From Siphonodentalium dalli (Eukaryota > Mollusca > Scaphopoda > Gadilida > Siphonodentaliidae): DNA of 64,000 bases. Positions within the stretch are counted from its first letter, which is position 1; each line of letters begins with the position of its first letter. The notes below the pieces were generated by a model. It was not told the origin of the DNA and made no database searches. It saw only the letters and a program-made list of their open reading frames with translations. The position numbers and the translations under genes were made by a program. The stretch is taken from positions 78,394,705 through 78,458,704 of the forward strand of contig CP136067.1 of the NCBI GenBank assembly GCA_032622095.1, in the 5' to 3' direction. Positions 1 to 64,000 of this stretch are shown piece after piece.

Positions 1-701
1 CCTGTGTCGTCAGTTCTGATTTTTTTTCTCCTTTTCACTAAAAGTAATATCTCACAAAAGTCTTCGTGAGATGCCTTCACGTTTTTCTTGCATTAACAAA
101 AGCTTCTTCGTCAAAAAGCGATAGTAAACTGGCGATCTATATAGTGTTTTGTTGTCAAATCTCCTCCCTTGTCGATGTCTAGTTTCACCCAGCAATTATA
201 ACGCAATAACGTGTTGTGGACCAGTCATCACATAATTCAATTATGAAATCTAACGGGTGTTATTATTTTGCCGGTTGTCGTGACATTGATAAAATTGCGG
301 TAATCTGAGAGGCGACTTCGGCGAAATCCGGTGATAATTTACCTCATGAGGTGTGAACATTTGACAACCGAGCGCCTACGAAAGCTTTTCCTTACAAAAC
401 AACATACGGTTTTGTCAATGCTAGGAATGTGTCAAAACTTTCCCAAATGGAAGTGTTGTGTTGATCACTGTCGTCCTTTTGGCTCCATTTTGAAATAAGT
501 GGGAATATATATATTTTTTCTTATTTATTTGTATGATGTTAGATAGTTTCAGGTTAGTAAAGGACAAAATCAAAATTGGACGGCAAAGTAAAGGACCTTT
601 TCCCAAGTTTTCGCCCAGATAGAGGGCCGTCCTTTATAAGGGACGCTATAGGAATATATATATACAAGCAGTCGACGATCAGACATATATAAGAGGGCCA
701 C
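1..701. other. unassigned AT-rich stretch
   Basis: I see no coding region, RNA gene or clear repeat here. The only open frames are short and have low-complexity, stop-limited translations. Confidence 0.4.
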
Positions 702-957
702 AATTTTCTGGAAGCGCAGAGCTTCGAAATTCACGCTATGCTGTCAAATAAATAAAAAAAATAGCAGGCATGATGCCCGCCAGAATTGGACAAAGATCAG
801 TAGATCAATTTATTTTGTATTGTATGTATAAGTATATCTTCATTTAAGTTAAATTAGTGTGTATAAAATAACACGTTTCAACCGCAAAAATATGATCAGC
901 ATGCAAGAGAGAATCTTGTTAGACGAACTGTCTACTCAGATATTATAAATTTATTAT
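702..957. repeat. 256-bp direct repeat, copy 1 (flanks LINE copy)
   Basis: This block recurs at 2572-2827 in the same orientation with only four base differences that I can count. It ends exactly where the 3' end of the decayed LINE begins, and the second copy begins exactly where the truncated 5' end of that LINE stops. It therefore behaves like a very long target-site duplication, or like a pre-existing duplication whose junction was used. It has no coding potential and no TG...CA ends, so it does not look like an LTR. Confidence 0.85.
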
Positions 958-2571
958 ATATATCTTTAATTATCCTCCATTACTGAAGATTATATATGAA
1001 CAAATAGCATATAAAGAACATGATACAATCGCTTATACATAAGCATATGAACAGTCAAAAGTATATACAAATATATATATATATATATATATATCATGCT
1101 GCATGGAGTTGGGTCTGCGCGCCTACATGCACGTACCGTCCACCGTCACGTACTGTTCGGCATGACTACACGCGGTGGTAATGCCCCCCCCCCCCCCAAA
1201 ACGCCATTTCGTCGCCGTTGGATACTCACATATAGGGGCGCAGCCACAACAGCATACATTGGTGTATGGTAAACGTACGCACGTGCACCCGGACGCGCAT
1301 GATACTGCAGCACTCGAGTGTCATCCTACTGGTCAACTGACCCCAACCGAATGGGACGCAGGCACATACACGCACAGTCACACGTGCACACGCAACTTAC
1401 ACGGATTTATTTATATAATTGAATGGTTTTATAAAGCAAGTGCGTTTTCAATATAATATAATTCGTGTGAGAATTTGAGACATATTATAACCTGGATATC
1501 ATATGTCATGGATGCGACGATAAGGTGTCACGTATATAGTTAAAGTGAAGTATAGTGAGGTATATATATAATTATATGTGACATATTCATTTCGATGATA
1601 ATATTATAGTGGTCGATATATGTATGAATAAAAAGGTCAAACGTGAACTATATTAAGTAACACCGATCATACCAGCATACAGGTAATAAGCTTGCCACAT
1701 TTTGACAACATTTTTGAAAATTATAATTGGAATGTCGTCATCTTCAATCATTATATCGATCTCAATTTCTGATAAGTTACCAAGGAGCACACTTAATTTG
1801 GCTTCTCCTGAGAGCGATTCGTATTTAAAGTAGGTATTAATCCCCAGTGCATCCATAATAAAATATTCCATCTCATTTCTAAACGAAAACATGGCCGTAC
1901 AATCAATGAATATATGAGACAAAATGTCGGTCGTGGTAGAACCACAGTTCGTACATGAAATTTCTCTGTTGATTCCTATATATATTTGGCTTATCAATTT
2001 GCCAATTGTGAGATACATGGTCTTATCTTCTGGATATAATTTACATAGGCGCCAAACATAAGACATACATAATTCTGTGTGTATTCTATTGAAGAGAGAA
2101 AAACCTGGGTCAGAATTTGTTCTTGATTTCCATGCATCCACGTGTGATGTTTCCATTCCTGTGTTAAAAATATGTTTCCACGAGTTTTTGTCCGGAAAAT
2201 AAGACTCTGTGGTAAAGCTAATTCGATAAGTCATATTGATCAAGTAATGTCACAAAGGTAGTTTTTAGAACAAGACAAACGTGACTCAGTGGTAGACAAA
2301 AGCATGTATATATTCATACATTCTATGAAAGAAAACTTGTTTAACAGTTTTCTTATTGTTGCATTCAACATTGCACAAGGATGATAATAGTGACATTTTC
2401 TTTTTATGTATGTAGAATTCTATTGAATGAATTCCAAGTAAGCCAAGAGCGATATCGGTCCGGGTCCTGGGTTCGAATCCCTGTATCGTTTTTATGCAAA
2501 ATCTATGAGTTCTTTCTATTTTGAGAATTTCATTTTGGGTTATATTCCACAATAGCTCGAGATCCGTGCCG
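958..2571 (-). mobile_element. 5'-truncated, decayed LINE copy
   Basis: The element reads on the minus strand. Its last bases (on the plus strand TATATATCTTTAATTATCCTCC, about 958-980) match the 3' end of the younger LINE at 38821, where the same place reads TATATATCTTTATTGCCTCC. About 695 bp of 3' UTR, including a TA run at 1075-1094, a C14 run at 1184-1197 and a CA-rich part, precede the coding remnant at 1653-2571. The 5' end stops inside the region C-terminal to the reverse transcriptase. It lies precisely between two 256-bp direct repeats. Confidence 0.8.
1653..2571 (-). pseudogene. LINE ORF2 C-terminal remnant, frameshifted
   Basis: Two minus-strand open pieces (2552-2286 and 2243-1653) align end to end with residues of about 795-1094 of the intact LINE ORF2 at 39553-42837. 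Shared stretches include HRFC.K.IQG, R.RTDI.LG.LGIH and, near the end, a zinc-knuckle pattern C-x2-C-x9-H-x4-C (SCTNC...SHIFIDC) with exactly the spacing seen in the intact copy. Between about 2290 and 2220 the frame is broken more than once: a matching piece, LLDQYDLSN, is readable only in another frame. The endonuclease and reverse transcriptase are absent, so it cannot support mobility. The family is clearly that of the 38.8-kb element but not the same subfamily, since amino-acid similarity is moderate. Confidence 0.85.
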
Positions 2572-2827
2572 AATTTTCTGGAAGCGCAGAGCTTCGAAAC
2601 TCACGCTATGCTGTCAAATAAATAAAAAAAATAGCAGGCATGATGCCCGCCAGAATTGGACAAAGATCAGTAGATCAATTTATTTTGTATTGCATGTATA
2701 AGTATATCTTCATTTAAGTTAAATTAGTGTATATACAATAACACGTTTCAACCGCAAAAATATGATCAGCATGCAAGAGAGAATCTTGTTAGACGAACTG
2801 TCTACTCAGATATTATAAATTTATTAT
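2572..2827. repeat. 256-bp direct repeat, copy 2 (flanks LINE copy)
   Basis: This is the partner of 702-957, about 98% identical. Its left edge abuts the LINE remnant, whose coding frame continues up to 2571. Both copies end in TTTATTAT and then diverge. Confidence 0.85.
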
Positions 2828-3528
2828 GCTCAATAGATTTTTAGATACTCAGATGTAATATAAATTTACATTTATTTTGCAATAAAATGACATGGTTCAA
2901 TATTTATGAAACTGATGCAAATATTATGAGTATAGTTGCCACGCAATATAATTATATATACATGGGGCAGAATGGTGACTCAGAATTATATTTAATATAA
3001 AGCATACTGTTGAAAAAAATCAGTCAGACGCTTGTCATTCATTTTGTGAGTTTCGCAGGCTTTTAGGAATGGTTATGGGGTATGGTAATGTCAAATGGAT
3101 ATAGCCTATACACAAACATCGCAGTCCGATTCAGAATAGTTACGTCAAACGAATAATGAAGAGGAAAAATAATTATTTAAACAATTTAAACAAACACATT
3201 TCGTCCATAATTAGTGTAAAATATATATTGGAAATGGCCGGTCCAATTGTTTCAAAATTGTAAAATGACGATGACGGTTTGTTTTCTTCGACATCTTTCA
3301 GATTAAAGACAAATTTCCTACCATTAATCTCTTAATGCAGACAGGAATTGTAATTCAATTTCTCCAATAAAAATATAACTCGAACTGTAGTCACTATACA
3401 TGTATATTAGAGTGAAACTCGTCTCAATAATCAATATTCGTATAATCTGAAAAGGTGCATATATAGTTTATAGAAGAAAACGATTGCTTTTTTAAAATAT
3501 CAGATTGAACAGATGTTATACTTCTCCC
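2828..3528. other. unassigned AT-rich stretch
   Basis: I see no gene or recognisable repeat between the 256-bp repeat and the 54-bp array. Confidence 0.4.
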
Positions 3529-4765
3529 ATGCACTCTTTATATATAGGTACCAATATAGGTCATATAATAATTGATATATACATGCACTCTTTATATATA
3601 GGTACCAATATAGGTCATATAATAATTGATATATACATGCACTCTTTATATATAGGTACCAATATAGGTCATATAATAATTGATATATACATGCACTCTT
3701 TATATATAGGTACCAATATAGGTCATATAATAATTGATATATACATGCACTCTTTATATATAGGTACCAATATAGGTCATATAATAATTGATATATACAT
3801 GCACTCTTTATATATAGGTACCAATATAGGTCATATAATAATTGATATATACATGCACTCTTTATATATAGGTACCAATATAGGTCATATAATAATTGAT
3901 ATATACATGCACTCTTTATATATAGGTACCAATATAGGTCATATAATAATTGATATATACATGCACTCTTTATATATAGGTACCAATATAGGTCATATAA
4001 TAATTGATATATACATGCACTCTTTATATATAGGTACCAATATAGGTCATATAATAATTGATATATACATGCACTCTTTATATATAGGTACCAATATAGG
4101 TCATATAATAATTGATATATACATGCACTCTTTATATATAGGTACCAATATAGGTCATATAATAATTGATATATACATGCACTCTTTATATATAGGTACC
4201 AATATAGGTCATATAATAATTGATATATACATGCACTCTTTATATATAGGTACCAATATAGGTCATATAATAATTGATATATACATGCACTCTTTATATA
4301 TAGGTACCAATATAGGTCATATAATAATTGATATATACATGCACTCTTTATATATAGGTACCAATATAGGTCATATAATAATTGATATATACATGCACTC
4401 TTTATATATAGGTACCAATATAGGTCATATAATAATTGATATATACATGCACTCTTTATATATAGGTACCAATATAGGTCATATAATAATTGATATATAC
4501 ATGCACTCTTTATATATAGGTACCAATATAGGTCATATAATAATTGATATATACATGCACTCTTTATATATAGGTACCAATATAGGTCATATAATAATTG
4601 ATATATACATGCACTCTTTATATATAGGTACCAATATAGGTCATATAATAATTGATATATACATGCACTCTTTATATATAGGTACCAATATAGGTCATAT
4701 AATAATTGATATATACATGCACTCTTTATATATAGGTACCAATATAGGTCATATAATAATTGATA
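3529..4765. repeat. 54-bp tandem array, 22.9 units
   Basis: A 54-bp unit starting ATGCACTCTTTATATATAGG is repeated head to tail. Starts fall at 3529, 3583 and so on to 4717, and the last unit is cut after 49 bases. All units look identical on reading. Because 54 is divisible by three, both strands stay open through the array; the plus strand repeats the peptide MHSLYIGTNIGHIIIDIY. Each unit contains an imperfect 18-bp palindrome centred on GGTACC. The uniformity implies recent expansion or homogenisation. I treat the long frames as a by-product of the period. Confidence 0.97.
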
Positions 4766-5590
4766 CTGCAAATGCCAAACAGTTAATTTTCTTGACTGGA
4801 ACTTTGTCTCACTAAAATGTAGGCATTTAATAATTAAACACGCGATGTGCCGTAATACATAATGTCGCTGCTTTTATATATGTTCAATGAGAATGGAGTA
4901 TTAAATATACCCGAAGACATTGCAAGTTTAAGGATTTCCCAAATTATAAACATGTGATTGAAAAGGTTTTATTTCTATCATGTATCCATGCTCTATGGCT
5001 TTTTGTTTTCAAATAGGTCTACGAAGGAAGCATAAAATAGGTTGATATTGATAAATATACAAGAACTATTCAGATACCGGCATCATATTTATGCTCCGAA
5101 AAATACTTGCAATGGTCACAGCCATTTTGAAATGTTCGCACAGAAGTGAAACAAACGCTCTTTATTTCTACCTATCAGGAATAGAAAAACACGGAACGCT
5201 CTTTTCTGTTCCATACATGCATGGCTTTGCATGTTTTGGACCCAAGCGCACTGTGTTCGAAGTTGTATTTTGTATGCATATAACGTCATAAAAAAGTAGT
5301 TCGAGAATTTATCGATCTATTTCGATACAGGGAAAAATTAAAAAGCGATTATTAGTAGGTGTTTTTTGGAGCGTAATCAACAGATAAAATCCACTGTGAA
5401 TTAGTTTACGACCGTACGTACGTACGCCATACGCACACATCTCTAATGTGCGAATGTCGTTCAATTTTCCTAATTATTCGGTCAATTGCTTTAAATTTAT
5501 GCATATACGTTTTCAACATACAACATGCATATATATGGCAATATACAGGTATAGAGTACGAGGTAGCGCACTAAATGTATATTAGTACAT

Positions 5591-5594
<4 letters not shown>

Positions 5595-5632
<38 letters not shown>
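5595..5632. repeat. (TA)n microsatellite
   Basis: A run of TA dinucleotides of about 36 bp, read directly. Confidence 0.9.
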
Positions 5633-5637
<5 letters not shown>

Positions 5638-6772
5638 GGTATGTGCGTCCATGGGATATACCAAACAGTGGAATAACACCAGACGATTGAATAATATTCA
5701 TCTTTATGACGGATGTTGACCGGATGTGATGCCGATAAACCCGTCCCAGCATGCACCCGATGACCCACCGTTGGCAAAAACGCGGGTTTAGATATTTACG
5801 GTGTAAATTAACTATATAAGGATGATACCTGATTGGTGAGCGTTTTTGCCATTGCTTGGCCTAATCTAGGATGGTTTTAGCTGACTAATAGTTTGAAACA
5901 CGAATGTGGTCGGATAATACGGTTGGTTACGCGGTGGGGCCACGCTATAAATGTGTAAGTTTGTCGCCACCAGCAAGTGACTTTCCCGCCATATACGTTG
6001 CTATATAGGACTAGATTTGAAAGTTAGTGAATTCGCGCGAAGACAATATAATATATTGTTGCATCGGTGTGGCGCCCCCCTGCTGTTCACAATGCGACAA
6101 ACGCCACGCGTCACAGCCATAATGAGCGATACCCGATCGAGAGAGGGACATTCTCGGTTCACCATATACTATACCTTTCAACAGTTAATATGGTATTCTC
6201 CATGACAAGTAGATTGAGATTAGCGTAGAGACGTGTATCTAGATGGTAAATTCGTTACTTAATATCACCTCTGCCATTGAATCCGATGTCAGTGTCATCA
6301 CTGTCAAATTGTGATAAATTTAAGGGGCGGCACATTCAGTTCAACTTTTGATATACGAGAACATTTTAATGGACATGTGCTAACAGTATACATTTTTCAT
6401 GTGACTTGTGCCACAGTATATTTGGTAGTTGGTCGGGGTCGTTGGTGACAACCAACTATTTTCTAGAGTTGACGCTGTGCTGTCATTCGGGCGTGCTGAC
6501 TATAACGGCTAAGTCATTCCAGTATGGCTCGATGTACATAATCTATATCATATGCATAGAGTATTTGCGAGCAGGGGCGTGGCTATTGTGTCTCCGTTTG
6601 GTGTGTCACCGTATATAATTTCCAACTGCACTCCCCTCGAACCAGACCGAAATTCCCATGTTCGATAAATTCCGTTTGCACCCCCTCAGGTTGCATGGTA
6701 TTTACCACGTGGTCCCTCAATGTTTCAATTGTTGGACATTTCTAACCTGGTAAGATGATCTCCGCCCGCTGA

Positions 6773-6788
6773 GGGGGGGGGGGGGGGG
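6773..6788. repeat. G16 homopolymer
   Basis: Sixteen consecutive G. It is one of at least nine G or C runs of 8-17 bases in the window. It lies just after a TCAATTGTTGGACATTTC repeat piece. Confidence 0.95.
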
Positions 6789-8315
6789 TGGTGTCAAACT
6801 TGGAATTGACAACTACTAATCGCATGTTTCAGGCCAATATTTTCAAGTCGGGATATTCCAATTTGCACCTACACTTGGTTGGAATTTGGCAACTTTTGTA
6901 TGAACCAACTGTTGGATATGCATATACTAGCAGTAAACTAATGGTTAGAACGTATCCAACTGATCACAATTTGGCCATAAGCAGGAAATTATTTGACTTT
7001 TGGTCTATAATTGCTCTAAAATCTTTGAATTCCACACAAAATACTTGTTTGAAACAAAAGTAATCGGTTTTGTTCAAGTCTGGTCTGAAATTTGTGGTAT
7101 GATAATCATTCGGACCCGTGAAAACGTTTGGTACTGTTTTTACTAATTATCATGATAGAGCGATTCGGTGTCGGATTCTGAAATATATGCACGAAATCAA
7201 ATTCAAGATGGAACATGTTATACAATCAATGTGGTATCGAGAACAATAGCCAGATTCATATTACTGTCGTGTAACATTTGACGACTAGAAATAAAGACTA
7301 CCCTGTTGTTCTATGGCGCGAAAAACATACATATATTGCCTTGGGTTTATATAATCACTTAATCATCTCAAAGTGGTATGCTTAAAATTAAGAAGCGAAC
7401 AACTGTAGATCCTACGAGAAAACCTTAGAACCAAGAACTGGTTATATTGTTTTATTAACGGTCATCAACACTTTGTGTTCATGGCTAAATTTGACAAATC
7501 ATCCGCAGCGGATCGAAGTCACTGCAAGTCTTTGTTCGGTAGACGGCGAGCGAATTGATTATACAGACTTGTTGTAAAATAGTTTGTGTGTCTGTAAATC
7601 CGTCATCGATATACAAAACCACTGTGTTTTAGAGTAGAAAGGCAAACTGTTTGCTTTTGCCAATAAACCGCTCGATTTTTATTGCCCCTTGATCACCGTA
7701 TCAGTTCGCAGTAATTTCACTGCTGACAAATTATCGCTGCCAAGAACCTAATACAAAACCGATGTTTGTCGATCAGGATGAAATCCACGGAATCGCAGAC
7801 GGTGGCGAAAACAATCGAGATGCCACTATGACGGCCAAATAAATCATTCGGAGCTTCCTTGATTAATCAAAGTCTCGGCTGTTCTCACGCGGACGAGATA
7901 TGCGGAGATTCACACAGGGTCCGGGCCTGATTGTTTAATTAGAGTAACCGAGACCTAAAGGGCGGCCGTAAGTGAAAAATGGTCTCGAGGATTGGAACAT
8001 TAACAAATGTCAGATTTCCCAACCACGTGGTACTGACTTGAGTGGCGTTGATTGGAGGAAGATTGTGTTATTTATCATATACCGAGAAACCGAAAGGAGC
8101 GACAGATAAATAGTATAATATAGGTGGCAGTAATTAATTGTGAAAATTGTAATAAATGTTCGGGTGAATAGATCGTTGGTTTGTGTGAAATCTTATCTTA
8201 TTTCTGAGATAATTCACAGTTAATTTTGTTACCATTTGTAAACCAGTTAATCAGAGTTTGTAGAAAGAAATAGAGCCACGCATGCGCATTGTCGTCCTTC
8301 ACTCACATTACCGTA

Positions 8316-8470
8316 TGTGGGCATCGAACCGGAAGTCTTGAAAACTGCTACTGTCCATAATCGTCTAGCCGGACTGCGATTATCTTATCCGCGACCTAAC
8401 ACGTCGGCTGTGTGGACATTACTAAAAAGGAAGGCCCTTTCAGTCAGAACATGGGTTCGAATATTTACAG
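8316..8470 (-). repeat. partial SINE-like repeat with tRNA-like head
   Basis: On the minus strand the segment carries a B-box-like GGTTCGATGCC. Its upstream part GATTATCTTATCCGCGACCTAA (plus-strand reading) matches the head of the neighbouring copy at 8530-8790. The body differs, so this is a fragment or a sister family. Confidence 0.4.
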
Positions 8471-8529
8471 ATAAGGGACATTGAAACAGCGCATATCCTT
8501 CCTCCGAAATTGTGACAATACGAGTACTG

Positions 8530-8790
8530 GCACTTGCATATAAATCAGATTGATGAAGGCACGGACTAATTTGATTGTTCGTTACTTCAGATGTGCTTGA
8601 TTCAGTGGGCGTGAGCAAATTCTCATTTCTTATCAAAATGGCCAAGAATCGATCGGAATGGCACATATAGAGATGTTCCTCAACTCAAGATGACCCATGA
8701 AACTATTCCATCATGTCAACCCGAGCCAACCTCGCGACAAGCCCAGACTGTGACGATCTTATCCACGACCTACATGTATAACCACATATA
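8530..8790 (-). repeat. tRNA-headed SINE-like repeat, copy A
   Basis: The copy reads on the minus strand with the head at the high-coordinate end. Plus-strand landmarks shared with copies at 13340-13600 and 16530-16800 are GGCACGGACT, GTGAGCAAATTCTCATTTCTTAT, and CCCAGACTGTGACGATCTTATCC. In the minus-strand reading the head contains an A-box-like segment and a degenerate B box. No target-site duplication is obvious. Confidence 0.5.
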
Positions 8791-9789
8791 TAGAGTAATC
8801 TCCCTAGCTATATAGGCCCCCAAATCTATTCAGTTTAATTATGTTCACCAACACAATAGATATGACAAATTAAAACCTATATATGGAATTAAAATGTTCA
8901 TGTAAGACTTATTACGCATAACAACCAATTTCACGGGAGGAATACATGAGTTTCGGGTGCTTTCCGGTTCAGATTGGGTGATGATTCCAGGTACACTGTG
9001 AGGGGACCTGATATGGAGTTAGAGAGTTGGAGATGTAAGAAATGTCAGAGAGATATATAATATCTTCAAATGTATATGTAGAAAATATCATAGACTTTCC
9101 CCTGAAATGTTTGAAACACCCATGCATAAACTTCGACTCAATTGAAATCGCAATTATGCATTTGTCATGTGATGTCTGAACGGAATTTCAAGATTCATAT
9201 ATTTATGATATTCCATAAAGCATGCACTCCGAATAATACAACTGACGCCGGAGATATCTCGGCTACTATATGGTATCTTGCTTGGCATATATGTTTAGTG
9301 TCCTTGTGTAAATTAGAAATCCAAAACTAATCAAACGAAAAGTCTTATCTATACATAGCGTAAACGAAAACACCAACAGTCAAAGATAATGTATTCAGTT
9401 TGTGTTTCCATGCTCAGCAGTATATATCGGATAACGGAGAAATGAATACATAATACGAAATATAACCATCCCTATGGTAATAGTGACTTTAACATGAGCA
9501 GAACCGCCACGAACTCGCCTTGATTAATTGTGCTTTACCACGCAAACTGACAAGAAATCCCCGCCCGTGACTATAAAATCGAAGCTGCCACTATAGAGCA
9601 AATAAAGAGACGAATCCTGATGAGTTCCATTTCCATCGTGTTCCTTGAATATGTTGTCAAACAAAATTAAATTGAATATTCTTACGCATGGGGATAGGAG
9701 GCAACGGGAAACGTTTTACTTGCGTCATCATGTGTGCATTTTTTCAAAATGGATGACGATTATATATTGTGTTTCGTTTCTTATAGTCT
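8791..9789. other. unassigned stretch
   Basis: I see no gene, RNA or repeat that I can support here. Confidence 0.4.
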
Positions 9790-11060
9790 AGGCAAATATG
9801 GACATAGGTGTCGCCTGGAGAGGGAATTTATGAGACCTACATTTTTAGTTAGCATGAATACCTAACTTTCGGAATCCGTATGTTGGATTTGTCAGATAGG
9901 CGGACTTTTTTCGCACAGCGTGGTTTTATTGAGGCACCTGGTGATAAAATCGGTCATTTTTTAAATAAAGCCGACATATTTGGCAGAGTATATTCACACC
10001 TTTTGAGAAGAGATATTCGTCCAATTTTGAAACCTGTGAATGGGGCGATAACCAGAGTAAGGTAATACATGTAACAATTGAATATCGGAGCGACAGTCAT
10101 AAAATAATTTTTAGGGTGAGAAGAATATGACGATTCACGCAAAGCGTTGTCTTTCGTTTCTTATAAAATCAGAAGTAAGATAGTTATGCCCAATTATTTT
10201 ATACCATGGAAAACTACTGCCATTTAGCTACGTTCTAATATATCACTTATCGCTGTTGGTCGCATTATTTTCTTATCAAAGGCAGAAAAATCACCCCCCC
10301 CCCCTAAAGATGAGAGGCGCCAGGCTGTGGTGTAAGGCACACAGAACGCACGATTATGTGCCAAATTGCGAAATTAACACAACGACCGTTGATAGACTGC
10401 TAAGATATTGTCTAATAGATATGTGTAGATATGTGTAGAGCACTCCAGTAACAATATTACATAATGTACCTCCTGAAATTTTTTTAAATTTTTTCTCCAA
10501 AAAGATAATCTGAAATGCATTTTGTCTTCTCCCGGGAGGCAAAAATGAAAATATTGTATTAAGGGTGGAGATAATTAGTGTAAACGGTAATTTCGTTCCG
10601 TCTTTGTTTAAAAACTGGCATAATAACCAAAGATGGCTGCCAATATGGTGGCCGGTATATAGGTGGGAATTGTGAAATTTGTAAGAACGCACGATTACTT
10701 GCCAAAATGACTTAACTAACACAACGGCCGTTGATAACCTGCTAGAGTTTTATGTAATATATATATCCCGATCCATCGACTAGAAAATTTAAGTGAAACC
10801 GGTACACAAAGCACCTCCTGGCCCCAATTTTTAATTAAATATTAAATTAGTTTAGTCCAAAACTAATCGAAAACCTATTTTTGTCATCTTCTCGAAATGC
10901 ATAAAGACTATAATGCAGCGTGGGTGGATAAAATTTGTATGTACGATAATTTCATGCCGTCGGTGGTTACTACGTGACATATTAACCCCAAGATGGCTGC
11001 CAATACGGTGGCCGGTATATGGATGGAAATTGTAAAATCTGCCATGCCGCAATTAACACC
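9790..11060 (+). repeat. left inverted arm with two ~350-bp subrepeats
   Basis: The outer part (9790-10340) is the unique arm. The subrepeats run at about 10349-10684 and 10685-11040, anchored by AGAACGCACGATTA and ACACAACG(A/G)CCGTTGATA. A C11 run lies at 10294-10304. Confidence 0.65.
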
Positions 11061-13339
11061 ACCGCCGCAATGAAATGACTTATACAACCAATAGTCCTAT
11101 TATATTCATATCATTTTGCAATACTAGGACGTAACATTGGTCAGTTCTATTGCAATGACAACCAGATTGGTACCCACGAGTGAGAGGATCGACACATTTT
11201 GCATTCATTCGCGCTCAAGTAAGATTTGTTCTTCGAAATCGGTGGCATTTCGTGAAAATTATTTCACCATAAACATGATTGATTTAAGGCAGATGGCTGT
11301 CTGACTATCTTTGCGAAAAGAATAAGGGAATTGTGTAGGTTATATTAAATCTAACACGACATTTAAGTATACTTGGCACTCTCTATGGCTATTTGTAACA
11401 AAATGCGCCCGCGAATAGCAGAATTAACCAATTAACCAATTCGGATACATATCTCATCAAATAACTCATATTGATACGAATCGTTAGTTACCCTCTATCA
11501 ACGAGGCGTGGTTACAAGAACGGAGCTACTGATACATTGGGTCTCATGTATACCGTTCTAATAGTAAGTATAAATGGATCTCATTGACCAATAGCATTTG
11601 CTGCCCAGTCCGCAAGAGGACATATCCAGCAAATTATCAAACCGTCACATCATACAGGTTCGTTCAGTTTCATCATCACACAATAGACTCGTTTAATTCT
11701 AACATTTACCGGATTACTTTCCATGACACATATTTCGCAAACAAGGAGATGAAAACCTGGTTGATTTTCCTCTTGTAGTTTGTCAGCTGCTTAGCGGTGG
11801 GAGGTATTTGCTTGTACTAGCAGTAGATAAGTTGCAAAGCAAAGTCAAGGCTCTTAGGGACATTTCCAACAACGAAAATACCAGCGATGTGGTAAATCAC
11901 ATAAAACTGTCAAACTATGTCCCTATATATTTCGATTGTATGTTACTTTGTATAGTATGGTACTGGAGTCTCGTGTCACCCCATGTGCACTCGTGATTTC
12001 CAGAAGTGGCTGAATAATTGCTTGTAAGACGAGATACCACAAATATGGACAGTTATCCCATGCTAGATGAACAGTCATATTACCCATATCTTTCTATGCT
12101 GATGAGTAGGTAGGATTACTTCTGGAAGGCTGTACATTCAGAAAACAGCATATAGATCAGAGTATTGGCATGGAGTGTTATCATGTAGACTGATACATTT
12201 AGGACTTTTTGGTATCCCAGTGTAAGTCTTAGCTCATTATGACACCAAAATGAAAAGGACGACAATTTCAATTATTTGTATACATGCCATACACAGGTTG
12301 ATACCAGGAAGCGTATAATAACTTTATAGATAAGTCCAAAAGTAATGCGGTTAGGGACCTGCTGGTGCCAGCATGTCGGATGTCTGAAAACATACCATAT
12401 TTTGATTATGGCCGTTCATGATTAAAGCATTATAATTCCACCAACACGTCATATCTAACGCCAGATGTGTTACAGTTAAATTCAAATGTATCTATAGTTA
12501 ACACATTATGCTCGACGTGAGTAGACCGTGTGTATAGTGCGTATCCTGATATTATATTGTGGTAGTGTTTGATGTACAAATGGGTAAAACCAAATGGGAT
12601 CACGAGTCTTGGTGTAATTTGTCGCTGCATCCCAGAAATGACATATAGCAACAGCTTCTGTACAGACCAGAATCTGATCTACGATAACTCACCCATAGCA
12701 ACTCCGACTGTGCTGTGCGAAATCAGTAACTGGACACGATAGCCGCAGTTTAGTATTTAGTGAACAGCGTGTGGGGAATACATGCATAAGTCTTTGTAAA
12801 ATCGGGACGATATGGGGACGAGGATTTATTCTCCAAATTGTTTTCCGCCGGAGTTGCCTGTAAATACGAATATTGAATACAGCCCGATTGATACATTAAT
12901 GACATGGGTTTTACTTGCAACAGCAGCAGGTCTCCTGGTCTGAATATGACCAGTTCAGATGTAACATAACGTAGACAATTTTACTTTACCAAGTTGGAAA
13001 CAACATTTGATATTTATGAAGGTAATCGCTTTCATATATTGCAAATAAAGCGGTCCTTCGCGGCGATCTTGTTCAACAGAAACTGCATAATTAAGTTAGA
13101 CACACACTGGAGGGATTCTCATTCTGGACATGAGTAATCTTATGTTTATCACTGATCAGATCATTTTTCGGAAGATGCAAAATCTGAACTAATTTTGTAC
13201 GACGAGCGCTATCTTTTTCTGAATCTCATCTTCTTTGCGTTATTGGACACTAGTCAATGAAAGCGGCGATGGTGATTTAGGGTATGGGAAAATTCACTCT
13301 GTGTTAGCACGGCCGTCTTTTGTGGATAGACGCTATAGT

Positions 13340-13600
13340 ACAGCAATTATGCACTGACTCAGAATCAAAATCATTGCTTCAAATGTGGTTGCTGCATTGA
13401 GTGTGAACAAATTATAATTTCTTATCGAAGTGGTCATGTATTTATCGGATGACACAATGATGTGTTCCTTATATCACATCTAGCTTTAAATCGGTCCTAA
13501 TTTTCGCCCAATCAAGTCGGAGTGTGAACCCGCACCAACCCCGTCTAGCCCAGCCTTCGATAATGGTATCCACGACATATCCACCTCATATGTACCATCA
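13340..13600 (-). repeat. tRNA-headed SINE-like repeat, copy B
   Basis: It matches copies A and C along the body (plus-strand landmarks ATTGCTTCAAATGTG, GTGTGAACAAATTATAATTTCTTATC, GTCATGTAT) and head (GTGTGAACCCGCACCAACCCCG, TATCCACGAC). It lies in the centre of the foldback-like element and could be a nested insertion. Confidence 0.5.
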
Positions 13601-13959
13601 TATCTGGTAGCACTTGGAATAATATTCATTGAGAAAGATTGACCTTCCTATTATCGGGTTTAAGTAATTTCATATTGATTATGTCAAAGGTGACTGGCAT
13701 AAATAACAATCAGGCATTCAATGTATTACCCGGTTCTTCGTTTTAAACAATCCTGTTCATCTGTAAATACCTCGTTCAAATTGCCACCTATTTCAAGGGA
13801 CACGGATTACTTGAGCACGAATGCTCATGAATGCAAGACTCGTCAATAAAGGGCACCATTCAGGTAGCAATTTTAAATAGAATTGCGCATCATGATGTCC
13901 CGGAGTAACATGAATATAATTCTTTGGGTTGTGTGAGACATTAGATGGCGGCAATGACG

Positions 13960-15250
13960 GCGATAAAAGTGAAACATGACATATTTCACCATTTATTCTG
14001 ACCACCATATTGACAGCCCTCTTGTGGTTAGTAAGCCATTTTGTAATCCAAAAACGACATTGAATTATCGCACACACCAAACATCTCCGCCACGATACAT
14101 TATGCGCTTTATGGCTTCCGATAAGATGACAACAATGGCTTTAGGTTATTTTTGGAGAAAAATGCCTAAATTTTATCAAAATTGTGTGCCAGGAGATGCA
14201 CTGTGTAATATTTTGACTTTATTGTTCGAGTTTGTAGATCGGAATATATACATTAAACTATAGTTTAGCAGTTCATCAACGGCCGCTTTGTTAGGTAAAC
14301 CATTTAAGCAAGTAATTGTGCGTTCTTACATATTTCACAATTTCCACCTATATTGCGGCTGCCATATTGGCAGCCATTTTGGGTTAGTATGTCATTTTTT
14401 AATCGAAGGCGGAATGAAATTGCCGTATACACCAATTACCTCCACCCTTACTAATTATTTTCTTTCTTTTTCGCTTCCAGAAAATAAAAAAACGCGTTTT
14501 ATATCATTTTTTAGGAAAAATTCTAAAATTTATTAAAATTTCGGGTCTGGGGGTACATTATATATTATTTCTACGTTAATGTTCGAGTTTGTAGACAGAA
14601 ACATATATATTATTACATTCTTTAGCAGAATTTCAACGGCTGTTTGTTGATTAAGCCTGTTGACATATAACCGTGAGTTATGTGTGCCTTATACCACAGC
14701 ATGGCGCATCTTAACTTTAGGGGAGGGTTGATTTTTCTGCATCTGATAAAAAATAATGCGGCCTGCAGCGATAAGTTATATATCAAAATATAGCCAATTG
14801 GCAGTAGTTTCCCATGGTATAAAACAATGTGGCACACCCATCTTACTTTATGATTTAAAAGAAACGAAAGTCAACGCTGTGCGTGAATCGTCATATTTGT
14901 CTCACCCAAAATATTATTTGACGTCACATGACATCATGACTACAATTCCGAGATTCAATGGTTACATGTTTTACCCTACTCTGGTTATCGCCCCACCCTC
15001 AGGTATCAAAATTGGAGGAATATTTCTTCTCAAAATGTGTGAAAATGCTCTGTCAAAAATGTCGGCTTTATTTAAAAAATGGCCGATTTTTTCATCGGGT
15101 GCCTCAAGAAAACCACGCGGTGAGAAAAAAGTCCGCCTATCTGACAAATCCAACATACGGATTCCGAAAGATTAGTATTTACGCTAACCAAAAATGTAGG
15201 TCTCATAAATTCCCTCTCCATGCAGGCGACACCTATGTCCATATTTGCCT
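13960..15250 (-). repeat. right inverted arm with two ~350-bp subrepeats
   Basis: This is the mirror of 9790-11060. Subrepeats lie at about 13960-14285 and 14290-14660, spaced by 350 bp at the CATATTTCAC landmark. The outer arm is at about 14690-15250. Each arm holds a 61-codon open frame, which I rejected as coding. Confidence 0.65.
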
Positions 15251-15660
15251 GGCCTATTACCTCAGTCATTTATATAAGTGCTAATAACTATTGAAACCAA
15301 ACAGAACTGCATGCTATCTGGAGAAACTAAAATACTACTCCTGTCTGATATTGAACAATAAAACTACCATCTGTATATATTAGAACATGAATAATATGTA
15401 CCCTTTATGAACCAAAGAACTAGGCGACGAGTATCCCGTTATCCTGAAGTAAATACTTTATTAAAGAAACTCGGATCAATCGTTTTGAAACCATATATTT
15501 ATATAGAAGACCGAATACCCACAACTATCAGGACTCTTAAAAAGAACAGAAAGACTATTAGTAATCTGCGCCATTAAAAACAGATTTATGGAGATCGGAT
15601 CTGTCATTATATTGAAACAGCACAATGAACCGAAATTGTATATGTAACCATATATACGAT
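15251..15660. other. unassigned stretch
   Basis: I see nothing supportable between the foldback-like element and the CCGTCCG element. Confidence 0.4.
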
Positions 15661-15755
15661 TATTATCCCCGCCAAATGAAATTTGTTGGGGATATAGGAA
15701 TGGGTTCCGTCCGTCCGTCTAGCCGTCCCGAATTTGTAAGAGTCATAACTTAAAC

Positions 15756-16345
15756 AAATGTCGACGGATTTCAAAGATTTTTGGTATATGAGTTCACCTG
15801 ACCATTACCTAGAATGAGTTCGCAAGCCAGAGTTATTGGACTTTGTTTATTATTTTTGTCGAATTTACCAAATAGCAAATAGACGACGTCACAGGGCTCA
15901 TTTCCACAAATCTCAACGGATTTCAAAGATATTTGATCTAGAACGAGTTCGCAAACCAGGTCCGGCCGGACATTTTAAGCCGACTTATTGGACTTTGTTT
16001 ATTTTTTTGTGTGCAAATTGACGACGTCGCAGGGCTCATTTCCACAAATGTCAACGGATTTCAAAGATTTTTGGTATATGAGTTCACATGACCAGTATCT
16101 AGAACGAGTTCGCAAACCAGGTCCGGCCGGATATTTTCAGCAGAGTTATTGGACTTTGTTTATTATGTTTGGTGCAAATGGACGACGTGACATGGCTAAT
16201 TCCACAAAATTAATGTCAGCATATGTTTGGTATATGAGTTCACATGACCAGTATCTATAGAACGAGTTCGCAAACCAGATCCGGTCGGATATTTTCAGAC
16301 TTTGTTTATTATTTTTGTCGAATTTACCAAATAGCAAATAGACCA
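15756..16345. repeat. ~150-160-bp tandem repeat, about 4 units
   Basis: The landmark GGACTTTGTTTATT falls at about 15839, 15991, 16151 and 16298 in shortened or indel-bearing units. Each unit also carries GACGACGTCAC-like, CGGATTTCAAAGATTTTTGG and GAACGAGTTCGCAAACCAG segments. The units are diverged. Confidence 0.85.
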
Positions 16346-16529
16346 CCTCTTGTTTAGCACATACTGAGAACGCAAACATTATTGAAAATGCACTTCCAAT
16401 TCAATTTTTTTCTTTAATCTCAATAAATCAATAATCATGATATATGAGATATACAAGATTCAAATACAAATATATGACAAAAGCTGCACAATTCGGCGGG
16501 GGATACCGCCGTCTGCGACTGCTTGTTGA

Positions 16530-16850
16530 TATACATATATATCAGAGTTATGGAGGCACGGACTCATTATGAGAGTTCATTGCTTCATATGTGCTAAATT
16601 CAGTGAGCGTGAACAATTTCTCATTTCTTATAGTAATGTCATGTATCGATGCACTGAGATGTCCCTAAACTCGCATACAGATTGAAAATCGTCCAGATTT
16701 AGACCATGTCGGGTTCGAACCCGTGCCAACCTCGTTTAGCCCAGACTGTGATGATCGTATCCACGACCCAACCATCTCATCTACGGAGACATCATTCAAA
16801 GGGAATCCATTTCACCGAGAGTTGGGAAGCGTATCAGTCTGAACATAGGG
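16530..16850 (-). repeat. tRNA-headed SINE-like repeat, copy C
   Basis: This is the best head in the family. On the minus strand the B-box region is GGGTTCGAACCC (16711-16722 on the plus strand), with an A-box-like TGGTTGGGTCG about 53 bases upstream. The body continues down to GAGGCACGGACTC and a TATATATC tail near 16530. It interrupts the region between two tandem arrays. Confidence 0.55.
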
Positions 16851-16856
16851 GATGCA

Positions 16857-17760
16857 GGGTGTGCCGATTCAAACTCATACAAATGCGGGCTGTGTTATGG
16901 GGTGTGCGGATGGATTCAAATTTGAAATCCAAAATGGCTGCTTGCGGCCACGTTTTTTGACGAATTCCTTAAATAATCGATGAATTCAATCTAGAGTTCA
17001 TCTTGATGGTCCATGTGAAGTTTTGTGACACTCGGATGAGTGATCTGTCCTGCAGGGTGTGCCGAAGGATTTAGTCATGTAAAGAGTAAAATCCAAGATG
17101 GACGCTGGCACCGATATTTTTCAACGAATTTCGGAAATAATCGATGGTACCCGTCAAGAGGTCACCATGAAGATTCATATGAAGTTTGATGATGACCGGT
17201 CAAGGGATGTGGTATGTAGGGTGTGCCAAAGGATTTAGTCACGCAAAGAGTAAATCAAAATATGGCTGCCTGCGGCTATGTTTTTAATCAAAAATCGTTC
17301 AAATTCGATAGCCCCCATCTAGAGGTGATCCTAAACTTGCCTGTAAATTTTCAAAACATTTCTCAAAAATAAATGCGGGCTGTAGGGTGTGCCGATGGAT
17401 TCAAATTTGAAATCCAAAATGGCTGCTGGCGGCCATGTTTTTAACGAAGGATTTAATCATGCAAATTTCGGAAATAATCAATGGCTCCCATCTATAAAGG
17501 TCATCCTGAAAATCCATATGGAGTTTGGTGACGATCGGACGAGGGATGCGGAAAGTATAGGGTGTTCCGAACGATTTAGCCATGTAAAGAATAAAATCGA
17601 AGATGTGCATGATGCACTGGCAGCCGTGTTTTTCAATGCATTGTGGAAATAATAGACGGCTGTCGTCTATAGTGGTCACCCTGGAGATCCTTATGGAGTT
17701 TGGTGATGGTTGTATGAGGGATGCGGCATGTATATATAGTGTGTGTCAAAAGGAAATTGT
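16857..17760. repeat. ~165-180-bp tandem repeat, about 5-6 units
   Basis: The landmark AGGGTGTGCCGAAGGATTTAG (with variants) recurs at about 16857, 16901, 17055, 17217, 17384, 17558 and 17738. Each full unit has an imperfect hairpin of the form AAAATGGCTGC against GCGGCCATGTTTT. The units are strongly diverged, so the array is old. Confidence 0.8.
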
Positions 17761-17800
17761 TGACGGACTCGGACGACAACCCATTGTATGGTATAATATA

Positions 17801-18430
17801 TAATACGTCTTGGTGGGCAGCGGGTCGAAAAGCCTCCGCTGCTCTGCACATTGTAGTTCTTAAATTGTGTTTGCATGGCTTACACGTCGTTTCCATAGCA
17901 GCCACACTAGTTTCCAATTTGACAGCCGGGTGGATCATGTCGCCAACATCCTCTGCCTTAATAAGAAATATAACTTAGCTGTGTGTCGGAGAGAAAAATT
18001 AAGTCGTGAAATGTTTATGGGGAAAATATCATTATATAATCCGTTTCCAACACATGAGTGGCAATGACAATGCCAACTAATTGGTGTGGTGGCTATTTGA
18101 AGCCAGCAGCCTATAAAAACAAGATTGGTGTGGGTTCTTTTCTCAGTTGGATTTTATGCCAATGATACCCATAGCGCATAAAGTTATTGGGCTCATAGAT
18201 TTAGAAATACACTAACTCTAACTCTTGTGCAGCACTATATAAAGCCAGTGTCACTGCATCATCGCAGTAGTGTGCAAACCCTACCGAAAAATCACAAAAC
18301 CACTGAACAATTCACGCATGCAAATGTTACTTGTCATGGAGGTGGAGTATACACCGAGAAATAATTCGTGTCAATTTGAATAAGTTATGGTTAGTCGCAA
18401 GCATTTGGAATTACTTCGACCAACCAACAC
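17801..18430. other. unassigned stretch
   Basis: I see no gene or clear repeat. Short overlapping frames at 17690-18070 on both strands do not resemble a protein. Confidence 0.4.
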
Positions 18431-19040
18431 ATTTCAGCGAGTCACTATGACTAACTCTCACCTTAGTCATAGTGACTAAGTTACACACAGAATAACTAAC
18501 TGCAACACTGTCTCAAATGATGCTTATATAATATTCATTGCTAAATGTTTATTTTTCCATTGCATCGCAATTATGTTAGATCTATATATAATTGATCAAA
18601 TGTGATGGGAGGATATAATGACATAATTATATATCAAAACTTTACCCCCACATCAAAGGCTACATTGTTTTGAAAACAGGTTCTTATTTCACACGAAAAG
18701 AACCACACCACAAACTATTGGTATACCTCTCAACAGACCAGTATTGTAATATTGGATTTAGAGAATTGATTGAAACTTGTCCTGCTTTCAGTTCTGGATA
18801 TATCACATGGTTGAGTAATGGTTGTATTTGCACCAAATATCCAAAATTACATTATCACCTTCCCAGTGACTATTAACAGTTAGTCCGTATGGCATTTTTA
18901 CTAATGTCCCAAATCAGCCCTTTAAGCTAATCATTTATTAGTGGTTATGACTAACATCACCCTAGTCATTGTGAATAATGTTATGCATTATGACTAAAGT
19001 TTGTTTTCATAGGGACATACTTTGGAGTAACCTAATGTAG
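18431..19040. repeat. region bounded by two related GACTAA hairpins
   Basis: A hairpin with 13-bp perfect arms, GTCACTATGACTA against TAGTCATAGTGAC, lies at about 18441-18477. A diverged relative, TTATGACTA against TAGTCATTGTGAA, is at about 18947-18973. These may be subterminal repeats of a short DNA element, but I could not fix its ends. Confidence 0.4.
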
Positions 19041-19073
19041 TCATATTAACTACCCCCCCCGAACATTTCAATA

Positions 19074-19589
19074 TTAAAGATACGGGCGGCGTTGGCGGTT
19101 GGTATGCTGTTAAAATATTCACCTCCGTCAAAAACCGCTATATAAACAGAAAGAATATAGACAGACCTTGTTCTTATACCAATCAGAAATATGGCATCAA
19201 CAGTATGTTATTTACAAATATTTTTCCTTTGTTATGTAAATAAAAGAAAAAAACGTTACAGAATCTGGCTTTTGTTTAGATCCGGATATGGTAAACATAA
19301 AGAGCGTTATTTGTTACTGTTTTCCTGATATGGAAATAATAAAGAGCGTTCATATCATTTGTGTGTGATTAACCAATATAATTGAGCTGTATTATGTAAA
19401 CAGAAGCAAAACTTCTGTAACACGAGCGTGCTCTTGTACGCCATCGTACGTCTTGGCGACAATATACTATATACACGCTGATTATGTTTGGCATATGAAC
19501 AAAACTATATATATTTTAATATTCCTTCTGTTGATGGCGATTTGAACAAATATGAATATTTCTGCAACAAACGCCGCCCTTGCCTTTAA
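19074..19589 (+). mobile_element. TTAA-flanked non-autonomous element, copy 1
   Basis: The 516-bp unit begins TTAAAGATACGGGCGGCGTT and ends AACGCCGCCCTTGCCTTTAA. It is therefore bounded by TTAA and near-perfect inverted ends carrying GGGCGGCGTT. A full copy lies inverted at 32690-33213 and a broken one near 59929. TTAA target duplication is the hallmark of piggyBac-type transposons, so I infer a piggyBac-like MITE. No transposase is encoded. It contains two AAAGAGCGTT motifs (about 19299-19345). Confidence 0.7.
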
Positions 19590-20879
19590 GTGTCTCAGGC
19601 TGAAACATATAGAGTTTTATTCACATTAAAATTCTTATCAGCGGCAATTGACTTCCGAGTATCCTGTTACAGCCCAAAATGGCCCCACTTCTTGACAGGG
19701 TATCCTCGAATGATGTTTGCGTATTCGAAATCATCTAACCAATGATCCAATTGGATCTAACATACAACACGCCATAAATAATTATCCTGCAATAGTGTCA
19801 TAACCACGCAACAATGGCAAGCACAATATGTGGTATTTCTACAGAATGCCCCTATATCTGAAAAATGTATGGAAACTCAGACAATTTCCCCGGAATAGTC
19901 GCTGACTAAAATCCAACGCAAAAATAGTCCCGACCAAAAAAGGACCACATGTGAATGACGTATTTAGGTTTTCATGCCAAATTTTACGAAACCTGTTTTG
20001 TATTTTATTTAGCATAAAATTATTCGTTTAGAAAGAGTTGTGCCATATGAAAGACAATATTGTGTATAATGTCGATTTTTTTTTTGGTCCTTTTATTTCA
20101 TATAGATTTGACTTTTAGATGGGCAGCAATAATTATGTGCTAAGTTTTGATTGACAAAATGTATTTCTGTTATGTATATAGAGATAGTTTAATATGACCC
20201 ACTTTAAGTTTCAATACTGTTTGTTTGATGTTGTAACTGGTTAAACTGGAGACCTGGAACTCTGAATACAAAATAAATAAAGTAAAGTCCAAAGTACGTC
20301 CAAAGCAATTTTGTATATTCCCAATTCCTTAAGGTTTCGAAAAAAGTCTAGCTGCAAATAACAAGCGATGACAGCACATGCATGAACCGTGCAGTTGGTT
20401 TTGTCTGGCCATGTAACCCCATATCATGTCACGTGTATATACACCCCAGCGCGCTGTACTCCCTTTCTCAACAGATAAGTGGTAATTACTACAAACGACA
20501 CTCATGGGAATTATTGTAATCAATTGAGCTTATTTTGGGGATATCCCCACCTAATTTGCATAATGTCCACTTAGTGTCCAGCTACGGGAAATGGATTGAC
20601 TGATTGGAGGGACAGATTGCACTGTATATATGTGCTGATTTGATGAGAAATCGAAGAGAAATTACGGATAAGTTATAGGCAGCTGGCAATGCGTTAGTGT
20701 CCAAGCAAGCAATATATATATATATATGTTTTACTGTCAATCATTATCAACAGAGCGAAAAATGCTGTTGCACAAGTCATATTGGAATTACCCAAGTCCA
20801 ATGAAACTAAGAATCTTGTTCTCCACGAGAAAACCATCGATAGCTAGGAGACTCTGTAAATTTGTCAAGATTATGGAGA
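19590..20879. other. unassigned stretch
   Basis: No gene is recognisable. AAATAAATAAAGTAAAG at about 20270 resembles the end of a retroposon or of a transcript, but nothing around it supports a choice. A TA run lies at 20709-20727. Confidence 0.35.
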
Positions 20880-21168
20880 GTCGACTAGTTACTTGATGAG
20901 GTCAGGAAGAGGCCGCATAATATGCCTTCCCACGGCTGTGCCTTGGGTTGGTATGGTGTGGGGGTATTCGTTGGTCTTATCCAGTGACTGGTTTACCCTG
21001 CCCCTGATAGATTACAGCCAGAACAATATATTTGTATTGAATTGATATATTCCTTATTCGCCCAACACTGCCTCTGATATTATGTATACATATGTAAACA
21101 TGTTTTCTTTCAACCATTGATGTATGGTATAAGAAATAAATCTATCTATCTATCTATCTATCTATCTA
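20880..21168 (+). mobile_element. LINE 3'-end-like fragment with (TCTA)n tail
   Basis: A tetranucleotide tail (TCTA)n at 21141-21168 is preceded by GGTATAAGAAATAAA. LINEs of the CR1/L2 type often end in short tandem repeats after an AATAAA-like run. The 5' boundary is a guess and no coding sequence remains. Confidence 0.35.
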
Positions 21169-21502
21169 AGAACGTCCCCCTTTGTCTAAGGCCCTATATC
21201 CATACCGACATATACCGTAAATATGAAAACACATATCACCTACATTAATTAGATCAATACGAAATTGCCGGGTGTGTTACCGCTGTTTGCTATTTATTTT
21301 TTCAATACCTCCATTTCTGGGGAAGAGTTTTTACAATCTACAAGAAAATTATTTAAAATTTTGAACATGTATATGACAACTGTGAAACAGTATATTATCT
21401 AATTAAGACTTATGTAAAAGTTAGAATGCAGACTGTGCATGTCACATTATAAGATGGCATGTGGATTCAACCACGGCTGTTTGTTATTGGTTTTCCTCTA
21501 AT

Positions 21503-21950
21503 GGTTACACTGGTGTAAATAGGGTTCGGAGTGACATCTAGCGGATGCGGGAGGAATATATAGGAGAGAATAAAATAGACACTGTGCCCTGATTGATCAA
21601 TAGCCGTGTGTGCTTTTTGCATAACAATTCATCACACCTCTTCCCTGTGATTTCCCATAGGTAAAATAGCCATTGGCACAGGAATTAACCCTTTGTAGTG
21701 AAGTTGAATTTTTTGGTGTGGTCTAAATTATGACAGTATTTTTTATGCGGTTCTGACACTAGTTACGAAAGCACAAGATTTAAAGGCGAATTCCCTGCTA
21801 AACGGACATGATTTTTTTGCGTAAACAGTTTCACCAAATGTCAATTTTTCAGATTTAAAAAATATTTTGGACCCAAAATTTATATTGCCAACAGTATACG
21901 CTAAAACGTTAGCATTGATGCCTATGGAAAACATTTACACCAGTGTAACC
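21503..21950. mobile_element. MITE with 18-bp perfect TIRs
   Basis: The left end GGTTACACTGGTGTAAAT (21503-21520) is the exact reverse complement of the right end (21933-21950). TAAT precedes the left end and follows the right end, which fits a 4-bp target duplication. The 448-bp interior encodes nothing convincing. Confidence 0.8.
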
Positions 21951-22831
21951 TAATCAGGGAGCACGAGGCAAGAAGGTACGCTGCAGAGAAAATAGTCATT
22001 GCGTGCTTATTCTCAAGTACTTTATGTGGCTGTGTTGGAAAGTCAGAAGCATTTCGCTTTTTTTATTTTGGTCTCACAGTTCAAAATACAGTCTCAAATC
22101 CCCTGTCCATAGCTGGTGGTTTATGCTTGTTATCCAATTACGTGTTTGCGAGACGTCCGCTGGACTCATATTTTAGTTAAATACATCAATGCGAATGAGC
22201 TGCACTCACGAAATTTATATTCGTGTGGAGAGAGACAACTCTACATTATAATAACAGTAATAGCGGATGCAGTGTGGCAAAACCTTGCAAACACGCGTCT
22301 TTGCTACCAAGGAGACTTGTTGACAACGCATATGGTTACAGTACACCAATTATTCTCCTTATATAGGCGACAGTGTCAATGCCCGGGACTATGCTAGATT
22401 CCTTGTGAATTCTGGAACCTGGTCAATTTTGAAGAATGACTCTTCGGGCCAAATATGACCCAAACGAATTAATAGGTCCATGTGCCGTTTCCGTCTTTAA
22501 GTTTACCGCTTTTGATAATTTGAAATGGGCATATTCATTTGTCCAGAGCATGGGAAATAACAGGGTAATGAATTCAATGTTTATTGCGACATTGGCTCAC
22601 CAAAGTCACAAAATGCATATAATATCGAGTCGGGACCATCCCCAACTGGAGAATACTTTATTACAACATATACTATATTAACCAAGAAATATAATCCCTT
22701 CGTTGTCCTTTCAACGTTATAAAGTTCCCCGTCAGAACATTCAAAAAGTCCCAGGTTTTGAACTTGTGGAGTATGAGCTTCATGGCATGATATAGGCTAT
22801 ATATGATGTTACTGTTCGAGATTTGATCGTG
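21951..22831. other. unassigned stretch
   Basis: Open frames of 93 and 81 codons (22116-22397 and 22436-22681, plus strand) do not resemble a family that I know. I see no repeat. Confidence 0.35.
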
Positions 22832-24043
22832 CACTCTTATGACTAATGTGTAGGTTTTCTACACAAAATGTGTAGCCCTGCTACACAATCATTATTCAAT
22901 TTTGATCTTAAACATATTTGTGTAGTATATGTGTAGTTTCATATTCGTACACAAATTGTTTAACAATTTTTACACATAAATGGGTAATTTTTTACACATT
23001 TATACACAACTGTGTGTATAAAATCAACACATATCCCTTACACATTTTGTGTAGGTTCTTACACACACATTTCGTAGACAAGAAATGCAAGTTCAGTAGT
23101 CCGACCTGTGGGTATAGTATTAAATATATATGCAGATTTATATGTTAAAACTTTCATGGCGCATAGTGGTATGTAGTATTTTGTTCTGTACTGTGAGTTT
23201 GTGCTTTGAATGAACAAACCATGCAGGGTCGAGGCGTGATTGCATAATATTAGTATTATTACAACAATCATAACAAGAGTCTAAGGACAGTAATCGCCAT
23301 GAAAGTTTTAACAAATAAATCCTCATATACTATTAATACTAAACCCACAAATTGGAATTCTGAACTTACATCCTCGTCTACGATCGCTGTAGATTGTATT
23401 CCAAAAAATAGACTCAAACAATATGGCCATCACGTAGCAGACTATGCAACTGAATGAATGAATGAATGAATTTATTTATTGTCAAACTCGCTGCAAGTTA
23501 ATGCAGAACATTAGAGCAAAGACATATATACATATTTACAGGAAGGGTGAATTGTAGGATCACCTCAACAAAAATAAACAAATACATACTTTCACGTGTA
23601 TATTCCCACTAGCATGTTTACATAGGTTATACATTATATCAATCTAACGTCATATACGAAGATCATATATGTAACAGTTTTATCTAATCATAAAGCCAAT
23701 ATTCTTACGTTATAAGTTTATACGTCAAAATTATTTATTTTGAGACATTTTATCAATGTTTTCATCCACGACGCGAAAACCTAACTTAATGAATATCCAA
23801 AGTCTTCTCAACACACTGATATTCTGAATTGTCAGTAGGCTATAAAACTTTTCTTGGCTCGGGTATTGCCAATACCCGCATTGCGCATGCTCTACGTTCT
23901 TACACAATTGTGTGTAACAAAATATACACATTATGTGTAGAACGGCACTTGGTCTTAGTATGTAAAACTACACATTGCTATGTGTATTAACCGGGTTTAC
24001 ACATTTGATGTGTAATCGTTTCTACACATTAGTTATAAGAGTG
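22832..24043. mobile_element. TIR element with dense TGTGTAG/CTACACA motifs
   Basis: The left end CACTCTTATGACTAATGTG and the right end (as reverse complement CACTCTTATAACTAATGTG) differ at one base. Both then continue GTAG and a run of alternately oriented TGTGTA and TACACA motifs. The motifs fill 22846-23075 on the left and 23900-24030 on the right, so similarity extends about 50 bp inward. The interior has no transposase that I recognise and contains a (TGAA)n-tailed retroposon end. No target duplication is clear. Confidence 0.7.
23451..23560 (-). mobile_element. retroposon 3' end with (TTCA)n tail
   Basis: On the minus strand, ...TTGACAATAAATAAATTCATTCATTCATTCA ends the piece; on the plus strand this is (TGAA)n at 23451-23470 followed by TTTATTTATTGTCAA. 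This is the usual look of a LINE or SINE 3' end. The inner boundary is not visible. Confidence 0.4.
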
Positions 24044-24127
24044 TGTGTTTAAATGGGCAGGTTGTTTGTATACCATGCTGTGTGATAGCTAATCGAAACA
24101 GCAGATTGTCACCCCGGAGAAACTTTA

Positions 24128-24720
24128 GTCAGCTCACCGACAGACCTCGTGCACTTTATGAAGTCCCATGCTACATATTTGCGGGGAAAAATAGTTGGAA
24201 AATTGTTGACTTCGATTTTAATCAGATTATATAAAGTATAAACAAACGTATTTTGGACATCTATAGATCAATATTGTCCATACAACCAAACTTAGCCATA
24301 TCCGTTAATACATCGTAATGAGCATAAAAGACTATAGGGATTGTAAACGACATCTGCTTATGTGAAGCCCTCTCCCTGGACAATGAAAATTAACAATATT
24401 ATTATTATTATTATTATTATATAAAATAAATATCCGAGGATGTGTACACTGATTGGACACCACATGACTTTTGTTAGTTATTTGTGACTTCATTTGGATG
24501 GAAACTGAATTGTCTTCTCAATATAAACATATAGTCTTACATCAACAGCATACCAACTTTCACAAGTGTGTCTTTTTTTAAGAATACGATCCAGTGCTCC
24601 AGGTTTCCAATGAATCCAATAGTTTGAAAATATAGCCATGTTTACGAACGATAACGTTTTTGACAGAAATTCTATGGTACATGTTTTAATACTGAAACAA
24701 GCCATATTTAGGTATAAACT
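24128..24720. repeat. 593-bp duplicated unit, copy 1
   Basis: The unit starts GTCAGCTCACCGACAGACC and runs to GGTATAAACT. It contains an (ATT)n run at about 24400-24420. It is followed directly by the second copy, making a tandem duplication. Confidence 0.8.
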
Positions 24721-25720
24721 GTCAGCTCACCGACAGACCTCATGCACTTTATGAAGTCCCATGCTACATATATGCTGCATCCCGGTCCGTAATTTGCATA
24801 TATGTATACCACTGAAAACCTGTGTATCGGTTTTACGTGCATTTAGTATCCGATATTATTAATCCCTCCAAATTACTTAGATATAATACATTTGGTAGGT
24901 TCTAATAAGCCTTCAATTCAATATCTGCATTTTGCGAATGGTGGAATTAGGAACAAGCAGTATAGGGTTATGCATCTTCTTATACTATATATATGGCGCA
25001 CGTTATCCACTTCTGGTTGTCATGACTATATGTAATATATATTATCATTATATGGACATCATGCAAATATATTACCTCGGAAACAAATATTCAAGTCAAT
25101 ATTCAGCAAGAAATAATAAAGTCATCGATACTCTCTTTCTGATATAGTATGAATGAAGAGCAGTTGTCTGACATATTTTCGGGAAAAAATAGTTGGAAAA
25201 TTGTTGACTTCGATTTTAATCAGATTATATAAAGTATAAACAAACGTATTTTGGACATCTATAGATCAATATTGTCCATACAACCAAACTTAGCCATATC
25301 CGTTAATACATCGTAATGAGCATAAAAGACTATAGGGATTGTAAACGACATCTGCTTATGTGAAGCCCTCTCCCTGGACAATGAAAATTAACAATATTAT
25401 TATTATTATTATTATTATATAAAATAAATATCCGAGGACGTGTACACTGATTGGACACCGCATGACTTTTGTTAGTTATATGTGACTTCATTTGGATGAA
25501 AACTGAATTGTCTTCTCAATATAAACATATAGTCTTACATCAACAGCATACCAACTTTCACAAGTGTGTCTTTTTTCAATAATACGATCCAGTGCTCCAG
25601 GTTTCCAATGAATCCAATAGTTTGAAAATATAGCCATGTTTACGAACCATAACGTTTTTTGAAAGAAATTCTATGGTACATGTTTTAATACTGAAACAAG
25701 CCATATTTAGGTATAAACTG
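24721..25720. repeat. 593-bp duplicated unit, copy 2, split by an insertion
   Basis: The first 51 bases (24721-24771) match the start of copy 1 with one difference. The rest (25171-25720) matches the remainder of copy 1 (24172-24720) closely. Between them lies a 399-bp segment. Confidence 0.8.
24772..25170. mobile_element. 399-bp insertion in duplicated unit
   Basis: The segment is absent from copy 1 and is bounded by ACATAT on both sides (24766-24771 and 25171-25176), consistent with a 6-bp target duplication. It has no TIRs. Part of it (GAACAAGCAGTATAGGGTTATGC) resembles segments at 26110 and 32490. Confidence 0.6.
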
Positions 25721-26104
25721 TGTAGGAAATCACCGTGGTTTATGTTAGTTATATTTAACATATGTTACGCGAAGCACTACGCACTTTGAATGCCCCGGCA
25801 GACGGGTTCCTTTAACCCTAGTCGTGATCTGCATTGAGATTACACTAACATATAAGAAACAGAACACGTTTTCAGATTTCAGAAAATCAAGATTGTATGT
25901 AATCATGATTATTGTTATACTGTTTGTAATTTTGTAATGCTTATGTTCATGATTTGATAGGAACGTCAGTACCACATTCGCTTCAACCGGAGCGTATTAT
26001 ACGAAGACTTTGCGGGGCTTCAAATGTCATCCATGTAATGTAAACATTTACGGTGTCAAACACATTTCCACACAACCGTGATTGACAAATGACAACAGAA
26101 ATCT
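25721..26104. other. unassigned stretch
   Basis: I see no gene or repeat here. Confidence 0.4.
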
Positions 26105-26245
26105 AATGATTAGTAACAAGCGATATAGAGTTATGCCTCTTCGTATATGTGCTCAGGTTTAGGTTCGGTGGGTCCGGAGCAGTAGATTCCAGACCATGGT
26201 AGGGTTATCCATCTTATCTCAGCGAGTCTATCGCGACAACAAATA
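26105..26245. repeat. dispersed repeat, copy near 26.1 kb
   Basis: It shares TTAGT.ACAAGC, GTAGATT..AGA and CAG..AGTCTATCGCG in the same order with 32490-32620. The first landmark is also in the insertion at about 24950. Confidence 0.45.
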
Positions 26246-26255
26246 TGAATTAAAC

Positions 26256-26393
26256 AATTTACTTTCTGATCGAAATCAGCATTCGATTGCTTGGCCAGTT
26301 AATTAATAGTCAATTCGTATGTGCCAACATATATTAATTTAGCAATTTGCTTTCTGATCGAATTCAGCATTCGATTGCTTGGCCAGTTAATGG
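26256..26393. repeat. 88-bp tandem repeat, about 1.6 units
   Basis: AATTTACTTTCTGATCGAA and the next 28 bases recur 88 bp later with three differences. Confidence 0.85.
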
Positions 26394-26409
26394 TCAAAGT
26401 GTATGTTGT

Positions 26410-26535
26410 CTTTAAATCTACATTAATAAAACTAAATTGTTTGTTCGTCTGTTTGTTTGTCCGGTAAAAATCGACCAAACGGCTGGACCATCATAGCTGA
26501 AAATTTATATATATAGGGATAATTTGACTCTGGGA
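26410..26535. repeat. GTTTGTTCGTCTG-type dispersed repeat end
   Basis: A GTTTG-rich run is followed by TCCGGTAAAAATCGACC, AAACGGCTGGACC and AGCTGAAAATTT. This order of motifs is familiar from dispersed repeats of many invertebrates; I cannot assign a class. Confidence 0.3.
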
Positions 26536-27569
26536 GCGTTATTAGATAGTCCAGTTTACATCAGGGGTGGTATTCACCAAGCGAGACTATTTTATAAACC
26601 AGGTAGTTTATTTGGTAGTGGCCGAACGCAAAGGTATCTTTGCTTTAGCGCCAACGACACACGCTGTCGATGATGTGATTGATCCAATCTATCAGATTTG
26701 TCACTTGTCAATTGACACCGTCTCACGACTAATTCGTGAACACTCACCGGCCACAATCGCCATGTATAGCGGTATAATTTTTGGGTATAATTGTGTGGAA
26801 ACTCATGCTTGCGTTTATACATCTGCAGAATGAGTTTCAATGATATTAATGAGGTTTTTTTTAATTAGCACAGTCTGAAAATGAAGAGCCAAGAAGATAA
26901 CGTCTCAGAAGATTTTTTTTGTGTTTTGGTTCTGTTTGGTGCCGGTTTCTTTGTTCTTAATATTTTGATTCATCTCTCCACAATGTCCATAAAAGTGTTA
27001 CGCTCATCGGCAGTGGGGGGGGGGGGGTCTGGAAAAGAATTGCACATATAGGGCCAAAAAAAAAGTTGTTTTCCGACCCCGAGGGACCCACCATCCCATT
27101 TGTGCAAATTTGTTCCTCCAAATGTTAGAGACCCACCCCTTTCTGATGTTTTTATCAAAATTTCAGAGTTTTTTTTAGCCGTTCTTTAATAACTGTGTTA
27201 AATCCCATTTGACTATCCTTTTTTGGTGCAAACTGTGTAAAATTAAGACTCAAGCAATCGGTAAAGCACAGGTCAGAAAAAAATGAAAAATAATCTGTAT
27301 TCCCAAGTGTTTTCTGGTGTTTCAAGTATCTAACAACAATAATAAAGCATTGTGTAGGTACACTGTATGTCACAAATTGCCCTAGACCGTTTTAAATCCT
27401 TAATATATCGAGCGTGTTTAGTCTGACAGAGAACACTGGCCAGTGTAAATAGTGGTAAACAGGTCAGGGGTTCTACAATTATTTATGCATGATCAACGAA
27501 CTCTTTAGTCTTATCCACTGGGGTGGGTGAGGAGAGGAATTGTTTTGGTTAAGTATACACATAGATATA
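26536..27569. other. unassigned stretch
   Basis: No gene is recognisable. A G13 run lies at 27015-27027. Confidence 0.4.
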
Positions 27570-27990
27570 TGGTTATTATACCCCCGATATATAGTTGACG
27601 TCTCGAGCCGTCCGTGCGTCCGTCCGTACAAACATTTTGCATCATAACTCAAGAGTCGGTTGTCATATTTTGATGCTCTATGACATGTGACAGACCAGAA
27701 ATGGGGAACGAATATGCATAATATCACGGATTGTGAGCACCAATGCCTACCAGAGTTATCCATGGGCCCTGTTTATGAAATTCAGTCCGTACAAAGTTTT
27801 TGCAATATAAGTTGAAGTGTCGATTGTCGAATTTTGAAGTGGTTTGGTATGGTGATAGACCTGAATGATAGGGGAAGGATGCATATATTACTGCATATCA
27901 CAGGTTTCGCCTGTCGATGCATACCAAAGCTACCAACCTGGTTCCATCCGTAAACACATTTTGCATTATTATAACTCAACCATGTGTATG
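27570..27990 (+). repeat. CCGTCCG element with ~162-bp tandem units
   Basis: ATTATACCCCCG, then GCCGTCCGTGCGTCCGTCCGTAC, opens the locus. The landmark GTCCGTACAAA...TTTTGCA..ATAACT recurs at about 27622, 27785 and 27946, giving periods of 163 and 161 bp. Confidence 0.6.
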
Positions 27991-29040
27991 TATATATGTG
28001 CACTAGAGTCTGCAGTATAGTCTCAGTCAGATGCTATTCTTGATTTTAGTTTGAACTTTGAAGACATTGAAGAATGTCATTTCTCAATGCATCTGAATGC
28101 ATCACATTATTTCAGTTCATCTAGTTGTAAGCGATAACAGTATACAATTAGTATTTTAGTTTAGTCTTGTTGAGCAGTATTTAAGCTTCAAGATGAAGTT
28201 CGTAAATTCAAGGAGAATAGCGTCACCTTCAATTGGGATTGTCTGAACAGTAAACAGTAACGGTCATTCATCATAACCAATTCAGTTTTATTTGGACAAG
28301 TGTTGCAAATTAACATTATTTGCAATCATTCAAGATGAGAAATAACCAGAAGGAATGAATTTGATTGCATGCCAGAACGAGACAGTATTTCAGACATTAG
28401 AAATTTATGAGATACCCTTTTCAACTTCGTGTTTTGCAACAATCGGGTTAACGATATCTAGTCATCATTGAGTATTCGTCATGTAGTATTTGTGATACAG
28501 TTATTTTTATTTTATTACTTTTATTCGGGTAATACAACTGGGTAATATATATTATTTTTTTTACTCAATTACCGTTTTCCACTGTGAAGTGGAACGGGAT
28601 CCTGTGAAATCCAGAATGTGCTAAATCTGTTGAATGTTGAAAAAAACCCATTTTGGAAACAAATTACAAGCACGGTTGTTTCGGCCTCTGGACCACCCAC
28701 CCACCCCGGCCCTATATACGGATTTTTGTGTAGACCCCCCCCCCCCCCCCCATGTCGTCGGTGGTATATTTCCCCCCCACGTCCTTTTCCTTGGTTGCTC
28801 ATTGTTGAAATGAACCAAACGTGTACTGTTATGTTTATGTGACCGGTGGTCAATCTATGATTGACGCCAATCACCTTGATTGGATAATCCTATACCGCGC
28901 GGCGATGTCTTCCCATCGATATGTCCACCGATAGCTTTGCATTGAGCGTCGCCTCGTAAAACCACCTGGACTATATTATAAACCCAGCCAGTGAATAGCA
29001 CCCCTAATGTCTTAAAAAACCAACTGAGACTCCACAGTGA
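27991..29040. other. unassigned stretch with C17 run
   Basis: No gene is recognisable. C17 at 28735-28751 lies in a C-rich block (28685-28785). Translated frames through it are proline or glycine runs and are not credible proteins. Confidence 0.4.
28735..28751. repeat. C17 homopolymer
   Basis: The longest of the G/C runs in the window, read directly. Confidence 0.95.
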
Positions 29041-29054
29041 ATGTAGTTAGCATG

Positions 29055-29205
29055 TAGCGTTAAACGCTCTTTATTCATACCATATCAGGAATAGCTTAAT
29101 GGTGAACGATCTTTATCGTTAGTCTACACAGAGACCGCAAACACCGCTTCGAATAGCATAAACGACCAAAACGCTCTTTATCCATACCATATCAGGATTA
29201 GTTCA
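29055..29205. repeat. AACGCTCTTTAT motif cluster
   Basis: AACGCTCTTTATTCATACCATATCAGGA and a second near-identical unit about 107 bp later flank a diverged third. The same motif pair occurs inside the TTAA elements at 19.3 and 32.9 kb. Confidence 0.6.
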
Positions 29206-31267
29206 ACGGTCAACACATGGAGCAGGTGGGATATACAGAAGGAAGAAAAACGATGTGATGTACAGAGAAATTGTGTAAATGTATGCCAAAAACACTTCAA
29301 TTTATTTCCAATCTTCTTTACCCGAGCAACCCGAGCCGGGTTCCGCAGCTAGTACTACATGTAACAAAACAGTATTACAATTTACAAACAGATATAAAAT
29401 AGATGAAAATCAATTTGCCAAGGGCTTTAACTTGGTATTTCGTGGGGGGGGGGCCAAACGGTCCCTTTATTGTGCTATGATGCTGGTGGGTCCTTCTTAA
29501 TTGCTAGGCCAAACTGATACCGTCAAGAAAAAGTACGATTATTTTTTTATGTTGTCATTTTCGCGGTGTTTAGAAAAACATGGACCATGAAGATAGCCTT
29601 TTCACATGTTCCTAATATGGTAATAATAAAGAGTGTTTGTTTCACTTCTGTGCGAGAACTATAAAGCGGCCGGAAAATTGCTGAGACTTTTTCAAGTTAT
29701 TGTTCAGGGTAAATCAAGTCTGTAGATGGCTATTTCGTGGATCTATCGTATCGGTCGTTCCAAATTACGTTGATATAATATATGTTATTGAAATGAGTCA
29801 GTCCGTTTGGTTAACTAGTCCGATAGAGAATAACTTGAAGCGACTTTGGTGGTATAACTTAGTCAGGCCGTGACCAAATGCGTCAACGTTAAGCCCACAC
29901 TTTAATCGCATGTCCCTAAATGTGAGTCGTATAGAACACACTATCACATTATAAGTATTATCATATATATAGTTTAAACGGGACACGACGTACCCATACA
30001 GTTCTCTGCAATGGATTATCGCTTCAACGTCTGGGTCAGATTCTTCATCTCCAGTTAAACCTGGTTTAAACCTACATTGACGGTCCATGCCGCCAAACCG
30101 GTAAACAATGGTACTCTCGTGTGTTCACGTGCAGTTGTATTCAACACTTTCCATGCCCTGTGGTACTTCAATTTATGTTGCATGTTCTAAAATAGCTAAT
30201 AGTCATCCTTCAGTTGACCTGTTATGTTTTGTGAACTGGTCGCCATGTCAGAAATCATAACAGGCCAATTGGAGGATGCGTATTATAGCTATAGTTCTAA
30301 AGTTATAACTTTCATGCTGCATGAATCCCCATACTTGTCAGTATATGTTTGCAAATAACATAATGCTTGGATGGTAAGCAGCAACTATTAATCACTAGCT
30401 ATTGACATACCAAATGCATTATCTATAGGCGGCTACATATCAATTTGAATAATCAAACTCCTATCGATCACACGAGTAAGCGCAATGAGTAATTAGCTGT
30501 ATGTTTTATGCAATTGAGTTTCTGTCGCAACACACCCAAGTAACTTAAAAATATTTTATTTGATTGATTTGAGAGTAACAATTGGCCGTTCCGTATTCAT
30601 CCATTATTACAGCACAGACTTTCCCAAACCGACCAGCAACATTTGAATGTTACAATGTCGGTTCCATATATTCAACACATAGATTCATATTGGACGTATT
30701 TGATTCTGAAATAACCCCATAGTGGAATTACCACGTTAATCCGTATTATGGCGCGGGCCACAGTGAGAACACATTATAAAGAGCGTACATCTGGTCCGTC
30801 TGTTTAGGTTCAATAAGAGCGTGAAAAAGAAATGCCGATATGGATTATTTGTGTTTTTAAAATAAGTTCAATATATGAGCTTATTTTCCGGAGAACAGTT
30901 TGATATATTCATATACATGTATGTCATCAGTCTTGCACGAATCCAAGATAGTTCACAATTGGAAATGGTGAAGATATGTACCCGAGAATTGAGAATTTGA
31001 TGGAGGTTACTTCCTTTGGGATTCTCATATTTCGGTTATTCGAGATATATTTTAGAATTATATACTCTATTTCTGTTACCATCTGTCTTCCCCCCCCCCC
31101 CTGCATAAATACTTCAGATGGTGCCAATATCTAAATCTAGTAAACCTAATTGATGAAATGTGATGTTCTTGATACTTTAGTACATGTATTTGGCATTAAC
31201 TTGTACCTCACGTGCATGGTTCTACAAATGCATGTTAACATGTATATTAACCATGTTATATATATAG
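29206..31267. other. unassigned stretch
   Basis: It contains G10 (29444-29453), C12 (31090-31101) and single AATAAAGAG motifs near 29626 and 30778. A 96-codon minus frame (29798-30088) does not resemble a known family. Confidence 0.35.
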
Positions 31268-31408
31268 AATACACCCATAGTAGCCGAGAATAACAAATTT
31301 TCACCACGAGTGGTATTGTGGTTTTAACCACGAGCCTTTGGCGAGTGGTTAAAACCACAATTCCACGAGTGGTGAATTTTTTTTATTCTCGGCTACTATG
31401 GGTGTATT
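31268..31408. repeat. 141-bp near-perfect palindrome
   Basis: AATACACCCATAGTAGCCG at the left returns as CGGCTACTATGGGTGTATT at the right. The arms stay paired through AGAATAA, CACCACGAGTGG and GTGGTTTTAACCAC with few mismatches around a loop of about 10 bases. It is consistent with a foldback MITE or a hairpin-RNA source. Confidence 0.9.
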
Positions 31409-31411
31409 TTG

Positions 31412-32178
31412 TTTATACCATAATTATTATTCTTCGGTCGCTTCGTAAATGTATTGCTACTGAGCTACTATGTGGTGACTGTTAACATGTATGTGCACCG
31501 AGTGACCCAAATATGTTAAGCTATCATGAATGTGGGTCACGCGTAGTAATACATATTTCTAGGAAATTCGGTGATCCGCCACTTTCTTGGGAATCAGTCA
31601 GCTGATGTGAACACACATTCAGATTTCCCACATTGCAGATACCATTAACAATCTATACGTTGTAGTCAACATGTAAGCCGTCGTTCGCTTTAAACACGGA
31701 AATGCAGACGAACACGTGCGTTTGTTTTGTTTACATTTTCAACAGCTATCGCCGACCTGTATAAAACGTGTACTTTGTCGGTGCATGCACCTAGCATAAA
31801 ACATCTTTAAACTAACTTTAATGTGTCATTTTTTGACAAGTAAACCCAGTAAATGGAATTGGATTGTATATATCGGTGTGTTTAGACCACTTATCGCATT
31901 TCAGTGTGTTTTGAGTCGGAAAAAGTGTGTATTTACTTCGCGAAGCGGGCGTGACGAAAAATTGGGCTAAATTTCGACAGCGAGGTCACCAGAGGTCAAA
32001 TGACGGGTCGTTCTACTATGGGTATAAACTTTTAACACATAAAGTGCCGTTGAAACATTTACACAACAGTATAAATTTATACCAATAGTAGGAATCGTTA
32101 TACCCACAGTAGGGTGTAAAGATGAAATTTACAAAACAGGTGTTATACACACAGTAGCATAGCCAATTATGGTATAAA
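31412..32178. mobile_element. 767-bp segment with 14-bp inverted ends
   Basis: TTTATACCATAATT at 31412-31425 is the exact reverse complement of 32165-32178. Motifs of the type CTACTATGGGTATAA recur near the right end and resemble the tip of the palindrome just outside the left end. This suggests one compound element of about 31268-32178. Confidence 0.5.
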
Positions 32179-32477
32179 TGTATATTAAACATGGTTGTGA
32201 TGTATGAACTGATAAAATTGCCATGTTAAACGGGTTGATGAAACTACATATTTATAAAAATGTTGCATTGCTAGTGTTAATTGAATCTGTATAATCACCG
32301 TTTTAAAGAGGAAAGGTAGCCGTTTTCAATACGACTTATATAGCCACGCATTGTCTCGACCCTCTCAGACTATGTTCGAAGAAATTGTCATGCACTTTTG
32401 TTCTGAGTAATCTCTGGTAATATCCTTTGGGTTCTACCACTAATTTTGTCACGGACGTATGCGTTCAATCCCCACCT

Positions 32478-32620
32478 TTTGCGAACGGACGAATTAGTGA
32501 CAAGCAGAATATCACTACTCGTTCTTGTACGATGGGACCGGCAAGTAGATTTTAGAAAATGATAGAGTCTTTCGTCAGCTCAGTCTATCGCGCGAAGTCA
32601 ACAATTTTAAGCTAAAGTTG
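32478..32620. repeat. dispersed repeat, copy near 32.5 kb
   Basis: It is collinear with 26105-26245 at GAATTAGTGACAAGCAG, GTAGATTTTAGA and CAGTCTATCGCG. Confidence 0.45.
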
Positions 32621-32689
32621 ACTAAAATCTAATTGTTACAACTGCTTATATATTGATCCATGAATGTGTTAACCGATTCTCTTGGTTAG

Positions 32690-33213
32690 TTAAAGGCATG
32701 GGCTGCGTTCGTTGCAGAAATATTCATATTTGTTCAAATCGCCATTAACAGAAGGAATATTAAAATTTATATAGTTTTGTTCATATGCCAAACATAATCA
32801 GCGCGTAAATACTATATTGTCGTCAATACGTACCGGTACGTAAACAAGAGCCTGCTCGTGTTACAGAAGTTTTGCTTCTGTTTACATAACACAGCGCAAT
32901 TCTATTGGTTAATCACACACAAATGATATAAACGCTCTTTATTATTTCCATATCAAGAAAACAGTAACAAATAACGCTCTTTATGTTTACCATATCCGGA
33001 TCTAAACAAAAGCCAGGTTCTGTAACGTTTTTTGCTTTTGTTTACATAACAAAGGAAAAACATTTGACAATAACATACTGTTTATGCCATATTTCTGATT
33101 GGTATAAGAACAAGGCCTGTCTATATTTTACTTTTATTTCTTTTTATGGTGGTTTTTGACGGAGGTGACTATTTTAACAGCATGTCCACCGCCAACGCCG
33201 CCCGTATCTTTAA
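32690..33213 (-). mobile_element. TTAA-flanked non-autonomous element, copy 2
   Basis: This is the reverse complement of 19074-19589 along its whole length, with TTAA at both ends (32690-32693 and 33210-33213). It carries two AACGCTCTTTAT motifs and a 16-bp perfect palindrome TACGTACCGGTACGTA near 32826. No transposase is encoded. Substitutions and small indels between the copies suggest separate, not very recent insertions. Confidence 0.7.
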
Positions 33214-34155
33214 TGTAAACTTATTTATTGCATCGTATCACACAGATGCAATGAGATTGAGGCACAAATTACATAATTGACCTTGGCCTTGCCCACAATG
33301 ACATTCGTCTACCAATTATCAACACAAACTGGAAATTGGCGTGATTACGCCGTCGTTCCGGACAACGCATTTCTTTTAAGGCTTGTGAACTCAACATGTG
33401 AGTAAGGAAAATCTCACTTAGCTATCCACACGGGCTGTCTGTGCTAAAATGTGTAGGGTGGGAGAAAGTGATATATATACTCAACGGTGGTTATTGCGTT
33501 GAATGAATGTGAATCTCGAAAACAAGTGTAGAATAAACTATATTTATAGTCTCGTGTAAAGTGAGTTCATAAAAGCAATGTGGACCGTTCTTTTCTGTCA
33601 GAAAATATGCACATCTGCATCAAATTAACGATCGAAGTAGGGCGACAATATATAACTTAACGATTCGAGTAGCGTTTGAGTGTTGGTATGGTTCTTATTG
33701 TGCCATAATGGTCTATTCACGGTATGTGACACATATATCTGTTCTTGGAAGTTGTGCCGTAATTAGCGCCAATTTCGCCACGATATATCAATGGAGCCTA
33801 TTCATAGATCTAACTGAGAACAAATGTCCTCTGTTTATCTCGTGAGTATTCTCACTCGTGTCTGCAATCAAAATCAAATTTGAGGTTGTTGCCGATTCTC
33901 GAGGACGCACCCTTCATCAAGAGATTGTTGTAGGAGTCCATGTGTAATTATTTATTTTTTAAAAAATGACAAGCGTGTGTCTGTTTGAAAAACAAAAAAC
34001 CTCTTACAGTTCTTTCTATTTCAGCAACGTGGCAACGCATTCTCTGCTCGAAGTATATAGCAAAAGTTATATGTATTACAAACCTATAGCTTGAACGCGA
34101 TGTTGTATTGTCAGTTGCCGTGGCCGCAGCTTTCGGGGTTTCGCGATTCGGTCAA
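33214..34155. other. unassigned stretch
   Basis: I see no gene or repeat here that I can support. Confidence 0.4.
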
Positions 34156-34430
34156 CTATATATATATATATATATATAGCTGAGTATCACCAAAGTGAAA
34201 TACACATATCTGCAGCATGCATAACGTGACAAACAGTATTTTTTTTCACGAACAGGATTGACTTTGTGAATATCATGATGCAACCCCATCAAGACGAGTT
34301 GTTACCTCCATACGATTAAGACGTTAAATTCAGCGAACGCAATATGGACACAGTCGGGAATCGAACCAGTTTCTGCGCAGTTGGGTGACGTATATGGCAC
34401 CGAATGAGCCACCAGAGACCATTTTCAGTA
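34156..34430 (-). mobile_element. tRNA-derived SINE with (TA)n tail
   Basis: On the minus strand the head reads TGGCTCATTCGGTG (A box) and, 44 bases later, GGTTCGATTCC (B box). This is the spacing of a true tRNA. A body of about 150 bp follows and the copy ends in a TA run (34156-34179). tRNA folding looks incomplete, so it is a SINE or pseudogene, not a working tRNA. Confidence 0.6.
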
Positions 34431-34464
34431 TATGTGGTAGTGCTAACACTGATGTGTTATTGTT

Positions 34465-34995
34465 TTGTCCCCCGTAAAAATTATTTTCGGGGGACTATTT
34501 TAATCAGCTCCGTCCGTCCGTCCGGAGTTATAACTCCAGTAATGATCATCCGATTTGATTGAAACTTGGTATGTAGGTGTCTCAACAAAGAACACAGGTG
34601 CTCTGCAATTCTGGGTTTCTGTTATGGAGTTATTTCCCTTTTTGCAACTTTGTTTTTACTTAGAAAATTTCTCACTTTTTCGGTTTCCGGATGATATCTC
34701 AAGTTTGGATCCTTTAATTGCAAATACCGTTTTTATGTGGATCAGTCATATCAAGATACAGGTTGAGTTCGAATTTTTTCCGAGAGTTATGGACTTTTTT
34801 CGACTTAGAAAATTAAATTTTCTTCTTTTTTCTTTGGTTTCCGGATGATAACTCAAGTTTGGATTGTTTAATTGGAAATTCTGTTTTTTTGTGGGTCGTT
34901 CATATCAAAATACAGGTCAAGTTCGATTTTGAGTTTGATCCAATGATTTTCCCCAGAGTTATGGGCCTTTCGACTTTGAATTGTGTTTTTATAAT
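34465..34995 (+). repeat. CCGTCCG element with 154-bp tandem units
   Basis: A hairpin of GTCCCCCG against CGGGGGAC (about 34468-34496) is followed by CCGTCCGTCCGTCCGG (34510-34525) and GGAGTTATAACTCC. GGTTTCCGGATGATA recurs at 34682 and 34836, a 154-bp period. The open frames at 34555-34848 and 34859-35047 are the same repeat read twice. Confidence 0.6.
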
Positions 34996-36415
34996 TTTCT
35001 GTATGAGGGTACCTTCATGGTGTAATCAACTCCTCCTACAGTTTTGATCGTAGGTATTTGAAACTTCAGAGTATTGTTATCCACATATTGCAGATGTGCA
35101 ACATGTATATAGATAACGGAAAAATTATTTTTTTTACGGAATTATTAACCCTTTGGAACATTTCAACATTTTGTTTTAATTTCTTTAACAAAGCGGCATC
35201 GACTTGCCACGTTGTCGGGGGACACTGTGGTCGGCCGACCTTTTATATTTTTTAATATGTTTTTCGTGCAATTCAAACTTTTTCGAAGAGAAGGCAAACG
35301 TATAACATATATCCGTCTCGTCACGTTTAATGAGCGGTTTAATCAATATATTTGATCGCAACATGGGCCTTCTACACCCATGGAATCCGTGTCGTCTCTT
35401 CAAAAGTTCCGACGACAGTTACAAACACAGCCGGCTTCATGATTTGTTATATTTAAATTGTGAGATCGGAGGTCAATTGACATGTTGACAAATTTTATCG
35501 CATATAGCTCAACACGACATGTTTAAATATAGAATACAGGTGATATAAGCATTTATCACATATTTAGCCCCTAAACCCGGCTTCATATGTTTAGTAAGAC
35601 ACACGCGTAATATCGGCACGCGCGGTGACGCAAGAGCTTAGCGCAATGGTGTTGATGTCCATGCCGGAACTTTGTTATTATGTTAATTGGAATATAATTA
35701 TGATATTCGATTTGTTTTAGGTTATTTAGTGTTGACTGTGAGCTATACATTGGTGATAAGGGCGGTCGAACAATTTTGTCAACATGAAAAGACACATTTA
35801 AAATGGAACTATATTTTGTTCTTGAAGGTGTCTTTACTTCCTCGTTGGTTGTGATAAGGTAATCAATATTATTTTGTTTTAACCCCAGCCGTTTCGAGAT
35901 CGTTTTTGTGGCCAAAATGTTGATTGTGATAAAATGGATCTCAAATTCGTCGCAATTATAGACGAAATTATTAACCTTTTCCACTAAATTCGATGCACTA
36001 GGTTAATAGACTTCGTATAGAATTGCGACTCATTAGAGATCCTCGATATATGTACTGAAAATCTCATTGACTCAACGCCGGTGTAACTATAGCCCCAAGC
36101 AACGTTGACCAAATCGTTGAGTAAACTAGTTATATATAGACTCAACAATCGACAACAACCCAATGACTGTACACGAGAGTGGTGTAAATCTTGATTAACT
36201 TTGACTGAAAAATGTAGCTCCCGTTGAGCAATCATCAGTTTTCTGAGTCAGGAAAAGGTGCACGATATGAGTTGGCTGGGGATATGTGTTGGGGTATACT
36301 CGAAACTGACCGGGTTCATATACCAAGAATGAGCAACATAATTGGAAATATCGGGAAATTAATGACGTATATATACGTCATCGCATATATATAACATATA
36401 AATAGAGGATCTACA
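34996..36415. other. unassigned stretch
   Basis: A 133-codon minus frame (35583-35984) is the longest non-repeat frame here. I do not recognise it and it lacks domain-like features. I see no repeats. Confidence 0.35.
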
Positions 36416-36531
36416 ACGAGTCCCCATGCAGCTTATAGCGGAATTTACAAAACGAGTCCCCATGCAGCTTATAGCGGAATTTACAAAACGAGTCCCCATG
36501 CAGCGTATAGCGGAATTTACAAAACGAGTCC
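36416..36531. repeat. 36-bp tandem repeat, 3.2 units
   Basis: ACGAGTCCCCATGCAGC starts at 36416, 36452 and 36488, with a partial unit at 36524. The third unit differs by one base (GCGTATAG for GCTTATAG). Confidence 0.95.
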
Positions 36532-37638
36532 AGTAAATTAGGTCTGAACTGAGCCTTTATTTATTACTTGATCCAAAACTTCGCCAAAACCTACATAAAT
36601 CAACAAATGGGACGCAAAACTAACATCGGCTTCTATAAGTCATGCGATGACGATTCCCATTTGGCGTATATTTAATGGCGTATATTTAATGAAATAACTT
36701 TTCAAACTCTTCATTCATTATGGAAAAATATTGGAAGCCATAGTATTTTGGAAAGCGTACGGAATGTAAAAAGACGACAAACCGGAAGTCAAAGGTCACC
36801 TGACACTATTTCCTGTTATTAAACGAACGTTTAGTATCACAATTTATAGAATGGGTTTATTGAATGGAATAGGGGTAGGATCATGTAATAAATGTATATT
36901 TCGTGTAATTATCGACATATTTTGTCTCAACTACCAAATCATATATTATATACACAATGTTTTGACTTCAACAGAGCCGTTTCCGTTCAAAAGAGTCGGG
37001 TCTGTTCAAAGTCAGTCGTATTCTTCATGCCTCGAATTTTGATGCAGTATTTTATCACATGTGTTTCGTGCCAGTTATGAAACAAATAAAGGTCGAAAAA
37101 TACAAGAAATACTGTTCTCCAAAATCCTATCAATGCACTACAAATATTAGTCATCCATGCACAAGGGAACAAATAAAGTGCCCCCTCCATGTATATATAG
37201 AACCCACAGTGACCGAGAACATTACATATTTACTTATATCACATGAAACCCCTATTGTATCATTTAAAAAGTCCTTACATTTCCGTGTGCTGTATATACA
37301 TATCACTTGGCAGCGCCAACAAAATGACCGCGCCACGTCTTTGCATTGATTGAGGCGGATTAATACTCTTTCGAAAAGCCGTGCACAACACCAACTCCAG
37401 ACAATGCAAAATGATTACTTTGTTTAATAAAGTTAAACTATTGTCTAACTTCGTTGCATAAAGAAAATAGACTATATTTTCTGTCGCCAGCTACACAGCG
37501 CGCAATTGTCGTAATACTCGTATACGATTGTGAAGCATCTCAGCCAACGCTGTAAATGTATGTATTTTTCAGCTTCTTTTAAGGATATTGATTTGTTAAA
37601 AAGGCATAAAGCTCTAGTTTTTTTCATGTGATCTAAAA
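36532..37638. other. unassigned stretch
   Basis: I see no recognisable gene or repeat. Overlapping frames of 60-96 codons at 36850-37350 occur on both strands and look random. Confidence 0.35.
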
Positions 37639-37787
37639 GATCTTCAACTCGTTATGTTGGGATATAATATTTTATGAAACTCGTTTGATAAATTTGAGTC
37701 ACAACTCGACTGCGACTCGTTGTGAATCAAATTTATTAAACTCGTTTTATAAAATCGCATATATCCCAACATAACGAGTTGGAGATC
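37639..37787. repeat. 149-bp near-perfect palindrome
   Basis: GATCTTCAACTCGTTATG at the left pairs with CATAACGAGTTGGAGATC at the right. The arms continue through TTGGGATATA, AAACTCGTTT and ATAAATTTGA to a centre at ACTCGACTGCGACTCG. Arms are about 65-70 bp. Confidence 0.9.
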
Positions 37788-37876
37788 CTCTATATATACT
37801 TGTACTTATATATTATACTTGTACTGTTTTCTTCTGATGACATGAAGTAAACGACTTTCGATGCATATATATTTTG

Positions 37877-38160
37877 TTTTAAACCCGGCACATATATCAA
37901 CCAGCATGGGAACATGCGCACCTGCGATTTTCAGTTCAGTCTGACTCATTTTGGCGGAGTTATTGCCCTTTTTCGACATAGAATCGTACATCATGGGACG
38001 CATCTTTTCTCCGAGCCTGTATTCCGTTATTTTCCTGTCAATTGTTTTTAAACTCGGCACAGATATCAAACAACATTGGAACGTGCGCACCTGCAATCTT
38101 GAGTTAGGTCGGACTCATTTTGGCGGAGTTATTGTCTGTCCTTTTCCGACATAGAATTGC
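37877..38160. repeat. 169-bp tandem repeat, about 1.7 units
   Basis: AAACCCGGCACATATATC at 37881 and AAACTCGGCACAGATATC at 38050 start matching blocks that end in TCATTTTGGCGGAGTTATTG and TTTTCGACATAGAAT. A single diverged unit lies at 43090-43245. Confidence 0.8.
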
Positions 38161-38194
38161 ACATCCCGGGACGCATCTTTTGTCCGAATGCCGG

Positions 38195-38320
38195 ACGTTT
38201 CCGCACCTGGACGTTTCGGCACCCGGACGTTTCGGCACCCGGTTTTGTGGTTCGGCACCTGGACGTTTCGGCACACTATTGTTCGGCACTTCGGACGTTT
38301 CGGCACCTGATAATTTTCGG
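38195..38320. repeat. GGACGTTTCGGCACC minisatellite
   Basis: About seven degenerate units of 15-20 bp with core GGACGTTTCGGCACC. It is much more GC-rich than its surroundings. Confidence 0.85.
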
Positions 38321-38801
38321 ACCAACGAAACTACCGGTGATGAATATAAATGCATTCTTTATTTCAATAAAATCTTATAATTATATTATTACTAATCATA
38401 CACACTACGAAACGGTAAGCTGCGGTCCCGAAGTGCTTACTAAGCGATATAGCATTGTACATCCTGATAATTGAGGCAATAAAGAGCGTTTGCCTTACTT
38501 CTGTTCGAACTGTTGAAATTACTGATAACGTATTACTTATCTGAGCTTCCTCGTGGTATAGACGGTCGGCGTATTAGCATAACAAGTTAATTAGTATTAT
38601 ATGAATGTATCTACGGTTTTTTTTAAATTACAAGATTTATATGCATATTCTTCCATGCAGACATGCGCCTATTGATCGAAATCGAAAACGTACACCAATT
38701 TTAATAAAACCCAGAGAGGTGGCTTAATTCCTGGGAGGATTTCTTCATTATATTATTAGTAACGATAACACTACCTGATTACAAAACGAATTTGACAATG
38801 A
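38321..38801. other. unassigned stretch
   Basis: It holds one AATAAAGAGCGTTTGCC motif near 38477. Otherwise I see nothing. Confidence 0.4.
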
Positions 38802-38820
38802 CCGCTGACATAACAAATTA
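38802..38820. repeat. target-site duplication of LINE, 3' side
   Basis: CCGCTGACATAACAAATTA is repeated exactly at 42828-42846. It directly precedes (on the plus strand) the element's 3' end. Confidence 0.92.
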
Positions 38821-39334
38821 TATATATATCTTTATTGCCTCCAGTATTGAAGATTTAACAAGACATAGTATACATGAATGTAACATAAATACATTTAGCA
38901 ATCAAGAAGTAATGAAAAGACAGACAAGAGAACAAACTACCGAGGAAAAGAATACCATTCTAATTGTATGTACACGAACACGAGCTTACATATCACATCA
39001 ACAGAAAACACACACCCTCTCGACCACACCCGTACGCATATACAATCTAACACATGGCGCAGACACAAACACAACCGTACATACATACGTTATGATGCAC
39101 TGTCACAACAGCACACCATAAGCAGGTGCATACAATTACAAAAGGAACTCTAGTTGGAGTTGGATTCGCTTAGAAGAATCTCTCTCCCCAAAGAGTCAGC
39201 AAACGCAATGCCCTTGCTCGACAATAGCTCCCCTATAAATGTATGCACCCATTAAGTGGAATAGACTATATGTAGGATGATGTTGCGACAGTGCAAACGC
39301 TAGCGCAAGAAAACATATACACACACGTATACAC

Positions 39335-39373
<39 letters not shown>

Positions 39374-42300
39374 ATCACACCCTCATATACACATACCTAT
39401 GCATACATATATATATATAATGATTTATTAATTTATTCATGTTTATTTAATTTGTCGTCTTCGGATTTTATGGACAGGACAGAATGTGGTACATTTAAGT
39501 ACGACTTATGGTGAACACCCGTAACGTTCAAACTTCAAAGATCAAAGGTTGTTTAACACAAACCGTCATGCGTAGTGGCTGAGAGTTCGACATAGCGCCT
39601 CCAAATTAAGTTTGTGTGAAGAACAATGAATCTCGTAAACTTTGATGTATCCTCAACTTGCTCAAGAAATGTGAATATATCACGTGGAAGATGTGTGAGA
39701 TGGAGCAATACGAGGTCGCTGTTGCTGAGACTCGTGGCCCATACGAATAGCGGTATGCCGAAACGATCAATCATCTGGTACCACATTTCGTTTCTGTGGG
39801 AATGCATAAGTGGGCTACTGCATGAGATAAGTGCGTGCTCGATAATATCAGAGTGTGACTGACAGCATAATGTGCATGTGTTTTGTTGAGAGAATGCGCT
39901 TCCTGCGATGAGCTGACCGACTGTGATAAATGCAATCTTATGCATAGGGTATTTACGACATGTTCTCCATAAGTGACACATAGTAGGGTTTGGTTGAATT
40001 TCTCGAAAACGCGCAAATGAAGTGTCACAATTTGTTCTCTCTGTCCATTTCTGTACGCATTTGTCGTTAATCGCGGTTTTTGTAATGCGTTTCCATTCGG
40101 ATTTCAGAGGAAATGAGCAGAAATGAGCATACTGATGCATATGCTCGGATAGGTTGTATTCAACAAGAGTGTTGTTAATGTCGCTGATGAAGGAATTTGG
40201 GTTTTCCAGTTGTCCCGTGAAGTACATGTGAAGTCTTGTGACAAAAATTTCCTTGCAAGCTTTGCCAGGAGGCATACGGCATAGGCTTCCAAACAAATTG
40301 AGTTTCCTGGCATCAATCAATGACTTGATAGGATGGATGCCAAGCATCCCCAAAACGATATCAGTGCGAGCACGTACAGGAAGTCCCTGGATATGCTTGA
40401 GGCAGAAGCGATGAATTTTCTCAAGAGTTGACCAATGGGTTTCTGATAGACCACACAATAGTTCAGATCCGTATAGACCCTTTGGAATAATTATGGATCT
40501 GTAAAGAGTTTCGCAACTTTGAGGGGTGATTCCACCTGCATACATACCAGCATTGCTCAGCATGAAGTAGGTGGATCTTATTTTGTTGACAATACAGTCG
40601 ATGAACTCACGAGCGAAGTCGCTTCTATGCAACGTTATGCCAAGATGGGTTATGTGATCAGTTTCGTCTACATACCCGTCACCAAGTTTCCATCTCCTTG
40701 GATGCACAGGCAGATTCTTCACTTTTTCATTGAATACAATGGTTTTACATTTCTGTGCGTTGTATGTAAACCGCCACAATCGGCTATACATTGTGCAAAT
40801 ATCACAGAGGCGTTGTAGGCCCACGTTTGTGAGCGAAAAAAGCGTCATATCATCCGCTTGAGTTGGCGACGCGCAGTTTGTGGAGACAATCCGAAGACCA
40901 TAGTTCGATGCCTCGAGTTCATATAACAGATCATCTATATACAACATGTATAAAAGAGGGGATAAAATTCCCCCTTGTCGCGTCCCTTGTAGTATTTTGA
41001 TTTCCCTTGACATTGATTTACCATAATTGACGAAGCACGAAAAGCCCGACAACATCTCCCGTAGTATGAACCATATATGTCCACGGAAACCACGATTGTA
41101 AAGTTTGATCAATAGGCCGTCTAACCACACAGTATCAAAGGCTTTACGGACATCTAGGAAACATGCATACAGCTTACTATTCTGCTCTGATGTGTAATTG
41201 ATGCATTCGCTAACAACATATGATGACATTAAGCAACTTATTTCTTTCTGGAACCCGTTCTGAAGGGGGTGAACTTTAACGAGATATGGTGTATTAATTT
41301 CGAAGCGATTGAGCAGAACCTTTTCCAGGAGCTTATAGAATATGGGTAAGAGTGTAATTGCTCTGTAGCTATCGAACTTGTTCTTTGGTTTGTCTCCACC
41401 CTTATGCAAGGAAATCATTAATCCCGTCTTGGCCATTTTTGGAACATGTCTGAGTTTCAACATCATAGACAGCATGTATGCTGTGCAGTTGAGCAATGTA
41501 TCGCCACCATGTACCACATGCTCATAGCATATGCGGTCGGGACCTGGGGCTTTCCCCTTTTTGGCATTACTAATAGCGTTATTGAGCTCTCTGTGTGATA
41601 TCTCATAAATGAGAGATTGGTCTACTTTAGAAGGTGACTTATGTTCAGAAATATCTGCAATCAAAAGTTGTATCTTCTCCAGATGTTCTGAATCGAAAGT
41701 GGGCGATTGTAGAGGTGAATATAGTTGTTCATAGTAATCTGCCCATGCAGCGGTGATGTCCGACGTATTCCGGATTATTTTGCCATTTACATTGAATAAT
41801 TTACTATCCGGTTTTGATTTCGATCTTTTGTTGTTAAAGAGCTTGAAAAAGAGACCCTGGTCTAACTCAGCTGAATTATCAATTTGTTCATTTTGAGCAG
41901 ACATGTATTGCCCATTACATTTGCGAAGTTCGCGGCGAAATTTGCGTTTAGCTTCTTTATAGTTGCCGTAGCTGATATTTACAATACCTCTCGGTCTCCC
42001 TTCTTCTAGCCATCTATTTCTAGTATTGCGCATTTCGCAGTGGAGTGATTCCAAAGAGTCGTTCCAATACGGTTTGGCGAAAGATTTGAAAGACTTTTTT
42101 GGTATGTGCTGCGTTGTAGCTTTGTTTATCGCACGAACAACAGAATCGTAGTACGAATCGAGATCATCGATGTCAGATATGGCAAAGTTCGGAAGACTGT
42201 CCTGCACGGCGGTTTGATAAGCATTGATTAAGTCTTCCGAGGCAGTGAACTTTTTCCAATTGCATGCTGAAATTTGGTTTTCTGAGCGACCCATTTTATT

Positions 42301-42829
42301 ATTATGTGGGTAATTTATGACCATTTTAATTGGCCTATGATTAGAGACATCCAGTGAATCGTCGTCGATGATTTCGATTTTCTGTACTAGGTACGATTCT
42401 TCCTCGGGAATGAGGATGTGGTCTATCATGGTACCTGGTCCACCATCGGTGGGTACGTATGTCGCAGAAGGCCCAATACAAGCGTCAGTATTGTTGACAG
42501 ACACCAGTGATTTTTGTGAGATAAGTTTGGATAAACTTCTATTTCTGGCATCCGATCTCTGTACACTGCCGTTAAAGTCACCCATCACAATGACGTGCCC
42601 TATTTCTGTGTACATATCGATAAGGTCTTGCACACGATTTATATAGTCTCTATACATTGTGACTGGGTAATTGCTGGAAGGGAGGTACACCTGAAAGATG
42701 TATACATACTGTGATTCTGATATCTGTATTTGAATGCCACAAATGCGATCGTCGTCGTATTGGATGACTGAAACGGCACTGTCCAAACTAGCATGCCATA
42801 TAATGGCAACTCCGCCTTTCGGCCTTCCC
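38821..42829 (-). mobile_element. 5'-truncated, recently inserted LINE (APE type)
   Basis: The insertion is about 4.0 kb and is bounded by a perfect 19-bp target-site duplication. It reads on the minus strand, with a long ORF2 (39553-42837), a 3' UTR of about 730 bp that includes a CA microsatellite (39340-39372), and a terminus reading GGAGGCAATAAAGATATATA in its own orientation, with no long poly(A). Truncation removed ORF1 and the N-terminus of the endonuclease, the normal result of incomplete target-primed reverse transcription. Short-repeat tails and the ORF2 layout fit the CR1/L2/jockey-like part of LINE diversity; I cannot name the clade by eye. Confidence 0.93.
39340..39372. repeat. 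(CA)n microsatellite in LINE 3' UTR
   Basis: An AC run of about 33 bp within a longer CA-rich part of the 3' UTR. The older copy at 0.96-2.57 kb also has a CA/CG-rich 3' UTR. Confidence 0.9.
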
Positions 42830-42837
42830 GCTGACAT
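39553..42837 (-). CDS. LINE ORF2: endonuclease (truncated) / reverse transcriptase
   Basis: The frame is open for 1094 codons. Residues about 8-172 are the C-terminal two thirds of an exonuclease-endonuclease-phosphatase domain: GGVAI, MGDFN (85-89), IDHI (138-141) and SNHRPIK (166-172). The last usually reads SDH, so the aspartate next to the catalytic histidine is asparagine here. The N-terminal catalytic strand of the domain is missing. A linker leads to the reverse transcriptase (about 410-740): KGKAPGPD (427-434), YRAITLLP (491-498), LDVRKAFD (561-568), TRQGGILSP (619-627) and the catalytic QADD (660-663). The C-terminus has C988-x2-C991-x9-H1001-x4-C1006, a zinc-knuckle-like motif shared with the copy at 1653-2571. 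The start ATG (42835-42837) lies in the duplicated target sequence, so the true element began further upstream. The reverse transcriptase looks intact, the endonuclease cannot be. No frameshift or stop is seen. Confidence 0.93.
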   Translation of the reverse strand: MSAGRPKGGVAIIWHASLDSAVSVIQYDDDRICGIQIQISESQYVYIFQVYLPSSNYPVTMYRDYINRVQDLIDMYTEIGHVIVMGDFNGSVQRSDARNRSLSKLISQKSLVSVNNTDACIGPSATYVPTDGGPGTMIDHILIPEEESYLVQKIEIIDDDSLDVSNHRPIKMVINYPHNNKMGRSENQISACNWKKFTASEDLINAYQTAVQDSLPNFAISDIDDLDSYYDSVVRAINKATTQHIPKKSFKSFAKPYWNDSLESLHCEMRNTRNRWLEEGRPRGIVNISYGNYKEAKRKFRRELRKCNGQYMSAQNEQIDNSAELDQGLFFKLFNNKRSKSKPDSKLFNVNGKIIRNTSDITAAWADYYEQLYSPLQSPTFDSEHLEKIQLLIADISEHKSPSKVDQSLIYEISHRELNNAISNAKKGKAPGPDRICYEHVVHGGDTLLNCTAYMLSMMLKLRHVPKMAKTGLMISLHKGGDKPKNKFDSYRAITLLPIFYKLLEKVLLNRFEINTPYLVKVHPLQNGFQKEISCLMSSYVVSECINYTSEQNSKLYACFLDVRKAFDTVWLDGLLIKLYNRGFRGHIWFILREMLSGFSCFVNYGKSMSREIKILQGTRQGGILSPLLYMLYIDDLLYELEASNYGLRIVSTNCASPTQADDMTLFSLTNVGLQRLCDICTMYSRLWRFTYNAQKCKTIVFNEKVKNLPVHPRRWKLGDGYVDETDHITHLGITLHRSDFAREFIDCIVNKIRSTYFMLSNAGMYAGGITPQSCETLYRSIIIPKGLYGSELLCGLSETHWSTLEKIHRFCLKHIQGLPVRARTDIVLGMLGIHPIKSLIDARKLNLFGSLCRMPPGKACKEIFVTRLHMYFTGQLENPNSFISDINNTLVEYNLSEHMHQYAHFCSFPLKSEWKRITKTAINDKCVQKWTERTNCDTSFARFREIQPNPTMCHLWRTCRKYPMHKIAFITVGQLIAGSAFSQQNTCTLCCQSHSDIIEHALISCSSPLMHSHRNEMWYQMIDRFGIPLFVWATSLSNSDLVLLHLTHLPRDIFTFLEQVEDTSKFTRFIVLHTNLIWRRYVELSATTHDGLC

Positions 42838-42846
42838 AACAAATTA
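42828..42846. repeat. target-site duplication of LINE, 5' side
   Basis: An exact copy of 38802-38820. The first three bases (CCG) could be microhomology at the 5' junction, making the strict duplication 16 bp. It supplies the first codons of the open frame on the minus strand. Confidence 0.9.
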
Positions 42847-43089
42847 GCACGTATAGTCGGATTATAGTCTTATAAATCATTATTACAATAACACATGTAT
42901 CAACTTATATGGCTCTAATAACAGTCGGTCTCAATATCGTCACCGATTAAAATGTTTGCCACTTAATGTGTGCGGTCTCATATTACAAAGCTATAAAGAC
43001 CACAATGTGTTTATTATACAGCATCGACATTGCGATTGCGAATTTTCATATTCTCGGTGTCAAAACTCAGAGAACGAAGATCATAGTAT

Positions 43090-43245
43090 CTGGAGCCATA
43101 TTTATATAAGATATATATTCCGTCATTTTCCAGTCCATGTTTTTAAAAAAACTTGGCACAGATGTCAACCGGCATGGCACGGCATGGCAATTTTGAGTTC
43201 AGTCGGACTCATTCTGGCGGAGTTATTGCCATTGCTAATGGGGAG
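43090..43245. repeat. single diverged unit of the 169-bp repeat
   Basis: ATTCCGT.ATTTTCC, AAACTTGGCACAGATGTCAAC and GTCGGACTCATTCTGGCGGAG match the array at 37877-38160 in order. Confidence 0.7.
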
Positions 43246-44378
43246 AATATTTATTGAAACACTTACTTCAGTGTTACCTTTTTACCTTAGAGATGCGTAT
43301 CTATGGCGAGATGCGAATCGGACGTGTGTGTCCCAGATGGTTTTCGGAAGATATCTTAATTCATAATCAATTAAATAAATCATATTCATGCTGCATTTGA
43401 GCTTAATGATAAGTGACACATATCATTTTCAATATGGTTGCTGTCCGCCAACGTTTGCGCATGCATGTTATATGGTTCTCGACGACCTATATAGAATTTG
43501 CTGATTATTTTGGTCCTCATAAGGTACATGTATTTCTAGTTATTGTGGTGTTCGATAATTTGATAAATTTGGTGAATTGACTGTTCAAATGAAATACATG
43601 TGCATGGGTTAAGTTTGAAATTGTGCTCTCCGATTTGCATATTAATTTTTATATTCGAATGACAAATTCAGTTACTACATGTATAAGGTATGTTACCTGC
43701 TAATAAACGACGGGAAGGGGGTGATGAGACCCTATATTTACTGTGAAATTTGCTTCGGTTCTTTTTTGTTAGACCAAAGATATAATTTTCCACACTTGCT
43801 CAATTTTTGGACTGAAGTGGTCATCAGTTGAAGAACATTTTCCAATCATATAGGTAGCCCCGTGTTGGAAAGCGTGAGGTCCTTGTTGTTGGAATATTCT
43901 AACCCAATTGGGTGAAAATATAAGTTGGGAATTCTAACATATGCAGGCCAAGTCAGGCTCTGAGTTTGATGTTCGTGTTATATGGCATTTTATTGACATG
44001 GAAAAGTATAGAGTGTGTCGCTCAATATATGCTAGTATTTGTTACACGCGAAGGCCAACCTATATATAGCGGGGAGCGACATCGTTTGATTAAACTCAAA
44101 TGGTCGGACATCTGATCCGGTCAGCGATGCTTGGCACGAATTCGAGCGATATATATATGGTATAAACAGGGTTAGTTTAAACATATTTTATTGCTATATA
44201 TTCATGTATATATACATTTCACTCTTCAGAAATTGGAGGACAATAAAGGTATATATATATATATAGACAAGGCGAATATATAGTTGGTGTATTTATAATG
44301 TGTATACTATTGAAGCGGGTTGGACAACGGTGGGGCGTTGTATGAAGAGCAATAATCTGCGATGCCATTTAGTCCATT
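43246..44378. other. unassigned stretch
   Basis: I see no gene or repeat other than short TA runs. Confidence 0.4.
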
Positions 44379-44883
44379 TTATATATATATATGCTTCAGT
44401 GAGATCTTGATTACTGCATGGTTACTGAGGGGGCGTGATAAGACTAAGATAAGTACTGGATTAATGGTCTGATGTGTGGTGGGAGTTGTGGCCAGGTCGG
44501 GCGGTGCCTCACTAAACAAAGTATAATGCGGCAAACAAACACAAAAATAAATTATTTCAGTTAGTGAAACAAAGAAATTTATATATTGGGTAACTCCCAT
44601 ACATGTATGTAATTTTGTTTTGTATTATATTTTGTAATAAGTAAGCAGTTTTGTATAGTAAGACAGATCCAAGTCCAATGTATTTATGAACGGCCATGAA
44701 CATTTCAGTATTATCGCGGTCACTAATTAAGGGGTTTCCTATTACTAAGTTTTCCAGGGTTATATTGCCAAATTGTATCAAATAATCGAATAGTTTCTGT
44801 CTTATTTGTGAATAATAAACACATTTAAAGAAGTAGTGATAAACAGGGTTGTAAGTGGACGGGTCAGGTTGGTAACTTACCAA
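44379..44883 (-). pseudogene. C-terminal fragment of a second LINE family (tentative)
   Basis: The minus frame 44883-44557 reads YHYFFKCVYYSQIRQKLF and, further on, NLVIGNP and a VHKYI segment. That order (HYFF-C-Y-x-R--LF, then a GNP turn, then a short helix) is characteristic of the extreme C-terminus of several invertebrate LINE ORF2 proteins. It does not match the ORF2 of the 38.8-kb element. The overlapping frame 44379-44600 is probably 3' UTR. A TA run at 44380-44393 could be its 3' tail. The reverse transcriptase is absent, so the piece is 5'-truncated. Confidence 0.5.
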
Positions 44884-47263
44884 ACTGATACGTCCATTTA
44901 CCGACGTTTACTAAATTCTTATATTGCGCATGCTTGACGTGTGAAGTTGGAAGTTTTCGCCCTAAACCTCCCTGATATTTTCACTCAGCAGTTGAAAACT
45001 GTGATATAAGATGAATATTGAATGAGTGAATTCCTAGCTAGAATTTGGCTCCCCTGATCTTTAAAATCAACAAGAAGTTAGTGTTAAGCAATAGCCTTAT
45101 GTATTCATATACATGGATGCTACTGGTGTGTGCATGTACTTCATCCAATACTCATCGGTGTGTGTATAATGCATCGTATAAAGTCACGTGTGCGGATTTA
45201 ACCATTTTTTCTCCCCCCCCCTTATGAACTGCAAAGTGATTCACGGTGACATGTCAATGTGTGCTTTGAGAACCGTGCATCGAAATACTATTAGGTATTC
45301 AAGTTTGTATATCTGCGATAATGCTAAATGTCCTTCATATTAGAATCTGCAAAACAAATTAAAACAGCACAAATCGCATGGATTCTAATCCAATCTGGAC
45401 CATAGCGCAATCAGCGCCTCCGAGGTTATATTCTCTACTTTACAATTTAAAACAGGCGTCTGTGGAATATGCATCTCTAGACAAATAGCATAATTACAAA
45501 TTGTATCACAGAAATACGGTTTGTGATAGAAATCCCATGGTGCTGTGAAACGTGATGAGGTTGAGATGAAGGGATGTGCGAGATTACTTTGACGCCCGTG
45601 CCTGTAATCTGCGGAAAAATCTCTATTGCAGTCCCGGAAAGTTCTCTGAGATTTAAATCGAGGGATATAGTTTGATTAATTGGCTGCTCTGAATAAATCG
45701 GAGTTTGATTTCGGTCCCGCAGCGGTGAGTAGCAGCGAGTTTGTTGATACAAACGCAGAACGCGCCGAAACAGGCGGGCCTGTGAGGTGATTAAGAATCC
45801 ATGTGCCAACTGGTATAGGGATATCGATGTAGTCCGATCACAAAATTGTATGATATTTGTACGTGAATATCGTCACGTTGAGACATATACCGAGCTGCGT
45901 CATGGCAAACGAAAGACTAAGTGCACATGCACGTGACCAAATCGTATTCTCGGAAGCCCGGAGGAAGTACCATAACTTTTTCAAGTGCACACCCTAAGAA
46001 CTGAAATTTCCAAGTATGTGAGGCTATATTTTCACCCCCTCTCGATTTGGAAACTTCCAACTTATACATGTAACTGAAACGTTCCAGCTCATATCTTTGG
46101 AAAGTGTCCCACATGTGGGCCCACAGATGGCCAATTCAGTTGAAAATATGAAAATCATGATCTATAAACAAAATAGATTACACTAAATATTGGTTCGAAC
46201 ATTAACTAACAGAGCAAATGAACCTATTTTAACTTCTGAATTTTCCAATGCTCGCTTGTTTTTATCGTCTACTGGGTTGTCCTAGTCAGTAACAGATGGT
46301 GAATCAGGGAGCTAAATGTGTTAAGAGTGCTAGAGGTGAGGGTAACTGAAGAATGGACTTCACGTGACACGTTATTAAAGGATGAAATCTTGTTTATTTA
46401 ATTTGTACATCATATCTTACTAATTTAAACTTGTGAATTAATGGGGGGTGGATTTTTGTGAGTGAGAAATTTATTTAACTAGCCGCTGTAGTTATGGGTT
46501 TTTCCATGTAAAATTTGGCTGCGGGATAGCCCCGTAGTACACTTGGGGATTTATTTTTAAATGTAAACGCATGACTTATGATTTTTCTTGCATTTTCGTG
46601 ATCAGCTGGTGTCAATCTAGCTGTGTAAACATCACTGGAGTGGCCTGCATGCCTTCAATTCGGTAAATTTGGCTGAAACGTCGTCTATATATGTGAAACC
46701 ATTTAGTTCAAGGATTCCTATAACGATTCTGCATGCTGGATATTATGGGTGCATCTGCGTGTATATATTATAGAGCGTTAAATGTAGGCATACCTATATA
46801 CGAAACAACAATCATTACCAACCAAATCCTACAACTTATTGTGAATCTCAAAAACGGGTTGAACATATTAGGTGAAGTTCATAGGGAAGAAGTTAGCAAA
46901 CACAAATTAAGTTTCTATACAGCACCTTAACGGATAGCTTACAAAATGGTTTATTATACCTCATATTAAAAGCCTATGTTAATTTCCCATAGGGTGTGAT
47001 TTTACAATTTGCAATGTTTCCCGCCCATGACACATTGCCGGTCACCATTTTTTGCAATGTTTACCGCTCCGACCGAAAGAGCCCGAACATGTTCACGGAA
47101 GCACCCGAACGAAATTTTATGACGTATTTTGACCGTGGCATTCAAACCGGAAACACCAAATTGTCACGATTCAGACGACTTCCGCACTCTTCAAAGTAAA
47201 CATCATGGATGCCGGTGTCAAATCGAAGCGATTCGCGGATGTTTCACATGGTTAGTCGGTATA
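44884..47263. other. unassigned stretch
   Basis: No recognisable gene. C9 lies at 45213-45221. A 110-codon minus frame (45477-45809) does not resemble a family that I know. Confidence 0.35.
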
Positions 47264-47412
47264 ATAAAAACAATGGTGACGTGGCTCGAGGGCAACATTG
47301 CGGATAGTCTCCCCTTGGAACCAATGTCTCCCTCGGCTCCGCATCGGGAGACATTGGTTCATGGGGGAGACAATCCGCAATGTTACCATCGAGCCACGTC
47401 ACCATTTTTATA
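47264..47412. repeat. 149-bp near-perfect palindrome
   Basis: AATGGTGACGTGGCTCGAGG at the left pairs with TCGAGCCACGTCACCATT at the right. The arms continue through CAACATTGCGGAT, GTCTCCCC and CCAATGTCTCCC to a loop of about 13 bases. It is notably GC-rich for this window. GGTCACCATTTTTT also occurs about 370 bp upstream (47040). Confidence 0.92.
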
Positions 47413-47684
47413 ATGACATTAAAGGGGTAAACTTGAGTTTAAAATAAGATTCCTAACTGGTGTGCCTGTATAATACCTTATTGATCTATATCTGAATGGA
47501 ACTATTTCACCGGAGATGTCCTTTTAATGTTTACATACGCTGCATCGATTCTTCGCTGTTAATGCATCAGCTGTATATAGATAATAACAAGGTTACGTTC
47601 ACACACTGCAAATCTCGAGGCACAATTGCAGTAACTTTGCGCACATGGAAAATTGTTGAGTGATTCACTTCGAAATACGGAAAA

Positions 47685-47812
47685 TGCGACTACGATGGTT
47701 GTGTCTGCGTACAGAGCTGTGAAATTCGTCTACGATTGTTGTGTCTGCGATTAGAGCTGTGAAATGCGACTACGATAGTTGCGTCTGGGAATATATATAT
47801 AGAGCTGTGAGA
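47685..47812. repeat. 40-bp tandem repeat, 3 units
   Basis: TACGAT(G/T/A)GTTG(T/C)GTCTG recurs at 47691, 47731 and 47771, each followed by AGAGCTGTGA. Confidence 0.9.
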
Positions 47813-50800
47813 TGTCAGGAGAGTTTTATTGATGGATTCTTCCCCAAAGTGTTTAAAGGATATAATTATGTATTTGTGTGGACATGCGAACTCTCTTCTG
47901 GAATTACAGAGATCATATATACGGTCTGACACAAACATGCGTTTTATAAGCAGTTCATCGTCTGCATGCTTTCAATGCAAATCTGTCAGTGTGTGCACGT
48001 AGCCTAACTATAGTTCTATAAACAGCATGTGCGCTGAAACAGGGAAGGCCATTTTAAATTCGATTGAGTGTGATATTGGAATACGGTATGCTCGACTACT
48101 CATGCTCCAGTGCTATATAGTCAGCTCACCGCGTGTCCATTTCACCAGAACTAAGATGATAAATGGAAATCTCGCTCAATAAACCAATCGGATGGAATTT
48201 ACTTGACAAATGAACGCTTTATCAGACAAACCGATCCGACTTGGGATTTCAATTAAGTCCAGCAATTCAACAGGGATGAAATTACCTGAACCTAAACTCA
48301 TGAAAACGGAATCAATCTAGCCGAACTGAATTAATTCTACGGTTATGATCCATAATAGGGAACTCCGGACTCGCATCGTCATTCCGAAGGGTAAACAAGT
48401 CGCATTGTCATTGGAGATAGGGACGTCTGAGTAAGAGTAATAGATGGGATGGACATTATATAGTTCATCAGAAATACCGTGATTGCTGTGTATTGCTGGA
48501 ACTTCGAGCGCAGATTACTTAGTGGATCTACAAGGACAAACACGACACCCTTGTATATATCAGAATGGAAGCTATCTTTTTCCCGCAACACAGCCAAACA
48601 TAGTAACAATTTCTGTCCATGGAGAAGTTAGGAATTACAATAAGTATTTCCTGGCGACATAAGCTCCTGCTGTGTGATCTGATTGAAACAAAATTAGTAT
48701 TATACCCCCGAATCTATGCATAAACTTCAAGGAAGAGATACACCATCTCTGAAATTCCCATGCGTATATTGTGGGTATAGTATACTGTGTGAATCGTAAT
48801 CTTCGGAGAAAAATATAATTCCATTAAGGGGTCTCGGGTTCTTCGTCAGAATGTCAACCCTGCCTATACGCAGTCCGTGTGAGCCAAAATTTAATATCGA
48901 AATTGTTTGATATTATACTAATACGATTGGCACATATTGGCATAAATGTTTACTTCTGTGCTTATCGGGAACTTATTTCAGATTCAAACAACATTTTGCC
49001 CGATATTCTTCGTGCATAAAAGGGTGATATGATTACCCGAGAAAAAATAGCTAGATTATCATTATAGTTCAACACAAAACAGTTTTCCTGGTATTGATGT
49101 TACACTGATAATTATAAAGTCCAAAGCACATGGTTCGTGCACCCTAACTAAATTTAAAATGCATCCATTTTAGATTAGTTCAATATAGAGACGCTATGCC
49201 GCCTTTTTGGTCTCCCGAAAATATCACATAGCTCGATCTGTATATATTGTCGATATATATATCATTTTCGGCACCGGGAGTTTGCTTGAGGTTATGGTTG
49301 AGGTACGTAAGCTAGATTACAAGTGTGGATGTGTGAAGATGCAGATAAAGTAATGTATGTGTCGGATCTATATGTTCGGATGTTCAATACTATAAATAAC
49401 ACAATATTCATGTCTCGTTATAATCATCTGACTGTATTTCAATAACTATGAAACACGACGATCATATGACTTGTCCCTTGTATGAGACGTGAGACGTCTT
49501 TCCTATGCCTGCATTATTTCTTCCGCGCATACCATTACAGATGGAATAATGCCACATCTATTATCGATGTCCAAGATTAGACAACGTGAAGTGTCACTTG
49601 AAACAACTTTCGTCGCAGAACAAGGCCAAAAACAAGGAAATTCAATTATATCGCGAGCGTGACCTAAACTATTATATAGAGATGGCCCCCACTTCAATGG
49701 GAGGACATCATCAATCTTACTCGACAGCAAATCAGAGGGAGCTGGGGGATCTACCTATGTCCGTACAATAAACGTGTCACAGAGGGGGAAGAGGGCAAAA
49801 CGTTTGGACATGTCGGACAAAATTCCCTTTATCGATAGCACTGCATACAACTCGGCCATGAATACAAGGAAAGCGTTAGCTTCAGTGATTTTCGTGCTGG
49901 ATCTGTTCAGTCATTTTTCATCTTTACAATATTTTGGACAGGGACTAATCATTCTATCTGAGTTTGTCACGTTTGACTGGCATGAAGCCGAAAGCATTAA
50001 ACAAGTCATTAATTTTATTATATCCAGGCCTGCAACTGGATTCAGCCAATAGCAAACGTCGCCATCATTCTCTGCTGAATAGTGATTTTTTGCGGAGCTG
50101 CGTGTCAATTTACGCTCTTCTGATACTCGAGCTAATCTGCTGTCGATTGCAAGTGCGATATATTCGCAAAGCTTTTAGATAAGAGGGCAATGTTACATTT
50201 CAACCCTGTTCGGTAATATATACTGACATGCTTCCTTATCTGCATTTTTTTCTCCTGACTTTTTGCATCCATCGGTCCATCAGAACGGTGGCACCATGGT
50301 GGCACGATAATGATTATGCCATACTTTCGCGACACAATTATCCAAGATTGAATCCTGTTATTATCGATAACATTCCCAAAATTTAAAGAAATGATATGCT
50401 TGAATATAGAAATAACAAATGCAATTCATAGTTCCAGCATATTCCGTATCAAGTATAGCGTATATGCCCAGGAACTGTGTTGTGGAAGGAATAATTTTAA
50501 TGGCTTTGCACTGTGTTTTTCCACAAACGTGGCAGTGTACAGTAGACTGTATCAATAATTGTTATGGTGTTCGGAAAACATGGTAGCCATAGGGTTATAA
50601 AAAAAAAATACGTCCCGTTTATTTCGTCCGTTTTAATATTTATTTTTCTACAGCAGAAGATGTCGACCTGCATGTAACTTCCTTTATATCACAATGTATA
50701 GAATATCAGCACTTGATTTGAGGATAGTTAATATTTTATACACTCTTTGTTGTTCATCCAGATCACCTTTGCATTATCAGTTCGACAATTGAGGCTCATA

Positions 50801-51787
50801 GATGGAATCAGTATATAACTGAAGGGGCCCATGTCCACGTGACGACCAACATAGCCATTTCTAGGTGCGCACATCAAACGAACGAAGTTGACGTAACGGC
50901 ACGGAGTGATTTATGACATTGATAATCGCATGAAATCGCGCCAACGGCGTGACTAGTTCAATAAAATATCGTCTGAAATAATCAACCTCATCCGCTTTTA
51001 ACGAATCCGGTTCTAACATCCGAGAAACCATATGTTATCACGTGATACATTATAATGGATTATATTGGGGGAATTTTCCTTATTTCAGTGTGTAACTATT
51101 TAATCCCATTTCAAATTGAACGCATCTATGTCGAGGGATATACATAATATGACCATCAAATTCTGTGGAGTTAAAAAGAGGTAAGTATCTTCTAATCGCC
51201 CTGACTCTACTTTGTTTATAAACAATATTAATATCTATTTCAACAAAATAAGTTTTATAAAAATTTTGATAGGGACACATTTAGGTAAAGGGCCGATAAA
51301 TTGGGTACACCTCATTGCTGGATGGAATACATATATATTTGTAATTATTCGTTCAGAAAATTTACAAAGCACACATGGTAAAATAGCAGATTCATGAAGA
51401 TGGAACGCCGTGATATCAGTTGCATAGCTATTTAAATAACAACAACAATTACTTTTCTTGACACAGCTTGACAATCAAGTGCAGATTTCTTTGTGTTCAT
51501 CAATGCTGGTTGGTTCTGTTGATATTATGATAATGTGCACTCCATCCGACGACACAGTAGAAATTTCTCCACCTGCCATTTATTTTCTTTATTTTTCCAA
51601 ACAAATATTAAATGGCCTACAATAAATTGAAAGTGGATATATATGATACGAACGAGTTATCACATATACATATTACGCGTAATATAAATTAAAGTGTAAT
51701 ACTCATGCGTGCAACTACACAACTGAGAATATAAATGGATATTCTTAAAAGTCACATCAAGCGCAAAAATAAAATTGGGGAATGTCC
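47813..51787. other. unassigned stretch
   Basis: No supportable gene, RNA or repeat in about 4 kb. Several 60-92-codon frames around 49.5-50.3 kb overlap on both strands and I do not recognise them. Confidence 0.35.
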
Positions 51788-51882
51788 AATTCTCAGTGTT
51801 AAAACAAATTTCAGTTTTTAAAATTCTCAGTATTAACAAAATTCTCAGTATTAAAAAATTCTCAGTATTAAAAAAAACAATC
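51788..51882. repeat. AATTCTCAGTATTAAA tandem repeat
   Basis: About four to five degenerate units of 18-25 bp with the core ATTCTCAGTATTAA. Confidence 0.85.
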
Positions 51883-54418
51883 TTCGTGTGAAAAATACAA
51901 ATTATATTTATACTATCATATTTCCAGTAAATTATATCTTCACCGAAATATTAATTGCATTGCTTCAAAATATTCTTCAATTCTCATCGCTTCTTCGAAT
52001 GATGGCATATATAGACAAATGTTTTTGTTTAGACATTGTTGAATGAATCCCATGCGCGTATTATGAATGGAAGTCGATTTTCTCACAAAAGTTGGGAAAA
52101 TTGAAACTGCAATTCGCGCACTTAAAATTATAAACAAACATTAACAAACAAAAAATAGTAAGGTGAAACTTATTTGAGAAAAAATAAGAGGAACGAAAAC
52201 CTTGAACCATTGATACATGTTATGTATTTATAGATGTTGCTTTCTTCGTTGCGTGTATCAGATGATCTCGTCGGACACGAAACACTATCTGCAGTTTATG
52301 TTTAAAGCATGCACGTATACTGAACATGGAAATGCACTTTATAGAAATATTGCGTTAATAAATAAAATAATGACATGAGATATTCTGCAGTGAATATATA
52401 TCTTTTTACGCAGGAAATCTTGTTGCCGACATCTAACACATTTTAGTTCTCGTAAGCTTAAAAGTGTATAGTGGCATTATACACGTAGAACAATAAGGTA
52501 TATGCATTTCATGCGTGTAAAAAGACAAGAAAAAAACAATCCTAAACGGACAAACAAACAATTCAACCAAACCAAACCAACAAAACTAATTTGGTAAACA
52601 GAAAATATAAACCGACAAAACAAACACATAAATCAAATACCAAAAATATATATGCTGAAACAGGCTTCAGTGTTAGCAATCAATGAACATGTTCGGTTTT
52701 GGTCAATTTTAGCAAGTAAAGTAATTCTAATTTCTAAAATCAAAGTTTCATAAAATTCACATAATCAACTCAAACAATATATGCTTGGAAACGCACATTT
52801 CAGACAATGACTTGCGCCTCTTCTTGTGCCGAAATAAAAGAAATCATCAATTAATTAACGGAATTTTAACTGATAATATGGAAATTTACACTAATATTAT
52901 GTGAAACTACAAGTGAGCAGAAACGCATACATTCCCGGAAGATTCAATCAGATTCAATTCGATAGCGAACTTTTATAGTTGTCAAATTTTCAACTTAAAC
53001 ATATCCTATATCACAAGCTGCTTTACGCCAAGGAAACGGGTTTACGACATAGGTTGGTGACACGCCTCTAACTCCACAAGAGAATATGGGTGGACAAAAA
53101 AGGGAGATACAAAGTGTGAAAGAACATCTGAGAGAGATAAGAATTAACACACACAAAATCAGTTATAGATGTTTCCCCGTCGCGCCACTTTATACCACAT
53201 GCGTACTCTAATCCGGAACTGTGCCTGGCAGCCCTCCGGAAGCAGCACCTTTTTGCCGACCACATTGTTGCAAACACATTGTGTCCCACGCGTTGAGAAG
53301 AAAAGGCTAAAACGGCATCACTAACAGAGCGCGAAAGAACATGTTTAGTCGCCATTGATATTACGACAGATATGAATGGGTTCCTTCACACCCGACTGCC
53401 ATCGTCTGTATGATAATCACAAGAAAAACACAACAATAATTTCTAATGAGATAGAATCGTTCATGCTTCACTTGTATTGAATTTGAATAAAGCTTCTGTG
53501 TTTCCGCCGACTTCCAGAATATTCAGAACTGTACATAACGTACGATTTCCGGGATATTTATCAAATGACTTGTAATTTTAGACGTATATATAGCGCAAGG
53601 TGGGTGTCCCGAATTCACTCGATTTTGTTTACCGACGGAAGATTATAAGGAATATCAGCACGGCACCAGCTCTGAACTGAAAAATGTGTCACCATATGCT
53701 ACATTCATTGCGAACCGCTGATAAAGAATACATCAGTAAAGTTAGTCTGTTGTTGACACCGTTGCCTTGGTTTTGAATTCAAGCACTACATGGATCCATA
53801 TTTAGGCATGATACATGTGGATCTTTTCTCCTGGCCATAACGAAAACCTCAAGTGTAAATGTCATCTCCGCTAGCCTTTATTTTTTCTGGAAACCTATGC
53901 CGATGTTTGTTTGTTAGTAACATATTTATTGTGGCTCCCAATATATACATTATTGAAAATTAAATGATGATGTGGAAGTAATGAATGATGAGGGAGTAAC
54001 CACTGGGGATTGGAGCACAAGTTATGCAACTTAGATTATAAAGCTCCGCTCCCCATGCCGATGTTAACACTATATAATCTGAAGTCTTTATACGGATCTA
54101 TAGGTTTTGGGGATCGAACGTTGCTAAATTGTTTGACTCAACTGGATTCTTAGAATGCCTGGCCTCAGAGCATACTGAATCCACCGAATCGGTATCAACT
54201 GTATGCGTCCATCTATTCTTATTTGCAAAGGATAAAATTGAATACAATTTCGTATAACAAAGCCTGCATGGTTTAATAATACAACTATAGATTCATGTAC
54301 ATTGCTGCTTAATCGTGAAATGTTGATTTAAATTTTAAAAGTCCTTCGTTATTCATATTTGACTCGTGCACATTTCACAATTTCACACTCCTATATCTTT
54401 AATATTTGATAGTATATA
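51883..54418. other. unassigned stretch
   Basis: Mostly A-rich low-complexity DNA. One minus frame (53068-53355) starts like a mitochondrial presequence; it is discussed as a finding, not annotated. Confidence 0.35.
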
Positions 54419-54831
54419 CAGGGTCCCCACTCTCTTGAAAAGTACTTGAATATCAGACCATTCCTTGAAAAGTGCTTAAATTCATTTTATTCCTTGAATA
54501 GTACTTGATTTTCACCCATCACCTTTGATAAGTACTTGAATTTAGTCAAATTGAGTATTTTTTAACAAAAATTTCTCTCAAATCCTTATAAAAAATGTAT
54601 CTGATAATTTTCGTTGAGTCGCATTTTCATAGAATTTAATACTTACTCTGTTTTTTCCTCAATATTAGAAGAAAACAAATTATAATATGGGAAGAATGTT
54701 TGCAGGCTATTTTATGATAGCGCCAAAATATAATGGTCAACTATAATTGTCCTTGAAATTTATCACTGCGGTCCACGAAAAGTGCTTGAATAGTGCTTAA
54801 ATTTGGATAGGAGTAATGAGTGGGAACCCTG
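54419..54831. mobile_element. non-autonomous hAT-like element
   Basis: The left end CAGGGTCCCCACTC and the right end (as reverse complement CAGGGTTCCCACTC) differ at one base. Subterminal TTGAAAAGTACTTGAA motifs occur several times at the left and as GAAAAGTGCTTGAA at the right. CAGGG-type termini are typical of hAT transposons. The expected 8-bp target duplication is not clear (AGTATATA against ATATACAT), so it may have mutated. No transposase fits in 413 bp. Confidence 0.65.
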
Positions 54832-55093
54832 ATATACATTCAGTTCAATGATGAATTAAGATGTTAAGACATTTCCCAATATTCTTTAAAATATACAAAC
54901 TTATAGCCGTGTAATATTTGGCTTCAAAATTACAAATAATCAATTCTTCACTAGCTTCCACGATTTTGATTTCATTAGGCAGGTTGGGAACTATACACGT
55001 TCCCGTTATATACAGCTAACCTCAACATATACATTTGGTGAAAACGCCACTAATATCGTGGTTCGATTTCAGTCAGTGACTTGCAATTCTCAT

Positions 55094-55270
55094 TTTATAT
55101 ACATGTATATGTCAGATTTATTGAGGCAAGGATTCGGCATTCCTTGCTTCAGTGATAGTGAAAACATTCTCAATTCTTGTCGAAATGGTCATGTATTGAT
55201 CGGAATGGTACATTGAACTCAATGAGATCAAGCTTGAAAATCGGTTGTATCGGTCCTGATTTTTTTTGGA
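55094..55270 (-). repeat. SINE-like repeat, copy D (head missing)
   Basis: It matches the body of copies A-C: GGTCATGTATTGATCGGAATGG and AAAATCGGT...TCGGTCCTGATTTT. The tRNA-like head is absent. Confidence 0.5.
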
Positions 55271-55907
55271 AAGTGGATAACATGTATATATAGTTGAATT
55301 ACGAGAAACGGACAGAATATGGCAATACATATGTAATATAATACTATAATTCATAAATGCAAATCGCCGGCATGTCGTATCTGATAGAATTGTATTTTAT
55401 AATAATATTGGTCAATTTGTTTTACGAAGAAGACCTGCTTTATATGTTAGGATTTGTGGGACGAAATGAGCTGAACAAGGCAAAATGTTTTTGGAAGAAA
55501 CATAAGGCGTCATGATAATCTGTGAAGACGATTTTTACATTCCATTTTTTCTTGACCCGAAAGCAGACTCACCCAGTGCATGATGTTACTGTTGATGTCT
55601 CCATTTTAGTCTATAGGTGCCGCATAGGAAGCGGGTGTTCCCCTCACCAAATTTAGGAGACCACAGTTTCTTGAGGGTGAACTATTCCCATTTGAGAATC
55701 CGGGTGTTTCCGACCTCTAACAGGACGCAAACATAAATGTTTTGACTTTTCCGGTGGTACCCACCCGACAATTTTGGATTTTTAGATGACACCACACCAT
55801 TTTCTATTCAATCTAGAAAACATAATAAGTTCACACAAAAAAGCAAACCTGGTGTTCTTCCGATTGGCCGATGGTCACTCCATCATATATTAACATCCAT
55901 TTGCCGC
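55271..55907. other. unassigned stretch
   Basis: I see no gene or repeat here. Confidence 0.4.
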
Positions 55908-55921
55908 CATATTCGATAAAC
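55908..55921. repeat. target-site duplication of U2-headed retroposon (left)
   Basis: CATATTCGATAAAC is repeated exactly at 56202-56215. Confidence 0.85.
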
Positions 55922-56201
55922 GCTATTTCGCTGTTGCGAAATGGGCGATCGTTCGATCGCTTCTCGGCCTTTTGGCTAAGATCCGTGCTGTGAGATACGT
56001 CCCCGACGATGGTCACCCCATCGGACGGGACTTCCACGGTATGGGTTCGCAGCCTGAGGAGGACGAGTGGTCCTGGCTGACTGACGGACTTCCGCTTCTA
56101 GCGGGGAGGCAATTTGACCATCTCGTAAGGGTGGGCCACATCTTTCGGGGTGCTCAGTCGATAAGAGTGGTCCGCAATAGCACCTGGTTTAAAAAAAACA
56201 A
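55922..56201 (+). mobile_element. U2 snRNA-headed retroposon with A-rich tail
   Basis: The 280-bp insertion is bounded by a perfect 14-bp target-site duplication and ends in A8 plus CAA (56191-56201). Nucleotides 55956-55983 equal nucleotides 1-28 of animal U2 snRNA (ATCGCTTCTCGGCC followed by TTTTGGCTAAGATC). After that the sequence is a GC-rich body of about 200 bp that is not U2, except for a possible GATACGTCC at about 55994. Upstream of the U2 part are 34 bp forming two tight hairpins, the second of which pairs with the first U2 bases. The features of LINE-driven retroposition are all present. It is either a snRNA-headed SINE or a one-off chimera made by template switching. Confidence 0.8.
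55956..55983 (+). ncRNA. U2 snRNA 5' end (nt 1-28), non-functional
   Basis: Exact identity to the conserved first 28 nucleotides of U2, including stem-loop I. The branch-point recognition sequence, Sm site and the rest of the RNA are absent, so it cannot act in splicing. Confidence 0.85.
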
Positions 56202-56215
56202 CATATTCGATAAAC
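56202..56215. repeat. target-site duplication of U2-headed retroposon (right)
   Basis: An exact copy of 55908-55921, directly after the A-rich tail. Confidence 0.85.
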
Positions 56216-59200
56216 TAAAGTTATGGTAATACATATATATTACTATTACTATACCATGCATTCCACTGTTTGGGCGTTGTATAAAAATATTAGAATATGC
56301 TAACAATTAGTTTGGTGGAAAGAACCAGGCTTACATATATTTTTTTCATTCTATTGATTTATTTATTAATTTCTGGTGGGCGTTTGGGTCCAAAAAGTTG
56401 ACCCAGGAAAAACAGATTTCATGGATGTGGTGGTGGGTGGTCATGCAGGGAGTGGAAATAAAGTTGTTTCCCCTCTGTGTCTGCGGATTTGTTCAAGCCC
56501 CTCCACCTGAGTTCAGTCCAAAACATGTACCGAATGTAGTTAATATTCACATTTTGTCTGTAACTTCCATCTGACATTTCTGTTTGGCATTTCCAACTGC
56601 TGAACGTTTTGGCTAAAGTTGGGAGGGGGTCAAACACTCCGATATGCAATCCCCTGTTGCCACGTACACGAAGCTACCTCATGATGTCGGTTAATGTAAG
56701 GACACCAATTTGGCCAACATTTAAATATGGAGAAGGATCACATTCTTGATGAATGCTCTGCCACTTTGCCATTCACCCGGCCCTTGTGTCCCACATTATA
56801 TTTTGCGACCCCGCCCGCCCTTGTCGCAAATGATATACAAATGTATAGGAATTGCATGTTCACAGACTGCAGCGTTCTCATTTCTTATAAGAATATATAT
56901 AGAGACTACATGAGTGAATGTCACGGTAATAGAATATTCTAACAGGAGAATGGCACCAAAGAAACCCAGAAATTGAATAGCAATATTAAATATTATCTCG
57001 AAGGATACATGGTTATGTTCGGGATGCAAGAAATACACCAAAACAATTTAGATCTTCCGTTCCATTTCATTGCGCGATGATAGAAATTCGTCGAATCGCA
57101 CTATCATGTCAATGGCGCGTATATTCCAAAGCGTTATATATATATATAGTGTGTGCTCAAATGACACACCATTTAAGACCCATACCAGTTCTCTATATAT
57201 GTTCCACATACTGTTTTGTGAACTGGCAAAGGTAACACGTTTGAAAAATACCGTCAATTCCATACGAACGCCAAACTGAATCTTCTCTCGACACCAAAGC
57301 AAACAAAATCATACCATGCATGACGCACCTAACGGCGAATGTGCGTTCCCATGATTGGCGCTAACCGTTTGGGTGGGAACTTGTAGTTCGCAAACTGCAT
57401 ATAATACACAGCAGATATAAGGATGTTCTTTTCGCTGTTTTGTAACAATCCAACGTATCTAAAACAGAATCGGAAGCGCATTAGCTCTATAATGTGCTTC
57501 ATGATACCATCTCATGTCGACATAGATCATTTATGCTCCGAGGGAACACGAATTCCAAAATTGGAACTGTAGGTTGATCTCAGCCATTTCATGCCATCCC
57601 CTCGATGGGTGTGTGGCTGCAACACAAATGGTGTCCATCCGTATATATACTTTGGACGGACATTTTCTCTGGTCATTTTTTGAATTGCACCAAGCCATAT
57701 ATACATACCACACAAAGAACTCTCTAAGCATCGCCTCGATCCTCTCGAAAGGCTATAAATGGCGTTATATAGCAGTGGAAATAACTCGAATAAACTACCG
57801 TTAGAATATTGTTGTCGTTAGTTCGGTCTTTGAATATTAACGACGGGGAGACGGGGAGACGTTGTGTGTTTTTGGGTATATATGTAGAATGTAAATTTTG
57901 AGACACAAGGTTGTATTGCCCCACATCATAATTACTTGTAAGATCCATGCACGTCGAAGAGTGTATACTACCACACATGCGTCTTCAAGTTAAACACTAA
58001 TCAAAGAGAATTTCGCGACACAGCATGCCTCTACTTATGTACCGCTACACAATCATGGATCTGAATGAAAACACGGTTGGACTAAGAGAGTTTTGCAGGA
58101 GATATTTGGGTCACATATGAAAAACTTCGCCGAGTAAACCCAAACTGCACTTCATCAATTAATAACGAGGCGGGATTGATATTGAAATTACTGTATCAAG
58201 AGGAACGGTGTCAGACTGAATTATATGATAGAATCCCGGACGATATCCACGTGGATGGAATACGGCTGTGTGATAGACCAGGCGAGGGGTTGTATTTTTA
58301 TTTCAATATATGAAGAGAAAAACGTTATATATCTCGCTCTTAGAATCTATTTATCGACCTTCATGTATTTGGAATTTTCCTATACCACCACGATTCAAGT
58401 GATTGTTGGTATATCACTATATAATATCAGCCACTGGCTGTCCGATTAACCATGTACATGTATATTGCCATCGTATCACGGATTTCCCCAAAACAAGCAT
58501 GACCCCACTAGAATCGTACGTTTTGCTGCCCAATCATGCATGCAATGGACAATATCGAACGACCTTACATGATTATGGTAGTCGTATTAATGGGAATCAT
58601 ATGCTGTTCCAACTTTACTACTACCAGCCAGCTGTCATGTACATGTACATTCGGTAAATATTGCTCCAACGAATATATAAATATATAATATAAACCGCAG
58701 TACAACACGCTAAATCATTAGCAATATGCATAATATAGACTGAACAATACAGTACTTCATTTAAGTCATGTTTTCAACCCAGACCACCCATATCCACACC
58801 AACTCGTTAGGCATTGAGACGAGCTATTAAATACTAATAGATTATCTACTTTCTCCATGTCGTTTAGCATAAAACCCTAACGATTAATGACCTTAAAACG
58901 AGTAGGCCCACCCCATCTATCTAAATAACGTCTATGTCGCATACCATTATAAATTCCATTATTGAGAACAGAAAGTGTCTCCCAAGTAATCCTTGAGAGA
59001 GGTGCCCGTTGCATTATAACAGCGTAATTGATGGAGGTTCTACCTAAATGATGCTTTGTAAAACACATCCATTTTCTTGTTTCTATCGAATACTCATTTA
59101 AATAAAAAGCTATTTGTTTCCCGATACAATAACGGTGCTGGATGACGAATTGCCCCTGCCGCTCTACACTGAGCCCTCCATAGTGGCCCATGATTAATGT

Positions 59201-59928
59201 TACTCCTCATGAGGCAAGTAATAACTTTAAACTTTGATAGTCTAACGATGAAGATAAAAATCAAATGACAGCTAAAATTTATGGTAAAGTTTGGTATAAA
59301 TGGATGCTTCTTTCCCAAATGCCTTATTTTTGTTTTCGGTGTAGAGCTCGTTAGTTTCCGTTGGTGGTTCTGGTATAAGCATGGCTGAGCAAGGAATACG
59401 GTTTCTGTCAATGGGACATCGGTATATTGGATTTATTAGGCACACGACACCATTACACATTGTTTGTTCTAAGTCTCTTCTGCTGGATCATACGAAAACT
59501 TGTCTCTTCTGCAAGCAATCAACGTTCAAGGTAGATTCATTTTTTTTTAATTTATAGATGCAAATACTTTTTCTAGAAACGTAACGGGCGTCCATGTGGA
59601 CTATAGATATATGTGACGCATATACTGTAACCTTCGCTGATATAATGGAATATCTTCCTATATGCAAAACATATATGTTGTCTTCACTATGCGGCTCTTA
59701 TTGTTGACAGCTTTAAGATGCAGGATGTTATAGATTTAGCATCCATGTAGCAACTGGCATGAACAGCGAATACGGCAATAGAAAATGAACGACATAGTAG
59801 TTGCATGCCATCAGCAAAGTATTCCTTATCGGGATTCCCTTGTTCTAATTATAACCGAAAGTTCTCGGCCATTAACGGGTCTCTCCTACAACGGCTCGCG
59901 CGGGTGCAACACTGACACTGCGCTTATA
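56216..59928. other. unassigned stretch
   Basis: It holds a repeat piece at 56585-56650. A 104-codon minus frame (58877-59191) is protein-like but unrecognised. No supportable gene model. Confidence 0.35.
56585..56660. repeat. TTCCAACTGNTGAAC dispersed repeat piece
   Basis: TTCCAACTGCTGAACGTTTT, then GCTAAAGTTGGGAGG, parallels 61520-61580 (CCAACTGTTGAACATTTG, CCAAAGTTGGGGG). Related cores lie at 6725, 61311 and 62107. Confidence 0.5.
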
Positions 59929-60130
59929 TTAAATATACGGATGACATTCGCGATGGACATTGCTGTTAAAATAGTCACATCCGTTAAAACCATCATAAAC
60001 AGTATTAATACTACAATTTATAGACAGATTGTGTTCTTATACCAATCATAAATATAGCATGAATAGGATGTTATTGTCACGATCGTAAGCAGTGTTAGTA
60101 AACAAAAGCCATGTTATGTTACAGTACAGC
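59929..60130 (+). mobile_element. TTAA-element, copy 3 (diverged, right end lost)
   Basis: TTAAATATACGG, GCTGTTAAAATAGTCAC, ATAGACAGATTGTGTTCTTATACC and AATCATAAATATAGCAT follow the left half of copy 1 in order. The right TIR is not found. Confidence 0.55.
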
Positions 60131-63100
60131 ACTTAAAGAATGTGCAATAAGCAAAACACTGAACACTGGAGATATCCCACTGTAAGAACTTTGGTTATAA
60201 CAGCACCATGTTGTTTACAACGTACCGTTATATCGCTCGGTAATCACCGCCACTCAATATGCCGGTGTTGAATTGGCACCGTGAATCAATCACTCTTTAT
60301 GTGTTGTATATATAAACAAACGCTCTTCTCGTACAAGTGTATATTGTGGATAATATCCTACTCATACTATCATTATACTATAGTTTTAGTATATTCTTGA
60401 GGAAATTGTCATAATTTGGTAACTTTTATTCCAAATTATAACCTGCAACCAAGGTCATCCGTGCCTTAAAGTATATGCGTATTGGGTTTATAGTTGATAG
60501 ATGCATGCATCCCATTGCAATATTCCTGGGTGTGGACCAGTTCATTTCTCTCGTTTCGTTGAATTTCACAAGTTTCATAATGTATATTCCCCCACAATTT
60601 TGTTTTATATATCTTATTTATACATCTAGCTATGTGTGAGGACCCGGGATTTTATGTTGTATATTTTGTCGTCCTGCAGTCTTCAATTTCCAGAAATTAC
60701 AAGTTATTCTGTTTACAAAGCAGCGACAAATTTTGCATTTAATACCAGTCTGCGTTTTGTTGTATTTTACATCTTATATATGCGTAGATGTGTCCCATTG
60801 ACCGGTAACCTTTCACTACGATTTTCTCACTCAAAGGTTCATGAATTCCATGAAATTGCCGTCAGCTATATATGCGTTAACCCATTTATTGCAATATTTT
60901 ATTGGCAAATATCATTGATAAAGTTCTCAGTTTAAGTAAGGTTTTATGTTCAAATTATCGAGGCGGCTTCTAGCGCTTAGATAGATACGCGCTATGAAGG
61001 GGTTCCACATTGGACTACATAACTACATCCCCTTGAACCACATCCAACTGGTTTCTCACAATCGCCTGGATGGTAGCATATTCTAATTTAATCAGTAGTC
61101 GGGGGTGGGGGGTATCCTCATATCAAGTGGTCTAACGCCATGCAATTTCACCCCGATTTTCCTTTCTTAATTAATTATCAGTTTCTGACTGGCCACTGGG
61201 GAGGGACCGGGACATACACGATCGACCATGGTTCGGCCCGGTGTCGAGAATTTTTTTAATCTGAACATGAAATTTGCTAAATCCTAGCATTCAGACTGGC
61301 AGAAAGCTTTCCAATTGTTGGATATTTTGAATCCTGATAATTTCCAACTCATGGCCATTTCAAATTAACAAAAGTAGGAAAATATGCAAATGTTGTTGGT
61401 CTAAAAATTACGAATTCTCCATTAATAAATTGTTGGAAAATCAAACTACGAGAACAATTTCAACCTATTATTTGGTGGTGTGAAATTTCCAACAAATGTT
61501 GTATCAGGTATATCAAATTTCCAACTGTTGAACATTTGACCAAAGTTGGGGGAGAGAGACACCCATGTCGTCACCTCCCCGTCTCAACCTTTTGTACATG
61601 GGAATCAATATATCGTGGATATATTCATGTATATCACATTTGAATACAACCGTTCATATACTTTATCATATGTATAGGTGGGGATTGATTTCTCATTTTA
61701 ATATATATTTACCATCTGAACGGACATGGTGCATTTGAACCGCAAGACTGCATGGTGTATATTGTAGCGAGGATAATAACTGCCTCCGGGTTTAGATTCC
61801 GACAAAAATCCCAATTCTATGGATAAATATTCCCTTGGCCCGATCCTTCGATCTGTTGAAAGATTCCAAACAAATGTTTACTAAATATGACTAAATATTC
61901 CACAACTAAAATAAGGAACACATTCGTTCTTATATCTGACTGAAAGTAGATGTAGGACATTATTAGACCCTGGATCTAAAACAATACATTTTACACCGAA
62001 TATCGTTTGGAAAAATTTATATTTGAGCTATCATAATCTATTTTCTAAGTCTGAAAATTCCAACCGATTTATAGTCAACACTCGATCGGTCTATGACTAG
62101 TAGAATCCAATTGTTGAAAACCTTACCAAGATGAGTGAAACAATAGCACCAACCCCTTCCATCTGCCGCTCGCCCTTGATGAAAGCAACTGATTATCCTG
62201 AGGCCCATTTAATCTAAATACAAATATCCAACAATCGATAACAGTAAGCGTATAACGTCGGCCAATAAAGCGAATGCGAATAACAATCTATAACATAATA
62301 TCGTTTTTTTTTTTGCAGTTGGCTCACCATATATACATTAACCGTCGATGTGATGAATTCTACCCGTAAAACAGTTTGCGATTACAAAACGTGTACCGGT
62401 ACGGGTAGCTACCGTACGCGTACCTTACCCGTACCGGTTTGAAATAGCAAACTCGCTAATATCTTAGTTTAGTTATGTTACCTAGCAATTAACCTAAAAG
62501 CTTTTTGTCAATAAACCAAGGAATTCCCAATTCTAAGCAAAATTGTCATGTCTCGAACCAGCAACACCATTGACAAATTCAGGCTATAAAATATAAGTTA
62601 CGTTTTTTATAATTAATGTAACATATATTTACCTACATATTCAACCTATTTTCTGATGCAATGGTCATGTCGAACTAGAGGTTTTGATCAATATTCCACA
62701 TATGAAGTATCATAGAGTTAGAACAATATGTTTCAAAAATAGAATTATACCCCGTGTTCATGTGTTTACAAGTATAGAGAAAGTCGTACTCGCACAAGTC
62801 AGTCACTCATAGACGTGTAGAATCACATGACATGTGACGTGGGGTTACAATCACTATGGCGCAATCGCTTGAAGGGGAATTTGTCTAATGTTTACATTTG
62901 TTTGAACGTGTTTAAATGCGTCGTTTGAACGATGCTGAAAGTTGCGGCGATGGACAACAATATCATAGTGAAATAAAACTTGAGAAAAATAATAAGTATT
63001 GTCTTGACATTTGTAGTTTTGTTTTGTGTCAGTAAAGGGGTGGTAACAGTCGGCATAATATATTGCGGTGGATGCTCTACTGGCAGGCCTTTTTACACAT

Positions 63101-64000
63101 CGCAGATCGAACTGTCATGCATAATATAACATCCAATCCTGTCGAATATGGGCTTTAATACCAATGTGTATGGATCAGGTTTCGGGTGTGAACGAGTGGA
63201 AATCGTATTAGTAAATCTGGAGAAGATGTCCCGATGACTTACATATATACCGTGACGGGTGTTTTTTTTCTTCTATCAGTGCATGCATGCTATGTCGTAA
63301 ACTCCAAGTAAAACTAGCCGCTTTCGTGGTATGTTCTATACAACTAAAGCTGAAACCGTTGTGATATAGAAAAAAAGCTGAATAAATACCAAAAAAACTA
63401 ACAATAAACAAAGCGTGAGCATTGTCATTTACTTTATAATTACTAATTTACATTTATCGACGACCTCAATCGTAGCCTATACTCCGCGCGGATAGATATG
63501 TAAATTTTAAAGTGATGTGAATTTAACACTCCGCTAGGATGTTAAAATAGAAATGGAGAATAATCTTGCTCAAAGCAATTATTTTATTTAATCGTATAAT
63601 CCAAATTTACAACACAAAAAGTCATTCTTATATAATAATTAAATGCATTGAGTCTCGATGGCGAGACCATTTGCGTTAGTTTATTGCCGATTGTTGCGTC
63701 TCGAATCGAGACGTAAATATTTACAATTGAGTGTAGTTCAGACGATATTTTCTGTGGAGTGGCATGGTTGATTTCTTTGAGATATTCGGCGATGTTAGTA
63801 GAATGCTACATTCCCCCAAATGGCATAGCGCCTGAATACTAATTTATCAGTTTCGCGCACCCGAATAAGTCCATAATATGTCTTTAACGAATTATTGTAC
63901 CCCAGAAGAAAAGAGGGACTATACCAAATCAACTTGTTTCCGCCTATATCCATCTGTCCATCTCTCCGCCCGTCTTGCATCGGCCTGGGAATATACTTAT
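60131..64000. other. unassigned stretch
   Basis: No gene is recognisable. It contains repeat pieces with the CCAATTGTTGGA core at 61311, 61521 and 62107, and a GC-rich hairpin at 62393-62436. A 99-codon frame (60636-60935, plus) is not recognised. Confidence 0.35.
62393..62436. repeat. GC-rich hairpin with 13-bp perfect arms
   Basis: ACCGGTACGGGTA pairs with TACCCGTACCGGT around an 18-base loop that itself contains GTACGCGTAC. The flanks are AT-rich. Confidence 0.8.

Follow-up and report, generated by a model that had tools for sequence, protein, structure and literature searches.

What kind of element carries the 5′ end of U2 snRNA at this locus, and how did it acquire it? The window, that is, the whole 64,000-nucleotide stretch that we analyzed, corresponds to C7:78394705-78458704 of a 2.23-Gb genome assembled in nine contigs. 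The original prediction, made from the letters alone, described a retroposon headed by exact U2 nt 1-28, and offered three readings: an snRNA-headed SINE, a transcript reading from a U2 gene into an inserted LINE, or a one-off chimera. Our results make it very probable that the window copy belongs to a SINE family whose members are dispersed in the genome and whose head derives from U2 snRNA; the family was probably moved by poly(A)-using LINE machinery.

Structure of the window copy

The window copy spans positions 55922-56201 (280 nt) and is bounded by perfect 14-bp target-site duplications (TSDs). Its features are as follows:

55908..55921, plus strand: left TSD, CATATTCGATAAAC, 14/14 identical to the right TSD
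55922..55955, plus strand: leader of the H type, 34 nt, common to other short-form copies, with the TSD outside the leader
55956..55983, plus strand: U2 snRNA-derived head, U2 nt 1-28, exact to the genome's own U2 genes
55984..56190, plus strand: SINE body, common to the family by sequence matches among copies
56191..56201, plus strand: A-rich tail, A8 (56191-56198) followed by CAA
56202..56215, plus strand: right TSD, CATATTCGATAAAC, 14/14 identical to the left TSD

The duplication, the A8 run and the exact U2 match had all been described correctly, the last of these being confirmed against the genome's own U2 genes, which are arrayed in tandem on C5, mostly at 920-bp intervals, and served as our U2 reference. 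In contrast, U2 does not open the element, as had been claimed; because a 34-nt leader common to other copies lies between the left TSD and U2, the element starts at 55922. In other copies the leader reaches further at the 5′ end, to a length of ~42 nt. The leader of the window copy contains a hairpin with a 6-bp stem (TTTCGC-TGTT-GCGAAA, 55926-55941). The U2 head matched the window with a BLAST E of 2.8e-9, and scored 27.2 bits with the Rfam model RF00004, below the cut-off of 46. Downstream of it, GATACGTCCCC at 55994-56004 equals U2 nt 64-74 (E 4.8 when taken alone) and, judged by its sequence, is probably a remnant of U2 stem IIb; U2 similarity in the window copy may run past nt 28. The copy had also been thought to be young. 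However, its 91.6-94.7% identity to the five relatives compared and a 12-nt deletion near 56107, relative to other short copies, do not support a clearly young age.

Other features of the window were recorded. Just outside the left TSD, the 16-mer CGATGGTCACTCCATC (55869-55884) has one mismatch to body positions 56007-56022, possibly by chance. On the minus strand, 39553-42843 is a long 1096-aa open frame that contains RT-like motifs and by eye resembles a LINE, and a tandem repeat with frames open on both strands occupies 3496-4873 (plus strand: repeated MHSLYIGTNIGHIIIDIY).

A dispersed family with uniform junctions

The genome search that had been proposed, for copies of the body sharing the same U2-body junction, returned many copies with uniform junctions, which indicates a SINE family. 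Using the whole element as query, we obtained at least 68 matches, mostly of 86-90% identity, with 40 of 629 candidates scored; the long form of the family, described below, gave at least 129, most of 88-98% identity, with 40 of 620 candidates scored. These similarity-search counts are lower bounds. The pattern for the main, short-form junction had 72 matches, 71 of them GGCTCGAGCC and one GGCTCAAGCC, while the long-form junction was present in 152 places at up to one mismatch, 90 of them exact. U2 1-28 is not the family junction, as had been assumed: U2 extends over nt 1-22 in the main short form and, in the long form, over nt 1-46. For the window junction, GGCTAAGATC-CGTGCTG, there were three matches (in the window and at C9:61375116 and C2:153997631), all exact with two mismatches allowed; it differs from the main junction in a five-base block of equal length. 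The window copy is therefore a rare short-form variant, represented by three copies.

For a closer reading we parsed 134 units in 80 loci, 40 long and 94 short by best match; selection of these loci was by best match and exact junction, not at random. Several SINE copies lie within identical host-repeat flanks, and one identical 120-nt left flank is found in five loci. Since copies inside other repeats were duplicated along with their host repeats, copy counts exceed insertion counts.

U2 identity of the long and short forms

In the long form (29 units aligned), U2 nt 1-46 is followed by CGCGCTGG..., a stem-IIb-like segment (TGATACGTCCCC...GGGACTTC), the body and the A tail. We scanned five loci with the Rfam U2 model: of their seven U2-matching long units, five exceeded the cut-off of 46, with 46.6-53.4 bits, and two scored 41.0 and 32.8 bits. 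The U2 similarity after nt 46 in the long consensus was reached by 12 of 3000 dinucleotide shuffles, and the later U2 similarity of the short consensus by 36 of 3000; with reversed U2 as a control, 2957 (long) and 2797 (short) of 3000 shuffles reached the score. An earlier, looser shuffle test of stem IIb gave 23 of 2000. Across the rest of the body, we found no significant U2 homology past stem IIb (357 of 2000 shuffles). The stem IIb similarity is moderate, and by sequence probably represents U2 nt 62-86. Ten U2 stretches fetched later read ACTTCG, while the first U2 copy reads ACTCCG, a better fit to the SINE.

Compared with the long form, the short form shows a 59-nt gap starting at U2 nt 22/23. 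Ahead of U2, short-form copies carry a leader: H (~42 nt, with the hairpin), X (~100 nt), or a stretch ending in TATGCTG. In one locus, L038 (C5:69130450-69131050), U4 snRNA stands as leader ahead of the SINE, starting from the first U4 base and scoring 58.8 bits with Rfam RF00015 (cut-off 46); no clear TSD was found at L038.

Target-site duplications, tails and candidate promoter signals

Fifteen solo long loci were available, eight of them with a complete head. In five of these eight (L049, L050, L052, L059 and L064), the TSD is 8-17 bp long and separated from U2 nt 1 by a single G. Against a shortened head, TSDs of 9-11 bp were present in L051, L062 and L065, and no TSD of at least 8 bp was found in seven of the 15 loci (L054 has one of 7 bp). 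By eye, the extra G also precedes U2 nt 1 in L035 and L066; it is absent from the second unit of L060 and from the units of L067 and L068, and in the main-array U2 genes its position is occupied by T. The G could derive from the cap or be a base fixed in the family. As for the short form, 10 of the 44 solo loci reach a TSD of at least 10 bp, including L019, where it reflects a neighbouring copy fragment. The TSD lies outside the leader in L010, L012, L022 and L025 (leader of 42-45 nt), in L073 and L077 (100 nt) and, by eye, in L039. Many copies have no recognisable TSD; it is clear in the window copy and in part of the others.

Thus, the dispersed uniform copies have the 3′ A tail and, in the window copy and part of the family, the TSDs that characterize SINEs, and of the three readings first offered it is the snRNA-headed SINE that they support. 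Given the TSDs and A tails, we propose that the family spread by target-primed retroposition. To this we add a search with one pattern, which would pass only ~27/64 of the sequences sought, for sequences sharing the last 19 nt of the SINE behind another upstream part: none was found, the two matches both being SINE-like. Because these 19 nt were found behind no different upstream part, poly(A)-using machinery of the L1/Tx1 type would be the likeliest carrier, and the A tail fits such poly(A) use. A LINE of this type does exist in the genome, within a U2 gene (L048, see below).

As putative elements of an internal RNA polymerase III promoter, the long form contains an A-like box TGGCTAAGATC at +18 (2 mismatches) and a B-like box GATCGAGCC at +79 (0 mismatches), either of which may be a chance match. 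Against such a promoter, 102 of the 121 units covering the relevant part of the head retain a T4 run, a potential pol III terminator. Separately, three long-form copies (L049, L050 and L057) are inserted near one another within a repeat that by eye seems related to tRNA; in ten loci, including this interrupted repeat, ARAGORN called no tRNA.

Insertions in the U2 genes and the origin of the head

The LINEs Keno and Utopia belong to the Tx1 group. In the present genome, LINEs are present inside U2 genes. At L047, U2 1-53 is followed by an element, an A tail and then U2 from nt 37, with the TSD GTATCTGTTCTTATCAG; the element has an ORF1-like frame with a CCHC-like motif (by eye). We call L047 and its relatives Keno-like by insertion site, A tail and TSD, no RT being seen in L047 itself. 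L048 consists of U2 1-51, TTATCG, U2 1-48 and a LINE that runs into an assembly gap; this LINE encodes an APE endonuclease (57 bits) and an RT (122 bits), and its best PDB match is LINE-1 ORF2 (E 2.6e-75). The ORF1-like frames of L047 and L048 had no Pfam match. Among ten further U2 stretches fetched, four include the U2 5′ end, and six (L110-L114 and L117, C5:203.8-204.8 Mb) have an A run joined directly to a U2 fragment that starts at about nt 29-32; these are further U2-gene insertions.

U2 heads also occur outside the U2 genes. The pattern of U2 nt 20-53 followed by a non-U2 base had five matches: L047, three Keno-like elements and one member of another repeat, 'B'. The three Keno-like elements have a U2 1-53 head with no U2 promoter in front, and are located at C3:150.62 Mb (L089), C9:108.74 Mb (L107/L118) and C5:203.44 Mb (L106/L119, ~130 kb from the U2 array); two of the three adjoin SINE copies. 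When U2 nt 20-48 was required to be followed by C, G or T, the pattern had 17 matches, L048 and 16 members of repeat 'B'. This repeat (L090-L105) contains U2 nt 3 to about 89 within a longer dispersed repeat, and gave 17 pattern matches over both patterns.

These elements bear on the read-through reading, in which a retroelement inserted in a U2 gene just after nt 46 would be transcribed from the U2 promoter as U2 1-46 plus element, a shortened derivative of which would be the SINE. Such insertions do exist in the U2 genes of this genome, after U2 1-53 in L047 and, as A runs, at about U2 nt 29-32 in six of ten stretches, and the analogues that this reading calls for were found: the LINE of L048 in the U2 array has its own U2 1-48 head, and promoter-less Keno-like elements with a U2 1-53 head stand at three loci, both heads ending near the 1-46 of the SINE. 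However, beyond its U2 part the SINE matched neither of the two LINEs fetched from the U2 array. Moreover, the probable stem IIb (U2 nt 62-86) lies past the insertion site, which argues against a read-through origin. Nor was a long-form SINE with the U2 promoter ahead found at up to 3 mismatches, with a promoter pattern of only the 7 bases before U2 and a U2 array that contains an assembly gap; two matches had 3 mismatches, neither with the promoter letters. We consider this reading unlikely.

Instead, we favor head gain through reverse transcription of U2 RNA, since the U2 similarity probably passes nt 46 and the U4-headed copy is the same kind of product; by analogy, the U4 head of L038 is as a template switch would give. 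Our model of the SINE family is as follows. The long-form RNA would start at U2 nt 1, or one G before, and would comprise U2 nt 1-46, a probably remodelled stem IIb (about nt 62-86), the GC-rich body and the A tail. Its head would most likely have come either from a template switch onto U2 or from a U2 retrocopy that acted as seed. For insertion, the RNA would undergo target-primed reverse transcription as in poly(A)-using elements of the L1/Tx1 kind, creating TSDs of roughly 7-17 bp. The short form, including the window copy, would have lost ~59 nt from U2 nt 22/23 and gained its 5′ leaders.

Arrays of U2-headed units

A neighbour on the same strand within 450 bp was found for 52 of the 90 exact long junctions and 20 of the 72 short ones. 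In the arrays that we read, anything from practically zero to ~110 nt separates the A tail of a unit from the U2 head that follows, an interval whose end at a U2 head is partly a matter of definition, as units are recognised by that head. Genomic target sequence lies between the units of L028, L029, L030, L031, L032, L033, L035, L060, L067 and L068, with the X leader coming after it in two of these arrays, L031 and L032 (~110 nt in total). Part of a leader separates units in L034, L036 and L072 (~60 nt) and, at one junction, in L037 and L075 (14 nt), while other flank sequence separates the two units of L011. Long and short units coexist in L033, L034, L035, L037, L060 and L066. The arrays L032 and L068 have the same target, AAGAGAATCTTC, and similar host sequence.

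Arrays can also combine different elements. At L089/L074, a U2-headed Keno-like element lies between the SINE leader and U2 nt 1 of the SINE, with TCATTCG on both sides, and an upstream stretch of L089 resembles the site without the Keno-like and SINE insertions. At L118 (C9:108738000-108743500), five U2-headed units, of three kinds in all, follow one another in a single orientation, and every one of them ends in an A run: a ~775-bp U2-headed element, a long SINE, a U2-headed Keno-like element, a second long SINE and a short SINE with the X leader.

The frequency of close same-strand neighbours, together with the identical host-repeat flanks around several copies, is what one would expect of a repeat that is not a SINE and that spread mainly by tandem duplication or as a passenger of other repeats. 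Yet solo copies have private TSDs, and in L033 and L035 a single array holds members of different subfamilies separated by the same target sequence, an arrangement for which duplication alone is insufficient. This explanation is, in our judgement, very improbable.

Three processes could each account for some of the array structure: same-site re-insertion, template jumping and head-guided joining. Speculatively, and while giving this idea a rather low chance of being right, we suggest that the U2 5′ end might be a mobility module shared by the SINEs, the Keno-like elements and one or more other retroelements. In such head-guided integration, a cDNA that ends in U2 nt 1 would preferentially be joined immediately upstream of a U2 head already in place, creating same-orientation mixed arrays.

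Relation to known elements

The crocodilian SINEU, reportedly described by Kojima in 2015 (GBE 7:1702), is said to have undergone repeated 5′ addition of U1 or U2 pieces. In papers that cite that work, SINEU is a SINE headed by a spliceosomal snRNA (PMC5753468, PMC8010984, PMC7245038), and PMC8010984 places SINEU and SINE28, taken jointly, in avian, crocodilian and mammalian genomes. The present family likewise has a U1/U2-type head, and shares with SINEU, so described, the derivation of this head from a spliceosomal snRNA. Going by those descriptions, it differs in its U2 1-46 with probable stem IIb, its leaders and its arrays. No report of a U2-headed SINE outside crocodilians was found among the papers listed in searches of the openly licensed PMC literature. 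The SINEU class is already known, and the present family looks like a separate variant of it.

Keno, which has an APE endonuclease, and Utopia are U2-gene-specific LINEs with identical 3′ U2 flanks, according to PMC4640811. The tie to U2 is common to these LINEs, as described there, and to the present genome, whose U2 genes carry Keno-like insertions. Unlike Keno, the window copy, whose TSD is not in U2, and the TSD-bearing solo SINE copies lie outside U2 genes, and the 280-nt window element is too short to encode an APE endonuclease and an RT.

The snRNA/LINE-1 chimeras (U6/L1 and others), as presented in PMC13174262, resemble our elements in having the 5′ part of an snRNA in sense ahead of a retroelement, with TSDs, but they are separate single events, whereas the family described here has fixed junctions. 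Such chimeras are known with LINE-1 in mammals (same source) and L038 with its U4 looks like one in this genome, but since junction and body recur across all nine contigs, we rejected as practically impossible the reading that the window copy is a one-off fusion of U2 RNA and an unrelated transcript in a single retroposition.

SINEs headed by an snRNA are a rare class, of which few families are known. Here, one genome contains the SINE, the U2 array with its inserted LINEs, LINE-derived elements with a U2 head, and a SINE copy headed by U4. Because all these elements occur together, the rival routes of head gain (template switch, read-through and U2 retrocopy) are testable on sequence. In addition, the mixed arrays of U2-headed units raise the question of whether a 5′ head can guide the landing site of a retroposon.
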